In this document: positions 1 to 64,000 of the stretch, piece after piece | Numbering within the stretch: position 1 is the stretch's first letter | How the letters are laid out: each line of letters opens with the position of its first letter | Assembly (NCBI RefSeq): GCF_000266885.1 | Contig: NC_018020.1 | Span: 1-64,000, forward strand | DNA length: 64,000 nt | Origin: Turneriella parva DSM 21527 | Lineage (GTDB): Bacteria; Spirochaetota; Leptospiria; Turneriellales; Turneriellaceae | Reading direction: 5' to 3' | Position numbers and translations under genes: made by a program | Notes under the pieces: generated by a model | The model's input: only the letters and a program-made list of their open reading frames with translations | Databases searched by the model: none | Told to the model about the DNA's origin: nothing

Positions 1-46
1 TATAGCTGTGTCTGCTGAAATTACGCGCTTGAATTTTTAACCGCCG

Positions 47-1459
47 TTGTCAGAAATTTCCATGCTCTTTACCGACCCACAGTCAGGGCCTCAGACACCA
101 GATTACGCGCTCGCTGCCGACACCGAGCTCTGGCCGGCGCTGAAAGCCCAGCTCAAGAAGAAAATGCCGGCTCAGGTGTTTTCGGTATTCTTTGCCGATC
201 TGCAGGCGAACACTGAAGGGGAAAAACTCGTCATCAGCTGCGCCAGCCCTGACGTCGCCCGGCACCTCGAAGGCCAGTACCGGCGTAAAATCGCTGAAGA
301 GGCTTCGCTCTTGGGCTTTCACGGTGACGTCATCATTAAGCAGGCAACCGCACCGGCTGCTGCGCTGAGGGTTGCCGAAGTTCCGCAAGTAACACAGCGG
401 ATACAAAAGTCTGAAACCGCATACCCGAATCGTATCGATCTGAATCCGAATTATACATTCGACAGGTTTATCAAGGGCCCTTCAAACGAGCACGCCTATG
501 CGGCCGCTTTCGGCTCAGCGCAGAAGCCGAATGACTATCATAATCCTCTTTATATCTACGGCGGGGTCGGGCTCGGCAAGACGCACCTGATGATGGCGAT
601 CGGCAACCATGTCAAAGAAGCCTATCCGTGGCTCAAGGTTAAGTATTGCCCTTCTGAAATTTTTCAAAGCGATCTGATCGAGGCAATGAAAGACAAGAAC
701 CTCGCATACTTTCGTACCCGCTACCGCAGCGTCGATGTGTTTCTGCTCGACGATGTGCAGTTCATCAGCAAAAATGCGGATTTCACACAAGAAGAAATAT
801 TTCACACATTCAACTATTTCTACCAGAACAAGAAACAGATCGTCATTTCAGCCGACCGCCCGCCACAGGCGCTGCCACAACTGCACGACCGACTGCAGAG
901 CCGCTTTCAACAAGGTCTGATCGTCGATGTAAAATCTCCGAATTTTGAGACGCGCATCGCGATCTTAAAGACGAAGGCCCAAGAGGCGAACATCGAAGTC
1001 AGCCACGACGTCATCAAATACCTCGCTACGCGTTTCACCTCGCAGGTGCGCCCCATGGAAGCGGCGCTCAGTATTCTGCAGTTCACTTCGCAGCAAGAGA
1101 AACGCCCGATCGACCTGCAGATGGCCAAGATGTCGCTGAAGGCGCTGCCGCAAGAGAATGGAATTCACCAGATTACGATTGAAGACATTCTGCGAGTCGT
1201 GTCGCGCACGCTGCACGTCGACGAAAAATTGATCATGGGGTCAAACCGCACAGAACAGGTTGCGCTCGCGCGCCATGTGTGCATGTACCTGGCAAAGAGC
1301 CTCATTAAAGGTGCAACGCTCAGCTACATTGCAGGTGCATTCGGCAAGCGCGACCACACGACCGTGCTGCATGCCGATCAAAAGGTGCGCGAACTGCTCG
1401 ATACCGACGCCGCTCTGCAGATGCAGATAGACGAAATGGTTGAAGAGCTGAAGTTCTGA
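47..1459 (+). CDS. dnaA: Chromosomal replication initiator protein DnaA
   Basis: DnaA binds origin DNA as an ATP-driven oligomer and opens the duplex for replication. Visible parts are the N-terminal domain I (about residues 25-100), a short linker, the AAA+ domain with Walker A GGVGLGKTH at 172-180 and Walker B LLDDVQ near 233-238, and domain IV with the DnaA-box-binding signature GKRDHTTV at 433-440. At 470 residues it has normal family length. The frame opens with TTG at 47; an in-frame ATG at 62 is an equally good start, and neither has a clear Shine-Dalgarno sequence. Its place at the window start suggests the chromosome was numbered from dnaA. The 46 bases upstream hold no recognisable DnaA box. 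Confidence 0.96.
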   Translation: MSEISMLFTDPQSGPQTPDYALAADTELWPALKAQLKKKMPAQVFSVFFADLQANTEGEKLVISCASPDVARHLEGQYRRKIAEEASLLGFHGDVIIKQATAPAAALRVAEVPQVTQRIQKSETAYPNRIDLNPNYTFDRFIKGPSNEHAYAAAFGSAQKPNDYHNPLYIYGGVGLGKTHLMMAIGNHVKEAYPWLKVKYCPSEIFQSDLIEAMKDKNLAYFRTRYRSVDVFLLDDVQFISKNADFTQEEIFHTFNYFYQNKKQIVISADRPPQALPQLHDRLQSRFQQGLIVDVKSPNFETRIAILKTKAQEANIEVSHDVIKYLATRFTSQVRPMEAALSILQFTSQQEKRPIDLQMAKMSLKALPQENGIHQITIEDILRVVSRTLHVDEKLIMGSNRTEQVALARHVCMYLAKSLIKGATLSYIAGAFGKRDHTTVLHADQKVRELLDTDAALQMQIDEMVEELKF

Positions 1460-1463
1460 AGCC

Positions 1464-2705
1464 TTAAGGCGTCACGTCGGCGTCATCGTCGAGCGTGATT
1501 TCTTCGCTCTTGGCGTATGTATTCTTTTTGCGGGGTTTCGGCGCTGCTTCGTCACCGTCGAGTGCGACCCCACCTAAGACGTCGCCGTCTTCATCGTCAT
1601 CATCATCATCGATGCCCTCATCGCCCTGAGCGGCATGCGCCACAGACACCTTATCGCCCAGCATACGGCGGGTTTCAGTTTCCCAGTCGGCCGCAATCTG
1701 CGCATACTTGCCGTTCGGGTAGTGGCGGCTGACAAAACCGAAAACGTGCAGCGCGCGCTGGTACTGGTTGTTCAGGTAATATGCCTCACCCTTCTTGATA
1801 TAAGACGCCTCGTCACGGTCGCGGTATTTGTTGCTGACTGCCTTGTTCAAGAAATGCACCGCGTTGCGGTACTGCTTTAGCTTGAGGTAGGCATTGCCAA
1901 GATAATAGAGCGCCTCTTCAGAATCAGCTGTGTCGCGTGCGGCGGGCCCGGTAAGCAGCTTCACGGCCCGGTGGTAGTCGCCGCTCACAAAAGCCTGAAC
2001 GCCGGCGCGCAGATTGCCGTTATCAGGCGTGGCCGCTTTCTCGTTTTTCTTGTTCTCTGATTGCGACTCTGTCGGCTGTTCGCCTTTTTTGTCGAGAATG
2101 CCGTGCATCGCAACTGAATTGCCATAGTCGCTGTCGACGAGGCCAGCCGCAGCACGCGCCTCGCGATTATCGGGGTTCTCGGTCAGCGCATTCTGAAAGT
2201 TACGCTTAGCGTCGGCAGTCAGTCCCTTGCGCTGGTAATATTTACCGATTTCAAGATAAATCTCGGCGCGCAGTGACTTTTCAGATGTTGAGTTTAGAAG
2301 CTGCAGAAGTTGGTTCATGCCCTCGTCTGAATAGTTTCTCATGATCTGTAGCTTCGCCACTTTGAAGCGAACCTTTGTCTTGAGCTCGTCGGTGAGCGGC
2401 ATTTCGCTGAGCTTCTTGTACTTGCCGAGCGCGACGTCGCGCATGCCGAGGCGCTCATACGCTTCGGCAAGGTGGTAACGCGCTTCGCGCGCATAAGTAC
2501 TTTCGGGAAACTGTGCTACCACAGCTGTCAAATCATCGATGCCCTTTCTGAGACCGTCTTCGTCGAAGCGCTCGAGCTGCAGCTTGCCCTGTTCAAGCCT
2601 CACGCTGGCAGCCTTATGACCTGAAACGTATTCCCGTTCTATAAAGAAAACACCCGCCCCGATTGTGAAGATGACCGCGCCTATCCAGACTGTTACACTT
2701 TTCAT
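1464..2705 (-). CDS. Membrane-anchored TPR-repeat protein
   Basis: This 413-residue protein has one N-terminal membrane segment (about residues 5-22) and then helical tetratricopeptide-like pairs at about 70-190 and 235-345, for example SEEALYYLGNAYLKLKQYRN. The C-terminal tail is very acidic, with a run of aspartates near residue 365. TPR proteins are scaffolds, so a periplasmic complex-assembly role is likely, but no partner is shown. It lies one base downstream of another TPR protein on the same strand and converges with dnaA, so the two TPR genes probably form an operon. The molecular function is not recognised. Confidence 0.85.
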   Translation of the reverse strand: MKSVTVWIGAVIFTIGAGVFFIEREYVSGHKAASVRLEQGKLQLERFDEDGLRKGIDDLTAVVAQFPESTYAREARYHLAEAYERLGMRDVALGKYKKLSEMPLTDELKTKVRFKVAKLQIMRNYSDEGMNQLLQLLNSTSEKSLRAEIYLEIGKYYQRKGLTADAKRNFQNALTENPDNREARAAAGLVDSDYGNSVAMHGILDKKGEQPTESQSENKKNEKAATPDNGNLRAGVQAFVSGDYHRAVKLLTGPAARDTADSEEALYYLGNAYLKLKQYRNAVHFLNKAVSNKYRDRDEASYIKKGEAYYLNNQYQRALHVFGFVSRHYPNGKYAQIAADWETETRRMLGDKVSVAHAAQGDEGIDDDDDDEDGDVLGGVALDGDEAAPKPRKKNTYAKSEEITLDDDADVTP

Positions 2706-2706
2706 A

Positions 2707-3633
2707 TTACCTCAGGTTCTCTTGCGTTCGATTGATCCAGAATTCGGCGTTTCGCCGGTAGTACTTTCTTGTCAGGGCATGCTCGAAGTATTTCAGCGCC
2801 CGATCGTACTGGCCGAGACGATATCGCGCCATGCCGGTGTAGAAGATTGCTTTGGCCCGCACTTTCGGTGAGCTGTTTCGATAGAATGGCTTTAGCTTTC
2901 TCACCGCTCCACTAAAATCACCCGCGAGAAATGTCGTGCGAATTACGGAATTTATGCCGCGTTCAGAGCTTGCCCGCGCCGGTCGCTCGTCTGCAGAATC
3001 GCTCTCGTCGTCTTCTGCGTCAACTTCGTTCGAAGTAAATTCAGGGCGTTGGTATTGCGCCTCTGTTACCTTTTGGCTGCTGGCTGCTGGCGGGGTGAAG
3101 TCAGCACCTGCTGTCTGGTAGAATGCAGGCCCCACCAGATTGCGCGAAGCATTAAACGCACCGGGTTCAAGGCCCCGGCCCGTTTCGAGAAAGATCGCAT
3201 AATAATAAGTGCCGCGTGAGGGGGGTACATCCTCATAGATATTGATCTCGCCGGTCATTTTGGCGATCAGAGTACCCTTCGAAATATCATGAATCACTTT
3301 CGGCTCTTCGGTGAACCGGTAGAGCTGTATACGCTTCTCGATTGTACGGCCCTGAATCAGGTGCCACGAAAGAATAACACTCTTCGCGCGGGGGTATGCG
3401 GCAAAATCGGCGAAATAGCTGTCGAGCTGCGGCGGCGTTATCGCCGATGGTTGCGGCGCGGGCGCGCTCTGTGCAGGCGCCGGTGCAGCGGGGGTTGCGG
3501 GCCCGACCGGAATATCAGCCGGCGGTGGTATTTTTACTGTATCTTCGGGCGTCAGAAACTGCCCCATCACGGGCGTAGCTGATGCAACTGCCGCGAGCAG
3601 ATAGAGCATGCGTTTTGATACAGCAAGGTACAT
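2707..3633 (-). CDS. Secreted protein with an FN3-like domain and C-terminal TPR
   Basis: This 308-residue protein begins with a probable signal peptide (LYLLAAVASATPVMG, cleavage near residue 24). A proline/alanine-rich linker (about 33-65) is followed by a beta-rich domain resembling fibronectin type III (about 70-175, with a YYYAIFLET strand) and two TPR-like helix pairs at the C-terminus (about 230-308). It is the first gene of a two-gene minus-strand unit; its stop lies one base from the start of the next TPR gene. It is probably periplasmic or outer-membrane-associated. The role is unknown; the pairing with another TPR protein suggests a shared envelope complex. Confidence 0.8.
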   Translation of the reverse strand: MYLAVSKRMLYLLAAVASATPVMGQFLTPEDTVKIPPPADIPVGPATPAAPAPAQSAPAPQPSAITPPQLDSYFADFAAYPRAKSVILSWHLIQGRTIEKRIQLYRFTEEPKVIHDISKGTLIAKMTGEINIYEDVPPSRGTYYYAIFLETGRGLEPGAFNASRNLVGPAFYQTAGADFTPPAASSQKVTEAQYQRPEFTSNEVDAEDDESDSADERPARASSERGINSVIRTTFLAGDFSGAVRKLKPFYRNSSPKVRAKAIFYTGMARYRLGQYDRALKYFEHALTRKYYRRNAEFWINRTQENLR

Positions 3634-3747
3634 AATTTTATGGGTCAGGCAGCCATACCCCGACGTTTAAATTTCGGCATATTCGCAGCCCAATATGAGG
3701 TATGTTTAATGATTTTCGGTTCATGCGCGATTCTGTTTGCTACGGGC

Positions 3748-4521
3748 ATGCGCATCGCCTCGTTTAACGTCAACGGCATTCGGGCCATAGAGAAAAAAGG
3801 TGAGCTGGTGAAGCTTTTGGCAGCCGAAAAGCCCGACATTGTTTTCTTGCAGGAGATCAAAGCCAAACCCGACCAGCTGAGTGATGCGTTGCTCAAACCC
3901 GATGGTTACGAGGCTCATTACCATAGCGCCGAGAAACCCGGCTATTCGGGAACCGGTGTGCTCGTGCGCTCAGGGCTTTTCGCTAAAATGCAGGTTCTGC
4001 GCGGCATGCCCGACTGGAACGACCACGAAGGCCGTGTGCTCGGGGTCGAGGCCGGCGACCTCGTCATATTCGGAAATTATTTCCCGAACGGAGGCAAATC
4101 AGACGCAGCCTGGCGCGAGAAGCTCGTTTTCTACGATCATTTTCATCAGTATATCGCCGCCCTGCGCAAGAAAAAGAAACGCGTGCTCTTCACCGGCGAC
4201 CTCAATGTCGCCCACAACCCTATCGACCTCGCGCGGCCGAAAGAAAACGAAAAGCATGTCGGCTTCTTACCCGAAGAGCGCGCGTGGGTAGACCGGCTGG
4301 TCGCCGATAACTGGGTCGACGTTTTCAGAAGCCGCTACCCCGAAACGGTCAGCTATACCTGGTGGCAAATGCAGTCGCGCGCCCGCGAACGCAATATCGG
4401 TTGGAGGATCGATTACTTTATTGTCGACAAACCGCTATACCCAAAGGTGCGCGAGATACGCCACCTCAACGACCACCAAGGGTCAGACCATTGCCCTATA
4501 GTGCTGGATATCGATTTGTGA
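3748..4521 (+). CDS. Exodeoxyribonuclease III (Xth/ExoA AP endonuclease)
   Basis: This is a DNA-repair enzyme that cuts at abasic sites and removes nucleotides 3' to 5'. It belongs to the endonuclease/exonuclease/phosphatase fold: FNVNGI at the N-terminus, the metal ligand in LQEIK, GDLNVAH with the catalytic Asp/Asn, and the C-terminal SDHCPI Asp-His pair are all present. I chose ATG 3748 because the protein then begins MRIASFNVNG and has 257 residues, the usual family length; the frame is open further upstream to 3640. The stop lies 11 bases before the 8-bp repeat that marks the left edge of the inserted island, so in the ancestral chromosome this gene was followed directly by tRNA-Tyr. Confidence 0.93.
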   Translation: MRIASFNVNGIRAIEKKGELVKLLAAEKPDIVFLQEIKAKPDQLSDALLKPDGYEAHYHSAEKPGYSGTGVLVRSGLFAKMQVLRGMPDWNDHEGRVLGVEAGDLVIFGNYFPNGGKSDAAWREKLVFYDHFHQYIAALRKKKKRVLFTGDLNVAHNPIDLARPKENEKHVGFLPEERAWVDRLVADNWVDVFRSRYPETVSYTWWQMQSRARERNIGWRIDYFIVDKPLYPKVREIRHLNDHQGSDHCPIVLDIDL

Positions 4522-4532
4522 AAGACAAAGAT

Positions 4533-4540
4533 GTGGGCAG
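4533..4540. repeat. Left 8-bp target duplication of the island
   Basis: GTGGGCAG here is identical to 44616-44623, where it is part of the 3' acceptor region of tRNA-Tyr. It abuts the outer end of IS1595-like copy 1. An 8-bp duplication is the length known for the IS1595 family. Confidence 0.8.
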
Positions 4541-5644
4541 ATCTTCAATCCCACTGCCACGCACAGCCGGGCTAAGCCCCGAAATCGTAGCCGGGGAACC
4601 AGAGTTGATACCACCTACTACACCCAACTCACTGACCTAATCCTCAGCGAATTCTATCCGCGAATCTGTTGCGGGGAGAAGGTCACCAAACAAAGCCCGA
4701 CGCGGGAACTTGTACTCCGCTGCCCCACTTGCCATAAAGAACACAGCAAACTGGCCGGGCCTTTCCGGAAACTCCGGGTCCCCCGCTGGACTATCAGCTA
4801 TCTCTTGAAGGAAGCCCAGGTGCAGTACCCGAAAGTGCTGACCGTTGCGGAAATCAAACGGCGTCTTGGTTTATCTTCAACGGGCACTGCATACTTACTC
4901 AAGCGCCGGATTCAACTCTTCGCATCGGACCTTGTACCGCGGATGCAGGAAGCTTTCTATCGGGATAACAAACTCCGCTTCGGGGACTTCCGCTTTCCCC
5001 GGGATAGAGAAGCTGACTTAACTGAACTGGTTAAGGATAAACCGATACCGCAAGCGGACACCTTGGTACTCTACAGTGTTGGAAACCTATCTAATAAAGG
5101 CCGGAAACGCTTTCGCCGGAAAGGACAGACATCCAGTATCTACCGGAGTTCATCAGTAGATGGCCGCGGTGAACAAGTTGGTACTCTGGTGAACACAGTA
5201 GCAGTTAAGAACGGACCGGCATTCTTCGATTCAATACCGAATCAGAAAGCAGAGACGGTTAACCCAATACTCTTCAAATACATTCCGGTACACAATCCGG
5301 TATTCACCGACGGCGGGTACTCCCTGCCCTCCATGAATCATCGCACGATCAATCACTCGTTGAAGTCGAAAGACAAACGACACACCTGGTCACGGGGACG
5401 GTGGTCTAAGAACGGAATACATACGCAGGTTGCCGAAGGCCGGCAGGGAATTCTGAAGCGGGCATTCCGGTCTTACGGTTGGTTGAATCCGAAGTACTCG
5501 ACTCTGGCGCTGAATGAATTCACCGCGATCGGGAACTTACGCTATTTCGGGTTAGAGGATCTGTTACCGGATGAATCCAAGGAGAACCCGGTTCGGTATC
5601 AACTGGATGATAACTGGAGCCTGCGGGATAGCAGGAATAGAAAT
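4541..5644 (+). mobile_element. IS1595-family-like insertion sequence, copy 1 (left end of island)
   Basis: This 1,104-bp element starts ATCTTCAATCC and ends with the reverse complement of ATTTCTATTCC. The ends form an imperfect inverted repeat of about 23 bp (14 matches here, 17 in copy 2). The same length and ends occur in copy 2 at 43512-44615, and the two differ by scattered substitutions. The family assignment comes from the encoded protein: an N-terminal zinc ribbon followed by an ISXO2-like DDE domain. Confidence 0.78.
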
Positions 5645-6181
5645 ATGCCCGGCCATCGGGGGCCTGTTTCTGAGCTCGTCAGCAAACAAACTTACGATGC
5701 CAAGACACTGCTGGAAATCCAGCATGATGAACGTAAATCGGATGCCCAAAGGATCAAGGACACGCTAACCAAAGTTCCTGACCTGAAGATTCGCCGACGC
5801 TTGCAGCTGGAGAACCATAGGTATCGGCGATGGCTCAAGGGGAAGACAACACAAGACCAGCGCCGGAAGCAACGTTACTACCAGACACTTGCGGAAAGTA
5901 TATGGCACACCATCCCATCGGATTCACTTATCGAGATTCATGATCTGGCCCGAAGGCACCGTATATCCGGTAAGCATATCTATCGCCTATTGGGTATTTG
6001 GACTGCCGCTGGCTTAATCGAAACCATCGATCTCAACCGTAAGACCAAGAACAAGATCATCGAATACTACGATATCCGGCGGCTATCTCCAGCACTGCTG
6101 CCAATACTCTACATCATGCCCAAGGCTGCAGTTCCTGAGTTTAACAAGCGGTGGCACGCTAAGGCACGGAGGATCGCATGA
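4805..6181 (+). CDS. IS1595-like transposase frame, read through into the downstream gene
   Basis: The DDE transposase core is visible: QADTLVLYSV (first Asp), FTDGGYSLPS (second Asp), INHS, and HTQVAEGRQGILKR (Glu), matching the ISXO2/IS1595 pattern. The homologous frame begins at the very edge of the IS (4541) and includes a zinc ribbon with CPTC at 4724-4735, but it has no ATG, GTG or TTG before TTG 4805. It also has no stop inside the IS, so it runs on past 5644 into unrelated sequence and ends at 6181. The product as drawn is therefore a transposase core fused to a foreign tail. It may not be expressed, or it may use a rare start codon. Confidence 0.6.
   Translation: MKEAQVQYPKVLTVAEIKRRLGLSSTGTAYLLKRRIQLFASDLVPRMQEAFYRDNKLRFGDFRFPRDREADLTELVKDKPIPQADTLVLYSVGNLSNKGRKRFRRKGQTSSIYRSSSVDGRGEQVGTLVNTVAVKNGPAFFDSIPNQKAETVNPILFKYIPVHNPVFTDGGYSLPSMNHRTINHSLKSKDKRHTWSRGRWSKNGIHTQVAEGRQGILKRAFRSYGWLNPKYSTLALNEFTAIGNLRYFGLEDLLPDESKENPVRYQLDDNWSLRDSRNRNMPGHRGPVSELVSKQTYDAKTLLEIQHDERKSDAQRIKDTLTKVPDLKIRRRLQLENHRYRRWLKGKTTQDQRRKQRYYQTLAESIWHTIPSDSLIEIHDLARRHRISGKHIYRLLGIWTAAGLIETIDLNRKTKNKIIEYYDIRRLSPALLPILYIMPKAAVPEFNKRWHAKARRIA
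5645..6181 (+). CDS. Hypothetical protein with winged-helix-like C-terminus, probably cut at its 5' end by the IS
   Basis: Directly after the IS end an in-frame ATG (5645) opens 178 codons unrelated to the transposase. The first half is very basic and charged (many Lys/Arg/Gln). The second half (LIEIHDLARRHRISGKHIYR and following) reads like a helix-turn-helix or winged helix. Its stop overlaps the start of the next gene (ATGA at 6178), so it was the upstream member of a phage-like operon. There is no ribosome-binding site before ATG 5645, so the original N-terminus was probably lost at the IS junction. Function unknown; DNA binding is a guess. Confidence 0.5.
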   Translation: MPGHRGPVSELVSKQTYDAKTLLEIQHDERKSDAQRIKDTLTKVPDLKIRRRLQLENHRYRRWLKGKTTQDQRRKQRYYQTLAESIWHTIPSDSLIEIHDLARRHRISGKHIYRLLGIWTAAGLIETIDLNRKTKNKIIEYYDIRRLSPALLPILYIMPKAAVPEFNKRWHAKARRIA

Positions 6182-6468
6182 GCAAGTGGCGGATGAACTC
6201 CCAGGACTTCTGGTATCTGTTGGAAGTTGAACAGGAATATAAATGCAGGCTAACCGGCTGGGATTTAACCCCGGCGACTACGATGATCACGCACAAGATA
6301 CCGCTTGCTAAGAAGGGCAAGCACGTGCGCAGCAATGTAAGTCTAGTGCACAGGAGCATTGTTCAGCTTTCCCGCGAGCTGACCGAAGCAGAGATCGTGG
6401 CATTAGCGGCAGCTGTAATCAGGACAAGGGGGGCAGAATATGGGCTGGAAGTCAAAGCCAAGGGATGA
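6178..6468 (+). CDS. Small HNH-like protein
   Basis: This 96-residue protein contains CRLTGWDL and then THKIPLAKKGKHVRSNVSLV with a following His, a spacing that resembles a minimal HNH endonuclease fold (His, Asn, His in the beta-beta-alpha metal site). Only part of the usual zinc knuckle is seen (one Cys), so it may be a degenerate HNH or structural relative. Start and stop overlap both neighbours (ATGA with 5645-6181; 29 bases with 6440-6616), indicating a compact phage-like operon. Confidence 0.6.
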   Translation: MSKWRMNSQDFWYLLEVEQEYKCRLTGWDLTPATTMITHKIPLAKKGKHVRSNVSLVHRSIVQLSRELTEAEIVALAAAVIRTRGAEYGLEVKAKG

Positions 6469-6616
6469 TTGGGGGCATGTCAATCAGTTAATCCAACATT
6501 TCAACGAATACGCAAGGCGTGGCAATCCTAAGGTATCGACGATGCAATTGCATGTCTGGGGCAAGACTGCAGTTAAGCTAATAACAGTTGTAAATGCTAA
6601 GGCATCTCAGGAGTGA
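6440..6616 (+). CDS. 58-residue hypothetical protein
   Basis: ATG 6440 opens 58 codons ending at TGA 6614-6616. It overlaps the end of the HNH-like gene by 29 bases, in the manner of the two upstream genes. The product is basic and tryptophan-containing (MGWKSKPRDDWGHVNQ), with no recognised domain. It is kept because of operon context and coupling; the alternative is chance readthrough of a short frame. Confidence 0.45.
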   Translation: MGWKSKPRDDWGHVNQLIQHFNEYARRGNPKVSTMQLHVWGKTAVKLITVVNAKASQE

Positions 6617-6850
6617 TGCGCAATGTTGCGCCATTTACATCGCATGATCCCATAGATCAATGCATGTCGCAACTCTACCCCCGATCATCTGGTTGTGAAT
6701 ACTACGGCCGGCTTGAAACCTTGATAATGGCGTAATATAAACAGTTTGACCTTGCTAAACCATAGAGCTTTTGCGCCTATGATTGAAGATGTAGCGACCC
6801 CCTAAATCACCGGACACCTTATCCTGCTCCTAAGACATAGGAGTAGTGAT

Positions 6851-7246
6851 ATGAATAATGATAGTACTAAGGCTAAGGTAGAGTTAGTCACAACCGTCCA
6901 GCGGCGGCGCAGATGGTCGGTCGCGGAGAAACTGGAGATTCTGGTAGAGGCCGAACAGCCCGGTATGAGCATGTCGTATGTGGCCCGAAAACATGGAATC
7001 GCAGCGACGCAGATTTTCAAATGGAAAAAGCTGAAAGAGGCTGGCGCTCTGACGGCTGTTGGCAGCGAAGAGGAAGTATTGCCCGTATCGCAGGTCAGGC
7101 AGCTCCAAGAGCGCATCCGTCGGCTGGAGAGCATTTTGGGTCGTAAGACGGAAGAAGTTGAAATCCTCAAGGAAGCCGTGCGTATTGGACGCGAAAAAAA
7201 ACTGATCTCGCACAAGCCATTGCGCGGCATCGAGGGTTTCGAGTGA
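6851..7246 (+). CDS. IS3-family transposase OrfA (IS2 group, DNA-binding part)
   Basis: This 131-residue protein carries the helix-turn-helix RRRWSVAEKLEILVEAEQPG and a following leucine-zipper-like segment (QVRQLQERIRRLESILGRKT), and ends in the IS2-type block LLKEAV-like EILKEAVRIGREKKLI. It provides end recognition. A run of eight adenines at 7194-7201 lies upstream of the stop, and the orfB frame is open back to it. A -1 ribosomal slip there would produce the OrfAB fusion transposase, as known for IS3 elements. Confidence 0.9.
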   Translation: MNNDSTKAKVELVTTVQRRRRWSVAEKLEILVEAEQPGMSMSYVARKHGIAATQIFKWKKLKEAGALTAVGSEEEVLPVSQVRQLQERIRRLESILGRKTEEVEILKEAVRIGREKKLISHKPLRGIEGFE

Positions 7247-8064
7247 ATCAGGTAGCGGATGTATTGCGCGTATCTCGATCCAACCTCTATGAAAGCTTGA
7301 AATCCTCACGACGCGGAAATAAAACCGACCAGACGGTAGATGAACGAGTACTGCCGGAAATCCGACGCATCTGTGATGAAAGACCGACTTACGGGTATAG
7401 ACGCGTGACAGCAATGCTCAACAAAACCCTTGAAAAACAAGGCTTTTCACGCGTGAATAAGAAGCGCGTCTACCGATTGATGAAGGTGCACCAGTTGCTG
7501 CTGCAAAAAGTTGCAAGCCGTCGCACCCTTGTGCATGATGGCAGAATCATCACGGCGAAAAGTGACGTGCGCTGGTGCATGGATATATTTGGCGTGCTTA
7601 CCTGGGATGGCACTCACGTCTGGGTGGCGTTTGTTCTGGATTGCCACGATCGGCAAGTCATCAATCACTTTAGCAGCACCGTCGGCATCGACGGTCTGAA
7701 CATTCGCGACATGCTGCTCGGTGCAGTCGAAGAGCGCTTTGGCAAGGCTGAATGCCCACACACCATTCAACTGCTCAGTGATAATGGCCCACAATTCACG
7801 AGCCGTGAAACGGTTCATTTTGCATCTTCCATCGGCTTTCAAGTCTGCACGACGCCTGCCTATAGCCCTGAAAGCAACGGTATGGCCGAAGCATTTGTGA
7901 AAACATTCAAGCGCGATTACGTTTACATAAATCGCCTTGAATCCGCGTGGAAAGTAATGCCGCAGATTTCAGACTGGATGTATGACTACAACCATCATGC
8001 GCCCCATAAAGGCTTGAAGATGCGTTCGCCGGTTGAATACAGGAACCTAATGGCAGCAGGTTAA
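7243..8064 (+). CDS. IS3-family transposase OrfB (integrase catalytic part)
   Basis: This 273-residue protein has an HTH_21-like region (RPTYGYRRVTAMLNK) and an rve integrase core with the DDE residues in DVRWCMDIFG, LLSDNGPQFTS and SPESNGMAEAFVKTFKRDYV. GTG 7243 overlaps the orfA stop in the -1 frame. In this family OrfB is mainly made as an OrfAB frameshift product that cuts and joins the IS ends. Confidence 0.92.
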   Translation: MNQVADVLRVSRSNLYESLKSSRRGNKTDQTVDERVLPEIRRICDERPTYGYRRVTAMLNKTLEKQGFSRVNKKRVYRLMKVHQLLLQKVASRRTLVHDGRIITAKSDVRWCMDIFGVLTWDGTHVWVAFVLDCHDRQVINHFSSTVGIDGLNIRDMLLGAVEERFGKAECPHTIQLLSDNGPQFTSRETVHFASSIGFQVCTTPAYSPESNGMAEAFVKTFKRDYVYINRLESAWKVMPQISDWMYDYNHHAPHKGLKMRSPVEYRNLMAAG

Positions 8065-8322
8065 GCTGTCCGGTTTTCGGGGGTCACTGCAGAAGAGAAT
8101 CACAAAGGTTATTCAATACGAGTAACCTTAGAACCCATGACTGGTGATGAAAAGGTGAACATCATTCTGGCAGGTCAGCCGGTGGCGAGTTGGACACCGA
8201 TAAGAATTCCGGTTGCGGAAAAGCTCGAAATCCGGGATACGCTAAAGGAACGTGCCATCCAGGCAGCTAAAGATTTCATCGACAATTTGCCATAAATACC
8301 GATTGGGAGTTCGCATAATCCC

Positions 8323-8823
8323 ATGCATTCGCACGCCCATGACCCAAAGTTCCTGTCGATTGCATACCATGAGGCTGGGCATGCTGTAGCTGGAGTTTCG
8401 TTTGGCAAAACAATTGAGCGGCTTGAACTAAATGGCCCACTCTCGCCATGCGATGATTTTGAAGGCACAATCAAATTCGTAGAATCTCGGAAGGATGACT
8501 TTGCAGATGCAGTAATTCGGATAAGTGGCATTTGTGCTCAATACCTATTCGTAGATAAGAATAATCTCAGATACTTTGTTAAGGAAGCAGGAACAGATTA
8601 CGAACTTGTCCGCCGGTTTATCGAAGCGACTACTTTTGCCAAAACAAAGCGAGTATTACTCCTGCATGGCATATTTCGAAATGCTGTTAGAAGGCTTCTG
8701 GCCGACTATGAGCGAATCCATAAAGTTGTAGAAGCGTTTACGAATCTTCCCGACCCGGATAGCGATGAGTACCAATTGAAGCAAAATGATCTCCAGACTA
8801 TATTTGGTGTTCAATCTCCGTAA
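8323..8823 (+). CDS. Stand-alone peptidase-like protein with an M41-type HEAGH motif
   Basis: This 166-residue protein has YHEAGHAVAG near the N-terminus (His16, Glu17, His20), the zinc motif of the FtsH peptidase domain (M41). No AAA+ domain or membrane helix is present, so this is a lone peptidase-like domain. An acidic third ligand could lie in the following helices but I cannot fix it. ATG 8323 is preceded by GGGAG. Such short M41-like proteins occur in phages and mobile elements; the substrate is unknown. A non-catalytic role is possible. Confidence 0.65.
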   Translation: MHSHAHDPKFLSIAYHEAGHAVAGVSFGKTIERLELNGPLSPCDDFEGTIKFVESRKDDFADAVIRISGICAQYLFVDKNNLRYFVKEAGTDYELVRRFIEATTFAKTKRVLLLHGIFRNAVRRLLADYERIHKVVEAFTNLPDPDSDEYQLKQNDLQTIFGVQSP

Positions 8824-9188
8824 CTAAGTCCGACCACTTCTTTGGTCAAAATGCCAGCTGTTCGCCTGCAGGTCAAATAAAGTGCAAGATCAACGATTCC
8901 GATTCACCTATTTTGTCGGAATTACCAGCTGCGGTATTTCGACAGACGCACTTGAAACGGCCATTACTGTTCGAACGAACCTGTTCCCTGCGAGCCGGCC
9001 GATCGTGCTCGAACATAAATACAAGATGCTGCACGCCGAAATGTATTGGAAGATAATCTTAAGCTTAATATTTAGGCTAAGCAACGCAATCGCGGTGAGT
9101 ATTGCTGTCAGAACCGTCAGCCAAGTCATATCCCGAAACAGCAAGTATTCTTTGTGCGTGCTTAAGACTGAAGGATTTCCAGAGTTTG

Positions 9189-9195
9189 CCTGATA
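9189..9195. repeat. Target duplication of IS481 copy 1 (left)
   Basis: CCTGATA here recurs at 10331-10337 immediately after the IS end: a perfect 7-bp duplication. Confidence 0.85.
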
Positions 9196-10330
9196 TGTAA
9201 TAGTTTTTACTTTATCTGACACTCTCTTAACAAAAAGGAGTGTTTATGACGACAGAACAGAAAATTATCAAGAACAAGGTTGGTCTGCTGAAACTGGCAG
9301 AGCAGCTGGGCAGCGTATCGAAAGCTTGCAAGGTTTTCGGTTACTCAAGAGACAGTTTCTACCGGTTTAAGGAGCTTTACGACAAGGGTGGCGAGCTCGC
9401 ATTGCAGGAGATCAGCCGCAGGAAGCCTTTGCTGAAAAATCGTGTAGCTCCAGAGGTCGAGGAAGCGGTACGGGAAATTGCATTTCAATACCCCGCGTAC
9501 GGTCAGGTTCGGGCGTCCAACGAGTTGCGCAAGATAGGTATCATCATCTCCCCTTTTGGCGTGCGCGGCGTTTGGCTGCGCCATGATCTTGCGACGTTTA
9601 AAAAACGGCTGAAATACCTTGAAGCGCGAATGGCTCAGGAAAAGGGGATCTTTACCGAGGCACAATTGGTTGCGCTCGAACGCGCAAAAGATGAGAAGGA
9701 AAGTCACGGTGAAATTGAAACGGAGCACCCTGGTTATTTGGGGTCACAAGACACGTTTTACGTGGGAAATATGAAGGGTGTGGGTAAAATTTATCAGCAG
9801 ACCTTCATCGACACGTATTCGAAAGTCGCTTTTGCGAAACTCTATGATCGCAAGAATTCTCTGGTTTCAGCCGATATGCTTAACGACAGAGTCATCCCGT
9901 TTTTTGACGAGCATGAGATTCCGCTGTTGCGCGTTCTGACCGATCGTGGCAGCGAGTACTGTGGCAACCGGGAAGAGCACGATTATCAGCTGTATCTGGC
10001 CTTGGAGAATATCGACCACACAAAAACCAAGGCCAAGAGCCCGCAGACGAACGGCATTTGTGAGCGCTTTCACCGGACTATATTGAATGAGTTTTACAAT
10101 GTTGCATTCAGAAAGAAGGTTTACACTTCTTTGGAGCAATTGCAGGCAGACCTTGATGAGTGGATTTACGATTACAACACGCAGCGCACTCATCAGGGGA
10201 AATATTGCTTCGGCAAAACGCCTCTGGCAACATTCAAAGACTCGCTCAGTATAGCGAAAGACAAAATGCTGGATTTGAAATTACAGACAGCATGAAAATG
10301 GGTGTGTCAGGTCAAGTTCAGACTTTTACA
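9196..10330 (+). mobile_element. IS481-family element, copy 1 (1,135 bp)
   Basis: It starts TGTAATAGTTTTTACTTT and ends with the complement of TGTAAAAGTCTGAACTTG, an imperfect inverted repeat continuing to CTGACAC on both sides with TG/CA ends. It is flanked by the 7-bp repeat CCTGATA. The encoded transposase is identical in sequence to that of copy 2 at 35643-36777, which has the same length and orientation. Both insertions must therefore be recent. Confidence 0.93.
9246..10295 (+). CDS. IS481-family transposase, copy 1
   Basis: This 349-residue DDE transposase has a helix-turn-helix N-terminus (KACKVFGYSRDSFYRFKELY), a second HTH-like region and an rve core with Asp in SQDTFYVGNMKG, Asp in LTDRGSEYCG and Glu in TNGICERFHRTI. 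ATG 9246 is preferred over GTG 9240 because AAGGAG lies five bases before it. The protein is identical to copy 2. Confidence 0.93.
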   Translation: MTTEQKIIKNKVGLLKLAEQLGSVSKACKVFGYSRDSFYRFKELYDKGGELALQEISRRKPLLKNRVAPEVEEAVREIAFQYPAYGQVRASNELRKIGIIISPFGVRGVWLRHDLATFKKRLKYLEARMAQEKGIFTEAQLVALERAKDEKESHGEIETEHPGYLGSQDTFYVGNMKGVGKIYQQTFIDTYSKVAFAKLYDRKNSLVSADMLNDRVIPFFDEHEIPLLRVLTDRGSEYCGNREEHDYQLYLALENIDHTKTKAKSPQTNGICERFHRTILNEFYNVAFRKKVYTSLEQLQADLDEWIYDYNTQRTHQGKYCFGKTPLATFKDSLSIAKDKMLDLKLQTA

Positions 10331-10834
10331 CCTGATATAATTTATACCATGCAATGTTTTGGGATTTCGGATCGTGTGGCAACTCCCCACCAACGGCTCG
10401 GCGTAACTTTTCCATTTGAATCCGGTCATCCCCCTGAGCTAATTTCGAGAAGGCGCGACAACCTGGGTATGGATACTTTGATTTCCAGAATACTAGAGCT
10501 GCTTTTATGTGAGGGCTGCCAAGTCGATTTAGAAATATCAGTGCAATCGAACAAATGCCAATTAAGCCGCTCTGCAACCACTTGAATTGTGCTATCGCTT
10601 TAAGGTCAGCGGGATTTAGCGGGACATCTAACATCAACCAGAATATCAGAATAGCATGGAAACCCATGAAAGAAAGAAGCAATGAAAGGTTCCCATCCTT
10701 TAATGATTTAGCTTCTGCCATAAATTACCACCTTTTCAATTCATCGCATAAGTGATTCAGATCATTCAGTGCGCGCACGCATCCCAAATGAAATGCTAAC
10801 CATGTGTGGACTCCACCGGATAATACAAGACCAA

Positions 10835-13123
10835 TCAAAGGAAACCTGCTGGGAATTGCATCTGTGCGCTTGCATTAACAACCCAATCGATACTGTCTGT
10901 CGCGATCAAACTCTCATAAGGGTAAATACCAATTGTGTGTTGTCCAGCGTCCTTTCCGAAGATTAACATTATCGCGCGCTTTTGGTTCTCATCGATAGCC
11001 GTGATCAAATTCGCCATGCTCAATTGGTCAATACTGCTTTGTTCAGACACCGAATTGGGGTGAGTATGCCAATGCCCGATGAAGCCAGATAATCCCTTTG
11101 ATTGAGAGATACGCGATCGATGCTCTTCAACGGTCCCAAGGATGCCACATTGAAAATGTAAAGCATCATGCTTGCTATCTGTCGGGGGACCCGAGGCGTC
11201 AAGAATCCAAATGATCCCCAAAATGTGATCCCATTGTCCCCATAATAGACCACCCGTTTCATGATCTGGGGACCTTAAAGATGCATTTTCCTTTATAGCT
11301 GTGGCGACTTCGGTGAACACCTTTGGAAGTATTCGCACAGTTAAGTGGCCGGTTAGCTGTTCGAAGGCGGGCGGAAAATCAATGGTTTCAAGAAAAGGCT
11401 GTTCATCGCTATTCAAATGGCGGGAAAATGCGAAGCCGCGAGCGGTATTCGGTAAAGCTAGCGTACTAATACCTATGTTCAAAGCTGCTGCCGTTAACGC
11501 TTGTATATCTCCACAAGAACCTGAAAACGTCGGCTCAGAGCATCCAGGTTCGGGTTGGAATAAATGATTTCTCACATCTGCTGCATAGAACGAGTTTGCT
11601 ATGTTGTTTCTTCGCCCATCCGAGCATAGAATATATTTTAACTGTTTATAGGTATCATAAATCCCACCCAAGTGTAATTTGCCGATGGATACCCCGATAA
11701 CATGCTGTGCGTCGGCATCAATTGCAAATGACAGCAGTGACTTAATATTTGCCCGGATGGCCGGCCAAGCGCTTTCAAGCCGCATTTGAAATATATTCGA
11801 TGCGGTACAATCGATAATTATGTCATAGTCCAACAGCTGCGATAAATCGCTCATGATGAAATTGAAACCTTCCACGTCAGCGGCCTCAATGTCTGTCTTC
11901 GTGGAAACGGATTTCAATCGCTTCATGAGTGCTTTCGCTTTATTCATACCAATATCCGATTGACTGAAGTTTTGCCTCACAAGCACACCCGGTTTCACAA
12001 TAGAGTTATCAACTAATTTGATTGATCGAGGCTGAGCCCGGATGATGATCTCAGCAGACCAAGACCCGATAGCGCCACAGCCAACCAGCAACACTCTCTT
12101 CCCGAAAAACCAGTGAAGGTTTGAACTTCTATCCCGTCGAACGAGGATTTCCGATCGATCCTCAAGCACCCTGCACCATGACACCTTGGCAGCCGAGAGC
12201 ATTTCATAGATCGAATCACCTAACTTGGTGCGCAACTCCGCGAGTTCGTGAGTATCCTTTTCATCCGAGACCTGAAGGCCAAGCCCTTCAGTTTGTTCTG
12301 CTTCAATATGCCAAACGGAAATATGTTGCAACAATTGGCCGTTTTCGTTTCGTCTCATTGGTGTACCGAGAATAAGGTAAGTTCCCTCTTTATCGGAAGC
12401 CAATTTAGCGTTTAATCCCAGCCATCTAAGTATCTCATCCTTAAGGATCCCCTGCCTTTCAAATTCAGCGAATAGACTTTTGCCACGAGTCGGAAACTCT
12501 ATTGGCATCGAACATGGCAGGAAGACAGCCAGCGCGACCTTTTCAGGCAATGTGCCGACTTCTGGTGCAATCCAATTCACAAGATCGACATAACTATCCC
12601 GAACTTCTAAAGCAGCCAATCCGAACCAGAACTCCCCTGCATTGACTGGTGCATTGGGCCGAATTACGAATGGCAGGAGCTGTTGATTTTGGGATGCATG
12701 TGGTGGTTCTAGTGGTCCCTCCATTGGATCCATATTATTTATTGCTGCTCGCTCAATCCAAATACAAAGGCGATCGACAAGGCCAAACATTCCGTCATAG
12801 GGATTCCAATCGGATCTACTCTGGTAGAGGCATATCCAGTGGGCCCAAGTCACATGGGGAAAGCCAGCGAATCTTTTATGTGCAACGCAAACCTCTGGAT
12901 AAACAAATGGATAATCAGCTGGTATCCTAAGCAGGAACTCTTCGACCTCACAAAACTTAAGGCCACCATTTTGTGTTTGGAGAAGCCCAATCCTTAGTTG
13001 GAAGCGGATGATAAGAGCCTTATCGTCCGCCAGGCGTTCTATTTCAAATTCAAAGTGGCCTTTTCTCGTGAATCGGCGAATTTGCTTGAGCTCAGAGATC
13101 GCCGTGTCTTGGCTTATTGTCAT
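10835..13123 (-). CDS. Fused E2-E1-JAB protein (ubiquitin-like conjugation and deconjugation in one chain)
   Basis: This 762-residue protein has three enzyme domains. Residues about 20-130 form an E2/UBC-like domain with a candidate active Cys98 in WICLYQSRSDWNP. About 335-560 form a ThiF/E1-like adenylating domain with the nucleotide loop GCGAIG at 348-353 and candidate thioester cysteines Cys528 and Cys537. About 595-745 form a JAB/JAMM zinc protease with Glu622, H686-x-H688-P and S696-x2-D699, all ligands present. Residues about 150-310 are an unassigned linker domain. In type II CBASS the E2-E1 (Cap2) and JAB (Cap3) are separate; here one chain could attach and remove a modifier or modify a partner. 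The start overlaps the upstream MBL stop (TAATG). No ubiquitin-like gene or CD-NTase is seen nearby. Confidence 0.9.
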   Translation of the reverse strand: MTISQDTAISELKQIRRFTRKGHFEFEIERLADDKALIIRFQLRIGLLQTQNGGLKFCEVEEFLLRIPADYPFVYPEVCVAHKRFAGFPHVTWAHWICLYQSRSDWNPYDGMFGLVDRLCIWIERAAINNMDPMEGPLEPPHASQNQQLLPFVIRPNAPVNAGEFWFGLAALEVRDSYVDLVNWIAPEVGTLPEKVALAVFLPCSMPIEFPTRGKSLFAEFERQGILKDEILRWLGLNAKLASDKEGTYLILGTPMRRNENGQLLQHISVWHIEAEQTEGLGLQVSDEKDTHELAELRTKLGDSIYEMLSAAKVSWCRVLEDRSEILVRRDRSSNLHWFFGKRVLLVGCGAIGSWSAEIIIRAQPRSIKLVDNSIVKPGVLVRQNFSQSDIGMNKAKALMKRLKSVSTKTDIEAADVEGFNFIMSDLSQLLDYDIIIDCTASNIFQMRLESAWPAIRANIKSLLSFAIDADAQHVIGVSIGKLHLGGIYDTYKQLKYILCSDGRRNNIANSFYAADVRNHLFQPEPGCSEPTFSGSCGDIQALTAAALNIGISTLALPNTARGFAFSRHLNSDEQPFLETIDFPPAFEQLTGHLTVRILPKVFTEVATAIKENASLRSPDHETGGLLWGQWDHILGIIWILDASGPPTDSKHDALHFQCGILGTVEEHRSRISQSKGLSGFIGHWHTHPNSVSEQSSIDQLSMANLITAIDENQKRAIMLIFGKDAGQHTIGIYPYESLIATDSIDWVVNASAQMQFPAGFL

Positions 13124-14313
13124 TAATCCAAGCCAAACGTTGTCTGAGTCTTTGGCGGTTCTGCTCTTCCCCTAGCAGCGACCACGCCTTCTTTAATACT
13201 GGAAAGCGATGTGGATTTCTCACGCTTGTCCAGAAATGATAGCCCCTTTTCATCAACGGTGAAGACAATCGGTTCAGGAGATACTTTTGTTGGAAATTCA
13301 TGGGTACAAACGAAATGCCCGGCGCTGACAATCTTTGAATATTGCATCCGTGCTTTGCTGTGAGGCGGATTATCTCCTGAATCACTTGTAAAATTAGAGT
13401 GCGAACTCGAAACTATGAAACCGCTATTCTTCCTGGCATATTTCTCAAAATAATCCATAATATCCTGCTTAAGTACATAGTCTTCTTTACCTTCTTCTCG
13501 AACATACATTGCGGCCTTTGAACAGTGATGGGCGGACAACATGACATCCCATTCCAAATGCTTCTTATTACTAGGATTACTGTTTTCAGTGGTATCAAAT
13601 ATGCGGAGAATCGTATCATATGCGCGATCACCGAAGAAGATGAAGTTTGCAAATTGTGTCGCTTGCTTCAGGCAAATATTTAACGATAGGCTCGTGCTGT
13701 TCTTATCCTTTTCCTGATCGTCTTTAAATGGAGCATGGATAAAGGCATGGAAATCCGATTCAAGATTCTCCCCATCTAATACGGTGACCAATTCCCCCGG
13801 ATGAGATTTACAATCCGGCGGCAGCTCTTTATATTTGTCATCTGCTAGAATATCGTCATAACCAATGATCCTTATCCGATCCCCAGATTTGATATTACTG
13901 GGATTCTTCAGGATTGCTTCGCGCCTACGGTTGACCTCCTTTCGAAATGCCTTTGCGTCCTTTGAGAGGGCTTCCTGATCGTTCCGGGCACGGAATATCT
14001 TGGGCGTATGCCAGAGTTCGCCAATCGTAACCTTAGTCAGCAATTCTTCAAATCCCTGAATGTGGTCTTTATCCGGATGCGTTAGTACGAATACAGATAG
14101 GTAAGGCTTCCCCTCACGTCTAGGCAGGGACTTTACCAAATGGTCAATTATAGGCCATTCTGGCTCTTCAGGATTCTCGGCTTTTTCCAAATGCCGCAAG
14201 TCGATCTGCATAATCGTCTTTCCTGGCTTTACAACCAGTGTACTTGAATCGCCAGTCCCTACTGGCCAAAAGATCACAGCCTTCTTTTCCGGCATCTTAA
14301 AAGTATTGCTCAT
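13123..14313 (-). CDS. Metallo-beta-lactamase-fold hydrolase, first gene of the E2-E1-JAB operon
   Basis: This 396-residue protein has the MBL metal-site motif THPDKDH (His79, Asp81, Asp83, His84), a later FFGDRA with the bridging Asp, and AHHCSK supplying another His. This is the ComEC/RNase-type MBL fold without a membrane part. Substrates of this group include nucleic acids, nucleotides and esters. It overlaps the next gene by one base (TAATG), so the two are translationally coupled. The fixed pairing with an E2-E1-JAB fusion suggests it acts as effector or regulator in the same pathway; the substrate cannot be told from sequence. Confidence 0.85.
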   Translation of the reverse strand: MSNTFKMPEKKAVIFWPVGTGDSSTLVVKPGKTIMQIDLRHLEKAENPEEPEWPIIDHLVKSLPRREGKPYLSVFVLTHPDKDHIQGFEELLTKVTIGELWHTPKIFRARNDQEALSKDAKAFRKEVNRRREAILKNPSNIKSGDRIRIIGYDDILADDKYKELPPDCKSHPGELVTVLDGENLESDFHAFIHAPFKDDQEKDKNSTSLSLNICLKQATQFANFIFFGDRAYDTILRIFDTTENSNPSNKKHLEWDVMLSAHHCSKAAMYVREEGKEDYVLKQDIMDYFEKYARKNSGFIVSSSHSNFTSDSGDNPPHSKARMQYSKIVSAGHFVCTHEFPTKVSPEPIVFTVDEKGLSFLDKREKSTSLSSIKEGVVAARGRAEPPKTQTTFGLD

Positions 14314-14392
14314 TAAATCCTCCGCCTTATCTTGGCCATTAGCGTCTAACGGTAAAGGTACATGCGTGAAACTGCATCGTCAATAAGTTTTA

Positions 14393-14441
14393 TGTCACAT
14401 CATACAATTTGTTTGTGCATTATGTCACATCTTTAGTGACA
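14393..14441. promoter_or_regulatory. Repeated TGTCAC palindromic site upstream of the MBL operon
   Basis: TATGTCACAT occurs twice (14391-14400 and 14421-14430). The second copy pairs with GTGACA at 14436-14441 to give TGTCAC-N7-GTGACA. It lies 80-130 bases upstream of the MBL start and next to the 3' end of the kinase gene. It looks like an operator for a dimeric repressor; no regulator gene is identified. Confidence 0.45.
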
Positions 14442-14498
14442 CAATACATATTATGAGAAGCTGCATTGTGTAACAGGGAGCGGCCTACCCATCGAAGC

Positions 14499-15017
14499 TC
14501 ACCGTTGCGTCAGCCACTCATAGATAATCTTGGCGGTGTCATCGGGGGATAAACCTGTCGTATCAATTTGAAATTCATCCGGGTATTTGTTCCTGACGAC
14601 GTAAGCATTCAACTTCTTGCAAACACCGATATCCTTGAACTCAGCGCCACTTCGGGCTCTGATTCTTTTCTCCAATTCCTCCTCGGTAACATATAATCCG
14701 CAAGTGCGTATGGCTAATGCTGAGTCTAACTTCTTCAACTGCGACACAAATGCCTCAATTTTGTCACCGCTAAATGTATCTACGACAATAACGGGGGTCA
14801 AGTCCAACTTCCCGAAATCCCTCACAAGCCGAGTGGATAGCTCAAGAATCTTGATATGCTCATCCTGATTTGTCCAATCAACAGAAATCACCATGGCCCG
14901 CAATGTATCGATCTCTATTCTCGCGCCATCGGGAAAGTAATTCGCCAGACTTTTTGCGGCTTGAGATTTTCCAGCGCCTGGTGCGCCACGAATAATCACT
15001 ACGTCGGCGAGTGGCAT
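14499..15017 (-). CDS. P-loop kinase-like protein
   Basis: This 172-residue protein has Walker A RGAPGAGKSQAAKSL at about 10-24 and a central VIVVDTFSG strand that looks like Walker B, then an LID-like Arg-rich helix (EELEKRIRARSG). This is the AAA_33/polynucleotide-kinase-like class, with nucleotide, RNA or small-molecule phosphorylation as typical activities. It begins three bases after the radical SAM gene, so they are co-transcribed. The substrate is unknown; the company of a glycosyltransferase and a radical SAM enzyme suggests tailoring of a small molecule, peptide or glycan. Confidence 0.7.
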   Translation of the reverse strand: MPLADVVIIRGAPGAGKSQAAKSLANYFPDGARIEIDTLRAMVISVDWTNQDEHIKILELSTRLVRDFGKLDLTPVIVVDTFSGDKIEAFVSQLKKLDSALAIRTCGLYVTEEELEKRIRARSGAEFKDIGVCKKLNAYVVRNKYPDEFQIDTTGLSPDDTAKIIYEWLTQR

Positions 15018-15020
15018 TAA

Positions 15021-16040
15021 TCAATTAAACAAGAGGGCCTGAGGCTTATTGCAAGACATATTCTTGCACGGTAAATTACATGTCTTCATAATCTTTGAAA
15101 TCTCCGTTGAGCGTCTGGTGCAGAGAATCTCAAGGATATCTTCTTTGCCAATATTCCCGAGCGGTTCTTTCGCCAGAGGAATGCGCCGATGATCGAAGCA
15201 CTTTACAACATCGCCATTCGGATACACGCAGATATTCTTGCGAGCTGCGCAGGGAGTGGCGTTATCATAAGCGACGACATCATCTGTGAGATTTGTCCAT
15301 GTTCCGCCAAAATCCTGATTCAATTGGGTGTTGTGTTGTATATTATGACGCTTGCAAAATTCGATGACTTTTGGAATTTCTTCGGCAGACTGCTTGGACA
15401 AGACAGATTGAATCCTCAGGTTATCCCCCAAAACCTCCTTAGCTCTAAGTATCTTGGGCATGACTATATCAAAAGAATTCCGGCCACGAAATTCATTCCA
15501 CTTTTCTCTGCCTACCGAATCTACGGATATGACCAGAATATGACCAAGTTCGAAATAACGAGCTAAGAATTCCTCATCTATAAACCTACCGTTGGAAACC
15601 ATGACCATGGGCACACCTAACAGCTTTGCTTCCTCAGCAATCCTCATCACATCTTTCTTGAATAACATCGGCTCCCCACCAGTTAGAGTCACCTGATAGA
15701 GATTATGATGAAGGCGCCTGAGACATTTGATAAAGTGCTCCACTTTCAGGTGATCGCCATCAGACTCTGGCCGCTCCCATATTCCGCATTTTGGGCACCG
15801 GTCATTGCAACGATTTGTGATCATGTATATGAGCTCGTTACCTTTGATGCCATAGAATCTTCGAGCACTAGCTTTATGCCATCGATAGATGCTCCATTCA
15901 ATGGTCTTCAACAGAAGCAGCGGAATCACCAAATACCATCGTTCAATTCGCTTAACGAACGGACGTATTTCACCCAGGTAATCATATATGACGTGAGAGA
16001 TCCCTGGCTTACTTGCCTTAAGTCTATAAATCAGACTCAT
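15021..16040 (-). CDS. Radical SAM protein with C-terminal SPASM-like cysteines
   Basis: This 339-residue protein has the 4Fe-4S motif CNDRCPKC (Cys78, Cys82, Cys85) after MITNR, the GGEP motif, and a C-terminal cysteine cluster (CAARKNICVYPNGDVVKC, then CNLPCKNMSC) that resembles a SPASM or twitch auxiliary cluster. A hydrophobic stretch near residues 37-46 may touch the membrane. SPASM enzymes modify peptides or carry out difficult oxidations. It overlaps the upstream glycosyltransferase by 17 bases. No precursor peptide gene is recognised nearby. Confidence 0.85.
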   Translation of the reverse strand: MSLIYRLKASKPGISHVIYDYLGEIRPFVKRIERWYLVIPLLLLKTIEWSIYRWHKASARRFYGIKGNELIYMITNRCNDRCPKCGIWERPESDGDHLKVEHFIKCLRRLHHNLYQVTLTGGEPMLFKKDVMRIAEEAKLLGVPMVMVSNGRFIDEEFLARYFELGHILVISVDSVGREKWNEFRGRNSFDIVMPKILRAKEVLGDNLRIQSVLSKQSAEEIPKVIEFCKRHNIQHNTQLNQDFGGTWTNLTDDVVAYDNATPCAARKNICVYPNGDVVKCFDHRRIPLAKEPLGNIGKEDILEILCTRRSTEISKIMKTCNLPCKNMSCNKPQALLFN

Positions 16041-16788
16041 ACATATTCCCCTGGTAGATCGACTCAGATGAATCCCACATTAGCACTGTGTGCCCTTCAT
16101 ACACTGTAGCACTCGAGCTCTTGTATTTCTTGAACAATCTTATGAATTTCAAGAGCCCTGAGATAGAATTCTTATAGCCGTAGTCATGCCATAATCGGGC
16201 TTCTGGACAAAAGCCTATTTTATATTTACTGCGGAGCCTCAAGCATACATCGACATCTTCGCCGGCTGCTGTTGGAAATCGCTCATCAAAAGGAAACTGT
16301 TCTGCAACCGTTCGTTTCATGCCAAAGTTTAGCGATGGCATATACCAAAGCTCTTTCTTTCCGGGCAAAAGCCATTTTCCCGCCAGCGTCCCATTGACGT
16401 TATGATAGTAATCCAACAATGTCTTTCCCCAAGAATACGTCATGCCCCCCACGGCTCCAAAATCGGTCTCATTGAGGAATCTGGTCATGTGTCGATTCCA
16501 GTCAACATCAAGGATACAATCATGATCAGTGAATAGAATATTACTTACCTTTAATGAAAGCGCTCTTTCAATTGCGACATTTCTTGCCTTCGCCGGCCCC
16601 CCGTTTTCCGTAAGTCTTATGTGCTCAACCAAGGAATGTGATAGAGAGTACTCCATTGGACTGGCATCGTCGACTACATATACTTTTTCGAATTCCATTG
16701 ACTGGCCTTTAACGCTATTCAGCAAGCGGTGCAAGGATTCGACATCCCATCTGTCTTTTAAATAGCACGGTATTATCAGCACGCTCAT
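16024..16788 (-). CDS. Family 2 glycosyltransferase
   Basis: This 254-residue protein has a GT-A fold: an N-terminal nucleotide-sugar strand (VYVVDDASP), ENGGPAKARNVAIE, the metal-binding TDHDC (a DxD variant), a conserved FDERF region and EDVDVCLRL (ED acceptor motif). It transfers a sugar from an NDP donor. It is the first gene of a three-gene unit with the radical SAM enzyme and P-loop kinase; their overlaps suggest one pathway. The acceptor is unknown. Confidence 0.85.
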   Translation of the reverse strand: MSVLIIPCYLKDRWDVESLHRLLNSVKGQSMEFEKVYVVDDASPMEYSLSHSLVEHIRLTENGGPAKARNVAIERALSLKVSNILFTDHDCILDVDWNRHMTRFLNETDFGAVGGMTYSWGKTLLDYYHNVNGTLAGKWLLPGKKELWYMPSLNFGMKRTVAEQFPFDERFPTAAGEDVDVCLRLRSKYKIGFCPEARLWHDYGYKNSISGLLKFIRLFKKYKSSSATVYEGHTVLMWDSSESIYQGNMYESDL

Positions 16789-17053
16789 GGTCGACTAAGC
16801 CTCACGGTCACCCTCAATCAATGGGCATTGAAGATCTCAATCTCGCTGGCGTAAAGTCTGTTTTTGCGGTGACTGAATAGGCCTTATGGGAAGTGACATG
16901 CGCAACGACTGGTATCCTATGCAAGGACCGTGACTACCTGACTGATATTACAACCGAATTGATGGCTCTGCGCATTCTGCCCGCCTATAGGATATTCATT
17001 GACAGTTGCGTTTCCCAGATGATATTTGTTCCCAGTTTTCAGGTGAGGTTTTT

Positions 17054-18190
17054 ATCAAGGCCGCTGTTACCACGTTCTTAAGATTGTTCACGGCTTTGCT
17101 ATTCATTTGCAGCTGTCCGAAAATCACCGCTGCCGATCTAAAGCGAGTCTTGATTCTTGACTTCAAGAATATCGAAGACGATGAAAACTACCAATATCTC
17201 GAGGCTTCAATTACTGACGCAGTAAGGGAAATGCTCAAGGGTAAGTTCGAGTTTCAAGAATACCCCCGTGAAGAAGCCATAAATTTCGCTCAGGCTAACC
17301 TGTTCATGACCGATGAGTTTCACACACAATCTGTTGCCTTTCAAATGGGCTTACTCTTGAAACAGGATGTTGTAATCAACGGTTCATATAGCGTTGAGAA
17401 CGAAACAATTACCACTGAGATACGAATCTTCGACATCGGTAACCGCAAGCTCCTTAAGACTATAGAGGTGACAGGACCTGCCTCAAGTCAGATATTCGCC
17501 TCCGTCGGTGTGATCGCAGAACGAATCGCAGAAGAATGCCAGGCAGTCCTACCCAATAAGGATGAGTGGAAGAGAATGCTCGCCGAAGAAAAGCAAACAG
17601 CGGTTGCGAGCACACCGAATCTGCTGACCATTTCTACGGGCATCTCTGCGTTTTCGTTTCCGAGTGGCAATCAAGGGCAACTCACCTCTGACACCATCTT
17701 GAAACCGGGTGACTTTGGTTCCGCTTTGACATTTCAGTTGGGGTATATTCGAAACAACGTCTACCGATCATTTTATGCCTTGGGAAACTTAGGATACCAG
17801 ACAGCGAGCAAAGACTTTGCCGTGGAGAATAACGTTCAAAAAGCTCAAGGCAAACTGACTCTTGTGTCTATAAGGGCTGGTATAGGATATGAAATGCCAG
17901 GGTACCAAAGATTTAACTGGTCCCCCTTTGCAGCAGCAGGGTATTATTTCGGCGAGACTTCTTTGAATTACGATAACCTACCCCGAAAGCCCTTGGGTGT
18001 CGATTCACAGCCAGCCAATAGTGCATTATTCACTGCCTCGGCGCCTGCTTTAACGTTCGGCATCAGGTCGGGCTTTGAAATCAACAGCATGGTGACACTC
18101 GAACTAATTACTGAATACACGAATCTTTTTTATGCCAATAATGTATCTGGGTTTGTCGTCTTTAGTGGCGGCATGACCCTTCGGCTATAG
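17054..18190 (+). CDS. Exported protein: TolB/CsgG-like N-domain plus outer-membrane beta-barrel-like C-domain
   Basis: The frame is open from TTG 17006, but a TTGACA box at 16999-17004 and AGGTGAGG at 17041-17048 suggest translation starts at ATC 17054. That would give a textbook signal peptide (KAAVTTFLRLFTALLFICSC). The mature part has a nucleotide-fold-like domain of the TolB-N/FlgO type (about 30-180: VLILDFKNIEDDENY, a QDVVINGSYS strand) and then a region of alternating aromatic strands ending GGMTLRL with a terminal Leu, typical of an outer-membrane barrel. It lies ten bases before a lipoprotein gene. Function unknown. Confidence 0.65.
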   Translation: MKAAVTTFLRLFTALLFICSCPKITAADLKRVLILDFKNIEDDENYQYLEASITDAVREMLKGKFEFQEYPREEAINFAQANLFMTDEFHTQSVAFQMGLLLKQDVVINGSYSVENETITTEIRIFDIGNRKLLKTIEVTGPASSQIFASVGVIAERIAEECQAVLPNKDEWKRMLAEEKQTAVASTPNLLTISTGISAFSFPSGNQGQLTSDTILKPGDFGSALTFQLGYIRNNVYRSFYALGNLGYQTASKDFAVENNVQKAQGKLTLVSIRAGIGYEMPGYQRFNWSPFAAAGYYFGETSLNYDNLPRKPLGVDSQPANSALFTASAPALTFGIRSGFEINSMVTLELITEYTNLFYANNVSGFVVFSGGMTLRL

Positions 18191-18200
18191 GCACAAAGTT

Positions 18201-20375
18201 ATGAAGAAAACATCACAGGTTCTGATATCGATTATTCTGGTCTTTCTCTCATGCAATCGGTTAGAGAAAATCAACCAGACCTTTTTACCACCCGAAGAGT
18301 CGACGGCGGGGACTACGGTTGGCGGACCAGATACGATTGCTCCATCAATTGTAACGGGCATATCCTTCACGGGGATCGGGTCAGATACCATCACAATCAA
18401 TTGGGGTGCTGCGTCCGACAATGTTGACTTGCCTGCGGCTCTGCAATACAAGCTGGTCAAAGACGATTCAAGCGCGGCAAACATACTATCGGTTACTCTG
18501 GCAAATGCAAAGACCGGTGCGGATTTGCTCATGGATTGGACATCCAACGTTACCCTGCACACCGCTAACGGTCTCGCTCCCTTGGCCACCTACTACTTTG
18601 TTGTGCTAGTCCGTGATGTTGCCGGAAATATTGGGCTCTATTCACCGGCCTCGCAGAGCACCACGTCATTAGGCACGTTGGTTAGCCCTGAGTTTTCTCC
18701 TGTGGCGGCGACCTACTCAACAGGACAGAATATTGCAATTTCCTCCTCTAACAATGCAGGTGGAAATATCTGTTATACAACCGATGGTAATTTCCCTGCC
18801 GCAGCAACACCTGGCACCTGTTCTTTCGGGACACAGATTGCCAATGGAGCCACGGTTAATATCTCTGCAGGCGGTTCCACAATACTGCGGGCCATGGCGA
18901 CACGGGTCGGAGCAACCAACTCCAGTATCTCATCGGGTACTTACACGATTGATTTCCCGCCTGTTGCAGGCACCGCTATCACCTTCAGCAATATTACGCA
19001 AACCAGCGTTAGAGTAAACTGGGGAGCAGCCTCCGATGCCATTACGGCCACAGCTAGTTTGCAGTACAAGTTAGTGAAAGATGATACAAGTGCGGCAAAT
19101 ATTAATTCCGTGGCCTTGGCAAACGCCAAATCTGGCTCTGACCTCGTCATGAATTGGACTTCCGGTACAACATCGCGCACTGTGACTGGCCTGAATTCTG
19201 GTGCAACTTTTCATTTCGCAGTACTGGTTCGAGACGGTTTCGGTAACATGATCCTCTACGCGCCGGCCTCGCAGAAACTTAATGGCGGTATAATTGACGC
19301 CACCTTCAATCCGGGTAGCAGCGCGAATGTCATTCAATCACTGGCAATTCAAACTGATGGAAAGATCATAATCGGAGGGTTATTTACAGCTTATAACGGA
19401 ATCTCGCGCAATCGCATAGCCCGAGTTAACGCAGACGGCACGCTGGATCTGACCTTCAACCCCGGCACCGGTGCGAACAACAGTGTATATTCCATGGCCA
19501 TACAAAGTGATGGGAAAATTCTTATTGGTGGAGGCACTTTCTTCGGTGGAGGATTCACCACTTATGACGGCACTCCTCGAAGCAGGATAGCCCGCATAAA
19601 TACGGACGGCAGCCTTGATATTTCTTTTGACCCAGGAACCGGAGCGGACAACAGCATCATGGCAATCATTGTACAACCCGACGGCAAGATAGTGATTGGA
19701 GGATTCTTTACAAGCTACAATGGCACAGCACGAAATCGAATTGCGCGTTTAAATGCGGATGGCTCACTCGATACGAGCTTCAACCCCGGCTCCGGTGCAG
19801 ACAACCCTATATTAGCCATGGGTGTGCAACCTGATGGAAAAATATTGATCTCAGGTACTTTTGCTAACTACAATGGTGTTTCTCGAAACCGCATTGCGCG
19901 AATCAATAGTGACGGCTCGTTGGATACGACCTTGGCACCAGGGAGCGGAATCTCGACCGGGGGGGTGTTTTCGATGCTTCTCCAGACGGACGGTAAGATT
20001 GTATTAGCGGGTAGCCTCGAAAACTACCAAGGTGTTCCGCATTTTAGAATCTTGCGTATCCTCCCGGACGGGAATCTTGACTCATCTTTCGCAACAGGCA
20101 GTGGCTTTGACTCCACGGTTTTGACAATGGCCTTACAACCAGATGGAAAACTTCTTTTTGGGGGTGGGTTTACGACCTACAATGGGACTGGAAGGAATCG
20201 GATTGCGCGCCTGAATCCCGATGGTTCAATCGATACGACGTTTGTTGTTGGAACCGGCCTTGACAGCAGCATAAGTTCAATGGGCATCCAGCCTGATGGA
20301 AAGATCGTCATTGGCGGCTCGTTCACTAGTTACAACAGTACGAGCATCAACTATTTAGCCCGCATTATACAGTGA
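18201..20375 (+). CDS. Lipoprotein with FN3-like domains and delta-60 repeats
   Basis: This 724-residue protein has a lipoprotein signal with lipobox LVFLSC (Cys18). Residues about 48-155 and 255-355 are two related FN3-like domains (ALQYKLVKDD shared). Between them (about 160-250) is a chitobiase-C-terminal-like segment (NICYTTDGNFP). From about 365 to the end are about seven delta-60 repeats of the pattern DGKIxIGGxF-YNGxxRNRIARxNxDGSLDxxF, which fold as a beta-propeller-like surface structure. It is probably displayed on the outer membrane as an adhesin or surface scaffold. It is co-transcribed with the preceding barrel protein. Confidence 0.88.
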   Translation: MKKTSQVLISIILVFLSCNRLEKINQTFLPPEESTAGTTVGGPDTIAPSIVTGISFTGIGSDTITINWGAASDNVDLPAALQYKLVKDDSSAANILSVTLANAKTGADLLMDWTSNVTLHTANGLAPLATYYFVVLVRDVAGNIGLYSPASQSTTSLGTLVSPEFSPVAATYSTGQNIAISSSNNAGGNICYTTDGNFPAAATPGTCSFGTQIANGATVNISAGGSTILRAMATRVGATNSSISSGTYTIDFPPVAGTAITFSNITQTSVRVNWGAASDAITATASLQYKLVKDDTSAANINSVALANAKSGSDLVMNWTSGTTSRTVTGLNSGATFHFAVLVRDGFGNMILYAPASQKLNGGIIDATFNPGSSANVIQSLAIQTDGKIIIGGLFTAYNGISRNRIARVNADGTLDLTFNPGTGANNSVYSMAIQSDGKILIGGGTFFGGGFTTYDGTPRSRIARINTDGSLDISFDPGTGADNSIMAIIVQPDGKIVIGGFFTSYNGTARNRIARLNADGSLDTSFNPGSGADNPILAMGVQPDGKILISGTFANYNGVSRNRIARINSDGSLDTTLAPGSGISTGGVFSMLLQTDGKIVLAGSLENYQGVPHFRILRILPDGNLDSSFATGSGFDSTVLTMALQPDGKLLFGGGFTTYNGTGRNRIARLNPDGSIDTTFVVGTGLDSSISSMGIQPDGKIVIGGSFTSYNSTSINYLARIIQ

Positions 20376-20391
20376 CCCTGCTAGCATTCCC

Positions 20392-20943
20392 CTACTTCAA
20401 GGCCGCTGACACCGCTTTCATAACCGCCAGCACATGTTTTTTCACGGATTCGCGAATCTTCGAGTCCTGTAACAACCATTCAAAATGGACAGAATCCCGC
20501 AATGAAACCCAGGCAATACTCTTATCGTCGGAGGCTTTTTTGAGGATATGGATACCGTGCTTGCCATTTAATGGCTGCAGTTTCCTATAAATCTTCTCCC
20601 ATGAATAGGCCTTGCCTTCATTAAGGTACAAACCAATGTAAGGCGCTGAATCTTCGTCGGGCTCGGCATCAATCGTCATATTGCCGCCATCAACATATTC
20701 CCAGTATAGGCCGATATCGGCAGCTTTATCAAAGTGCCTGCTGAAAGACCACCAATAGCCCTCTTCCAGCTCCGAGGTGATATCTGATAGCGTGTCATCC
20801 TGCAGAGCTTCTGATATTGCCCGCAGCATTTCATTACTATACAGTTTGGGAATCTTTATATTGCCGTGCTGGTACATCTGCTGAAAGCCCCTGGCATCCT
20901 CCAGATTCTCCAACAGGAACTTTATCCATTTGTCTGTAATCAT
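20392..20943 (-). CDS. Hypothetical protein at the end of the type I R-M operon
   Basis: This 183-residue acidic protein has no recognised domain. ATG 20943 is chosen because GGAG lies nine bases upstream; the frame extends further to 21000. It is rich in aromatic residues (GYWWSFSRHF, YWEYVDGG) and has a stretch YIGLYLNEGKAYSWEKIY. It starts 19 bases below the PD-(D/E)XK gene, so it probably belongs to the same transcript. A role as nuclease partner or immunity-like protein is only a guess. Confidence 0.65.
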   Translation of the reverse strand: MITDKWIKFLLENLEDARGFQQMYQHGNIKIPKLYSNEMLRAISEALQDDTLSDITSELEEGYWWSFSRHFDKAADIGLYWEYVDGGNMTIDAEPDEDSAPYIGLYLNEGKAYSWEKIYRKLQPLNGKHGIHILKKASDDKSIAWVSLRDSVHFEWLLQDSKIRESVKKHVLAVMKAVSAALK

Positions 20944-20962
20944 ATTTATTCTCCGGCGCCTC

Positions 20963-21727
20963 TTATGAGAAATCGTAAAGGTTGAAGATAGCCTGCGCAC
21001 TACTAGAGAGCAGAGAGTCTCCGGTCTTTTCTATTTCAGGCAGAATTATCTGGACCAAGGATGAATAAGTAGCCGACACAAACACCTTGTTTATCGGCAC
21101 TGACCGGTCAGGCGAGAGCAAGATGGCCACAGTTTTTTCTATACCGTGCCGTTCTGCATATTCACGCAGTGCCCGCGCCTGCCGATTTGTCTGATGGTCA
21201 TCAGTAAACGTTTCCAGACCAAATCGAAGTTTGTTCTCTATGAAGATAACAAAAGTATCTCCCACAATAGCTATATCCGGTATAGTGTAGCCCAGATCGA
21301 ATTCGCGGTGAACCCGATACCTGACATCTGGCTTAGCCAGTTCGTTAGCAATCACGTGAGCTTCCGGTACATTGAGGCTGAAGAGCCAAGTTATCAGAAT
21401 ATTGCGGCCGGCGGCATATGTCGGAGACTCCTTGAGTATCTGCGCAAAAATATCGCTTAAGCTGTTCTCATCGAGGTAAAGCGGCAACGATCGCAGCAAA
21501 TTGATCTCAGATAGCTCGGTCTGGCGATAGCGAGCGATCAAGGCACTGGCCTGCTCAACTATACGTATATGCTTGGCCTCAAGTTCACCGGCAAGCGCCC
21601 GGCTCTTGTCAAGCAAGTGTGTAAAGGCGTTCAATTGACGGCCGGCTACATGCTGGTATGCGTCCAATACCTGTTTTGCGACATCCAATTGGGCGTCCGT
21701 CGCACCTCCGGTCTCTGCCCTACCCAT
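20963..21727 (-). CDS. PD-(D/E)XK family nuclease (PDDEXK_4-like)
   Basis: This 254-residue protein has a helical N-terminal half and a C-terminal nuclease core in which PDIAIVGDTFVIFIENKL supplies the Asp and the Glu-x-Lys of the PD-(D/E)XK motif. The following HQTNRQARALREYAE is typical of the PDDEXK_4 group. It overlaps hsdR by eight bases (start 21727, hsdR end 21720), which places it in the R-M operon. It may add a second cleavage activity to the type I system or be an independent defence nuclease. Confidence 0.8.
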   Translation of the reverse strand: MGRAETGGATDAQLDVAKQVLDAYQHVAGRQLNAFTHLLDKSRALAGELEAKHIRIVEQASALIARYRQTELSEINLLRSLPLYLDENSLSDIFAQILKESPTYAAGRNILITWLFSLNVPEAHVIANELAKPDVRYRVHREFDLGYTIPDIAIVGDTFVIFIENKLRFGLETFTDDHQTNRQARALREYAERHGIEKTVAILLSPDRSVPINKVFVSATYSSLVQIILPEIEKTGDSLLSSSAQAIFNLYDFS

Positions 21728-24700
21728 CTTCCCTTATCCGCCCATAAACCTTTTTCAGCAAATGCCCGGACGCCACTGCCCTGAACGATTCGTCGTTCAT
21801 CAGCTTCGTAAAGATCTTCTCATTGCCGTCCATGCGCTTGATGAAGTAATCCATGAGTGCCTGATCGAAAACGAGCTTGAAGTTATCGAGTGTGTTAACG
21901 CGACCTGCGGCTTGCAAGGCCTCGTCATTAACGGCCTCTTCGGCGACTTGATCAAAGAATAGCTGATCGGCCTGGGTAAAGTCGGTGCCAAAGCGTTCAT
22001 TGAGCATATCGACTAACTCAGAAAGCCTGATCTTTTCTTCGTCGGGATTTCCAGTACCGACATCCATAGGGCCTTTCAATGGGTTGGCAGTACCCGATTC
22101 AAGATCAATCCGCCCTTCGCTGATCTTTTGCAGACGATAGTACTTGAGGTTTATGTCATCATCGACCTCGGGTATCGGATCGCCGATCGGTAATGGCAAC
22201 TTCTTGATGTAGTACCGAATAACTGTATAGTATTTCTCGTACTCTGCATCTTGAAAGGGAACCATCTGCGAAAGGTAGCTATAGAGTAGCTGGAAGGATT
22301 TCAGCTTGGCACGATAGTCTTCGCGGGCCTCGGTGGCCAGGTCTTTGAACCGGTCTACAGCTGACTGCAGTATAGATTCCAGGCGCCCGTGATCCTTTTT
22401 CGACTCGATTTCCTGCGGAGCGAAGAACACGTTACAGAAAGCGTCGATCTCATCATGATGCAGAATCTGCGCCGTGTCGATCTCTGACTTGAGTTCGGCC
22501 AGCCTGGCGTAATCCGCATGGCCACCTGATTCGGTTATCTTGTAATAGGGCTTGAACGATTCAAAGATGTCTTCAGTTTCATTATAGAAGTCGAGTACGA
22601 AGGTATCTTCCTTACCGGCATGGGTTCTATTGAGGCGCGAGAGAGTCTGCACCGCCTGAATGCCTGCAAGCCGCTTGTCTACGTACATGGTATGTAATAG
22701 CGGTTGATCAAACCCAGTCTGGTATTTCTCTGCCACGAGCAAGACCTGGTATTCATTTGTGGCAAACTTCTCCGGAAGCTCTTTCTCTTTGATGCCACCA
22801 TTCATGCCGACTTCGGTGTAGCTCACGCCCGGAATGTCTTTATCGATGACTGTTCCCGAGAAGGCGACGAGTGTCTTGATCCCTTGGTAGTTGTTGTCCT
22901 GAATATACTTATCAAATGCCTCTTTGTACCGGACAGCATGCAGGCGCGAAGATGTCACCACCATCGCCTTCGCGCGACCACCGATCTTGTGCATCGTATG
23001 GTGCCGAAAATGCTCTATCATCACCTCGGTCTTCTGAGCAATATTGTGCGGATGCAGACTCATAAAACGCGCCAATGCTTTTGCAGCCTTGGATTTCGGG
23101 ACGAGCGGGTCCTCCCCCGCCGTGTTCACCAGCTTGTAATAGGTTTTGTATGTGGTGTAATTCTCCAGAACATCCTTGATAAAGTGTTCCTGAATCGCCT
23201 GCCGCATACTGTACAAATGGAATGGGGAATTACCATTCTCACCGGGTTCATCAAAGATCGAGAGGGTCTTTTCCTTGGGCGTGGCAGTGAAAGCAAAGTA
23301 GCTGAGATTCTTCTGGCGACTGCGGCCCGCTGCCGCCTTAAGTATCGCCTCGTCGATATCGGATAGATCCTCCTCTTCTGCACGCTGCCTGACGGTCTGC
23401 TCAATTTCGTTCATCGAAAGCAGGTGGCGCACTTCGGTGGCAGCCTCACCCGACTGCGAGCTGTGTGCCTCATCGACAATGATGGCAAAGTTACGCGATT
23501 CAAGCCTTTCGATATGGCTTGCCGCAAACGGAAACTTCTGCAGCGTCGTGACGATAATGGGTGTGCTGTTTTGAATAGCTTCTGCTAATTGCGCAGAATC
23601 ACGGTCAATCTTGACCACAACACCCTGCTTGTGCTCAAATTGATAGATGGTCTCTTGTAGTTGCCTGTCGAGCACCAGCCGGTCAGTGATAACGATCACC
23701 GTATGGAATATCTTCTCGTCCTTGTCATTGTGCAGGCTGGATAGCCGGTGGGCGAGCCAGGCGATTGAGTTACTCTTTCCACTACCGGCGGAATGCTGCA
23801 CCAAATAGTTGCGGCCAGGGCCTTTGGCCTTAGCGTTTGCCAGTAGTTTACGCACGACATCCAGCTGGTGGTAGCGCGGAAAGATCAGCGATTCGCTGGT
23901 CACCTTCTGCAAATCACTCTTGCCTGCGCGTGTCACTTCAATCTGCCGCTCTTTCTTCTCTATGTGCAAGAATCGCCCAATGATATCGAGCAGAACGACG
24001 GGACTGAAAACATCTTCCCATAAATAGTGGGTTCTGTGTTTGCCCGCTGGTGCGACTGGATTGCCAGCACCCTCATTCTGTCCTTTGTTGAATGGCAGAA
24101 AATACGTGCTCGCGCCATTAAGCTTGGTCGTCATGTAAACGAGATCAGGGTCAACGGCGAAATGCACTAAGGTGCGTTTCTTAAAGGTGAAGATAATCTC
24201 ACGCGGATCGCGGTCGTTCTGGTATTGCCGCCGTGCGTGCGATACATTCTGGCCTGTGAAATGGTTCTTGAGTTCGACGGTGATAATCGGTATGCCATTC
24301 AAGACAATCACCATATCGAGCGAGTTGCGATTCTGGCTACTATAATGTAACTGGCGAATCACGCGAAAGCGGTTCTTATGGAATAGCTCTTCGAGCTCGG
24401 GTGTCATGCCATGCGCGGGCTGAAAGTACGCGATGCGAATGGTTCGGCCAAAGCATTTGAAGCCATGGCGCATCACTTCGAGCGCACCGAGGGAATTCAG
24501 CGCCTTAACCAGATCGTCAATAATCAGCTTATCGGTGCGATCGTCGTTGGTGCGTTCAATGGTGGCATAGGTTTCGGCCTGAGTGTCTTTGACGAAAGCA
24601 ATAATCTCGGCTTTGAAGAGGGCAATATCCTGACTAAAGTCGGCGTCTTCGAGCCTTTTGTATTTGTGCACGTTGAGCAGATAATGCTCAATCGCTGTTT

Positions 24701-24731
24701 CGAGGGCGGCTTCGTTGGTTTGGGGACTCAT
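21720..24731 (-). CDS. hsdR: Type I restriction enzyme R subunit
   Basis: HsdR translocates DNA and cleaves at a distance from an unmethylated site, working with HsdM and HsdS. In 1,003 residues it shows an N-terminal nuclease domain (Asp139 in LDMVIVLNG, Glu153-x-Lys155 in TVELKN), Walker A HSAGSGKS at 313-320, DEAH at 420-423, the SF2 motif FAFTATPKE and the second RecA-like domain with AEKYQTGFDQP and a QTLSRLNRT-type arginine finger. All key residues look intact. The ATG overlaps the stop of the RAYT gene (ATGA at 24728-24731), so its translation is coupled to an inserted transposase-like gene. Confidence 0.95.
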   Translation of the reverse strand: MSPQTNEAALETAIEHYLLNVHKYKRLEDADFSQDIALFKAEIIAFVKDTQAETYATIERTNDDRTDKLIIDDLVKALNSLGALEVMRHGFKCFGRTIRIAYFQPAHGMTPELEELFHKNRFRVIRQLHYSSQNRNSLDMVIVLNGIPIITVELKNHFTGQNVSHARRQYQNDRDPREIIFTFKKRTLVHFAVDPDLVYMTTKLNGASTYFLPFNKGQNEGAGNPVAPAGKHRTHYLWEDVFSPVVLLDIIGRFLHIEKKERQIEVTRAGKSDLQKVTSESLIFPRYHQLDVVRKLLANAKAKGPGRNYLVQHSAGSGKSNSIAWLAHRLSSLHNDKDEKIFHTVIVITDRLVLDRQLQETIYQFEHKQGVVVKIDRDSAQLAEAIQNSTPIIVTTLQKFPFAASHIERLESRNFAIIVDEAHSSQSGEAATEVRHLLSMNEIEQTVRQRAEEEDLSDIDEAILKAAAGRSRQKNLSYFAFTATPKEKTLSIFDEPGENGNSPFHLYSMRQAIQEHFIKDVLENYTTYKTYYKLVNTAGEDPLVPKSKAAKALARFMSLHPHNIAQKTEVMIEHFRHHTMHKIGGRAKAMVVTSSRLHAVRYKEAFDKYIQDNNYQGIKTLVAFSGTVIDKDIPGVSYTEVGMNGGIKEKELPEKFATNEYQVLLVAEKYQTGFDQPLLHTMYVDKRLAGIQAVQTLSRLNRTHAGKEDTFVLDFYNETEDIFESFKPYYKITESGGHADYARLAELKSEIDTAQILHHDEIDAFCNVFFAPQEIESKKDHGRLESILQSAVDRFKDLATEAREDYRAKLKSFQLLYSYLSQMVPFQDAEYEKYYTVIRYYIKKLPLPIGDPIPEVDDDINLKYYRLQKISEGRIDLESGTANPLKGPMDVGTGNPDEEKIRLSELVDMLNERFGTDFTQADQLFFDQVAEEAVNDEALQAAGRVNTLDNFKLVFDQALMDYFIKRMDGNEKIFTKLMNDESFRAVASGHLLKKVYGRIREDG

Positions 24732-25210
24732 AAGGGTTGTTCTATGTTCTCGCCCTGGTGGTCTTGTAATCTCGTGGCCACGGGTTTAAACCCGTGGCCA
24801 CGAGTGGCAACGAGGGGGGTGAGAAGGGCCTTTATTTCATCTCGGCACGATTCTTGAGCATGATGAACTTTCTGGTTCTCAATATATTGGTAAACCGGGT
24901 TAAACCCCAACCGATCTACCGTAAACGCATAGTAGCCATTCTGCCAATATAGGCCATCGACCTTGCGCGACGTAAAACCCTTCAGGTGCTTGACGCAATC
25001 AGCAACCGCCAGTCGAGGCGGGCACGAAAGCAACAAATGCACATGGTCATCGCTACCATCGGCAATGTGAATGTGTACGCCCCAATCTTCGCTTTTCTCT
25101 TGCAGAAAGCCGCGCAGCAATAACCATTTCTCAGGCGCAAGCAAGGGCAACCGCCTTTTAGTGGTGAAAACCACATGATAGTTCAAGCTGTGAAAGCTAT
25201 GGCCTGGCAT
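24728..25210 (-). CDS. REP-associated tyrosine transposase (RAYT, IS200-like Y1/HUH)
   Basis: This 160-residue protein has the Y1 transposase fold: FTTKRR-type first strand, HUH motif H56-V-H58 in DDHVHLLL, and the catalytic tyrosine in VYQYIENQ (Tyr107 or Tyr109). RAYTs process REP palindromes in single-stranded DNA. Three related palindromes lie nearby, one inside this gene, so that residues 134-147 (VATRGHGFKPVATR) are the translation of the repeat itself. It sits between hsdS and hsdR in the same orientation and overlaps the hsdR start. Confidence 0.85.
   Translation of the reverse strand: MPGHSFHSLNYHVVFTTKRRLPLLAPEKWLLLRGFLQEKSEDWGVHIHIADGSDDHVHLLLSCPPRLAVADCVKHLKGFTSRKVDGLYWQNGYYAFTVDRLGFNPVYQYIENQKVHHAQESCRDEIKALLTPLVATRGHGFKPVATRLQDHQGENIEQPL
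24771..24804. repeat. REP-like palindrome 1 (inside the RAYT gene)
   Basis: A perfect 34-bp palindrome centred on GGGTTTAAACCC with arms CTCGTGGCCACGGGTTT. It differs from the other two by GTGGCC in place of GTTGCC. Confidence 0.85.
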
Positions 25211-25265
25211 GATTTGTTTTCCTCATAGTCTCTCTTCTTCTCGTTGCCCCTCGTTGCCCCTCTTG

Positions 25266-25303
25266 TTCTCGTTGCCACGGGTTTAAACCCGTGGCAACGA
25301 GAA
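25266..25303. repeat. REP-like palindrome 2 (upstream of the RAYT gene)
   Basis: A perfect 38-bp palindrome with arms TTCTCGTTGCCACGGGTTT. Short tandem CTCGTTGCCCCT copies lie just before it (25233-25262), looking like partial arms. Confidence 0.85.
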
Positions 25304-25317
25304 GATTGCGACGAGAT

Positions 25318-26613
25318 TTAAGCAGCGCCATTATTCCTCACGTCTATCCGGCCAGTAACGGCAGCGGAAATGACCGCAGTTCGGTACTCTTGCAGCTTCT
25401 GGATCGCATGCTGAGTCGAAGAGATTAAACGGTCGATTTTCGCGGCTTCAACCCGAATATATTCCCCAATTGCTATTTGCTCAGCATGTGGGGGTGTAAT
25501 GACCTCAATGATGCCAGTCTTTTCTTGGTTGAGGATAGGCAATGTAGTTATCATCGCAAGACTCCAAACCTGTTTTCTTACGACGTGAAGAAAATGCATT
25601 AGAAATACTGGATCGGTATCGTCATTTGGCGTAATTGCATTGATTTGTTGATTCGATGATGCTTGACTTCGAATTAAACCAACCTTCCCCAGCGTCGCTC
25701 CGATACTAACTAGCAACACGCTATTTGCTTTAAACAATGGTGCCTCGCGTTTGATTATCGCAAGCTGAGATACCCGCCTCTTTGATTCCGTCAAGACAGT
25801 CGCATCATCAGAGAAATCACCGGGGCCATACCAGTCTATTTCATCTGAGTAATACTCAGCACTTTCCGATGCTGGGGTCTTACCTGTCTTGATCGACTTT
25901 GACAGAAACTTCAGTTTCTTCAACTCCCAATGCGCCGGAATCATTCCCATCCACTTAGCACCCGAATCTTTCATCCGCGCGTCGGGATTCAAGCCCTTCG
26001 TCACAGCGTGGCTGATGAGGGCGGTGCGTTTCTCTTTCAGCAGCTCGATCATGCGCCGTTTCTTGTCGATCAGTGCGTCGATCTGCGCTGTCTTGTGATC
26101 GAGAAAGGCAGCGATGGCGCGTTGTTCGTCGAGGGGTGGGAGGTACAATCGTTCGTTGCGAACATAGGAATCAGGTACGCGTTTTTGACCGCCGGCACCA
26201 TACATTTCCGCTTCGCCCATTTTATTGAACTTATGGCTAATTGAGTAATAGAACAGGAATTCCGGCATCGAATGCTTGCGATCCGCGCGAACAACATGCA
26301 GCTCAATCGTACCAAATCCGATTCCGTTCTTCAACCCAGTAGCTATTGCACACTTCCCATTTTCGAAGCAAGGTGTGATTTTGGCGATAACGACGTCGCC
26401 ATCCTTAAAGTATGTATAGCCAGTGTAGACATCTTCAATAGACTTCTCGACATCCAACCGTATCCCGCCGTATTCACCAATGTTGTCCATCGGCACAAAG
26501 GATACCTGGGTATCGATCGGCAAATGCGCTACTTCAGATTTGACCGGATTTACAATTGCTGCGAACTTTAACCTTCGCGCCTTCCAATTCGGTGGAACAC
26601 CCGAATCCTTCAC
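25318..26613 (-). CDS. hsdS: Type I restriction-modification specificity subunit
   Basis: HsdS carries the two target-recognition domains that set the DNA sequence bound by the complex. The 431-residue chain has the classical two-fold layout: TRD1 about 1-160, first conserved helix about 162-215 (LPPLDEQRAIAAFLDHKTAQ), TRD2 about 225-365, second helix to the end (PPHAEQIAIGEYIRVEAAKI). The start overlaps the Abi gene stop (ATGA at 26610-26613). Two palindrome copies flank the hsdS-abi pair, so this is the part of the operon most open to replacement. Confidence 0.93.
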   Translation of the reverse strand: MKDSGVPPNWKARRLKFAAIVNPVKSEVAHLPIDTQVSFVPMDNIGEYGGIRLDVEKSIEDVYTGYTYFKDGDVVIAKITPCFENGKCAIATGLKNGIGFGTIELHVVRADRKHSMPEFLFYYSISHKFNKMGEAEMYGAGGQKRVPDSYVRNERLYLPPLDEQRAIAAFLDHKTAQIDALIDKKRRMIELLKEKRTALISHAVTKGLNPDARMKDSGAKWMGMIPAHWELKKLKFLSKSIKTGKTPASESAEYYSDEIDWYGPGDFSDDATVLTESKRRVSQLAIIKREAPLFKANSVLLVSIGATLGKVGLIRSQASSNQQINAITPNDDTDPVFLMHFLHVVRKQVWSLAMITTLPILNQEKTGIIEVITPPHAEQIAIGEYIRVEAAKIDRLISSTQHAIQKLQEYRTAVISAAVTGRIDVRNNGAA

Positions 26614-27503
26614 TTCTGATCACTCCACATCGGCACGTCTGTCCAATTATCTGCAAACCCCATATCACGCCTCGGGATTTCAGGGTATTCGTTGAGCAAA
26701 TCCATGAGCCTTTGTGGCCATGAACTCTGGGGAGCAACTCTATCCATCATGTATTTGAGAATTGTGAGCACACCAAAGACCCGTCTATCGGTAACTGCAA
26801 CAGGCTCTGTCCATTCCGCAGAGTCGGGAAAGGTAGGTTTGTAACCTAACTCTCGATTCCACAACCTGCTGTGATGCGCACATATGTTTCGTACTGCATG
26901 CAGCGTACCTAGCCATGAAAAGAGCACCGGGCCCGCAACGCCATACGTCTTTGCGATTGACTTCAGCATTCCTTTTGACATGCCCCTGAACAGAGTAAAC
27001 AATTGTCCGATTGTCATGAGCTCGGTGACCATCCAAATGGGTAGACTGTCATGATCCTCTCCGTACTTATTTCCGAAGTGGCTGGCGAAAACCTCTTTGC
27101 TCTTACTATATTCTGAACGAAGGGCGGTCATCAAGCGGGCATGGTTGTCCACAGACAAATTAGGTAAAGCGTGGGCTTCCAAATACCCGAAGGCTCCGTG
27201 CTTGTGCGCGAGGTGGTAGGTTGCATCGGCACGAAGCGCGATTTCGATGCGCTCGATGCCATCCATAACCATGAGTCTCAGACGTCGATCGAAGGCATAC
27301 CGTCTCCAGATGGCTTCGAAGCGAGTATCTGGCTTGAAGTTATCCTTGGGATATTCTCTGAACGGAAACCAATAGCCGCTGAGACGGTAATAGTTCACGC
27401 TCTTGAGGCGTTGAATTAATTGCGCGCGATCAGCGAGTAGGCCCCGCGAAATCAACTGATCAGCTTGCTGTTCATAGGTTAACGGGGGCTTGGTGTATTC
27501 CAT
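26610..27503 (-). CDS. Abi_2 (AbiD/AbiF-like) abortive-infection protein
   Basis: This 297-residue, mainly helical protein has the family start (TKPPLTYEQQADQLISRGL), the FDRRLRLMVMDGIERIEIALR helix and RNICAHHSRLWNR (Arg205 to His210/211). The last is a HEPN-type R-x4-6-H ribonuclease motif. Abi_2 proteins abort phage growth, probably by RNA cleavage. It sits between hsdM and hsdS and overlaps the hsdS start by four bases, so it is expressed with the R-M system, perhaps as a second defence layer. Confidence 0.9.
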   Translation of the reverse strand: MEYTKPPLTYEQQADQLISRGLLADRAQLIQRLKSVNYYRLSGYWFPFREYPKDNFKPDTRFEAIWRRYAFDRRLRLMVMDGIERIEIALRADATYHLAHKHGAFGYLEAHALPNLSVDNHARLMTALRSEYSKSKEVFASHFGNKYGEDHDSLPIWMVTELMTIGQLFTLFRGMSKGMLKSIAKTYGVAGPVLFSWLGTLHAVRNICAHHSRLWNRELGYKPTFPDSAEWTEPVAVTDRRVFGVLTILKYMMDRVAPQSSWPQRLMDLLNEYPEIPRRDMGFADNWTDVPMWSDQK

Positions 27504-27520
27504 GAGCCCTCAGGACATAA

Positions 27521-27570
27521 AAAGACCCGCCAGATTTGAGCTTGCACTTGCGCACAGAGGCTTGGCGGGT
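27521..27570 (-). terminator. Hairpin with T-run between hsdM and abi
   Basis: ACCCGCCA (27525-27532) pairs with TGGCGGGT (27563-27570) around a 30-base loop. Read on the minus strand the stem ends in CTTTTT. It may terminate or attenuate transcription coming from hsdM, lowering abi-hsdS-hsdR relative to the methylase. Confidence 0.5.
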
Positions 27571-27635
27571 TTGCTGTAAACAATATCGGTATTTTGCCCG
27601 GGCTCGTCAAATATAAATTGCCCCCTCGTAGCCCT

Positions 27636-27671
27636 CCTAGTTGCCACGGGTTTAAACCCGTGGCAACTAGG
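27636..27671. repeat. REP-like palindrome 3 (downstream of hsdM)
   Basis: A perfect 36-bp palindrome with arms CCTAGTTGCCACGGGTTT, sharing the core of palindromes 1 and 2. It lies eight bases from the hsdM stop. Confidence 0.85.
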
Positions 27672-27679
27672 CGAACGAA

Positions 27680-29764
27680 TCATGTAGTCACCTCGCTGAG
27701 CATCTTCATGATCTCTTGCTCGATAGCTTTGATTTCAGACTCAATCTCTTTCAGCGGTCGGGGTGGTTCGTACTTGTAGAAGTAACGGTTAAAGGGTATT
27801 TCATAGCCTACCTTGGTTTTTGTGTGATCGATCCACGCATCGGGCACATGCGGCAGCACCTCACGCTTCAGATAATCCTCGCAATGAACTTTGAAATCAG
27901 GCAAATCATCATCTTTGATTGGGAGCTTAGACGCCTCTGGCAGCGGCACGATCTCGGTATCTCTCAAATCGGTGTCAGGTTCTGGCTTACCATGGCGATC
28001 CACGCAGATGTCTGCCGTTTCGTCGCGCTCAGACAGCGAACTCATTATTGCTTTCATCACCGGTGCTGGCAGACTGAGCTTTGCGGCCTCGAGCACAGCT
28101 TCGAGATCCGCCTTGAATGTATCGCGGTTCTTCCATACACGCGCTGAATCCATACGGCCCAGCGCAGACAGAATATCTGACTGCAATTTCTCACCCGCGG
28201 CAATCTCTGCGGCGATGGCCTTCTTGTCCTTGAGTTTCTTAGAAGTCGCCAGCGCCTCAAAAGCCGAATGCGCTTTGAGTATCTCAATTCGCTCCGGTGT
28301 TACCTGAAAACTCAGCTTCAGCGGTCGCTCAACGGTAATCTTTAGATAGCCAAAGTCCTGGTTGCGAAAAGTCTTGCTGTTCTCAGTCTCTGCGAACTCA
28401 CCATAGATTTTCGCAATCGTGTCGATGTGCGCGGCAGAAAGTTCGTTGCGCTTATTGCCAAGGCTTTTCTTCATCTTCTGATACAGATTGGTCGCGTTGA
28501 TGAGCTGCACTTTGCCCTTACGCGCTTCAACCTTACGGTTGGTTACGACCCACAGATAGGTAAAGATGCCGGTATTGTAGAACATCTGGTCTGGTAGCGC
28601 AATGATCGCTTCGAGCCAGTCATTCTCAATAATCCATTTGCGGATGTTAGACTCACCCGAACCTGCATCGCCGGCAAACAGCGGCGATCCATTGAATACA
28701 ATCGCCAATCTTGAACCATCGCCACCGTCGGCCGGTGGCTTATGGAACTTCGACATCATGTGCTGTAAGAAAAGAAACGAGCCATCTGAAATGCGCGGCA
28801 GCCCTGCCCCGAAGCGGCCATTGAAACCCTGCGTTTCATATTCCTTGCGGACAACATTCTCCTCGGGCTTCCATTCAACGCCGAATGGCGGGTTCGAAAG
28901 CATGTAATGAAACTTCTTATCGGGGTGACCATCGCGCGTCTTGCCGTCACCCAGTGTGTCACCAAAAGCGATGTTCTGCACATCCTCGCCTTTGATGAGC
29001 ATGTCTGATCCGCACACGGCATACGATTCAGAATTGTATTCCTGACCAAACAGGGCCAGGTTAGCCTGCGGATTGTGCTCGTGGATGTATTCATCGGCGA
29101 TCGACAGCATGCCACCAGTACCGCAAGCAGGGTCATAGATTGTGCGTACGATACCCTTCTTCGTCAGCGTGTCATCGTCTGGATCAAACAGCAGATGCAC
29201 CATCAGCCGAATTACCTCGCGCGGCGTGAAGTGATCCCCGGCTTCTTCATTGGCCTGTTCGTTGAACTTACGCACCAACTCTTCGAAGATGTAGCCCATT
29301 TCGATATTCGACACCCGACTCGGGTGCAGATCAATAGCTGCGAAGTCTTTGACGACCATGAAGAGGCGGTTCGCGCTTTCCAGTTTCTCAATCTCATCCT
29401 CGAAATTGAAGTGCTTCAAAATTGCCAGGGCTGATGGCGAGAAGGATGTCATATAGCTGACGAGATTAGCCGCGATATTGGCGGGATCACCGAGCAGTTT
29501 TTCAAAGTCCAGCTTGCTGGTATTGTAGAACTTCTGCCCGGCCACACGCTGCAAAATGGGTTCGATATTCTGCAGCTTGCCCCCTTTCAGGGTCTTGAAC
29601 TGTTCAAGTACCTTGTCCTTAGTCGGCGCCAGCACACAATCGAGACGCCGCAGAACCGTCATCGGAATCATCACCTTGCGGTACTGGGGCGGCCGGTAAG
29701 GCCCGCGCAGCTTTTCTGCGATGTTCCAGATAAACTGAATATGTTCTTGGTGTGTTTGGCTCAT
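27680..29764 (-). CDS. hsdM: Type I restriction-modification DNA methyltransferase subunit
   Basis: HsdM transfers a methyl group from SAM to adenine in the site chosen by HsdS. The 694-residue protein has the N-terminal helical HsdM domain (EHIQFIWNIAEKLRGPYRPP), SAM motif DPACGTGG at 211-218 and the catalytic NPPF at 291-294 (N6-adenine class). A long C-terminal region (about 450-694) makes it larger than the classical EcoKI subunit. It is the first gene of the operon; 98 AT-rich bases separate it from the IS30 element upstream and must hold its promoter. Confidence 0.95.
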   Translation of the reverse strand: MSQTHQEHIQFIWNIAEKLRGPYRPPQYRKVMIPMTVLRRLDCVLAPTKDKVLEQFKTLKGGKLQNIEPILQRVAGQKFYNTSKLDFEKLLGDPANIAANLVSYMTSFSPSALAILKHFNFEDEIEKLESANRLFMVVKDFAAIDLHPSRVSNIEMGYIFEELVRKFNEQANEEAGDHFTPREVIRLMVHLLFDPDDDTLTKKGIVRTIYDPACGTGGMLSIADEYIHEHNPQANLALFGQEYNSESYAVCGSDMLIKGEDVQNIAFGDTLGDGKTRDGHPDKKFHYMLSNPPFGVEWKPEENVVRKEYETQGFNGRFGAGLPRISDGSFLFLQHMMSKFHKPPADGGDGSRLAIVFNGSPLFAGDAGSGESNIRKWIIENDWLEAIIALPDQMFYNTGIFTYLWVVTNRKVEARKGKVQLINATNLYQKMKKSLGNKRNELSAAHIDTIAKIYGEFAETENSKTFRNQDFGYLKITVERPLKLSFQVTPERIEILKAHSAFEALATSKKLKDKKAIAAEIAAGEKLQSDILSALGRMDSARVWKNRDTFKADLEAVLEAAKLSLPAPVMKAIMSSLSERDETADICVDRHGKPEPDTDLRDTEIVPLPEASKLPIKDDDLPDFKVHCEDYLKREVLPHVPDAWIDHTKTKVGYEIPFNRYFYKYEPPRPLKEIESEIKAIEQEIMKMLSEVTT

Positions 29765-29862
29765 TAGGGTCTGCTATTAAATCAGGTAGAATTCGATCAC
29801 CCAATGCGTGAGAATCTGCGTATGACGTCAAACAATGAAATGGCTTGTCAAATCCCCGGACC

Positions 29863-30828
29863 TTACATTCCAAAACGAAGTGCAATCGACCTCCGAAAGT
29901 AGACCTCGGCTGGCGTCCGAAAATTCAGTCGCTTGCGTGGCCGATTATTCAGTAATTCGAGCGCCGCGTCAACCTGTTCCTGGTCGATTTCCCGAAAGTC
30001 CGTTCCCTTCGGAAATGGCTCGCGCAGCAGGCCGTTGGTGTTTTCGTTCGTTCCCCGCTGCCAGGGCGATCCTGGGTCGCAGAAATACACTCCGCAATTC
30101 AGCACCTGTTGCAGGTCCCGGTATCCGCTCATTTCTGTGCCGCGATCATAAATCACACCCCGTAACAGAGAATTATCGACGTCTGCGAACAGGTCGCGTG
30201 CAGCCGCGTTGAACTGCTCAACGAGTTTGCGCTCGATTTTTGCCGCCTTGGTGTAGCGCGAATGTCTTTCGACAAAGGTTGCGATTTGTCCTGTGCCGAT
30301 TTTTCCCTCCACCAAATCACCCTCCCAATAGCCAGGTTTTCGCCGCGTCAAAGCCTCGGCTGGCAGGTCGTGAATGCGTAAAAACCCTTTGTTTTCAGCC
30401 TCAATCCGCACTGTGCGTTTGTATGGTTTTCCCTTGCGGCGCAGGCAAAGGCGATAGAAATTCGATGTGGCGGATTTCTTACGGATATGATTATAGATCG
30501 TCTGCATGCAAACCCCGCCGAAGCGTTCAAGCCGCATACGCCCCGCGATCTGCTCCGGTGACAGCGTCGATTTGAGCGATGCGCCGATCTGTGACCAGAG
30601 TTCCGGGGTCACCTTTGCGGCGTTGGTATTCGTCTGGCGCCTGCGCGCTGCATCTTTTGCGCAGCGGGCGCTGTAATGCCGCGGCATTGAATTGCGGCGG
30701 ATTTCACGATAAATGGTGCTCGGGTGGCGCTTCAGGTCTCTGGCAATACGTCCGGCATGGCGGCCCTGCCTGAGGCTTTCTTCTATACACAGTCTTTCTT
30801 CATTGGATAGTTGAACGTAAGGTCGCAT
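29863..30828 (-). CDS. IS30-family transposase
   Basis: This 321-residue protein has an N-terminal HTH (LSNEERLCIEESLRQGRHAG) and a DDE core with YWEGDLVEGK, a second Asp near IYDRGTEMSG and Glu in RGTNENTNGLLRE, as in IS30. ATG 30828 follows GGAG at good spacing; the frame is open to 30861. The terminal codons cover the left inverted repeat, and the stop TAA (29863-29865) lies just outside it, in flanking DNA. Confidence 0.9.
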   Translation of the reverse strand: MRPYVQLSNEERLCIEESLRQGRHAGRIARDLKRHPSTIYREIRRNSMPRHYSARCAKDAARRRQTNTNAAKVTPELWSQIGASLKSTLSPEQIAGRMRLERFGGVCMQTIYNHIRKKSATSNFYRLCLRRKGKPYKRTVRIEAENKGFLRIHDLPAEALTRRKPGYWEGDLVEGKIGTGQIATFVERHSRYTKAAKIERKLVEQFNAAARDLFADVDNSLLRGVIYDRGTEMSGYRDLQQVLNCGVYFCDPGSPWQRGTNENTNGLLREPFPKGTDFREIDQEQVDAALELLNNRPRKRLNFRTPAEVYFRRSIALRFGM

Positions 30829-30919
30829 CCGGGGTCTCCGTGGTCGTATTTCGCAAATCAACCTCGAAACCCCGGCGCGGCCTTACACTACTTTATCCTA
30901 TCGCACTTCGTTTTGGAAT
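29867..30919 (-). mobile_element. IS30-family element (about 1,053 bp)
   Basis: ATTCCAAAACGAAGTGCAAT at 29867-29886 is matched by its inverted copy at 30900-30919 with one difference. I could not find a 2-3 bp target duplication at these exact ends (TAC on the left, CTA on the right), so the boundaries may be off by a few bases or the flanks have changed. Confidence 0.8.
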
Positions 30920-30967
30920 CTACAGACCCGTGCAACGTGTATGAATACTGACCTTTAGGAGACCAAC

Positions 30968-31168
30968 ATGAAATGTCCTCGATGCAATCTCGGAAGTGTA
31001 GTTGTTAAGTGCGATAATTGCGGCGACGTGCGTTGTAACTCAACCGGCCATGCGGGCAATTTACATGGTTGCGGCACCTCACAGGGACCATTCGGCAAGA
31101 CAGGTCAATCCGGTGTCAATGGCGTCACTTGCCACGTGTGCCGAAAGGGCAAGTATCGTCATCTCTGA
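30968..31168 (+). CDS. Small zinc-ribbon-like protein
   Basis: This 66-residue protein has CxxC pairs at CPRC and CDNC near the N-terminus, a CNSTGH/GC middle and CHVC near the C-terminus, enough for one or two zinc sites. ATG 30968 has AGGAG upstream. It stands alone between the IS30 element and a convergent ankyrin gene. Function unknown; nucleic-acid or protein binding is typical for such ribbons. Confidence 0.7.
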   Translation: MKCPRCNLGSVVVKCDNCGDVRCNSTGHAGNLHGCGTSQGPFGKTGQSGVNGVTCHVCRKGKYRHL

Positions 31169-31230
31169 ACACGTAAGAATCTCTCTGCACCAATAACCCG
31201 AGCACGTGCAGAATACTAGTGCCGTGGTTA

Positions 31231-32256
31231 TCATGGTTTGGCTTCAGACAGCATCTGCAAAATCTGCGGGTCTGACTTAATACGTTTCGCCATGTCGATC
31301 AGCGACTCGCCTTGACGGTCTTTTATATTTACCGAAGCTCGGGCCACCAAAAGGAGTCGAACGATTTCCATATTTCCTGCTTCGACTGCCAGCCACAACG
31401 GCGTGTGCTTAGATAGATCGGAGACATTTGGATCAGCCTTGGCTTCAAGAAGCATCCGCACAATCTCTACGTTCTTGGCCTTTGTCGCCACATAGATTGG
31501 CTCGGAGCCAATTAAGTAGGTTGAGCTGAAAGTGGTTCGCGGCCTCCCGTCCACAGTCTCATGACTAACCTGCCTCGGAATATCGGGTGAGGCTTTTGCA
31601 TCCAGGAGTATTCTAACCAATTCTGCATTGCCCTTCTTCACTGCATGCATGAGCGGAGAAGATAGATAGCCGTCGACAAGATCGACATTCGCTCCTTGTT
31701 CAATGGCACGGCTGGCTAAATCGGCGTCATTCAACATGACTGCCGAATGCAGGGGAAAATCCTCCTTCGCTCCGGCCGCGATCAGAAGATCGTAGGCCTC
31801 CCTGTGGTTTCTATTTGCCGCACAAGCCAGGGCGCTCACCGAAGTATAACTACGGGCCCACTCGTTTGGTACTGTCTTCAGATCCAGGTTTGCCTTTGCT
31901 TCAATAAGGACTTGAAGAACCTCATTCTTTCCGTCACAGGCTGCCAGAATAAGCGGCGTAAGCTGCTCTGATGTCCCACGAATATCTACTGAAGCCCCGG
32001 CCTCCAGCAAGGTTTTCACGACTGTCAGATCACCGATCTCTACGGCATACACCAAAGCAGGCAGAGACTGACCTGGGTAACCTTCGGGGCTTGAAATAAG
32101 TGTATCTGGGCCTATTATTTTCAGCAACTTCCGAAGCTTCTTGGAGCTTCGCTGAGAGATAGCTTTTTCAAGATCGCTTCCCGAATCTGCGATTGCAAGC
32201 GTTCCGAAGAGCATGGCAGAGAAGAGCAAAAATCTTGCAAACTTGGGCATGATCAC
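31231..32256 (-). CDS. Exported ankyrin-repeat protein
   Basis: This 341-residue protein has a signal peptide (FARFLLFSAMLFGTLAIA) and about eight ankyrin repeats with the typical LLEAGASVDIRG, VLIEAKANLDLK and LLDAKASPDIP pattern. Ankyrins bind proteins. It is the last of four minus-strand genes, two of them ankyrin proteins and one a lipoprotein, all exported. GTG 32256 or ATG 32250 could start it. Its residues are more like the second ankyrin gene (32987-33889) than like unrelated ankyrins, suggesting duplication. Confidence 0.88.
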   Translation of the reverse strand: MIMPKFARFLLFSAMLFGTLAIADSGSDLEKAISQRSSKKLRKLLKIIGPDTLISSPEGYPGQSLPALVYAVEIGDLTVVKTLLEAGASVDIRGTSEQLTPLILAACDGKNEVLQVLIEAKANLDLKTVPNEWARSYTSVSALACAANRNHREAYDLLIAAGAKEDFPLHSAVMLNDADLASRAIEQGANVDLVDGYLSSPLMHAVKKGNAELVRILLDAKASPDIPRQVSHETVDGRPRTTFSSTYLIGSEPIYVATKAKNVEIVRMLLEAKADPNVSDLSKHTPLWLAVEAGNMEIVRLLLVARASVNIKDRQGESLIDMAKRIKSDPQILQMLSEAKP

Positions 32257-32263
32257 TGAAACC

Positions 32264-32968
32264 TCATAATCGAGTCACATTCAATGCGCGCTTCGATTGT
32301 TCCCGATTTCCCTTTACCTCATCTATATAGGTGGCCTTGTTATTCGGCAGGAGGCGGTAGGTGCGGTGACCCGAGTATTTATGTGCCTCAGTGTATTTCT
32401 CAGGCGAAACATTACCGCACTGTTCGTAACATTGAGGGTAAACTGTGTAATCGACCTCTATCACATTGTCGTTCTGACGCCAAGTGCCCGAGACATGGCC
32501 GGTCTCCCCACAACCGACAGATTCACCACGATATGTGCCATCTGGTTTCAATTCAGCGTACGCACCGCAAATCTGCGTAGTGCACAAGTCATCCTCGGCT
32601 ATGCAATAGCCTCGGCCAGTAGCAGATGTACTTGCGGGAGTTGCGAGCCCACCCCAGAGCCAGCCAGTTTTACCACGATAGCTGACCTTGTACCATCGGC
32701 TCTTAATTGAGTACAGGGATTCTGTGGCACCTTCTGCGAGAACCTGGAAGTCTTGGCCCGTAGGTACCAAGCCGATCTTCTTACTCTGCGCAGAAGCATC
32801 TGCACGAATATACAGACCTTCTTTCGCCGTTACAGTGGCATTTTCACCTACTTTCAAATAATTGGATTTGCCGCAGCCAAACAATGCAAGCACAGATGCT
32901 GCAAAACACACAAAGATGAACCCTCGTAGGCCCAATCTTTTCTCTAAGAGAGACTTTTGATGTTTCAT
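32264..32968 (-). CDS. Lipoprotein with bacterial SH3 domain
   Basis: ATG 32968 follows GGAGG at good spacing and gives 234 residues; the frame starts at 32980. A lipobox (VLALFGC) ends the signal peptide. An SH3b domain follows (about 40-105: LYIRADASAQSKKIGLVP, WYKVSYRGKTGWLWGG), then a cysteine-rich C-terminal domain (CIAEDDLCTTQICGAY, YPQCYEQCG) probably with disulfides. SH3b domains often bind peptidoglycan. It lies seven bases above the downstream ankyrin gene and 18 below the upstream one, so it is part of the same unit. Confidence 0.82.
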   Translation of the reverse strand: MKHQKSLLEKRLGLRGFIFVCFAASVLALFGCGKSNYLKVGENATVTAKEGLYIRADASAQSKKIGLVPTGQDFQVLAEGATESLYSIKSRWYKVSYRGKTGWLWGGLATPASTSATGRGYCIAEDDLCTTQICGAYAELKPDGTYRGESVGCGETGHVSGTWRQNDNVIEVDYTVYPQCYEQCGNVSPEKYTEAHKYSGHRTYRLLPNNKATYIDEVKGNREQSKRALNVTRL

Positions 32969-32986
32969 ATTATCCTCCATGCGAAC

Positions 32987-33889
32987 CTAATGAGAGGCTT
33001 TGGCGCCGGCTCGCTTCAGAATATTGTCAATCGCTGCGTCGCCTTTACCCTCGCAACCTTCATGACTGCTCAAAAAGTGCTGATATACTGATTTACCAGC
33101 CCGATCCCTAGCATTGACATTGGCCTTTGCAGCGACGAGCATATTAATACAATCTAAGTCATGCGCATCAACCGCCAGCATTAAGGCCGTTAATCCTTCA
33201 TTGTCTTTAGCATTTATGTCCGCTTTCGCTGCTATTAATGACGTCACAGCCTTTGAGTCGCATCCAGCCGCTTCGATGATCGCCGTCGCGCCAGCATTAT
33301 CCCGGGCATTGATATCTGCTTTTGCAGCTACTAACAGACGAACAATATCGGCACTTGAATAATGGCGAAAAGAAGCATATTCGCATCCAGTGGCATAGAA
33401 TAATGCGGTCTTACCTTGTTTGTCCTTGATATTAGCGTCAATACCTGCGGCCAATAACTGCTGGGCGATAAGGGTGCCACCTTTTGGACGGGAACGCCCC
33501 AGCAGCAAGCGCATCAATATGGTTCGTCCTTCTGAATCGCGAGTCCCGAGTTCGGCATTTGCCTTTATCAACGTACTGACGATTTCAGGAGATGCTGCAT
33601 CTACGGCTGAAAACAGAATCGACTCACTTTGAGGTGTCTCCTTGAAGTTGACGTTCGCCTTATTGGCAATAAGAAAGTCCACAATCTCCTGCCTATCAGC
33701 TGCAACCGCAACCGGCAGACCAGCATTGACGTTAGCACCAGTATTTACCAGCGACCTTACTTTGCCGAGATCGTTTTGCCAAATGGCCATAGACAGCTCA
33801 TCGATGCCATCTGCAGCGTATGTCATGGGCCCAAAGAGAATGCAAATGGTAACGATGAGAGTCGTTTTAGCTTGTCCGATCAGCTTCAT
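32987..33889 (-). CDS. Exported ankyrin-repeat protein
   Basis: This 300-residue protein has a signal peptide (TTLIVTICILFGPMTYA) and seven or so ankyrin repeats (LVAAKADINARDNAGATAII, LIAAKADINAKDNEGLTALM). It is one of two ankyrin genes surrounding a lipoprotein. Such genes are known to spread by duplication. Interaction partner unknown. Confidence 0.87.
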   Translation of the reverse strand: MKLIGQAKTTLIVTICILFGPMTYAADGIDELSMAIWQNDLGKVRSLVNTGANVNAGLPVAVAADRQEIVDFLIANKANVNFKETPQSESILFSAVDAASPEIVSTLIKANAELGTRDSEGRTILMRLLLGRSRPKGGTLIAQQLLAAGIDANIKDKQGKTALFYATGCEYASFRHYSSADIVRLLVAAKADINARDNAGATAIIEAAGCDSKAVTSLIAAKADINAKDNEGLTALMLAVDAHDLDCINMLVAAKANVNARDRAGKSVYQHFLSSHEGCEGKGDAAIDNILKRAGAKASH

Positions 33890-33912
33890 AATCTTGGCTC
33901 CTCAATCGTTCT

Positions 33913-34392
33913 CTAAGTCGCCGCTTTGGCGATTAATTGAGCAGGTGTATCATTTGGCAAGCTTACGTTGCCAATGTCAACCTTTCCGCCTCGGGAGGAA
34001 TTACCCTGCCAGAACTTGAGCTTGTTTCCTGTTTTCGGATCAATGGCGTTGCCACGCGCGGCAGCTTTTATGTCGTCAAGCGGTGCGAGAATCGCCAAAT
34101 CTGGTGTCCGCAGAGTCAGGCTATTTCCTTCCAGAATCAAGAGTCCTTTGCGAAAGCTGATTAACCAAATAATCAATCGAACAACCCCATATACGGCGAG
34201 CAAATTAGCGATTGGTACCGCTATGCTTGTGCTACTTGATCTAGCTTCCATCGCGGCCGCCATCGGTATTCTGAGCAAAAGTATAGCAATCGCATCCCAA
34301 GGGGTTCCCCTTTTTGACCACAGCACCCGTGAAGCCGCTTTGATTGACACGTCCGCTTTTGCGGCATCACCCGTAAGAGATTGAGTTTCCAT
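33913..34392 (-). CDS. Membrane protein with PH-like/YcxB-like soluble tail
   Basis: This 159-residue protein has two hydrophobic stretches (about 33-50 and 58-80) and a small beta-rich C-terminal part (LLILEGNSLTLRTPDLAILAPLDDI). AAGGAGG precedes the start at good spacing. It is the first gene of the four-gene exported/ankyrin unit. Function not recognised. Confidence 0.7.
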   Translation of the reverse strand: METQSLTGDAAKADVSIKAASRVLWSKRGTPWDAIAILLLRIPMAAAMEARSSSTSIAVPIANLLAVYGVVRLIIWLISFRKGLLILEGNSLTLRTPDLAILAPLDDIKAAARGNAIDPKTGNKLKFWQGNSSRGGKVDIGNVSLPNDTPAQLIAKAAT

Positions 34393-34657
34393 TTAGACCT
34401 CCTTAAACAGCGAGGTCCGCTCAAAAGCGACCCCGCCGAACAGGTCTTCCCCGAGACAATGCACGCGTAGGCACACCGTTCCCGGCCATGCTTGGCGGGA
34501 TCGACAACTACGCGTTATGTAGAAGCGGGGAAGAACCGCTACAGACTGTTTCAGCCTGCGAAGGAATTATGCACAGACTCTGGCGCGTTGTCAATGAAAA
34601 GGCAAGAATTATACCCCGCCCCATTTACTATACGCACCCCAAGGTCTGCATCATCAT
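34393..34657. other. Intergenic stretch without a gene
   Basis: These 265 bases between the membrane-protein gene and the broken Gp37/Gp68 gene contain only short shadow frames. It should hold the promoter of the four-gene unit to its left; no clear -35/-10 pair is visible. Confidence 0.4.
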
Positions 34658-35642
34658 TCAGCCATCCTGCTCCTCGTCTTCAAAGACTTCCGGTTTCCAT
34701 TCCTTCATGATGGACAACGCTGGCTCCGGAAATTCTGAGAACTTCTTTGCTCGAAATAGCTCCGGATTGGAGCCAATCAGCTCTATCTGTTCATTAATTG
34801 TTGAATGAGCCCAACCATTTTGTGCCAGAATCTGCTCGTACTCCTCGACGGTGACATCAGGCAAAAGTCGATGCTGCTTATGCGACCCCTGGTAGCTATA
34901 CTGCTTAAAGAAGAAGCATATTCCTTGGCGCTTGCAGATTTCCTTAACGGCGATTGCAGATTTGACACTCATTTGCCGACTACTGCGCAGGCCAATTTCT
35001 TCAGCAATAGCGGCTTCGCGCATGGCCTCCCTGATTTCACCCCGTCTTATCTTCGCGTCCACCCATGTTTCCGGCCTCGTATCGTAAGACTCTCCACCCA
35101 TTATGATCAGAGATATCTGGCCGTCATCGACATGTTCTTCGAGGCCGTCATAGTCGGCAATCGCAGGCTCAAGAGATAGAAACTTGCGTCCATTGCCTGG
35201 TATCTTTTTCAAGGTTTCGATACGACTATACCATTCTGGCGATTCAACGGATGTACCCGGCCAAATGTTATCGCTAATCTGCAATTTGTCAGCGATCTTC
35301 AGCCAGATGTGCGGGCGCTTTGTTAACACCATGAAGATATGTTGCAGATTGCTGACCATGACCAGGAACACCAACTGAATAAATTCAAGGGCTATTTTGC
35401 CCCCTTCGATTAGCTTGCCACTGAGGGTGAACGCTTTCTGCATTTCCATGTGGAACAAGTCCCCCATCGATGACAGGAAGATTACCGCGCGCCCTTTCAG
35501 GTTGAAAGGATCAAATAGGCGATCCATTTCCGCGGTTACCTTGAACCCGTTACTATATACACCCTTTGAAATCTTCACAATATTATCCTTCATCTCCGCT
35601 ACGAACTTTGCATAGCAGTAAAGGCAGCCGGAGCTGATAAAG

Positions 35643-36777
35643 TGTAATAGTTTTTACTTTATCTGACACTCTCTTAACAAAAAGGAGTGTTTATGACGAC
35701 AGAACAGAAAATTATCAAGAACAAGGTTGGTCTGCTGAAACTGGCAGAGCAGCTGGGCAGCGTATCGAAAGCTTGCAAGGTTTTCGGTTACTCAAGAGAC
35801 AGTTTCTACCGGTTTAAGGAGCTTTACGACAAGGGTGGCGAGCTCGCATTGCAGGAGATCAGCCGCAGGAAGCCTTTGCTGAAAAATCGTGTAGCTCCAG
35901 AGGTCGAGGAAGCGGTACGGGAAATTGCATTTCAATACCCCGCGTACGGTCAGGTTCGGGCGTCCAACGAGTTGCGCAAGATAGGTATCATCATCTCCCC
36001 TTTTGGCGTGCGCGGCGTTTGGCTGCGCCATGATCTTGCGACGTTTAAAAAACGGCTGAAATACCTTGAAGCGCGAATGGCTCAGGAAAAGGGGATCTTT
36101 ACCGAGGCACAATTGGTTGCGCTCGAACGCGCAAAAGATGAGAAGGAAAGTCACGGTGAAATTGAAACGGAGCACCCTGGTTATTTGGGGTCACAAGACA
36201 CGTTTTACGTGGGAAATATGAAGGGTGTGGGTAAAATTTATCAGCAGACCTTCATCGACACGTATTCGAAAGTCGCTTTTGCGAAACTCTATGATCGCAA
36301 GAATTCTCTGGTTTCAGCCGATATGCTTAACGACAGAGTCATCCCGTTTTTTGACGAGCATGAGATTCCGCTGTTGCGCGTTCTGACCGATCGTGGCAGC
36401 GAGTACTGTGGCAACCGGGAAGAGCACGATTATCAGCTGTATCTGGCCTTGGAGAATATCGACCACACAAAAACCAAGGCCAAGAGCCCGCAGACGAACG
36501 GCATTTGTGAGCGCTTTCACCGGACTATATTGAATGAGTTTTACAATGTTGCATTCAGAAAGAAGGTTTACACTTCTTTGGAGCAATTGCAGGCAGACCT
36601 TGATGAGTGGATTTACGATTACAACACGCAGCGCACTCATCAGGGGAAATATTGCTTCGGCAAAACGCCTCTGGCAACATTCAAAGACTCGCTCAGTATA
36701 GCGAAAGACAAAATGCTGGATTTGAAATTACAGACAGCATGAAAATGGGTGTGTCAGGTCAAGTTCAGACTTTTACA
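35643..36777 (+). mobile_element. IS481-family element, copy 2 (1,135 bp)
   Basis: It has the same length, ends and orientation as copy 1 at 9196-10330, and an identical transposase. It is flanked by the 7-bp duplication GATAAAG (35636-35642 and 36778-36784). It interrupts the Gp37/Gp68-like gene after codon 22. Confidence 0.93.
35693..36742 (+). CDS. IS481-family transposase, copy 2
   Basis: 349 residues, identical to copy 1, with the same HTH and DDE motifs (SQDTFYVG, LTDRGSEYCG, CERFHRTI) and the same AAGGAG ribosome-binding site before the ATG. The two direct copies enclose about 25 kb that could be deleted by recombination between them. Confidence 0.93.
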   Translation: MTTEQKIIKNKVGLLKLAEQLGSVSKACKVFGYSRDSFYRFKELYDKGGELALQEISRRKPLLKNRVAPEVEEAVREIAFQYPAYGQVRASNELRKIGIIISPFGVRGVWLRHDLATFKKRLKYLEARMAQEKGIFTEAQLVALERAKDEKESHGEIETEHPGYLGSQDTFYVGNMKGVGKIYQQTFIDTYSKVAFAKLYDRKNSLVSADMLNDRVIPFFDEHEIPLLRVLTDRGSEYCGNREEHDYQLYLALENIDHTKTKAKSPQTNGICERFHRTILNEFYNVAFRKKVYTSLEQLQADLDEWIYDYNTQRTHQGKYCFGKTPLATFKDSLSIAKDKMLDLKLQTA

Positions 36778-36839
36778 GATAAAGGAACAGCCATGAACCA
36801 CTGTCCACGTAAATACGCACCATTCGATTCCAGTAAGGG

Positions 36840-37661
36840 TCATGTTGCACCTCCTTCGCAGGCGTCAAAGAATCTGATGAGTTCTTGCACCGCCTCGCGC
36901 ATCATCTTGCGCACCCTTTCATCGCCGCCTTGATAGGCGACTTGAAACAATTGAAGCGCATTCCTAATACCTTGCGGACTTCTGAATACTTCAGGATCAT
37001 GCTCTCGCTTTGGCGTAGATTCTGGAATCTTGGGTGTCTCTAGTTCAGACTTTCCTTCGGCATTAGCTTCACCTGTTTCCTGCTTTTCATCACCGCTCGG
37101 AAAAAGCACCTCATTCACGTATTTACTTACAGTGTTTGGTTTCTCCCCGAATTGGGCAGCGATCATCTGGTTTGTGATCAGGTCTGAGCCTTCTGGTAAT
37201 GGTCCCTTATCGCGCTTATAGTTCGCCTTGAATGTCTCTTCGCCGCCGTAACAAGTGACCCATAAGGCGACTCGCTGTTGCTTCGTCACATGCTTGCGAT
37301 GAACCAGAGATTGATACATCAATTTCAGGACTTGTTCCTCAGTTAACTCTGCCTTGGCTCTCCTAACAGGAACAACTTTTAAGCCAACTATCTTGGCTGC
37401 TTCGATTCGGTGAAATCCATCGATCACCAATTTTGATTTGGGCAAAATCGTTATCGGATCAAGCATGCCATTTTGCCTGATGCTTTCAGCCATTCCTTCC
37501 AGGTTTACAGTAACGGCGTCTCCGACGAACTTGTCGTGCAGGGGATGATATTCGAGTTCGGCTATCTTCATCGGCTCTGTAACATCGACTTTTAGCAACG
37601 GATTCCCACGACTATTTCCACCAGCGCCCATTTCATTTCCCTTGTTTGCTGCTGATTTCAT
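36840..37661 (-). CDS. ParB/Spo0J-like nuclease-domain protein
   Basis: The start at ATG 37661 follows AAGGAGG and gives 273 residues. Residues about 30-110 form a ParB N-terminal domain (GMAESIRQNGMLDPITIL, VIDGFHRIEAAKIVGLKVVP), the fold shared by ParB and sulfiredoxin that binds CTP or nucleotides. An HTH-like region follows (ITNQMIAAQFGEKPNTVSKYV). Unlike partition ParB, no ParA is nearby. It overlaps the restored Gp37/Gp68-like gene by four bases, a pairing seen in phage and island DNA. It could guide DNA modification or act as transcription regulator. Confidence 0.82.
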   Translation of the reverse strand: MKSAANKGNEMGAGGNSRGNPLLKVDVTEPMKIAELEYHPLHDKFVGDAVTVNLEGMAESIRQNGMLDPITILPKSKLVIDGFHRIEAAKIVGLKVVPVRRAKAELTEEQVLKLMYQSLVHRKHVTKQQRVALWVTCYGGEETFKANYKRDKGPLPEGSDLITNQMIAAQFGEKPNTVSKYVNEVLFPSGDEKQETGEANAEGKSELETPKIPESTPKREHDPEVFRSPQGIRNALQLFQVAYQGGDERVRKMMREAVQELIRFFDACEGGAT

Positions 37662-37848
37662 TGTTAAACCTCCTTTCTGCATACGCATAAAAACAAGGTC
37701 CGTATTTGGATCTCTTTATGCGCGCCGAGCGTTCAATTGCAGTCAGTGCGACTGAACACCACTCGATGTTGTTTGTGTGGGAAGTTGTTTTAGAGTTGAG
37801 CTTGCTGGACCCACGCCGAGCAAACCCAACTATTCGATTCACGTTCAT
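37633..37848 (-). CDS. 71-residue hypothetical basic protein
   Basis: ATG 37848 has a strong AGGAGG six bases upstream. The product is basic and short with no recognised domain. It overlaps the start of the ParB-like gene by 29 bases in another frame, as do the other members of this operon, which supports it as real. Confidence 0.55.
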   Translation of the reverse strand: MNVNRIVGFARRGSSKLNSKTTSHTNNIEWCSVALTAIERSARIKRSKYGPCFYAYAERRFNNEISSKQGK

Positions 37849-38119
37849 GTGAACCTCCTAGTTTTGTTTGCCTTTGCGGAGTCGTAAATGAACGCAAAGG
37901 TGACGTCCATTCCTGCGATGCGTGATGTGCGACCGCATTGCTGATCATAGTTGATTGAGAATTACGCGGCATGTCTTTCATGATACGTAAGGGAAGTTTA
38001 CAATTAATGCGAATCAGCGGCGAGAAAAAGTACAGGCAGATATGCTTGATCCGAAGTATGCCACGTGACGCCAAAGCCATGAGAAGCCGGGGTGCATCAT
38101 GCCTGCGATCCTCTATCAC
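37790..38119 (-). CDS. Possible small frame after the RT gene
   Basis: GTG 38119 overlaps the RT stop and opens 109 codons. The composition is unlike a normal globular protein and its last 59 bases overlap the 71-residue gene. A perfect 8-bp inverted repeat, CCTTTGCG/CGCAAAGG, lies inside it. The stretch may equally be a structured untranslated spacer between RT and the downstream genes. Confidence 0.25.
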   Translation of the reverse strand: MIEDRRHDAPRLLMALASRGILRIKHICLYFFSPLIRINCKLPLRIMKDMPRNSQSTMISNAVAHHASQEWTSPLRSFTTPQRQTKLGGSHERESNSWVCSAWVQQAQL

Positions 38120-39564
38120 GCAGCCACCTCCTTAATTAAGGGCATATCCACCAATGGACGAATGATAAGCAATCTCTGCCCGTCGAACCTTTTGCCCATT
38201 GGACTATCTAAAAGCAAGGCTTTCCGTTGAGGCGGCAATGAATTGATTGCCGTCAACAGGTCCGTGTTTGCATCCGCAAGTTGTGCAAAACGCGGATGAT
38301 TAAATCCGGTCCCATAATGCACGGCATTGCCGGACCAACCATGAGCGATATGCCAGATTTCACCAGCGATCCTGCCCGCATCCTCAGCATATCTCAGGCT
38401 GCATATCTTCCCATGCAGTTCCCGGCGAGTCTCCGCAAGACTATTCTTTGAAATAGCCACTGTCAAACGGTTGTTTATGCGCCGGATTTCATGACCAAGG
38501 ACAATCAGTCCATCTTCGAGCTTTCTCGTATAGGTCTTGTGGGAGTATCCTGGCTTGAGATGCAAACCCAAGGGTTTCAGCGCCGATTCCAGTAGACCTT
38601 GCGCAAACTCGGCTTCCTGCTTACTTCGTTGAAGAATTCCGTAATCATCGCCGTACCTGAAGAATTTGAGCCCGGCGGATTCCAACCGGGCATCAACTGG
38701 TGTTAAAAGCATGTTTGCCCAAAGGGGTGGTATCAGCCATCCGGTTGGCAATCCTACCTTGCTATTCTTGAAGCCTTCGGCTACCCGAAGCAGCTCATGC
38801 GAGAAAGCATTAAGCTCAATATCCCTTATATGCAGATCAATCACCCTTTCCATTTCGGCATGCGGTATAGAATCGAAGAAGCTCTCAATGTCGGTACGAA
38901 AGACATGGCTATAACCGAAGTGCTCAATATTCATGATTAACCGCCAGAGTGCGGTGTGGATCGAGCGCTTGTAAAGGTATGCATGGCTGCTATCGCAAGC
39001 CATTTGCTGCACCAGCGGGTATATCGTATCAACATATGTTCGCTGAACAATTCTGTCTAACCAATCCGGTGAATCAATATCTCTCTTCTTACTGCCGACT
39101 TTGATCGTCATGAGCCGGCATGGCCTGTGACTGTACTGATGGGAACGCAAGAGTGCTCCCAGCTCTGTCAAATCTTCATAGGATAAGGCGTGCTTTGACC
39201 CTTCGCCCCTTCGTTTAAGTTCTTCTATCAGACTAATCTGGGCTCTTTGAAGCCCCGCGAGACTACACATTGCGTCGTATGTAATGGCTGGATGGCACAT
39301 CAAGGGGGGCTTGCGCCCCCCCGGCTGTGACTGTTTAGATTCCGGAGTCCCCGAGGGCTCTGACCGAGGGTTCAGCGAGTCCACGAGCTGGGCTCCGGCG
39401 ACGTCCTTGTATCCTTTCTCTGTGAGGGGTGTACTGTTCGTCGGCGAAGTGTCACTCCGTGCCGGCGCCTGGGGTTGTTCCCTTTCGCGCCGGTCCGTCG
39501 GGTTGTTCCGTCTTTTGTCCCCGAGGGTGTTCTGGTGGTTGAGTGTGTTGATGTCTGTTGTCAT
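38116..39564 (-). CDS. Reverse transcriptase, group II-like fold, no maturase or HNH domain
   Basis: ATG 39564 follows GGAG and gives 482 residues. Residue numbers here refer to that start. After a low-complexity polar N-terminus (about 1-90) the RT core shows motif A FRTDIESFFDSI (Asp225), motif B GLPTGWLIPPLWAN (from about 271), the catalytic FFRYGDDYGIL (YGDD at 304-307), motif D GLHLKPGYSHKTY and motif E GLIVLGHEI. The retron NAxxH signature is replaced by RSIHTALWRL, and no intron maturase or endonuclease domain follows. It is thus closer to the defence-type (UG/DRT) or other free-standing RTs. Upstream lies a strongly self-complementary segment; downstream it is coupled to small genes, a ParB-like protein and a Gp37/Gp68-like gene. 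Confidence 0.88.
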   Translation of the reverse strand: MTTDINTLNHQNTLGDKRRNNPTDRREREQPQAPARSDTSPTNSTPLTEKGYKDVAGAQLVDSLNPRSEPSGTPESKQSQPGGRKPPLMCHPAITYDAMCSLAGLQRAQISLIEELKRRGEGSKHALSYEDLTELGALLRSHQYSHRPCRLMTIKVGSKKRDIDSPDWLDRIVQRTYVDTIYPLVQQMACDSSHAYLYKRSIHTALWRLIMNIEHFGYSHVFRTDIESFFDSIPHAEMERVIDLHIRDIELNAFSHELLRVAEGFKNSKVGLPTGWLIPPLWANMLLTPVDARLESAGLKFFRYGDDYGILQRSKQEAEFAQGLLESALKPLGLHLKPGYSHKTYTRKLEDGLIVLGHEIRRINNRLTVAISKNSLAETRRELHGKICSLRYAEDAGRIAGEIWHIAHGWSGNAVHYGTGFNHPRFAQLADANTDLLTAINSLPPQRKALLLDSPMGKRFDGQRLLIIRPLVDMPLIKEVAA

Positions 39565-39994
39565 CTTCTCATTCTCCTTTCCGTTTGTTCTCGGTTCCCC
39601 TCCCTCTGATCCGGCCTCTGGGGTTTCGTTGTCCCTCGGGTGGGTTGTTAGTGGGAAGTACCTGAACCGGTCTCTCTGGGGATGTTTTGACAAGTCCTTT
39701 TGACAAACAGGCAATAAAAAGCATGTGAGAATATCGCATCATTTCATGACTGGCGCAGCGCACAACACCTGTTAAGCATCACGCCTCTGAAGGAGTTGCT
39801 ACCTATTAGGGACGCGGTCAATGATTGTCGCTTTGCTTGGTCACCCGGTGAAGTATCTGCCATCATCGAGTAAGGGACCGCTGTCCCTAATTGAGAAGGA
39901 TGACACTCCTTATCTATATATCAATCAGACCTTGGCGATAGACCATCTGAGACCCCCAAGGTAACCAGACGGAACCACATGCTACGCTTGTGGC
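39565..39994. other. 430-base divergent intergenic region between RT and LAGLIDADG genes
   Basis: It contains the long RT leader (39565-39789) with no clear gene, the self-complementary element 39790-39911, and the start region of the plus-strand LAGLIDADG gene. Promoters for both directions must lie here; none is clear enough to mark. Confidence 0.5.
39790..39911 (-). ncRNA. Putative structured RNA upstream of the reverse transcriptase
   Basis: Nested inverted repeats: AAGGAGT (39790-39796) with ACTCCTT (39905-39911); ATTAGGGAC-GCGGTC (39805-39819) with GACCGC-T-GTCCCTAAT (39876-39891), 15 pairs with one bulged base; ATGAT (39821-39825) with ATCAT (39862-39866); and a small TCACC/GGTGA hairpin at the tip (39841-39851). 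The order outer stem, long stem, tip hairpins resembles an RT-associated template RNA such as a retron msr-msd or a DRT ncRNA, in the same place relative to the RT. An alternative local hairpin GGGAC-CGCT-GTCCC is also possible. Strand is inferred from the RT. Confidence 0.5.
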
Positions 39995-40720
39995 ATGGAT
40001 AAATCAAACCACAATCCCGCACGGCCGCGGCACGGCCGAACTTACAACGAAGAATACTTTGCTGTCATAACGACTGAGGAACAGGCTTTTTGGCTAGGCA
40101 TGTTCTACGGTGATGGATTCTTATCACCGAGCAAGAAGACCGTTGGCATATCCTTGGCAGAACAGGATCGGCATCATCTCTGTAAATTGGCGATTACGGT
40201 CGGAGACAAACCAGCGTCGATTCGAACCTATGAGCCCAAGGAAGGTAACTGGCAGGTCCAACGAACGGTTCGGATACTATTTGGTCGGAAGCGCTTTTAT
40301 GAGACATTCGTAGCATTGGGCTACGGCAACCGCAAGGCTGACTATGCTGATTTCCCGTCGATACCTGACCATTTGCTACGGCACTTCATCCGGGGCATGT
40401 TCGATGCTGATGGCTATGTGACTCACTCGCTCTCCCGGGGAAAGTATAAGTCAATAGTCAGGTTCCGATTCTCAATCTCCGTGGCGAATGAATCATTTGC
40501 ACAACGCCTGCGTGACACATTGCAAGCCGCAACGGGCGAATATATCGGCATCAGCCGGGACAAGACTATATGGGCAGTCCGGGCAACTAATCAGAAGGCC
40601 CTCGTTGCCTTGCACCACTATCTCTATGAAGGCGCGACAGTATTCCTGGAACGCAAACGTAAGAAGTTCGATGAAGCGATCTTATGCTCAGCTAATTGCG
40701 CGGCGCAACCGGCAGCGTAA
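39995..40720 (+). CDS. LAGLIDADG homing-endonuclease-like protein
   Basis: This 241-residue protein has two LAGLIDADG helices: FWLGMFYGDG at 32-41 and FIRGMFDADG at 131-140. Each ends in the catalytic acidic residue, giving a monomeric two-motif enzyme. Such enzymes make rare double-strand cuts that drive intron, intein or gene homing. Here it is free-standing; no flanking split gene or intron core is recognised. A domesticated role is possible. Confidence 0.88.
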   Translation: MDKSNHNPARPRHGRTYNEEYFAVITTEEQAFWLGMFYGDGFLSPSKKTVGISLAEQDRHHLCKLAITVGDKPASIRTYEPKEGNWQVQRTVRILFGRKRFYETFVALGYGNRKADYADFPSIPDHLLRHFIRGMFDADGYVTHSLSRGKYKSIVRFRFSISVANESFAQRLRDTLQAATGEYIGISRDKTIWAVRATNQKALVALHHYLYEGATVFLERKRKKFDEAILCSANCAAQPAA

Positions 40721-40824
40721 TATGGGGGGCCTAAGGGCAAGGTGTTCGTGTCAAAGTGGGAAATCAGGTAGGTAGTTTGAACGGTTACTAATGTGGGCTT
40801 TCGGGTCCACGCCCAGGGGGGCAT

Positions 40825-40855
40825 GCAGAGTCATATGGCTCTGCCTTTATTCTTT
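40825..40855 (+). terminator. Hairpin terminator after the LAGLIDADG gene
   Basis: GCAGAG (40825-40830) pairs with CTCTGC (40839-40844), followed by CTTTATTCTTT. It is the first of five similar terminators in the next 2.2 kb. Confidence 0.65.
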
Positions 40856-40917
40856 CGATCCCCGTTGGAGCAAGTCCGCACTTGGGAGACCAAGGCGGCA
40901 TCCGACGGAGACGAAAG

Positions 40918-41154
40918 ATGCAACAGTTTATTCAACGGGCCATAACTTCAGGGCTCACCCGCGGCGAAGCGTACACGCTATGGCTGCGAGCAGTTCAGGT
41001 GAAGCAAGCGAAGGTGTTCGCTCATCTGCTCAAGCGCATTGAACAGGGCGACTGCGACTGGACAGAAGTATCCAGCGCCGCGCGAGTTCATCGCCTTGAC
41101 CAAGACAAGTTTATTGCTTTGAAACGGAGATACTACGCGTACTCTGCAGTTTGA
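40918..41154 (+). CDS. 78-residue hypothetical protein
   Basis: ATG 40918 follows GGAGACGAAAG. The product is helical and basic (MQQFIQRAITSGLTRGEAYT, VHRLDQDKFIALKRRYYAYS). The 60-base leader (40857-40917) can fold: CCGTTGGA with TCCGACGG around a CAAGT-CCGC-ACTTG hairpin. Function unknown; it is one of a series of short genes each ended by its own terminator. Confidence 0.6.
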   Translation: MQQFIQRAITSGLTRGEAYTLWLRAVQVKQAKVFAHLLKRIEQGDCDWTEVSSAARVHRLDQDKFIALKRRYYAYSAV

Positions 41155-41241
41155 AACTCACAAGAAAGATGCGGGGAAAGTGAGATTCCATATCTCATAC
41201 CCTCAAACAGGTGCGACATCACTCGATGTCAGCAATAGCAA

Positions 41242-41278
41242 AGAGCCTCGGACTAACTACCCGGGGCTCTTTTCTTAT
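41242..41278 (+). terminator. Terminator of the 78-residue gene
   Basis: AGAGCCTCGG (41242-41251) pairs with CCGGGGCTCT (41261-41270) with one G-U pair, then TTTTCTTATTC. Two smaller hairpins precede it: TGAGAT/ATCTCA and GACATC/GATGTC. Confidence 0.75.
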
Positions 41279-41326
41279 TCGCGAATCAACTTTCGAGTTG
41301 GTCAATACAACGTTTAGGAGAACAAC

Positions 41327-41536
41327 ATGTTTAAAAGACTGATGAACCAAGCTAACGAGATCATCGTGAACGGCACAGAAAATCAAGTGGCAGTCCGACA
41401 TACTGCGATCAAAGTCGCAAGAGTTGGATTGACTGTGTTCCTGGGCTGGACACTTTTGAAAGGCGTACTGGCTGTTCTGCCAGGGCTTTTCATTGCGGCA
41501 GTCGGCTATCTGATCTTGTGGAAAGTCGCTAAGTGA
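41327..41536 (+). CDS. Small membrane protein
   Basis: 69 residues, with one or two hydrophobic segments (VGLTVFLGWTLLKGVLAVLP and LFIAAVGYLILW). TAGGAGAACAAC precedes the ATG. The leader carries CAACT-TTCG-AGTTG, a perfect hairpin with a UUCG loop (41289-41302). Function unknown. Confidence 0.7.
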   Translation: MFKRLMNQANEIIVNGTENQVAVRHTAIKVARVGLTVFLGWTLLKGVLAVLPGLFIAAVGYLILWKVAK

Positions 41537-41541
41537 CGCAT

Positions 41542-41575
41542 GGGGAGGGTACTTCGGTACTCTCCCCTTTATTTC
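41542..41575 (+). terminator. Terminator of the small membrane-protein gene
   Basis: GGGGAGGGTAC-TTCG-GTACTCTCCCC (41542-41567), an 11-pair stem with a UUCG tetraloop, then TTTATTTC. It starts five bases after the stop codon. Confidence 0.85.
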
Positions 41576-41640
41576 AATCCTTTCACCCCGGCGGTTATCG
41601 GGACTTGGTGAACTCACCCCCGGACCGTCGAGGTGTTCCC

Positions 41641-41967
41641 ATGACAGTTCAACAACAAACCCAGGTAGGTGCTCTAGAAGTGCCCGCGGAGTTTCAGATC
41701 AAGCACATCGACGAGGCTTACGTTCAGTGCGTCAGACCAGATCAGCTGACGGTATTTCTGGATCGAGGCTCAGACGAAGTGAGTACAAAGCTCAATTATG
41801 TCCGAATCCACGGAACAAAAGAGCAAGTGATCAAGACAGTTGGTTTAGTTCGCGGTATGCAGGCGGCATTGAACTTCGCCATGAAATACTGCGACGAACT
41901 GGTGCCGCAGTTGCGCGATGACATCCATCGGGCACTTTCTCAAATCAAGGTTCTCGCTGAACCATAA
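41641..41967 (+). CDS. 108-residue hypothetical protein
   Basis: ATG 41641 is preferred to the upstream open frame because the preceding bases form a structured leader (CGGCGGT with ACCGTCG; GGTGA with TCACC) ending at GAGGTGTTCCC. The product is an alpha-beta protein (IKHIDEAYVQCVRPDQLTVF, MQAALNFAMKYCDELVPQLR) without a recognised domain. It is followed directly by its own terminator. Confidence 0.65.
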   Translation: MTVQQQTQVGALEVPAEFQIKHIDEAYVQCVRPDQLTVFLDRGSDEVSTKLNYVRIHGTKEQVIKTVGLVRGMQAALNFAMKYCDELVPQLRDDIHRALSQIKVLAEP

Positions 41968-41974
41968 CCATTCA

Positions 41975-42008
41975 AGGCACAGGCTAATCCCTGTGCCTTT
42001 TCTTTATT
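41975..42008 (+). terminator. Terminator of the 108-residue gene
   Basis: AGGCACAGG (41975-41983) pairs perfectly with CCTGTGCCT (41990-41998), then TTTTCTTTATTCG. Confidence 0.8.
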
Positions 42009-42071
42009 CGCCTTTCACCTTGGACTGCACGGGAGCCTGGCCAACGTGCCACCCACAGTTCTGAGGTTAAT

Positions 42072-42950
42072 ATGACAAATATCTACGACGCTGTGACGAA
42101 CAAAATCGTTGAGCAACTCGAGAATGGCAAGGGGTTAAAGGCATGGGTAAAACCCTGGATCACTGGTGGTCCCAGGAACTTCACCTCAGGCCACGCCTAC
42201 CGGGGCCTGCTGAACCTGATGCTGCTTGGATTTGAATCCATGGCGAAGGGCTACGAGCATCCGCTTTGGGCGAGTTTCAAGCAAATCAAGAAAGCTGGTG
42301 GTTCCGTGAAGGCCGGTGAGCGTGCGACCCAGATTGTCTTCAGCAAAGAGCTGGTAGTCGATACTGCAAACACGACAAATGCCGATCCCAAAGAACCGAC
42401 CAAAAGACAAAAGTATAGAGTCTTTCGGCTCTGCCCGGTGTTTAATCTCGCACAGAGCGATATTGACCCTGCCAGGTATGCCGAGAAGTTTCCCGGATCG
42501 GTCGTTCATGAGGATGAACCGAGCGAAGCCGCCATGCGCTTTATTGGCGGTATCGAGCACAATGTGCAATTTGGTTGGGACATGGCTTGCTATGTCCCCT
42601 CCATTGACACAATCCAGCTGCCGGATCAGGATAGATTCATGTCGCATGCCGACTACACGGCTACGCACCTGCATGAATTGGTTCACTGGTCCGGCTCCAA
42701 AGACAGACTCAACCGTCTTACCGGTGCTGTGTTCGGATCACCGGACTATGCGAAGGAAGAGCTCACCGCCGAATTGGGTGCCGCCTTTCTAACGGCAGAA
42801 CTTGGCGTGGATTCAGACCGGGTTCAACACCCGAGCTACTTGGCGAATTGGCTACAAGCGCTCAAACAAGACCCGAAGTTCATCTTCAGCGTCGCCTCTC
42901 TCTCTAAAACGGCTGTTGACTTCCTAAAGGAAAAGTCGTCGCAGCCGTAA
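42072..42950 (+). CDS. ardC: ArdC-like antirestriction protein
   Basis: This 292-residue protein has an N-terminal ssDNA-binding domain of the ArdC type (about 1-130: IYDAVTNKIVEQLENG, PWITGGPRNFTSGHAYRGLL) and a C-terminal zinc-metallopeptidase-like domain with HLHELVHW (His201, Glu202, His205), a further acidic helix EELTAELGAAFL and YLANWLQAL. ArdC proteins protect incoming single-stranded plasmid DNA from restriction. Finding it in the same island as a type I R-M system supports a plasmid or conjugative ancestry for this segment. GAGG lies upstream of the start. Confidence 0.88.
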   Translation: MTNIYDAVTNKIVEQLENGKGLKAWVKPWITGGPRNFTSGHAYRGLLNLMLLGFESMAKGYEHPLWASFKQIKKAGGSVKAGERATQIVFSKELVVDTANTTNADPKEPTKRQKYRVFRLCPVFNLAQSDIDPARYAEKFPGSVVHEDEPSEAAMRFIGGIEHNVQFGWDMACYVPSIDTIQLPDQDRFMSHADYTATHLHELVHWSGSKDRLNRLTGAVFGSPDYAKEELTAELGAAFLTAELGVDSDRVQHPSYLANWLQALKQDPKFIFSVASLSKTAVDFLKEKSSQP

Positions 42951-42955
42951 CACTC

Positions 42956-42998
42956 AAGGTCATCGGGACTAATGATCCCGGTGACCTTTTTCCTTTTC
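42956..42998 (+). terminator. Terminator of ardC
   Basis: AAGGTCATCGGGA (42956-42968) pairs with TCCCGGTGACCTT (42976-42988), one G-U-type mismatch in 13, then a long T/C tract TTTTTCCTTTTC. Confidence 0.85.
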
Positions 42999-43082
42999 GT
43001 GCCGAAGGCTACTCTCTCCTGAGTCGGCGTAGCTGCTCGCTTCACTTGCCAGCATTCCATTTACCAACCTATAACATATCTC

Positions 43083-43511
43083 TCTGGATAATTAGGTTCG
43101 GTGCGGGCGAGTGAAGCGAGGAGCGAAAGGTGTCCTTGGACACCGTAGCGACTCAGAGAGAGTTCTACTCTCGTGTACACGATCAGATTTCAGTCTGGTG
43201 CTTAGTTCAATAGAGTATTGGGGAAGTTGCCAAGCTGAAATCCGGGGACTAAATAATCCATTGGTATGCCAATGGCCAACTTCTCTAATCGATCTCCGAT
43301 CGCTCGAACGCAAATGGCAGTCATTTACCTGCAATCGTATTTCGCTGATCATTCAACAGGCAAACGTGAGACTCCATCGCAGTCCACTCGACCTCATCGT
43401 TGCCGGAATCTGTGGACTACCATAACTGCTTGCCAGCCCGAACTGGGCAGGCCTGGTGGGTTCATGTTGGATTCAGCGGTTTCTACCGGCTCAACACCAG
43501 AGCTGGGCCAT
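43083..43511. other. Hairpin-rich noncoding stretch before IS1595 copy 2
   Basis: No convincing gene. Perfect small palindromes occur: GGTGTCC-TT-GGACACC (about 43129-43144), GAGAGT-TCT-ACTCTC, CCATTGG-TATG-CCAATGG (43258-43275), and GAAGTTGCC...GGCCAACTTC closing over the last. Such a cluster could be an RNA gene, an origin or transfer-related site, or remains of one. The plus frame through it joins the IS transposase. Confidence 0.4.
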
Positions 43512-44681
43512 ATCTTCAATCCTGCTACCACGCACAGCCGGACTAAGCGGCGAAATCGTAGCCGGGGAATCAAGATTGATACCACCTACTACACCCAACT
43601 CACTGACCTAATCCTCAGCGAATTCTATCCGCGAATCTGCTGCGGGGAGAAGGTCACCAAACAAAGCCCGACGCGGGAGCTTGTACTCCGCTGCCCCACT
43701 TGTCATAAAGAACACAGCAAGCTGGCCGGGCCTTTCCGGAAACTCCGCGTGCCGCGCTGGACAATTAGCTATCTATTGAAGGAAGCCCAGGTACAATACC
43801 CGAAGGTTTTGACCGTTGCGGAAATCAAACGCCGTCTTGGTTTATCTTCAACGGGCACTGCCTATCTTCTTAAACGCCGGATTCAACTCTTTACATCGGA
43901 CTTAGTACCCCGTATGCAGGAAGCTTTCTATCGGGATAACAAACTGAAGTTCGGGGACTTCCGCTTTCCCCGGGATAGAGAAGCTGACTTAACTGAACTG
44001 GTGAAGGATAAGCCAATTCCCCAGGCTGATACTCTTGTGTTATTCAGCGTCGGAAACCTATCTAATAAAGGCCGGAAACGCTTTCGCCGGAAAGGACAGA
44101 CATCCAGTATCTACCGGAGTTCATCGGTTGATGGCCGGGGAGAACAAGTCGGGACACTCGTGAATACTGTAGCGGTTAAGAACGGTCCGGCATTCTTCGA
44201 TTCAATACCGAATCAGAAAGCAGAGACCGTTAACCCTATTCTCTTCAAGTACATTCCCGTACACAATCCGGTATTCACCGATGGCGGATACTCCCTACCC
44301 TCTATGAATCATCGCACGATCAATCACTCGTTGAAGTCTAAAGACAAACGACACACCTGGTCCCGGCAACGGTGGTCGAAGAACGGAATACATACACAGG
44401 TTGCTGAAGGTCGTCAGGGGATTCTGAAGCGGGCGTTCCGGTCTTACGGATGGTTGAATCCGAAGCACTCTACTCTGGCGTTAAATGAATTCACCGCGAT
44501 CGGGAATCTACGTTACTTCGGGTTAGAGGATCTGTTACCGGATGAATCCAAGGAGAACCCGGTTCGGTATCAACTGGATGATAACTGGAGCCTGCGGGAT
44601 AGCAGGAATAGAAATGTGGGCAGGGAAGGATTCGAACCTTCGTACTCCGGAGAGACCAGATTTACAGTCTGGCGCCATTAA
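43464..44681 (+). CDS. IS1595-like transposase, copy 2, running into tRNA-Tyr
   Basis: The transposase frame occupies the entire IS (43512-44615, 368 codons): zinc ribbon with CPTCH, HTH-like IKRRLGLSSTGTAYLL, and the DDE residues in QADTLVLFSV, FTDGGYSLPS and HTQVAEGRQGILKR. There is no start codon at its beginning and no stop at its end. ATG 43464, 48 bases outside the IS, can start it in frame (43266 is further upstream), and the stop lies inside tRNA-Tyr. Expression may therefore depend on the insertion site. Confidence 0.6.
   Translation: MLDSAVSTGSTPELGHIFNPATTHSRTKRRNRSRGIKIDTTYYTQLTDLILSEFYPRICCGEKVTKQSPTRELVLRCPTCHKEHSKLAGPFRKLRVPRWTISYLLKEAQVQYPKVLTVAEIKRRLGLSSTGTAYLLKRRIQLFTSDLVPRMQEAFYRDNKLKFGDFRFPRDREADLTELVKDKPIPQADTLVLFSVGNLSNKGRKRFRRKGQTSSIYRSSSVDGRGEQVGTLVNTVAVKNGPAFFDSIPNQKAETVNPILFKYIPVHNPVFTDGGYSLPSMNHRTINHSLKSKDKRHTWSRQRWSKNGIHTQVAEGRQGILKRAFRSYGWLNPKHSTLALNEFTAIGNLRYFGLEDLLPDESKENPVRYQLDDNWSLRDSRNRNVGREGFEPSYSGETRFTVWRH
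43512..44615 (+). mobile_element. IS1595-family-like insertion sequence, copy 2 (right end of island)
   Basis: 1,104 bp, same ends as copy 1 (ATCTTCAATCC ... GGAATAGAAAT). Its terminal repeats match at 17 of 23 positions. The right flank is GTGGGCAG, identical to the left flank of copy 1. The left flank TGGGCCAT does not match, so this copy alone has no target duplication. Confidence 0.78.
44616..44623. repeat. Right 8-bp target duplication of the island
   Basis: GTGGGCAG, identical to 4533-4540. It overlaps the 3' acceptor strand and discriminator of tRNA-Tyr. Confidence 0.8.
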
Positions 44682-44699
44682 CCACTCGGCCACCTACCC
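44617..44699 (-). tRNA. tRNA-Tyr (GTA)
   Basis: The acceptor GGGTAGG pairs with CCTGCCC (one G-U). D-arm GGCCGAGTGGTTAATGGC, anticodon stem-loop with GTA in CAGACTGTAAATCTG, a long variable arm typical of bacterial tRNA-Tyr, and T-arm GGTTCGAATCC are all seen. CCA is not encoded. The 3' end is the insertion point of the island and remains intact. Confidence 0.95.
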
Positions 44700-44751
44700 T
44701 AAGAACTCTGCCTGCGGCAGAGACCGTTGAATGGGCGTGCCCATTCAACTT

Positions 44752-44824
44752 AGCTGCCTGTCAGAATCGAACTGACGACCTACTGCTTACAAGGCAGTTG
44801 CTCTACCGACTGAGCTAAGGCAGC
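44752..44824 (-). tRNA. tRNA-Thr (TGT)
   Basis: The acceptor GCTGCCT pairs with AGGCAGC. D-arm, anticodon stem ACTGC/GCAGT with loop CTTGTAA (anticodon TGT), and T-arm CAGTTCGATTCTG are seen. CCA is not encoded. It lies 52 bases upstream of tRNA-Tyr on the same strand, so they are probably co-transcribed. Confidence 0.95.
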
Positions 44825-44876
44825 AAATGCTTAATTAAATAAGCAGTACGGAACAAACGGCAAATAAGACAGACCG

Positions 44877-45365
44877 TCAACCTTTTGACGCAAGATCATC
44901 GATGAGCCGTGCCACATTTTCAGGGGTGAGAGTCTCGTGAAAGTCGTTGTTGACCAGCATCGCCGGCGCAAAGCCGCATGCCGCCAGACACTCCACCTGA
45001 CGCGTATAGGTGAATTTGCCGTCAGGGGTCGTTTCGCCGTCGCGAATGCCCAGTTTGTCGCAGATTGTCGCCTCGATCTTGTCGGCGCCCATAATCTGGC
45101 ACATCAGATTGCTGCAGACGTTGAGGTGGTATTTACCGATCGGTTTCTCGCGAAACATCGAGTAAAAAGAAACGACGCCCTTAACCCAGGCAGGCGAAAC
45201 CCCGACCCGGCCGGCGATATAGTCTACCGCTTCGGGGGTGATATAGCCAATATCTTCTTGCGCAAGATGCAGCGACCACAAGACCAGCGATGAGCGCCGG
45301 GGAAACTTCTTCTCGAGTTCAAGAAACCTTTTTTCAAATTCTGGTGAAAAGCTGTAGGTACCCAT
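44877..45365 (-). CDS. nuoE: NADH-quinone oxidoreductase subunit E
   Basis: NuoE is the 24-kDa [2Fe-2S] subunit of the complex I electron-input module. ATG 45365 gives 162 residues, the normal length, starting MGTYSFSPEFEK; the open frame extends to 45455. The cluster ligands CSNLMC (C-x4-C) and CLAAC (C-x3-C) are present. It stands apart from the nuoG-nuoI pair 10 kb away, and nuoF is not in the window, so the nuo genes are dispersed in this organism. Confidence 0.93.
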   Translation of the reverse strand: MGTYSFSPEFEKRFLELEKKFPRRSSLVLWSLHLAQEDIGYITPEAVDYIAGRVGVSPAWVKGVVSFYSMFREKPIGKYHLNVCSNLMCQIMGADKIEATICDKLGIRDGETTPDGKFTYTRQVECLAACGFAPAMLVNNDFHETLTPENVARLIDDLASKG

Positions 45366-45485
45366 GAACCTTCTGTCAGACGACGTATCTAAAATCTGCG
45401 ACGGTGTGGCGAGCAAAAGGGTTAGAAGCGGCATATCGGGCACTTGCTGGCGCAAGTTCCCGATATACGAAAGGGCCGCGCCCCT

Positions 45486-46175
45486 TTACCACTCGACGAT
45501 CTGCCAGTTATTTTCTGCAGCGTGCGCCCTGAGTTTTTTGTCGGGGGTTACACACACCGGCGTGCCGACGGCTTCCATAACAAAGCGGTCAGTGTAGGCA
45601 TCGCCGTAATAATAGCAGTCGGTGATGTTGATGCCTTTATGGGCACAGTAGTCGAGCGCCGAAAGGTGTTTCTGCTCGCCGAAGACATAGGGCCCACCGA
45701 GGCGGCCGTTGAATTCGCCATTTTCGACATCGAGAGGAGTGCAGATTGCCGCGTGCATGCCGAGGTGATCTTTGACGGGCTCGCATACATACCGCGTCGA
45801 TGCCGACAGTATAACAGTCTCTGCACCACGGCTCTTATGGTATTCGACGGCCTCGCGGGCCTGTGGGCGAATCAGATCGCGTATCTTCTGGTCGAAAAGC
45901 TCGCGCGTGACAAATTCCATCTTTTCGGTCTGCCAGCCTTTAAAGCATTTTGCCCAGTTACGGATAAAATCTTCGGTTTCGTCAAAACCCGTCAGATACA
46001 TGAAGAGCGACATGCCCAGAAAACCCATCTGCAGGGGGGAGTAAATCTTGTTCTGAACACAATAATCCCAGAAGACTTTGCCGCTGTTATCAGCGAGCAA
46101 GGTGTCGTCGAGATCAAAAAAAGCAACGTAAGGTACTGTTTCGGGCATGGACAGGACGAGGCCTGTCATCGCCAC
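45486..46175 (-). CDS. HAD-superfamily hydrolase, subfamily IB (SerB-like)
   Basis: This 229-residue protein has motif I FFDLDDTLL (nucleophile and acid Asp), motif II ILSAST, a conserved Lys region (FGEQKHLSALDY) and motif III YYYGDAYTDRFVM. Subfamily IB includes phosphoserine phosphatases and phosphocholine/lipid phosphatases. Substrate uncertain. It lies 17 bases downstream of the PolB gene and may be the end of that operon. Confidence 0.85.
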   Translation of the reverse strand: MAMTGLVLSMPETVPYVAFFDLDDTLLADNSGKVFWDYCVQNKIYSPLQMGFLGMSLFMYLTGFDETEDFIRNWAKCFKGWQTEKMEFVTRELFDQKIRDLIRPQAREAVEYHKSRGAETVILSASTRYVCEPVKDHLGMHAAICTPLDVENGEFNGRLGGPYVFGEQKHLSALDYCAHKGINITDCYYYGDAYTDRFVMEAVGTPVCVTPDKKLRAHAAENNWQIVEW

Positions 46176-46192
46176 ATCGCGGTCAAGCAGGT

Positions 46193-48523
46193 TTAAGATT
46201 TTGGGTTAAGGTCAAAAATCTCCGGTTGCAGACTCTCTGTGGGTGAGAGTATTTTCTGCGAAATAAACGGGGCAAATATCTCAGCAAACGACTCAAAGAG
46301 CAGCTTCACATAGTAAGCAGCATCGTAGTGCAGATACTCACTGCGACGCTGCTCGGCGATTTCTTCTGCCATGTAGCGCCGCGAAAGATCGCGGTGGTTC
46401 TGCTGCACGACGAAATAGCGTACCTTTTCACCAGGGGCAATGTGCATACCCGCCGCCTGAAGCGAATGCATGCTGAGCGATGTGCCGTTCATCACCTGGT
46501 AGTCTTCGAGCTCGTGGCTTGCGGTGCGCCGCAGCAGCAAGAGCCGCCACGATACCTTCTGAGCCGTGAGCTCTGCGATTCGTTCTTCGTAGAGCTGCTT
46601 TGCCGGCCCATACATCGCCGCCACGTCGGCGGCGGTGAGGCAATCTTTAATGAGCACGAGCAGCTCACGCTGAAAATCGGTGATGTATTGCGGCATATCT
46701 TTTCGGCGAACAGCGATACCGCGCAGCTTAAACTTACCTGTCTGAAAACGCCCCATGTAACGGTTGGCAACGGGCATGCGGCTGTCGGTACGCGAAGGCA
46801 GAAACAGCGCCCATGAGTAGATACCCTCGGTGCTCATCTCAACATCGGTCTCGCGATAGATTTCGGCGCAAAGGCGGTTGATTTCTTCAGCGCTGAAATT
46901 ACTCTCGTTGGGTTTGGCGATGAAGATACAGTCGGTGATCGCATGCACGAGTTCAAAACCATGACGCTCGGCGAGCTGAATCGCCTTTAAGAGTTTATCG
47001 CGCCCGAATGCAGTGACGCTCTCGTGGCTTTCCAGCTTGCCAAACTTGGCATTGCGAAAGCCGAGATAACCAAAGCTGACAACATTCATCCATTTGAGGC
47101 TGTCGGTACGCTGCTCGTAAACAGCGCGCAGCTTCTCGTCAAGCGGCTCTTGCAGCTTCGCCTTGTAATAACGCCGGCGCGACAGAATATGCGCGAGCGC
47201 ATCGGAAACAACGCCGCGCCGCTTGCTGCAGATATGATAACCCGTTTCGGGAACGCGCGGCACGCTGGCATCATCACGGCAGCAGGGGCAATTGATCGTT
47301 TCGGGCGAAATATTATGCCTGTGCATAATCGTCGGATACATCTGCGAAAAATCGAGCTGCGCGACATTGTGCCGCACGACTCCCTTACTGATGTCGGGTT
47401 GGTAGATAAGACTGCCTTTGTCATAAAGCTGCAGTTCGTACCACGTCTTGCGGTTTTCGAGCGCGCTTTTCTGCCACGGAACCAGATAGTTTTTTCTGAT
47501 CGCGACATCGGCTTCCATGTCGGTGAGCGCATTGCCCGTTGAAGCGCGCGCCAGACGCTGCACACCCATGCGGCTGATGCGCGCAAGCTCGATCGTGCCG
47601 GCGAGGTCGGTGTGCTTGAACGTGAATGAGTTGTGCTGGTCGATGTGCCAGCGCCCGTAGAGCGGGTACGAAGCAGATCGGTAGATCCAGCTGCCGTAGG
47701 TGTTGAAGCTCGAACCTTTTTTGCGAATGTTGCGGCTGATCGGCGCTGCGAGATCGCGATCCAGTTCGAGCCGCACCCCGCTCTTCTGCGCTGTTTCGTA
47801 TAAAAACGGCAATATCACCTGGTCGCCGTAAGCAGAAATTATGCAATCGGGATCTTCAGTGCGAATGATTTGGTTGAGCTTGTGGATATAGTCTTCACCA
47901 CGGCGTTCGGCGAGTGTATAGTCTCTATCCTCAATTTTTAAAATTAACGGATTTGCCGCGCTGACACCAAGACGATGGCTGTGTTGAAGCGCCATCTTCA
48001 GAATGCGCAGTGGCGGCAGCTGGTATTCGAGATCGTACGCACTGCCCGAAGTTTCGATTGCAACAAGCCGGTTGCTGCGGCCAGAGAGCTGGGTGCGTAC
48101 CTTCACCGGGGCCAGCGGATAAAGATTGCGCGACGAAAGATAACTCGAAACAGGGTCGAGATCGGAGTGATAGATGTCAAACCGGCCATAGAGCGTGAAG
48201 AGGCGGCGCTTCAGCCCCAGGAGCATGCCGGGGTCAGCAATCTCGACGCGCAGAGCATCGATGGTTCGGTTTTCATAAAAGAGCAGCTTCTTTTCAAGAC
48301 GCGGTGGCGCAGCAAGCGCGCCGGTGGCCGCGAGGCGTGCCACCACCTTGCGATAGATTTCGGTATTGGCGTGCACATAAATAACCGGATAAAAGGTTTC
48401 AGCAACCTGCAGCAGGTGGCGGTCGTCGCTGAGCAACCAAAGGTAAATCTGGTCGCCGACGCTGTAGGCGTCGAACAGATAGCCAGCAAAATGCCAACGC
48501 GCGCTGATGCCGGGTGATGGCAT
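46193..48523 (-). CDS. B-family DNA polymerase with degenerate exonuclease motifs
   Basis: This 776-residue protein has motif A QLDFSQMYPTIM, motif B KWMNVVSFGYLGF and motif C AITDCIFIA, where the usual DTD has become ITD (one Asp kept). In the region where Exo I should read DIE, PPLRILKMALQ has no acidic pair. The Exo II region (DPDCIISAYGDQVILPFL) lacks the usual Asn and Asp. It is therefore probably proofreading-deficient. It ends an operon of small proteins that faces a LexA-like gene, so damage-induced, error-prone synthesis is a reasonable role, but this is inference. Confidence 0.88.
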   Translation of the reverse strand: MPSPGISARWHFAGYLFDAYSVGDQIYLWLLSDDRHLLQVAETFYPVIYVHANTEIYRKVVARLAATGALAAPPRLEKKLLFYENRTIDALRVEIADPGMLLGLKRRLFTLYGRFDIYHSDLDPVSSYLSSRNLYPLAPVKVRTQLSGRSNRLVAIETSGSAYDLEYQLPPLRILKMALQHSHRLGVSAANPLILKIEDRDYTLAERRGEDYIHKLNQIIRTEDPDCIISAYGDQVILPFLYETAQKSGVRLELDRDLAAPISRNIRKKGSSFNTYGSWIYRSASYPLYGRWHIDQHNSFTFKHTDLAGTIELARISRMGVQRLARASTGNALTDMEADVAIRKNYLVPWQKSALENRKTWYELQLYDKGSLIYQPDISKGVVRHNVAQLDFSQMYPTIMHRHNISPETINCPCCRDDASVPRVPETGYHICSKRRGVVSDALAHILSRRRYYKAKLQEPLDEKLRAVYEQRTDSLKWMNVVSFGYLGFRNAKFGKLESHESVTAFGRDKLLKAIQLAERHGFELVHAITDCIFIAKPNESNFSAEEINRLCAEIYRETDVEMSTEGIYSWALFLPSRTDSRMPVANRYMGRFQTGKFKLRGIAVRRKDMPQYITDFQRELLVLIKDCLTAADVAAMYGPAKQLYEERIAELTAQKVSWRLLLLRRTASHELEDYQVMNGTSLSMHSLQAAGMHIAPGEKVRYFVVQQNHRDLSRRYMAEEIAEQRRSEYLHYDAAYYVKLLFESFAEIFAPFISQKILSPTESLQPEIFDLNPKS

Positions 48524-48536
48524 TGAAATGCACGGG

Positions 48537-48980
48537 TCAGGCTGCGAGCGGTGGGTGGTCTTTTTCTTTGGCTTGTGGTCTGAAATTTATGTTTTCTTCA
48601 ACATGGATTCCGGTTTTCGACCATTTTTTGACCTTCATGGAATAGTTATTGAAACCTGTAGTTCGCCCCGGCTCTGCACGACTGAGCATTCGCACGATCA
48701 TGCTATAGACGAGCGACGAGACACTCACGCGCTGTGCCGCAGCCAACGCATGCAACTTATTATACACCTCTACCGGCCAGTAAACCGGCACAATCTCATA
48801 TTTGTCTCTTGCATGATTATAACACCTCGCCCTATCCCGGCATGCTTTACTGCTGAGCGTATCTGCGAGACACGCGTCGAGCGCCCTAAGCCAGGCTTTT
48901 TGCCACACCCCAAACAGGGCAACAAACCCTGCCGGCAGCGACACTGTGGTCTTGATATTATTGCGTTTCCACCCCTGCAT
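48537..48980 (-). CDS. Ribbon-helix-helix-like protein in the PolB operon
   Basis: This 147-residue basic protein has a central stretch YWPVEVYNKLHALAAAQR followed by SVSSLVYSMIVRML, the pattern of a CopG/MetJ ribbon-helix-helix domain (strand, helix, helix). A cysteine-rich segment (CLADTLSSKACRDRARC) precedes it. It overlaps the upstream gene by 23 bases and ends 13 bases before polB. It may be a DNA-binding partner or regulator of the polymerase. Confidence 0.65.
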   Translation of the reverse strand: MQGWKRNNIKTTVSLPAGFVALFGVWQKAWLRALDACLADTLSSKACRDRARCYNHARDKYEIVPVYWPVEVYNKLHALAAAQRVSVSSLVYSMIVRMLSRAEPGRTTGFNNYSMKVKKWSKTGIHVEENINFRPQAKEKDHPPLAA

Positions 48981-49236
48981 ATAGTTCTCCCTGGCTTTTT
49001 ATATTTTTTTTGAGTTCGTTGATTTCGCGCTTGAGCTGCACCAGCATCGCCATGCTCATCGAGTCGAAGGCGTTGGGGTGCTGCGCCATGACACCTGCCT
49101 GCACCTGCATTTTGGCGACGCGCATGAGCTCGTCGAAAGCTTCGCGGTCTTCACGGCGCAGCGTGCGGCGGTAGTTATCGAACCGGTGCATGACCTGTTC
49201 GATGACGAGGGAATAAGGGACGACAGTTCGGCCCAT
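48958..49236 (-). CDS. Small helical protein in the PolB operon
   Basis: MGRTVVPYSLVIEQ starts at ATG 49236; the open frame extends to 49272. The product of about 92 residues is helical with a C-terminal coiled-coil-like stretch (MAMLVQLKREINELKKNI). No domain recognised. It lies one base below the preceding small gene and overlaps the next by 23 bases, so they are translationally coupled. Confidence 0.7.
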   Translation of the reverse strand: MGRTVVPYSLVIEQVMHRFDNYRRTLRREDREAFDELMRVAKMQVQAGVMAQHPNAFDSMSMAMLVQLKREINELKKNIKSQGELYAGVETQ

Positions 49237-49237
49237 A

Positions 49238-49444
49238 TCAGCAAGAGCTCTCGCGCTGCCGCATGCGCGCAAGATATTCGACAGAAAGCGCTCGGTTAAT
49301 GACGTCGTGCGGATTCACCTTGAATGCAAACGAGATCGGCTGTTTGCGGTTTTTATTGAGAGAGTCCCACAGCGAGAGCTTGAGCAGGCGCTGGTGCAGC
49401 TCTTCTGGGCTACTTGTCGCGAGGGAATTTTTCTTCGGTTTCAT
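49238..49444 (-). CDS. 68-residue hypothetical protein in the PolB operon
   Basis: ATG 49444 follows AAGGAG. The basic protein (MKPKKNSLATSSPEELHQRL, then NPHDVINRALSVEYLARMRQ) has no recognised domain. It is the second member of the five-gene operon. Confidence 0.7.
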   Translation of the reverse strand: MKPKKNSLATSSPEELHQRLLKLSLWDSLNKNRKQPISFAFKVNPHDVINRALSVEYLARMRQRESSC

Positions 49445-49504
49445 TTTTTTCTCCTTAAAAGAGTGTGAAAGTTAGTTGTCATGGTTCGACGAGCTCACCA
49501 TGAC

Positions 49505-50254
49505 CTATGAAAAAGCAAACTGCATCTGCGCGGTTTGCCCGGGCAGAGTTGTATTTTTCAGCAGGTGTGCACTGTTGGTACTTTCGCGCATGCGCGCCGA
49601 GCCGGGCAGGCTCAGAATCTCTTTGCTGATTCTGCCATGCGAGCTGTGGCGCAGCCGCCAGGCGTCGGGGGCCCCGGCATTGGTGAGGTTGAAGCTGCTG
49701 CCGGCGACGAGCGGCTTCAGATCGGTAAGAAATGTGCTGAACGCGGGTGCGGCGTATGACGGCCTTTCGACGACGAAGAGCGCCACCCCGCGCTCATGCG
49801 CATTGGCAAAAAACCTCACCAGCTTCTGGATAAGAAACAGCCCCTCATCGAAGGCGACATCGCCGTCAAAAAACTGTTTCGCAGGTGCAAGAATGAAGAC
49901 GACTTCATTTTTTTTCAGTTCTTGCACTGCATCGAGAATCTGGTATGGTGTGAAAGCGCGGGTGATCGTGATGCTGTCAGCGATCGATTCGGGCGAAACC
50001 TGCTGGCGCAGCGCCTCGTCAGAAATAGCATAGGTATTAAAGCGCATCGCACAGTCGATTGTGTGCGTCTTGATGCCCGCGATTGCCATGCGCGTCTGCC
50101 AGACCTGCGTCAGCGGAAAAACAGCCGATGCCCCGGTCAGGTACGCCATCGAGCGGTTGTTGCCCTTGTAGTCCCACAGGCGGTACGCGTTGGCGAGCGT
50201 TAGCTCGTTGTGAGGATTTACCCCGATGCTGAAATTTGTAGCCCTATGAAACAT
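49505..50254 (-). CDS. RecA-fold-like or ImuA-like protein without a clear P-loop, first gene of the PolB operon
   Basis: This 249-residue protein has alternating strand/helix layout with VVFILAPAKQFFDGD and VALFVVERPSYAAP, which read like core strands of a RecA/ImuA-type ATPase. No GxxxxGK[ST] is visible, so it may be non-catalytic. ImuA-like proteins accompany damage-inducible polymerases in many bacteria. The start abuts a palindromic repeat (50256-50376), beyond which lies the LexA-type operator. The family assignment is tentative. Confidence 0.6.
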   Translation of the reverse strand: MFHRATNFSIGVNPHNELTLANAYRLWDYKGNNRSMAYLTGASAVFPLTQVWQTRMAIAGIKTHTIDCAMRFNTYAISDEALRQQVSPESIADSITITRAFTPYQILDAVQELKKNEVVFILAPAKQFFDGDVAFDEGLFLIQKLVRFFANAHERGVALFVVERPSYAAPAFSTFLTDLKPLVAGSSFNLTNAGAPDAWRLRHSSHGRISKEILSLPGSARMRESTNSAHLLKNTTLPGQTAQMQFAFS

Positions 50255-50255
50255 A

Positions 50256-50376
50256 CCTCACCCCCCAACCCCCTCACCGATGACGGAGAGCGAAGGCGCT
50301 CACCTAAAGGAGAGGGGGAGCCCCACCTCTTACCCCTCTCCTTTAGGAGAGGGGTGCGCTCTTGCGCGGGGTGAGG
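50256..50376. repeat. Long palindromic repeat, MITE-like
   Basis: The outer arms CCTCACCCC/GGGGTGAGG enclose a perfect 15-bp inverted repeat CCTAAAGGAGAGGGG/CCCCTCTCCTTTAGG. It lies between the lexA-type operator and the start of the PolB operon and would form a large cruciform or hairpin in that leader. It resembles widely dispersed intergenic repeats. Confidence 0.75.
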
Positions 50377-50400
50377 CAGAATTTACTTTACAGCCACACT

Positions 50401-50448
50401 ATAGAACAAGAATAGAAAAGCAACCAATTTGTTCTATTTTTGTTCTAT
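50401..50448. promoter_or_regulatory. Probable LexA-type operator overlapping the lexA start
   Basis: ATAGAACAAGAATAGAA on the left is mirrored by TTGTTCTATTTTTGTTCTAT on the right, giving four ATAGAAC/GTTCTAT-type half-sites. Within each side they are 11 bp (one helical turn) apart. The last half-site covers the ATG at 50447, so repressor binding would block expression directly. The divergent PolB operon could be controlled from the same site. Confidence 0.65.
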
Positions 50449-51049
50449 GAAAAAACTACATCCCACCCAAAAACAATTGCTCAAGCTACTGACCAAGCTG
50501 TCAGGCGAAGGGTATACAATCCGCGAGCTGCAAGAGAGTCTTGAACTCTCGACGCCGAGCCTTGTCTTCTTTCATCTGCAGCAGCTTGAAAAAAAGGGAT
50601 ATATCGAACGCAACCCGATGAACCCGGCCGACTACCGGGTGAGGCAGCCGCCCGAAGAGTCGGGCCTCTTTCTGGTCAATCTCTATGGCCTCGCGCGCTG
50701 CGGGCCATCGGGCACGTTGCTTTCGGGTGACGTTGAAGAGCGCATCGAGCTACCACCGCAGTTCATGCATGTACACCTGAAATCCCCCTTTTTTGTGCGT
50801 GCCCACGGCGACTCGATGGAGCCCCGCATACACGACGGTGATCTGGTGCTGTTCGAAACGGCAGCCGAGGTACCCGACGGCAGCGTCGTCGCCTGCTCAG
50901 ACAATGGCCGTGCCTACATTAAACGTTTGGTCAGGTCAGGCAAAAAAATTCTTCTTTATTCACTGAACGCCAAATACGAGCCCTTTGCCGCCGACCCGGC
51001 GAGCTTTCGCGTCGAGGGTCTGGCCCAGGCGGTTATCGGGCGCCTGTAA
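50447..51049 (+). CDS. lexA: LexA/UmuD-like repressor
   Basis: ATG 50447 gives 200 residues. The N-terminal winged helix (IRELQESLELSTPSLVFFHL) is followed by a peptidase S24 domain with Ser123 in GDSMEP and Lys159 in AYIKRL. The self-cleavage site is Cys85-Gly86 (ARCGPSG), the Cys-Gly form known in UmuD rather than the Ala-Gly of E. coli LexA. RecA filaments would trigger cleavage and derepression. There is no obvious ribosome-binding site, since the operator occupies that place. Confidence 0.88.
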   Translation: MKKLHPTQKQLLKLLTKLSGEGYTIRELQESLELSTPSLVFFHLQQLEKKGYIERNPMNPADYRVRQPPEESGLFLVNLYGLARCGPSGTLLSGDVEERIELPPQFMHVHLKSPFFVRAHGDSMEPRIHDGDLVLFETAAEVPDGSVVACSDNGRAYIKRLVRSGKKILLYSLNAKYEPFAADPASFRVEGLAQAVIGRL

Positions 51050-51124
51050 GAAACCTGCTACATTCTTTACGAGTCCGGTAGTGATTTGTAAAGCGTACTA
51101 ACTATGCACCAATAAGGAGACATC

Positions 51125-51544
51125 ATGAACCGTATATTTACCATACTTCTGGCCACGCTGATCGCGCTGGCCCCTGCGTTTGCAGAAAAAGGCAACCGCC
51201 AGCGTAAGGGCAATAAAAGCGGCGCCTGCAAAGCCGATATCGAGCGCCTCTGCGGCGCGCAAAAAGGCGATAAAAAAGCACTCCGTGCCTGCATGAAGGC
51301 GAACGCCGACCAGCTTTCCCCTGAATGTAAGGCGAAAAAAGAGAAATTTATCGCGAAACGCGCCGAGCACAAAGAGCGCTACGAAAAGGTGATGAAAACC
51401 TGCGAAAAAGACGTGCAGCAGTTCTGCAAAGCAGAAGAAGAGCGCAAGCAGCACTCGATGCGCTGCCTGTTCAAGAACCGCGACAAACTGGGCGCCGAGT
51501 GCCAGGCTGCGCTGCCACAAAAGCGCGTTCGCAAGGCGAAATAA
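51125..51544 (+). CDS. Secreted cysteine-rich (GLG1-like) repeat protein
   Basis: 139 residues; signal peptide (FTILLATLIALAPAFA) then two Cys-rich units (CKADIERLC...LRACMKANADQLSPEC and CEKDVQQFC...MRCLFKNRDKLGAEC), the cysteine-rich GLG1 repeat pattern. It is very basic and probably periplasmic with disulfides. A strong ribosome-binding site (AAGGAGACATC) precedes it. Role unknown. Confidence 0.82.
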   Translation: MNRIFTILLATLIALAPAFAEKGNRQRKGNKSGACKADIERLCGAQKGDKKALRACMKANADQLSPECKAKKEKFIAKRAEHKERYEKVMKTCEKDVQQFCKAEEERKQHSMRCLFKNRDKLGAECQAALPQKRVRKAK

Positions 51545-51554
51545 CACGTTCAAA

Positions 51555-51581
51555 CCTTCCCCTGCCTCAGGCAGGGGAAGG
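51555..51581. terminator. Hairpin between convergent genes
   Basis: CCTTCCCCTGCC (51555-51566) pairs perfectly with GGCAGGGGAAGG (51570-51581) with a 3-base loop. No T-run follows on either strand, so it may be a repeat or a mRNA-protecting hairpin rather than a classical terminator. Confidence 0.5.
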
Positions 51582-51597
51582 TCATCTGACAGAGCCC

Positions 51598-52245
51598 TCA
51601 GTCTTTGACGCAGAGCGCACCCGAAGTTTCAACCTGGGTAGAAAATGGATGCACCGACAGACAAATAAGCGAGGCCTCAAACTCTTCATAATAGCACCGT
51701 GTCATGCCCACGTCACCAGCTTGACGGACGACCAAGACCTCCAGTTGAAACCCCTCATCCGTAAATCTGGTCGAATGTTTGTGAAAATCGCTTTCGGTGA
51801 ACAGATGCCCCCCTTTGAGGCGACAAAGCCTCTGCGCGCGGTCGGCGATCATAGCTGGAGGCTGTTTCTTGAGTTTGCACCCCAATTTTCCTTTTTTGCC
51901 CTTGCAGGCCAGGTCTTCGAGAAAAACCGCCTCAGTCCTGGTAAGCGTATCGGCCAAAGGATCGGTTTGGCTCAGAAATCCGCCAAACGCATAGAACTGC
52001 GTGTGGCTATCGCTGCTGTGGCGAATCTGCAGCCATTTACCCTTTGCGCCTGAAATCGTCACCTCTTCACCCTCTTCGCCCACCACCTCAACCGGTGTTC
52101 CGGGTTTAAGCACCGTGACGAGGTCTCCATCAGTACCGGGCGTTGATCGTACCTTCAGCGCTGTCGTAGCATACCTTATGGGTCCCGCTGCCACCGCCGT
52201 AGCAGCCAGGAGCAGAAGTACCGTCAGCTTAGTTAAAGTTTTCAT
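51598..52245 (-). CDS. Exported SH3-domain protein
   Basis: ATG 52245 follows AAGGAGATAACT and gives 215 residues; the frame extends to 52323. Signal peptide (LTKLTVLLLLAATAVA), SH3b domain at about 22-85 (LKVRSTPGTDGDLVTVLKPG, KGKWLQIRHS) and a C-terminal domain with conserved cysteines (CKGKKGKLGCKLK). Probably periplasmic and cell-wall-interacting. Confidence 0.82.
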   Translation of the reverse strand: MKTLTKLTVLLLLAATAVAAGPIRYATTALKVRSTPGTDGDLVTVLKPGTPVEVVGEEGEEVTISGAKGKWLQIRHSSDSHTQFYAFGGFLSQTDPLADTLTRTEAVFLEDLACKGKKGKLGCKLKKQPPAMIADRAQRLCRLKGGHLFTESDFHKHSTRFTDEGFQLEVLVVRQAGDVGMTRCYYEEFEASLICLSVHPFSTQVETSGALCVKD

Positions 52246-52350
52246 AGTTATCTCCTTTTTTAACTGGCAGCATAATAGCTGCCTCTGGCCAAATGTCCAT
52301 AGGGCAAGATGCCCTATGGACATTTTTGAGAAAGTGTGCGAGAAGATGCC

Positions 52351-54954
52351 ATGAAAAAGATCAATCCACCCACCACACGCCTGCGAGGCGGGCTAATCAT
52401 GACCATATTGATGCTGGCGATTGGCTGCGCCGCGCCTGATTCAGGCGCCAATCAGGGCCAGCCGGCCGGTTCAAACACGACGCCGAGTACGTCTTCTGCC
52501 AAAACAATCACCCATTTTTCTTTTCCGACCATACCGGCCACGGGACAGATCAGCGGCACCGATATTTCGGTACAAGTGCCCACCGGAACCGCGATCAATA
52601 ATCTCAGAGCAGTCGTTCTCATTGATGGTACGTCGCTGACAGTCGGCGGCACCCAACAGACCAGCGGGGTCACAGCCAACGATTTTTCCACCGCCGTAAC
52701 ATACACGGTCCATGCACAAGATAATTCGACCGCGACCTATACCGTCACTGTAACGACAAGTTCAAGCCTAAAGGCAATCACCTACTTCAGTTTTCCAAAC
52801 CTGGGCGGGGTTTCGACTATCAGCGGTAACAATATCACGATATCGCTGCCCTATGGCACAAACCGCAGCAATCTCGTGCCAGTCTTTACGCACAACGGCA
52901 GCGGCATCGCCATCGGGGCAACGATTCAGGTGAGTAACGTCACCGCCAATGACTTCTCTTCACCGGTCATCTATCGGGTCACAGCGCAGGACGCGAGTTT
53001 TCAGGACTATACGGTAACCGTGAACGCGGATAATCCCACAAAAGAAATCTTATCTTACGGATTCGGCAGTTATGTGGGGCGTTTATCAGGGAACACGATC
53101 ACCATCGATGTGCCTTTCGGCACCAACGTAATCAATGTGACGCCGATATTCCAGCATAACGGTATTTCCATTAAGATCAACAGCGTGGCGCAGGTCAGCA
53201 ACTCGACTCAGGTTGATCTCAGCACACCCAAAGTTTACACCGTGACGGCACAGGACGGCACTACGCGCGACTTCACAGTAACGGCGAACGTGGGGCTCAA
53301 TACTTCAAAAGAGATCACGAGCTATTCGATACCATCACTCAATGCAGTGGGAATTATCTCGGGTAACAACATAGCAGTCAACGTGCCGCACGGCACCAAT
53401 GTCTCAAACCTTATCGCCGTCTTTTCGCGAACAGGAAGCAGCGTCGCTGTCGGAGCGACCAACCAGGTGAGCGGTACTACAGCAAACAACTTTACCGCCC
53501 CGGTCGTCTACACCGTGACTGCCACAGACGCATCGACGCAGAACTACACGGTCACCGTAAACGTTGCAGCTGTGGACGACAAATCGATTGAATTGTTTAC
53601 GTTTACCGCCGCGGGTGCAACAGGAACCGTGAGCGGAACGCAGATTGCTGCAACGGTACCATACGGAACCAACGTCTCAAATCTTATCGCAACCTTTTCG
53701 ACCACCGGCATGGTTGTCAAAGTCAATGGTGTGACGCAGACGAGCGGTGTCACCCCCAACAACTTCATTCAGCCGGTCGTCTACACGATCGAGGCTGCCG
53801 ACGGTACGCTCTACAGTTATACCGTCACCCTCACCGTCGCGGCACCCAATTCGACGGCAAGTATTGCCTACTTTACGTTTGCGAGCACATCGGACTTCGG
53901 CCTATTCAATGGTACGAATATCGCCGTGCGGGTACCAAATGGCACCGACCTGACAAACCTCGTCGCGATTTTCAGAATCAATGGCCAGATTGTGCGGGTG
54001 AACGGCAACCCGCAATTCAGCGATGTCACCGCCAACAACTTCTCGGCACCAGTGATCTACGCTGTTCAGGCACAGGATGGCACTGTGGTCAATTACACCG
54101 TCACGGTGACGACCGTGGCTTATGATGTATTTGCGCCCAAGATCACCTCGGTCACGGCAACGCCATCCTCAACGAGCACCTACCCTGCCGTCGTCACGGT
54201 AAAGATTTATTACACGGAGACCGGGTCGGGATTCCAGTATGGCACCTTTCAGCTCTGTAGCCCGACGCGGATCAGCGCGGGCACCGGCGGAACAACAATC
54301 ACGAACGGGGTTGTAACAAACCAGGGAACGTATTTCGAGGGTACCGTGACACTCCAGAATTACCACGAAACGGGGGTCTGGAAAGTGTGTACCATAAACA
54401 TGCAGGATGCGGCAGGGAATTCAATCATGCTATATACGGCCAATGCCGTGAGCACCACCAACTATGTGAGACAGGTTACCGGAAGCATGATCGATTCAGG
54501 TGTTGCCATTGGCGGGAGCATCAATGTCACAGGCACAACGCATGACATCACGCCGCCGCAGATCACATCGGTGACGGCAACGCCATCCTCAACGAGCACC
54601 TACCCAGCCGTCGTCACGGTAAGGATTTATTACACGGAGACCGGGTCGGGATTCCAGTATGGCACCTTTCAGCTCTGTAGCCCGACGCGGATCAGCGCGG
54701 GCACCGGCGGAACAACAATCACGAACGGGGTTGTAACAAACCAGGGAACGTATTTCGAGGGTACCGTGACACTCCAGAATTACCACGAAACGGGGGTCTG
54801 GAAAGTGTGTACCATAAACATGCAGGATGCGGCAGGGAATTCAATCATGCTATATACGGCCAATGCCGTGAGCACCACCAACTATGTGAAACAGGTTACC
54901 GGAAGCATGATTGATTCAGGTGTTGCCATCAGCCCCGGCGTGAACAAGCAGTAG
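52351..54954 (+). CDS. Large repeat lipoprotein (DUF5018-like domains)
   Basis: ATG 52351 gives 867 residues. The signal ends in lipobox MLAIGC. Six related domains of about 85 residues follow (pattern KxITxFSFPxxxxxGxISGxxI...VPxGTNVxNLxAxFxxxGxxVxVxGxxQxSGVTxNDF...YTVTAQDxxTxxYTVTV), then two nearly identical domains of about 125 residues from a 369-bp duplication. It is probably surface-exposed, like other repeat lipoproteins of this lineage. Repeat recombination could change its length. Confidence 0.88.
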   Translation: MKKINPPTTRLRGGLIMTILMLAIGCAAPDSGANQGQPAGSNTTPSTSSAKTITHFSFPTIPATGQISGTDISVQVPTGTAINNLRAVVLIDGTSLTVGGTQQTSGVTANDFSTAVTYTVHAQDNSTATYTVTVTTSSSLKAITYFSFPNLGGVSTISGNNITISLPYGTNRSNLVPVFTHNGSGIAIGATIQVSNVTANDFSSPVIYRVTAQDASFQDYTVTVNADNPTKEILSYGFGSYVGRLSGNTITIDVPFGTNVINVTPIFQHNGISIKINSVAQVSNSTQVDLSTPKVYTVTAQDGTTRDFTVTANVGLNTSKEITSYSIPSLNAVGIISGNNIAVNVPHGTNVSNLIAVFSRTGSSVAVGATNQVSGTTANNFTAPVVYTVTATDASTQNYTVTVNVAAVDDKSIELFTFTAAGATGTVSGTQIAATVPYGTNVSNLIATFSTTGMVVKVNGVTQTSGVTPNNFIQPVVYTIEAADGTLYSYTVTLTVAAPNSTASIAYFTFASTSDFGLFNGTNIAVRVPNGTDLTNLVAIFRINGQIVRVNGNPQFSDVTANNFSAPVIYAVQAQDGTVVNYTVTVTTVAYDVFAPKITSVTATPSSTSTYPAVVTVKIYYTETGSGFQYGTFQLCSPTRISAGTGGTTITNGVVTNQGTYFEGTVTLQNYHETGVWKVCTINMQDAAGNSIMLYTANAVSTTNYVRQVTGSMIDSGVAIGGSINVTGTTHDITPPQITSVTATPSSTSTYPAVVTVRIYYTETGSGFQYGTFQLCSPTRISAGTGGTTITNGVVTNQGTYFEGTVTLQNYHETGVWKVCTINMQDAAGNSIMLYTANAVSTTNYVKQVTGSMIDSGVAISPGVNKQ
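54141..54509. repeat. Direct repeat unit 1 in the lipoprotein gene
   Basis: Nearly identical to 54561-54929 at a spacing of 420 bp, a whole number of codons. Few differences are seen, so the duplication is recent or kept alike by gene conversion. Confidence 0.9.
54561..54929. repeat. Direct repeat unit 2 in the lipoprotein gene
   Basis: Second copy of 54141-54509; it ends 25 bases before the stop codon. Confidence 0.9.
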
Positions 54955-55189
54955 CCGTGCAAAGCCCGGCAGGCCTGAGGTACGGGCAACCTTGGCCCAC
55001 CGAGACTTCAGGCGCTTTGCCGACGATTGCCCTGCGAGGTTTACCAGGGGGGGCGATTGCTGGCACGACAGAGACCGGAAAAATTGAATTTTCGTCGAAA
55101 GCCGTGGGTTGGCAGTTTTCACCCTCACGAACCGGTAGACCGTAAACAACAAGAAATAGACACCCTGATTTCGCTTACGAAAAGTGCCC

Positions 55190-56746
55190 ATGGCTAAAAT
55201 CTTCGTCGACGGGACCGAATTTGAGGTCGACGAGAAAAAGAACCTGATCGATGCGCTCAAAGAAAAGGGCGTTGAGATACCGCACTTCTGTTACCACTCA
55301 AAACTCTCTGTCGTCGGCATGTGCCGCATCTGCCTCATTGAAATCGAAGGCGTGCCCAAGTTTCAGGCGGCCTGCAACACCCCCATTAAAGACGGCATGA
55401 AAATCAATGCGTTCGGCGAGAAGATCGTCAAAGCGCGCGAGGGTGTAATGGAATTTTTACTCATCAATCACCCACTCGACTGCCCGGTCTGCGACAAGGC
55501 GGGCGAATGCCGCCTGCAAAATTACTCGTTCGCGCTGGGCCACGAGACGACACGATACAAAGAAGAGAAGCGCAATATACCGCAAGAGAAGATCGGCACC
55601 AACCTTCTTATCAACCACAACCGTTGTATCCTGTGCTATCGCTGCGTGCGCTTCGACCGTGAAATCGTCGGGGTCAATGACCTTGAAATGCTCGCGCGCG
55701 GCAACGACACCATTATTGCGTACACGCCGCCCGAAACATCGGGAGAAAAATCGACATACCTCAACCACAACTACCAGGGCGCGCTCGCCGATATCTGCCC
55801 GGTCGGCGCGCTGTTGAACGAAAACACGCTCTTTCAATCCCGTGTTTGGTGGTATGAATCACAAGAATCGCACTGCCATGGCTGTTCGACGCTGTGCAAA
55901 GTATCGACTAACGTGAAGAACAACAGCCTTTACCGATACATGCCCACCGCAGCTGCGCCGCAAAGCGGCGAAATCAGCGACGGCATTTTCATCTGCGACT
56001 ATGGCCGTTTTTCGGGTAAACACTTTTCAACCGACCGGCTGCACCACTACGTCGCGACCGGCGCTCAGGCCACTTCAAAACAGGTGTTACCCGATCTCGC
56101 GGAGAAGATTGCAGCGGCCCGAAGTATTCTTGTACTCGGCGGTGCAACTGAATGCACCGACGACGTCGATTCGGTCGCGGCCGCAATCGGCGAATGGCGC
56201 GCCGCAGGCAAACAGGTCAAATGGGATTTTAGGTCTACTGCGGCTGCCTTCGAGAATCGTGCCGGCTACGACTTCTTGCTTAGCGGCGATTTGCGCCCGA
56301 ACGCAAAATACCTGCGAGACAAGGGTGCAACCGAGCTCACGAATTTTGTTGCATTACAATCGGAAATCCGCAACGTTGATCTTGTGATTGTCATTAATGA
56401 ACTTTCTGCACCTTATGCGTACCAGATTGCCGGCGCGGACGAGCACAGCGCGCATGTCGCGGGGCTTGAAATTGCTGCCGCCGTCGAAGAGACTCAGCTA
56501 TTCAAGACCATTGAAGGCGAAGCGGCGTGGGTAAAAACCGCGGTTTTCACAACGCACCACAATTCTGCAGCACTGCGCGCGGCGCTCGCAGTTCCGGTGC
56601 TGGCGTTTCCCGAACATGAGGGTCGGTATGTCGATAAGAACGGCGTGACGAAAACTACAACTGCGGTGCTGAAGCCCGTGCAGGGTCTGCAGTCTGTGGG
56701 CCAGGTTCTCTCACGCCTCAAGACACCAGTGGGAGCGACAGTCTAA
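55190..56746 (+). CDS. nuoG: NADH-quinone oxidoreductase subunit G (short form)
   Basis: 518 residues from ATG 55190. The N-terminal [2Fe-2S] ferredoxin domain ([15 protein letters not shown]), the His/Cys-ligated 4Fe-4S region ([14 protein letters not shown]), the CILCYRC...CPVGAL cluster and the CHGCSTLC segment are present. The molybdopterin-oxidoreductase-like domain is shortened, so the protein is smaller than the usual NuoG. It overlaps nuoI by one base (TAATG). Confidence 0.92.
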
Positions 56747-57264
56747 TGGCAACGATTCAGGTTCATAAGAAGTACGCTTTCAGATGGTACGAGAAGTTTT
56801 ACTTCATGTCGATTTCTGCCGGCATGTGGGTAACCCTCAAGCACTTTCTGAAATCCGCATTTCTTCGCCGCATGGTCACGGTTTCATACCCTGAAAAAAA
56901 ACTGCCGCTGTCATCGCGTTTTCGCGGCCTGCACCGGCTCAAGCGCAATGAAAAAGGCCAGGAGCGCTGCACCGCCTGCTATTGCTGCCAGTGGGTTTGC
57001 CCTGCCGATGCGATTCAGATCGTCGCCGCCGAAGTCACTCCTGAAAGGCAATACCTGCACCCCGAAGACAAATACGCAAAGTCGTTTCAGGTAGACCTGC
57101 TGCGCTGCATCTACTGCGGGCTGTGTGAAGAAGCCTGCCCCAAAGGCGCCATCTATCTCGACGGCGGTATGCCGATGCCGGCAGACAGCCGCGACGGCCT
57201 CATTCTCGACAAAGCGAAAATGATGGAAACCGAAGGTGGCAAAATTCTCGGGGAACGCAATTGA
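56746..57264 (+). CDS. nuoI: NADH-quinone oxidoreductase subunit I
   Basis: 172 residues with two 4Fe-4S motifs, [12 protein letters not shown] and [12 protein letters not shown], that pass electrons from NuoG toward the quinone site. Its start overlaps the nuoG stop; its stop overlaps the TTG start of the next gene. Other complex I genes are not in the window. Confidence 0.93.
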
Positions 57265-58316
57265 CGATTCGCCAGCGCATTGAAAAGCGCGCAGCTGCGG
57301 TGCGCAAAAGGCTGCGCGAAAAAGGTAACGAGCGTATCACCTTCTTGGTGATTCCGCACAACGATAAGGCGATCGTCAATATGCAGCTCAGTAATTATGT
57401 TATTGCGCTCGCCATATTTTCGCTGATATTCGTGATCGTCGCCTCGGTATTTGCCGTGAGCCTGCAGCGCAACATTCAGGTTGAGGCCGACCAACTGCAA
57501 GACCGTGACCGCGCCTACGTCAACGAGCGTGAGCTCTACGTACAGAAATACCATGAAATGGTCGTACAGCAAGACTTCTTTAAAAAACAATTTGTCAAAG
57601 TCATTAAGCAGGCAAAGCTGCACGAGGGCGACCAGCCCGTTTTTCTCGACAATGATATTCTGCACGACAGCGCCGTGCAGATGCTCGACGCTGAAGGCGA
57701 AGATTTTGCGCGCAGCCTCAGCTACAAAGAAAACCGCACAGTTAAATTTCTCAATTTCGAGACGACACTGAAAATCGCGCAGGGCCAGTCACAAGAAGAA
57801 GGGTTCTACTTCTACCCCGAGATCACGCTTTACCGCAAACTTAAGCTCGACCTCAACCAGACGCGAAATGCCGTTACGATGCTGCAGCAGCTTCTGAAAG
57901 AACGCGAAGTGGTGCAGCAGGCATTACCCTACTACTGGCCCCTCGCCGGCGGACACTTCACTTCGTTTTTCGGCGGGCGAATCTCGCCCTTCGGGCACAG
58001 CAAAGACTTTCACACCGGGGTCGACCTCGCGGACGCGACAGGCACGCCGATCTATGCAGCGGCAGACGGCCGCGTCATCGGCTGCGGCTACAGCGGCGGT
58101 TATGGCCTCGCGGTCAAAATATCGCACCCGTTCGGTTTTCAGACACTCTATGGCCACATGAGCAGCCTCTATGCCGCCTGTGGCAGTTATGTCAGAAAGG
58201 GGCAGACCATCGGCCGCGTCGGCTCTACCGGCCGCGCCACAGGGCCGCATCTGCACTACGAGGTTCGCATCATGGATCACCCGGTGAACCCAATGCCGTA
58301 TCTGACAAGCGGCTGA
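57261..58316 (+). CDS. Membrane-anchored M23 (LytM) peptidase
   Basis: 351 residues: one N-terminal transmembrane helix ([20 protein letters not shown]), a coiled-coil-like middle, and a C-terminal M23 domain (about 225-345) with HTGVDLA (zinc His and Asp), GHMSSLY and HLHYEV. All metal ligands are present, so it is probably an active peptidoglycan endopeptidase in the periplasm. It starts at TTG 57261, overlapping the nuoI stop. Confidence 0.9.
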
Positions 58317-58345
58317 CGCCGCTTGCCAGATACGGCGCAAGCATT

Positions 58346-59137
58346 ATGAAAATTTCAGCCTGCATCATCGGTCTTAACGAAGAGCAGAACATTGAGGATT
58401 GTCTTCTGTCACTTGCCGGCGTCGCTGATGAAATCATCTTTGTCGACAGCCATTCGACCGACAAAACAATCTCCCTCGTAAAACAATTCACAAAAAAAAT
58501 CTTTTACCGCAAATTCGACAACTATGTCGCGCAGAAGAACTTTGCCGCGAGCAAAGCCAGATTCGACTGGATACTCAACCTCGACTGCGACGAACGCCTC
58601 AGCCCCGAACTGCGCGATTCAATTCTGGCCTTGAAGAGCAGTGGCACCGACAAGGCGGGCTTTCGCTTCAACCGCCTGACCTGGTACCTTTACCGCTTCA
58701 TCAGGCATTCGGGCTGGTACCCCGACGACAAGGTAAGGCTCTATAACCGTCGCCTCGCTGAGTGGCAGGGCGACAAAGTGCACGAGATCATCAACACGCC
58801 GCCCGAAAAAACCGGCAAACTCACGGGCGACCTGCTGCACTACTCTTTTCGTAATATCGACGACCACCTGAAAACCATACGCAACTACTCAGAGCTCGCG
58901 GCGCAGGCGATGCACGCACGCGGCCGCCGCGTATCGCTACCCGGCGTGTTCTTTCGCTCTGGCTGGGTAATTGTGCGCAAATTCTTCTTCGAGCTCTCAT
59001 TTCTCGATGGCACGGCGGGCATTATTATCACGTACTATTCGGCAGTGGCGACCTTCACGAAGTACGTGAAGCTCTATGTTTTGAATAAGCAGGCCCGCAC
59101 CGCTCAGCTGAACCGGCCGCAAGGCCGTGTGCAATGA
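58346..59137 (+). CDS. Family 2 glycosyltransferase (WaaE/KdtX-like)
   Basis: 263 residues with SACIIGLNEEQNIEDCL, EIIFVDSHSTD, the NLDCDERLSPEL DxD-type motif and HEII near WQGDKVHE. This is the LPS core glucosyltransferase type. It overlaps the following methyltransferase by four bases and starts a three-gene unit for envelope glycan or lipid modification. Confidence 0.88.
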   Translation: MKISACIIGLNEEQNIEDCLLSLAGVADEIIFVDSHSTDKTISLVKQFTKKIFYRKFDNYVAQKNFAASKARFDWILNLDCDERLSPELRDSILALKSSGTDKAGFRFNRLTWYLYRFIRHSGWYPDDKVRLYNRRLAEWQGDKVHEIINTPPEKTGKLTGDLLHYSFRNIDDHLKTIRNYSELAAQAMHARGRRVSLPGVFFRSGWVIVRKFFFELSFLDGTAGIIITYYSAVATFTKYVKLYVLNKQARTAQLNRPQGRVQ

Positions 59138-59736
59138 TTAACCAATCAGTCTGGGATAACCACTATACGCGCGACCGCTCGCGGCAGCAGTTTCCCGATG
59201 AGAATGTCGTGCGCGTGCTGCGCAAGAATTTTGCCGGCAAGCAGCATGCGGTCAGTCTCGATTTGGGCACTGGCAGCGGTCGACACCTGCCGCTTCTCGT
59301 GCAGCATTTTGAGAAGGTTGTTGCATGCGATTTTTCGCGCGAAAGCCTCGTGATAGCAGCGGGCAGCGAGGTAACTGCCGCTCAGGCTGCCCTGCCCAAT
59401 CTGCCTTTTGCGGCCGAATCGTTTGATTTTGTTCTCTGCTGGGGCGTTCTGCACTATCTGCAGTCTGCCGACGTGCCCCGAGCGGTTTCTGAAATTCTGC
59501 GCATCTTAAAACCGGGTGGGCAGGTTTTTCTCACATTAAGGTCTGACTCTGACACTCACCTGAAGGCACAGCTCCGATCGGGTGACCTCGCAACCGGGCA
59601 TGCCGAACTCTTCACCAAGAGTGTGGCAGTCGCGCTTTTTCAACATTTCTCGAAAACCACGTATGGCTATATCGCACGGCAGCCGCTGGGTGAAGAGGGC
59701 CTCGTCGCACACCACATGATTCTTGCCGAAAAATGA
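59134..59736 (+). CDS. Class I SAM-dependent methyltransferase
   Basis: 200 residues; motif I LDLGTGSGRHLP binds SAM, CDFSRE follows, then FDFVLCWGVLHYL and ILKPGGQVFLTLR. Start and stop overlap both neighbours by four bases. The substrate is probably a glycan or lipid intermediate, given the neighbours. Confidence 0.88.
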   Translation: MINQSVWDNHYTRDRSRQQFPDENVVRVLRKNFAGKQHAVSLDLGTGSGRHLPLLVQHFEKVVACDFSRESLVIAAGSEVTAAQAALPNLPFAAESFDFVLCWGVLHYLQSADVPRAVSEILRILKPGGQVFLTLRSDSDTHLKAQLRSGDLATGHAELFTKSVAVALFQHFSKTTYGYIARQPLGEEGLVAHHMILAEK

Positions 59737-60707
59737 AAGCCAAACGGCATAAAAAACCAACGGTGAAAAAAACGACCTGTCCCGTTTGCGGCTCAGCGAA
59801 CACCGCTTTGAAATATCGCATCAAGCGGCATGGCTTCGACGTTTTTGCCTGCGCTGACTGCCACTCTGAATTTCAGCATCCTTTTCCCCAGAACGCCGAC
59901 GCTTATTACGACGAGGGCTATTACACCGGCACGTCTGCCTTCAACTACCAGGACGAACGCAAGCAAGAGTATTACCACAACTTCGTACACCATGCCCGCA
60001 TAAAAACGATAAAGCGATTTTGTAACGGTGGCAACAGCCCTGTTACAAGAATCAATGCTTCGGTTGCTCAGCGGCCGAAGCTTCTTGATGTTGGCTGTGC
60101 GTTCGGGACATTCGTGCGCGCGGCGGCTAAATCTTTCGAGGCCACCGGCCTTGACGTCTCAGGGTTTGCGGTTGATGAGGGCAATAAGATCAACGCGGCG
60201 CAAAACAATCCTGCCCGCCTCTGGCAGGGTGATCTGACGCACCTGCCCCGATCGAAGGTCGCCCGCGAGACTTTTTCCCCAGGCAGTTTTGCGGCCATTA
60301 CACTGATCGAAGTTGCCGAGCATCTCAGCGTACCGCGCGAATCATTTGCCGAAGCCTATCGCCTGCTCGCACCGGGCGGCGTGCTCGTGATTCAAACGGC
60401 GAACTTTGAAGGCTGGCAGGCCGTCAGGGGTGGTGCAGACTACCACTATTACCTTCCCGGGCACCTGGTCTATTACACGGCGACCGGCCTCAAGACCCTG
60501 CTCGCGCAAATTGGCTTTCGCGAGTTCAGAGAATTTTATCCGGTTGATTTTTCCCTGTGCGCTAAATGGCGCAAAGCCTGGGGGGATATAAAAACGTTCA
60601 GCGACCTCGGTCGATACTGGAAAATGTCGCTCTACCACCTGAAGTCTAAGATGCGCTGGCGCGGCCGGCCGCTGACGAGTAGCTACGTGCTTTATGCACG
60701 CAAATAA
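59733..60707 (+). CDS. SAM-dependent methyltransferase with N-terminal zinc ribbon
   Basis: 324 residues; zinc ribbon CPVCGSANT...CADC at about 16-43, then a class I fold with LLDVGCAFGTFVRAA and LLAPGGVLVIQT. It is similar to sugar C-methyltransferases and related enzymes of surface-polysaccharide pathways. Its last codons form part of the terminator stem at 60696-60738. Confidence 0.87.
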   Translation: MKAKRHKKPTVKKTTCPVCGSANTALKYRIKRHGFDVFACADCHSEFQHPFPQNADAYYDEGYYTGTSAFNYQDERKQEYYHNFVHHARIKTIKRFCNGGNSPVTRINASVAQRPKLLDVGCAFGTFVRAAAKSFEATGLDVSGFAVDEGNKINAAQNNPARLWQGDLTHLPRSKVARETFSPGSFAAITLIEVAEHLSVPRESFAEAYRLLAPGGVLVIQTANFEGWQAVRGGADYHYYLPGHLVYYTATGLKTLLAQIGFREFREFYPVDFSLCAKWRKAWGDIKTFSDLGRYWKMSLYHLKSKMRWRGRPLTSSYVLYARK

Positions 60708-60738
60708 ATCTGCGGCAGGCGCAGATTTATTTGCGTGC
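60696..60738. terminator. Bidirectional terminator between convergent genes
   Basis: A perfect 19-bp stem, GCACGCAAATAAATCTGCG (60696-60714) with its complement at 60720-60738, loop GCAGG. It overlaps the 3' coding end of the methyltransferase and directly abuts the mraY stop. The inner AAATAAA/TTTATTT pair gives U-rich ends in both directions. Confidence 0.85.
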
Positions 60739-61836
60739 TCATAATATTTTCAGGCTCGAAACAGATATCAACGCCAGCAGAATACCGACGATCCAGAAGC
60801 GAATCACGACTTTATTCTCATGCCAGCCGCCGAGTTCAAAGTGGTGGTGCAATGGCGCCATACGAAAGATACGTTTTTGGCGCAGCTTGTAAGAGCCTAC
60901 CTGTAAGATTACGCTGAGAGCCTCGGCGACAAAAATGCCGCCGAGAATCATGAGCAGAATTTCACGGTGAATTAAAATCGCGGTCATGCCGATTGAACCA
61001 CCGATCGCGAGAGAGCCCGTATCGCCCATAAAAACTTCTGCCGGGTGCGCGTTAAACCAGAGAAACCCGACACATGCCCCTGCAAGCGCGGCCAAAAAGA
61101 CAGAAACTTCGTTCGCCTCGGGCACATGCACCAGAAGCAGGTAACGCGTAATCTCATCGAGACCGGTAATGTACGCGATCAGCGCCAGCGTCACGATGAC
61201 CACAACCGAGATGCCGGCGGCAAGGCCGTCGAGCCCATCGGTAAGGTTCACCGCATTACTCGTGCCCACGACCACGAACATCCAGAACAGCACGGCGAAA
61301 ACACCCATGTTAAACAGCGGATTTTTCATAAACGGCAGGTAGAGATTCGTCGCCTGCTCGGGCGCGCCTTTCGCCGTATATGGAAACATATACACCAGTA
61401 TCGCAAACCCCAGCGCTATGACGATTTGCCAGAAGAACTTTGTACGCGCCTTCATGCCGCCGCTGATCTTGAGCACCGACTTGCTGTAATCGTCTATAAA
61501 GCCGACGGCACTCAGCGCGAGCGTGCCGAGCCAAACGAGCATCACATAAAGGTTGCTCAGGTTACCCCAGAGCAGAATTGAAATGCTCATGCTCGCCATG
61601 ATGAGCATACCCCCCATCGTGGGGGTGCCCGCTTTGCTCTGGTGCGATTCGGGGCCGTCGTTTCTGACAGACTCGCCGAAACGCAACCTGCGCAGAAAAC
61701 GAATAAAGCGCGGCCCGAAAAAATAGGCAAGCAGCAGCGCGGTGATCGCCGCGGCAACGAGCCTAAACGAGGTATAGTTGAAAATTCTAAACCACGAAAC
61801 CTGCTTTTGTAACGGAGTTAAGAGCAGCTGTAACAC
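60739..61836 (-). CDS. mraY: Phospho-N-acetylmuramoyl-pentapeptide transferase
   Basis: MraY makes lipid I from UDP-MurNAc-pentapeptide and undecaprenyl phosphate at the inner membrane. 365 residues with about ten hydrophobic segments, GTPTMGG, the FIDDYSK Asp pair, NLTDGLDGLA, FMGDTGSLAIGG and the HHHFE motif (APLHHHFELGGW). Normal length. No other mur genes are adjacent, so it is outside the usual dcw cluster here. Confidence 0.96.
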   Translation of the reverse strand: MLQLLLTPLQKQVSWFRIFNYTSFRLVAAAITALLLAYFFGPRFIRFLRRLRFGESVRNDGPESHQSKAGTPTMGGMLIMASMSISILLWGNLSNLYVMLVWLGTLALSAVGFIDDYSKSVLKISGGMKARTKFFWQIVIALGFAILVYMFPYTAKGAPEQATNLYLPFMKNPLFNMGVFAVLFWMFVVVGTSNAVNLTDGLDGLAAGISVVVIVTLALIAYITGLDEITRYLLLVHVPEANEVSVFLAALAGACVGFLWFNAHPAEVFMGDTGSLAIGGSIGMTAILIHREILLMILGGIFVAEALSVILQVGSYKLRQKRIFRMAPLHHHFELGGWHENKVVIRFWIVGILLALISVSSLKIL

Positions 61837-61888
61837 GGGTTTGCTTAAAATCAGGGCATACGATGAAAATGAAAATACACCCTTCTCG

Positions 61889-62524
61889 CTATGCTAGATC
61901 CGCCTGTTCTTTCAAGACGCCGGTCACGATCAGGTATTGCGCAAGGTAATAGGTCGCCATAATCGCGTAACGCGCCCAGACAAAGGGGGAGTAAAATTTG
62001 TTCAGCGCCAATATGCTGTCAGAGATTACAAAGGCTATTGCCCCGGCTACCACTGTGAGGTTGAGACTTGACCTGTGCAGCGAGGTCACAAGCATCGAGG
62101 CAATCACGCTGATATAAAGCGCGACCGGCAGCTGCATCGGCCCGAGATGGGGCCACAAGAATAGCGCCATGCCCACGGGAAAGCTGAGCGCCAATAGCGT
62201 GGCGAAGGCCAAGCTACGACGAAACCTCGCGCCTTTGAGAAAGAGCACCACATAGAAAACATGCGCCGTCAGAAACGAAACAAGTCCGGCGATAAAGCTG
62301 CCTTCAAATACTAAATCGAGAATGACATCGCCTGCGCCAGAGAAGAAAATCGCCGCGACGAGCAAACCCCTGCCGGCAAAGCGTGGCGCCTGCAGCGTCG
62401 CCCAAATGAGCAGCAGAATGGGCGCAACCTTGGGCACAAAACTGCCGCCGTATGGCGCCCACGGCAACGTCGCGATAAACGTGAGTGCGAGCACTGCAAA
62501 GGCGAGGCGATAACCCAATCTCAT
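61889..62524 (-). CDS. YhhN/TMEM86 family membrane protein
   Basis: 211 residues with about seven to eight hydrophobic segments. Conserved FFSGAGDVILD and ISDSILALNKF stretches carry the Asp residues of this family, whose eukaryotic members are lysoplasmalogenases. Activity in bacteria is not settled. Single gene; 52 bases upstream of mraY on the same strand. Confidence 0.85.
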   Translation of the reverse strand: MRLGYRLAFAVLALTFIATLPWAPYGGSFVPKVAPILLLIWATLQAPRFAGRGLLVAAIFFSGAGDVILDLVFEGSFIAGLVSFLTAHVFYVVLFLKGARFRRSLAFATLLALSFPVGMALFLWPHLGPMQLPVALYISVIASMLVTSLHRSSLNLTVVAGAIAFVISDSILALNKFYSPFVWARYAIMATYYLAQYLIVTGVLKEQADLA

Positions 62525-62610
62525 TTGCCAACATTACCACCGCCAAAGCCACAGCAAAGCCTTTTCGCTGATCGCGGGTTGCACGGCAGGTCGCGCATCT
62601 TGTTAACTTC

Positions 62611-63969
62611 TTGTCCGCACGTTTCGGGGCGAAACTTGCGCATGTGTCCCAAGCCTGGTTTCAAAGTATAAATCCGCAATACACAGACAGGTATGCGCTC
62701 GACCAGATTATCTATCGCTGCCCCGGTTCAGGCGATCTGCTCGAGGTGCGCCATGACATGGACGCGCTCAAGAAGAAATCGGCTCAGGACTGGCGTGACC
62801 TCTTTGAAAGCCGCTGGCGCTCGCAGAATAAGGCCGACGCCTCGGGCATCTGGGGCAAACGCGAATGGGTTTTGCCCGAGTTGCCCGTTGAAGATATTGT
62901 AACGCTCGGCGAAGGCGCAACAGCGCTTTTTTCGGGCGCCGAACTTTCGCGGCAATTTGCACACCAGGATATCTTTGTAAAACTCTGCGGTAACAGCCAC
63001 ACGGGTTCGTTTAAAGACCTCGGCATGACGGTGCTCGTCTCGCAGGTGAACCACATGATCAAAAAGGGTGCGCCGATTCGCGCGATCGCCTGCGCCTCGA
63101 CGGGTGACACTTCGGCTGCGCTCGCCGCGTACGCGGCGTATGCGGGTATCTTGAGCGTCATACTTTTGCCGAAGAACAAGATCTCACTCGCGCAGCTGAT
63201 GCAGCCGATCGCAAACGGTTCTCTCGTGCTCGCACTCGACACCGACTTCGACGGCTGCATGGAGATTGTGCAGCAGCTCACCCTGGAGAAAGACATCTAC
63301 CTGGCCAATTCGATGAACAGTCTGCGCATCGAAGGTCAGAAGACTGTGGGCATCGAAGTTGCGCAACAACTCGGTTGGCAACTTCCCGATTGGTTCATAA
63401 TTCCCGGCGGTAACCTCGGCAATGTTTCGGCGCTCAGTGCGGGCCTCAAGATGCTCTATGAACTCGGCCTCGTGAACTCATTGCCGCGCATTGCGGTGGC
63501 ACAGGCCGAAGCGGCCAACCCTCTCTACCTCGCGTCAAAAAACGGCTTCAAAGATTTTCAGCCTATCACGGCGAAAGAGACAGCGGCGTCTGCAATCCGC
63601 ATCGGCAACCCGATCTCGGTCAAAAAGGCGATCGCTACGCTCAAAGAGTTTGGCGGCGTCGTTGAACAGGCGTCAGAACGCGAGCTCGCTGATGCTGCGG
63701 CGCTCGGCGACAAGGCGGGTTTATTGGTCGACCCCCATACAGGTGTTGCGCTGGCGGCGTTCAAAAAGCTGAAGGCCGCCGGAGTGATTCGCGAACACGA
63801 ATCGGCCGTCGTGATTTCGACGGCTCACGGCCTCAAGTTTGCCGATTTCAAAATCAACTACCATTCCCCAGAATCGACTGCGCCGCATAAAAATCTGCCG
63901 GTTGATCTGAAGCCAACGCTCGGTGCCGTGAAAGATGCGGTGGCGGCGTTTCTCGACAAGAAAAAATAA
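62611..63969 (+). CDS. thrC: Threonine synthase
   Basis: PLP enzyme converting O-phosphohomoserine to threonine. 452 residues; HTGSFKDLGM carries the PLP lysine, ACASTGDTSAALAAY and PGGNLGNVSA bind phosphate and cofactor. The N-terminal IIYRCPGSGDLLEV matches the zinc-ribbon-like start of this group but with one CxxC altered. The frame opens at TTG 62611; GTG 62644 is an alternative giving MSQAWFQSINPQY. No strong ribosome-binding site marks either. Confidence 0.93.
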   Translation: MSARFGAKLAHVSQAWFQSINPQYTDRYALDQIIYRCPGSGDLLEVRHDMDALKKKSAQDWRDLFESRWRSQNKADASGIWGKREWVLPELPVEDIVTLGEGATALFSGAELSRQFAHQDIFVKLCGNSHTGSFKDLGMTVLVSQVNHMIKKGAPIRAIACASTGDTSAALAAYAAYAGILSVILLPKNKISLAQLMQPIANGSLVLALDTDFDGCMEIVQQLTLEKDIYLANSMNSLRIEGQKTVGIEVAQQLGWQLPDWFIIPGGNLGNVSALSAGLKMLYELGLVNSLPRIAVAQAEAANPLYLASKNGFKDFQPITAKETAASAIRIGNPISVKKAIATLKEFGGVVEQASERELADAAALGDKAGLLVDPHTGVALAAFKKLKAAGVIREHESAVVISTAHGLKFADFKINYHSPESTAPHKNLPVDLKPTLGAVKDAVAAFLDKKK

Positions 63970-64000
63970 AAACAAACAATGCGAAAAGACAGAAACAAGA

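Follow-up and report, generated by a model that had tools for sequence, protein, structure and literature searches.

Organization of the locus

The window, i.e. the whole stretch of 64,000 nucleotides that was analysed, is the start of the 4,384,015-bp chromosome of Turneriella parva (whole genome 4.41 Mb). Five tightly packed minus-strand genes, which overlap or lie 1–60 bp apart, form a predicted operon at 46193–50254 with the order iRadA, orf68, PPB2, RHH and PolB2, and lexA diverges from it on the plus strand. The original prediction, made from the letters of the window, had described a five-gene operon with a divergent LexA repressor, and all five minus-strand ORFs and the plus-strand LexA are indeed present. 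Its span, 46193–50448, covers the operon but cuts off LexA, whose gene runs to 51049. The features are listed below, with G000 denoting the window genome and G001, G002 and G003 denoting genomes used for comparison.

45486–46175, minus strand: HAD-IB hydrolase, 17 bp beyond the end of polB2 (TIGR01490, 130.6 bits; cut-off 98.3)
46193–48523, minus strand: PolB2, family-B polymerase predicted to be exonuclease-dead, 776 aa, motif C ITD (PF00136; PDB profile; catalytic columns)
48537–48980, minus strand: ribbon-helix-helix (RHH)-like protein, 147 aa, lineage-specific insert of a paralogous family (PF07878, E = 1.5e-4, below the curated cut-off)
48958–49236, minus strand: PPB2, arCOG07300-type small helical partner, 92 aa, MGRT start (MGRT invariance; co-occurrence)
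49238–49444, minus strand: orf68, small conserved protein, 68 aa (present in G001–G003; dN/dS)
49505–50254, minus strand: iRadA, predicted RadA/Rad51-fold protein without Walker A, 249 aa (PDB profile; Foldseek; motif search)
50255–50380, minus strand: leader insert with strong self-complementarity, separating iRadA from the operator (folding energy −80.4 kcal/mol, z −6.0; alignment with G002)
50402–50419, minus strand: predicted LexA box on the operon side, TTTTCTATTCTTGTTCTA (differs from the lexA-side box at 2 positions; kept in G001–G003)
50430–50447, plus strand: predicted LexA box of lexA, TGTTCTATTTTTGTTCTA, overlapping the lexA ATG (identical in G001, G002 and G003)
50447–51049, plus strand: LexA repressor, 200 aa (PF00717, 1.1e-20; PF01726, 1.4e-9)

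The HAD-IB hydrolase gene is probably co-transcribed with polB2; it also lies downstream of polB2 in G002, but not in G001.

LexA and its predicted operator

LexA contains the DNA-binding domain (PF01726) and the S24 autocleavage domain (PF00717), both scoring over their cut-offs. It is the only LexA of the genome and gives the single match to TIGR00498, at 96 bits, where the cut-off is 111. The lexA start is the ATG at 50447, and a TTG at 50429 falls inside the operator. The 192-bp spacer between lexA and iRadA carries two inverted 18-bp boxes, one per promoter. Each box is a GTTC-N7-GTTC direct repeat, with one degenerate half-site in the operon-side box, which deviates from the lexA-side box by two bases. 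The proposed four-half-site operator is therefore borne out as two inverted boxes, far above chance. Both boxes persist in G001, G002 and G003, so the operator is common to four genomes; in G001, the spacer is longer by ∼250 bp on the lexA side and the boxes stay with the operon. The conserved operator beside the sole lexA gene supports the predicted LexA control of the operon.

A search of the spacer for a sigma-70-like promoter or a terminator found neither. The iRadA start is located ∼150 bp from the operon box, beyond the strong hairpin of the leader insert, which is absent from G002. The distance, the hairpin leader and the two-base deviation of the box could lower operon expression.

The PolB2 polymerase

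The polymerase matches the Pfam DNA_pol_B family (PF00136) with an E-value of 2.5e-31, and when a profile of the 19-member PolB2 family was compared with the PDB, the best matches were archaeal PolB structures (1e-73). The catalytic columns were read by comparison with E. coli Pol II and the 19 relatives; an AlphaFold model from a four-sequence alignment had a pLDDT of 43 and was set aside. The motif A aspartate is kept as D391, in agreement with the original prediction. Motif B had also been described as kept, which is only partly right: K477 and F484/G485 are retained, but the Asn-equivalent position is Val481. The altered motif C was read correctly as ITD; it comprises I529-T530-D531 where E. 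coli Pol II has DTD, and its first position is Ile, Leu or Met in all 19 relatives. D391, K477 and D531 are invariant (19/19).

The loss of the Exo I acidic pair and the Exo II Asn/Asp was likewise seen, with A178/Q180 and Y232/I237 occupying the respective positions. The Exo III Tyr-Asp element was not found, the invariant D295 nearby being the lone candidate. No conserved exonuclease acidic pair that might have been kept elsewhere was found in any of the 19 relatives upon comparison with Pol II. Since the Exo I and Exo II acids are missing and Exo III is unrecognizable, the PolB2 exonuclease is, judging by sequence, inactive. A D(K/R) motif precedes motif A (D368 invariant in 19/19, K369 present in 17/19), and this type of motif is reported to contact PPB2 (PMC11791011).

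Accessory proteins

The RecA-fold-like accessory protein of the original prediction is present, but it is of the RadA/Rad51 type by profile and fold. In a comparison of the iRadA family profile with the PDB, the ten best matches were archaeal RadA/Rad51 proteins, although all were weak (E = 0.03–0.33). An AlphaFold model built from three sequences had a pLDDT of 57, with core blocks mostly at 70–87 (moderate confidence), and all of the best 50 rows listed by Foldseek for this model were RadA/Rad51/DMC1 (E = 2.5e-6). The Walker A motif GxxxxGK[ST] was found in none of 14 iRadA relatives, and a Pfam search of 14 iRadA sequences returned nothing coherent. The profile and the model thus identify the RecA-fold subunit as a putative inactive RadA/Rad51 relative, iRadA; kinship with ImuA was rejected on the same two matches. 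A stretch resembling a beta-clamp motif forms the C-terminus of iRadA (AQMQFAFS; SQMEFSFI in G002). In several relatives, a beta-clamp-like motif is located at the C-terminus of PolB2 instead of iRadA, and such ‘shuttling’ of the clamp motif between subunits has been described.

PPB2 starts at an internal ATG at 49236 (MGRTVVPYS...). Residues M1-G2-R3-T4 are invariant in 13/13 sequences, and the MGRT N-terminus is a known feature of the family (PMC11791011). PPB2 and PolB2 co-occur in 35/35 genomes of the class and are both absent in the other 13. PPB2 is the most diagnostic small subunit and had gone unrecognized in the original prediction.

The remaining small gene, orf68, is confined to four Turneriella-type operons, and its stop lies 1 nt ahead of the PPB2 ATG. 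Its dN/dS of 0.042 versus G003 indicates strong purifying selection (PPB2 0.022, iRadA 0.067, PolB2 0.08). This value and the 1-nt gap argue that orf68 is a genuine gene that may encode an additional subunit, and it looks like a lineage-specific part of the mutasome. It was rejected as a second PPB2, as it has no MGRT and no similarity to PPB2. Its ‘KLSLW’ stretch is only a lead as a clamp motif.

The predicted RHH gene is present. About eight diverged copies of its family occur elsewhere in the genome, it evolves faster than the other operon genes (dN/dS 0.13) and it is reduced in G001. As it belongs to a paralogous family and is itself reduced in one relative, it is regarded as an insert and not a core subunit.

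Assignment to the PolB2 mutasome

The PolB2 mutasome, a known archaeal-derived system, has already been described (Makarova 2014, PMC4104785; Timinskas 2025, PMC11791011), including the linkage of PolB2 operons to lexA (PMC4104785), and iRadA-PPB2-PolB2 is the bacterial gene order (PMC11791011). The Turneriella locus belongs to this system. It shares with it the three subunits, the bacterial gene order (here with two extra genes interspersed), the predicted dead exonuclease, the xTD motif C, the MGRT arm of PPB2, a lexA neighbor, and a clamp-like motif that is carried by iRadA and not by PolB2. It differs in having orf68 and the RHH gene inside the operon, and in a divergent lexA with a mapped, conserved direct-repeat operator and a tiny predicted regulon. 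E. coli Pol II is also a family-B polymerase under LexA, but it is a single-subunit enzyme with an intact DxD motif and exonuclease, and it is only 21% identical to Turneriella PolB2.

The locus is best explained as an SOS-controlled PolB2 mutasome of a bacterium, to which we assign a probability of roughly 0.87. The iRadA and PPB2 partners and the lost exonuclease residues support the prediction of a multi-subunit error-prone polymerase. As the operon stands back to back with the only SOS repressor gene, it probably encodes an error-prone repair polymerase that is made upon DNA damage.

Origin of the operon and alternative explanations

In a PolB2 tree, the window sequence joined G002 and G003 first and members of other families (G014, G015 and G017) next, apart from the same-genus G004 and G006. 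This grouping suggests that the operon was probably transferred horizontally. Mobile carriers exist, as Leptospira LE1-type phages carry iRadA-PPB2-PolB2-SRAP and haloarchaeal plasmids carry polymerases that are 27–33% identical. A pattern search for iRadA in viral contigs matched none, though a diverged iRadA is encoded in the phage operon. At other PolB2 loci, the genes opposite the operon encode SRAP and repressors of the CI/LexA type; in G004 and G006, an S24 repressor gene and an SRAP gene take this position. Such loci, the tree and the phage operons are also what would be expected of a recent or phage-derived module that serves phage or plasmid replication instead of host SOS mutagenesis. 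We consider this improbable, with about one chance in ten: the phage PolB2s form their own clade, the Turneriella operon is paired with the sole LexA of its host, the lexA neighborhood of G000, G001 and G002 includes the housekeeping gene nuoG, and none of the neighboring ORFs stood out as a phage structural gene.

According to an older view of the family, PolB2 is catalytically dead and its role at damaged forks is purely that of a scaffold or regulator. The replacement of the first motif C aspartate by Ile and the apparent loss of both the exonuclease and the iRadA ATPase would fit this role. However, the invariance of the three catalytic residues and the low dN/dS of PolB2 speak against it, and Sulfolobus PolB2, which has IID in motif C, is an active enzyme that is induced by damage and on which targeted mutagenesis depends (reviewed in PMC11791011). 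This view is therefore slightly less probable still than a phage-derived module.

The original prediction had further called the locus a PolB-based counterpart of the ImuA-ImuB-DnaE2 mutasome. This holds as a functional analogy: both are cassettes with LexA (SOS) control, here predicted, an inactive RecA-fold protein, an error-prone polymerase and a clamp motif. The genome encodes one DnaE only and, of the Y family, just a DinB-type Pol IV, so that neither DnaE2 nor ImuB is present in it. That the locus is itself an ImuA-ImuB-DnaE2 cassette, or derives directly from one, with PolB as the replacement polymerase, is extremely unlikely, because the RecA-fold subunit is of the RadA/Rad51 type, the polymerase belongs to family B, PPB2 is present, and the gene set and order match PolB2 operons.

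Proposed mechanism of the PolB2 mutasome

In an undamaged cell, LexA would bind both inverted boxes and repress lexA and the operon. Upon DNA damage, RecA, which is canonical in this genome, would load on single strands, and LexA self-cleavage would follow. Induction would then lead to joint synthesis of iRadA, PPB2, PolB2 and orf68. In line with published models, a PPB2 trimer and iRadA would dock on PolB2 (the assembly expected of this system is a heteropentamer of 1 PolB2 : 1 iRadA : 3 PPB2), and the C-terminal motif of iRadA would tether the complex to the beta clamp. PolB2 could then extend mismatched or lesion-stalled primer ends without proofreading, which would allow bypass at the cost of mutations.

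Our search of the PolB2-mutasome literature found no experimental characterization of a bacterial member. The host is probably a cultivable, free-living spirochete type strain, and its genome is complete. As the only LexA adjoins the operon and DinB is present without any competing mutagenic mutasome, the effect of a knockout should show cleanly whether the archaeal-derived PolB2 drives SOS mutagenesis in bacteria.

Predicted LexA regulon and the associated recombinase

The regulon was delineated by pattern searches of the genome for the full 18-mer with up to two mismatches. Three such sites were found in 4.4 Mb, versus 0.16 expected; sites with three mismatches are at background level. Only the full 18-mer is specific, as genome scans for the bare GTTCN7GTTC were uninformative (49 and 59 matches versus 65 and 52 for the control). 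The sole site outside the lexA/operon spacer, at chromosome positions 3456286–3456303, is located 20 bp before a tyrosine recombinase gene. The homologues of this recombinase in G001 and G002 (42–44% identity) bear a box at their start, so that three species share the TGTTCTATTTTTGTTCTA-type box at lexA, at the operon and at the recombinase. In G001, an additional box precedes a PA0069-family radical-SAM gene. G004, G005 and G006 have no such box. A moderate LexA-like site is also present at window positions 9009–9026, with no convincing gene behind it.

In the window genome, no LexA box was found in the recA and dinB regions. As recA lacks a box, the circuit departs from a canonical SOS regulon. 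Leptospira, a related spirochete, also has a LexA regulon, but its LexA1 box is TTTGN5CAAA (PMC3789691), whereas the Turneriella operator is GTTC-N7-GTTC and its recA and dinB lack a box. The box sites would be compatible with a reduced SOS regulon in which strong LexA boxes govern hardly anything but genome-diversifying functions, with an integron-integrase-like recombinase beside the PolB2 mutasome (and the radical-SAM gene in one species) but without recA and dinB, a reading that we hold tentatively, at somewhat below even odds. SOS control of integron integrases is known from beta/gamma-Proteobacteria, and if the reduced regulon is real, such control of an integron-type recombinase would have arisen separately here, and orf68 would be a new lineage-specific mutasome subunit. 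The very small predicted LexA regulon with a cassette-type recombinase is new, and its conserved box gives a concrete prediction that ties mutagenesis to that recombinase. The value of the locus lies in this newly defined small predicted regulon and in the clean genetic setting.

With a mixed XerA/integron-integrase model, the recombinase narrowly passed the cut-off (220.3 versus 220). Scores for the IntI model TIGR02249 were 190 (window genome), 167 and 160 bits, against a cut-off of 265, and the match splits in two where the IntI-specific internal domain should be. Strict attC hairpins (RYYYAAC...GTTRRRY) were not found at the repeat array of G000, and long repeats were absent beside the G001 homologue; the label ‘integron’ is not established for this locus. 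In G000, an irregular repeat array of ∼19 kb adjoins the recombinase. Since the only LexA boxes that Cambray et al. 2011 (PMC3108266) found before intI genes were of the E. coli type, control of an integron-type recombinase through a different LexA box would be new.

Leader of the mutasome operon and a further predicted LexA box

The leader of the PolB2 mutasome operon contains a strongly self-complementary insert, for which a folding energy of -80.4 kcal/mol (z -6) was obtained; the related genome G002 has no corresponding insert. In the relative G001, a fourth predicted LexA box was located. The two features are:
50255-50380 of the window, self-complementary leader insert
G001:C290:15544-15561 (L127), LexA box directly upstream of a PA0069-family radical-SAM gene

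A recombinase and an adjoining repeat array

Elsewhere on the Turneriella parva chromosome (G000), two adjoining features were found:
3455169-3456303 (L046 3667-4804), tyrosine recombinase resembling integron integrases
about 3456430-3476000 (L117), long direct repeats in an irregular array

A predicted LexA box (17/18 match) lies 20 bp upstream of the recombinase start, and the same box is present at the homologues in G001 and G002. The array comprises 459-bp and other units and is cassette-like in appearance; a strict search of it for attC hairpins found none.

PolB2 operons in phages and same-genus genomes

In Leptospira LE1-type phages, iRadA, PPB2, PolB2, and SRAP form one operon:
L056 4198-7975 and KF114878, KF114879, KF114880, and KX656785, phage PolB2 operons

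The PPB2 of the L056 phage carries MGRT, and in KF114878 the PPB2 gene is mostly unannotated. In the same-genus genomes G004 (L024) and G006 (L026), a different S24 (CI/LexA-like) repressor is divergent from the PolB2 operon, with an SRAP gene adjoining the repressor, and the G004 spacer contains AAAGTACAC-N5-GTGTACTTT.

Other genes of the window

The RHH-like protein encoded at 48537-48980 has diverged paralogues at about eight other loci scattered across the T. parva genome, a family that matched no Pfam family above cut-off. The ORF at 39995-40720 is possibly a LAGLIDADG homing endonuclease, judging from weak matches to intein-type regions of the RfcS and ribonucleotide reductase models.
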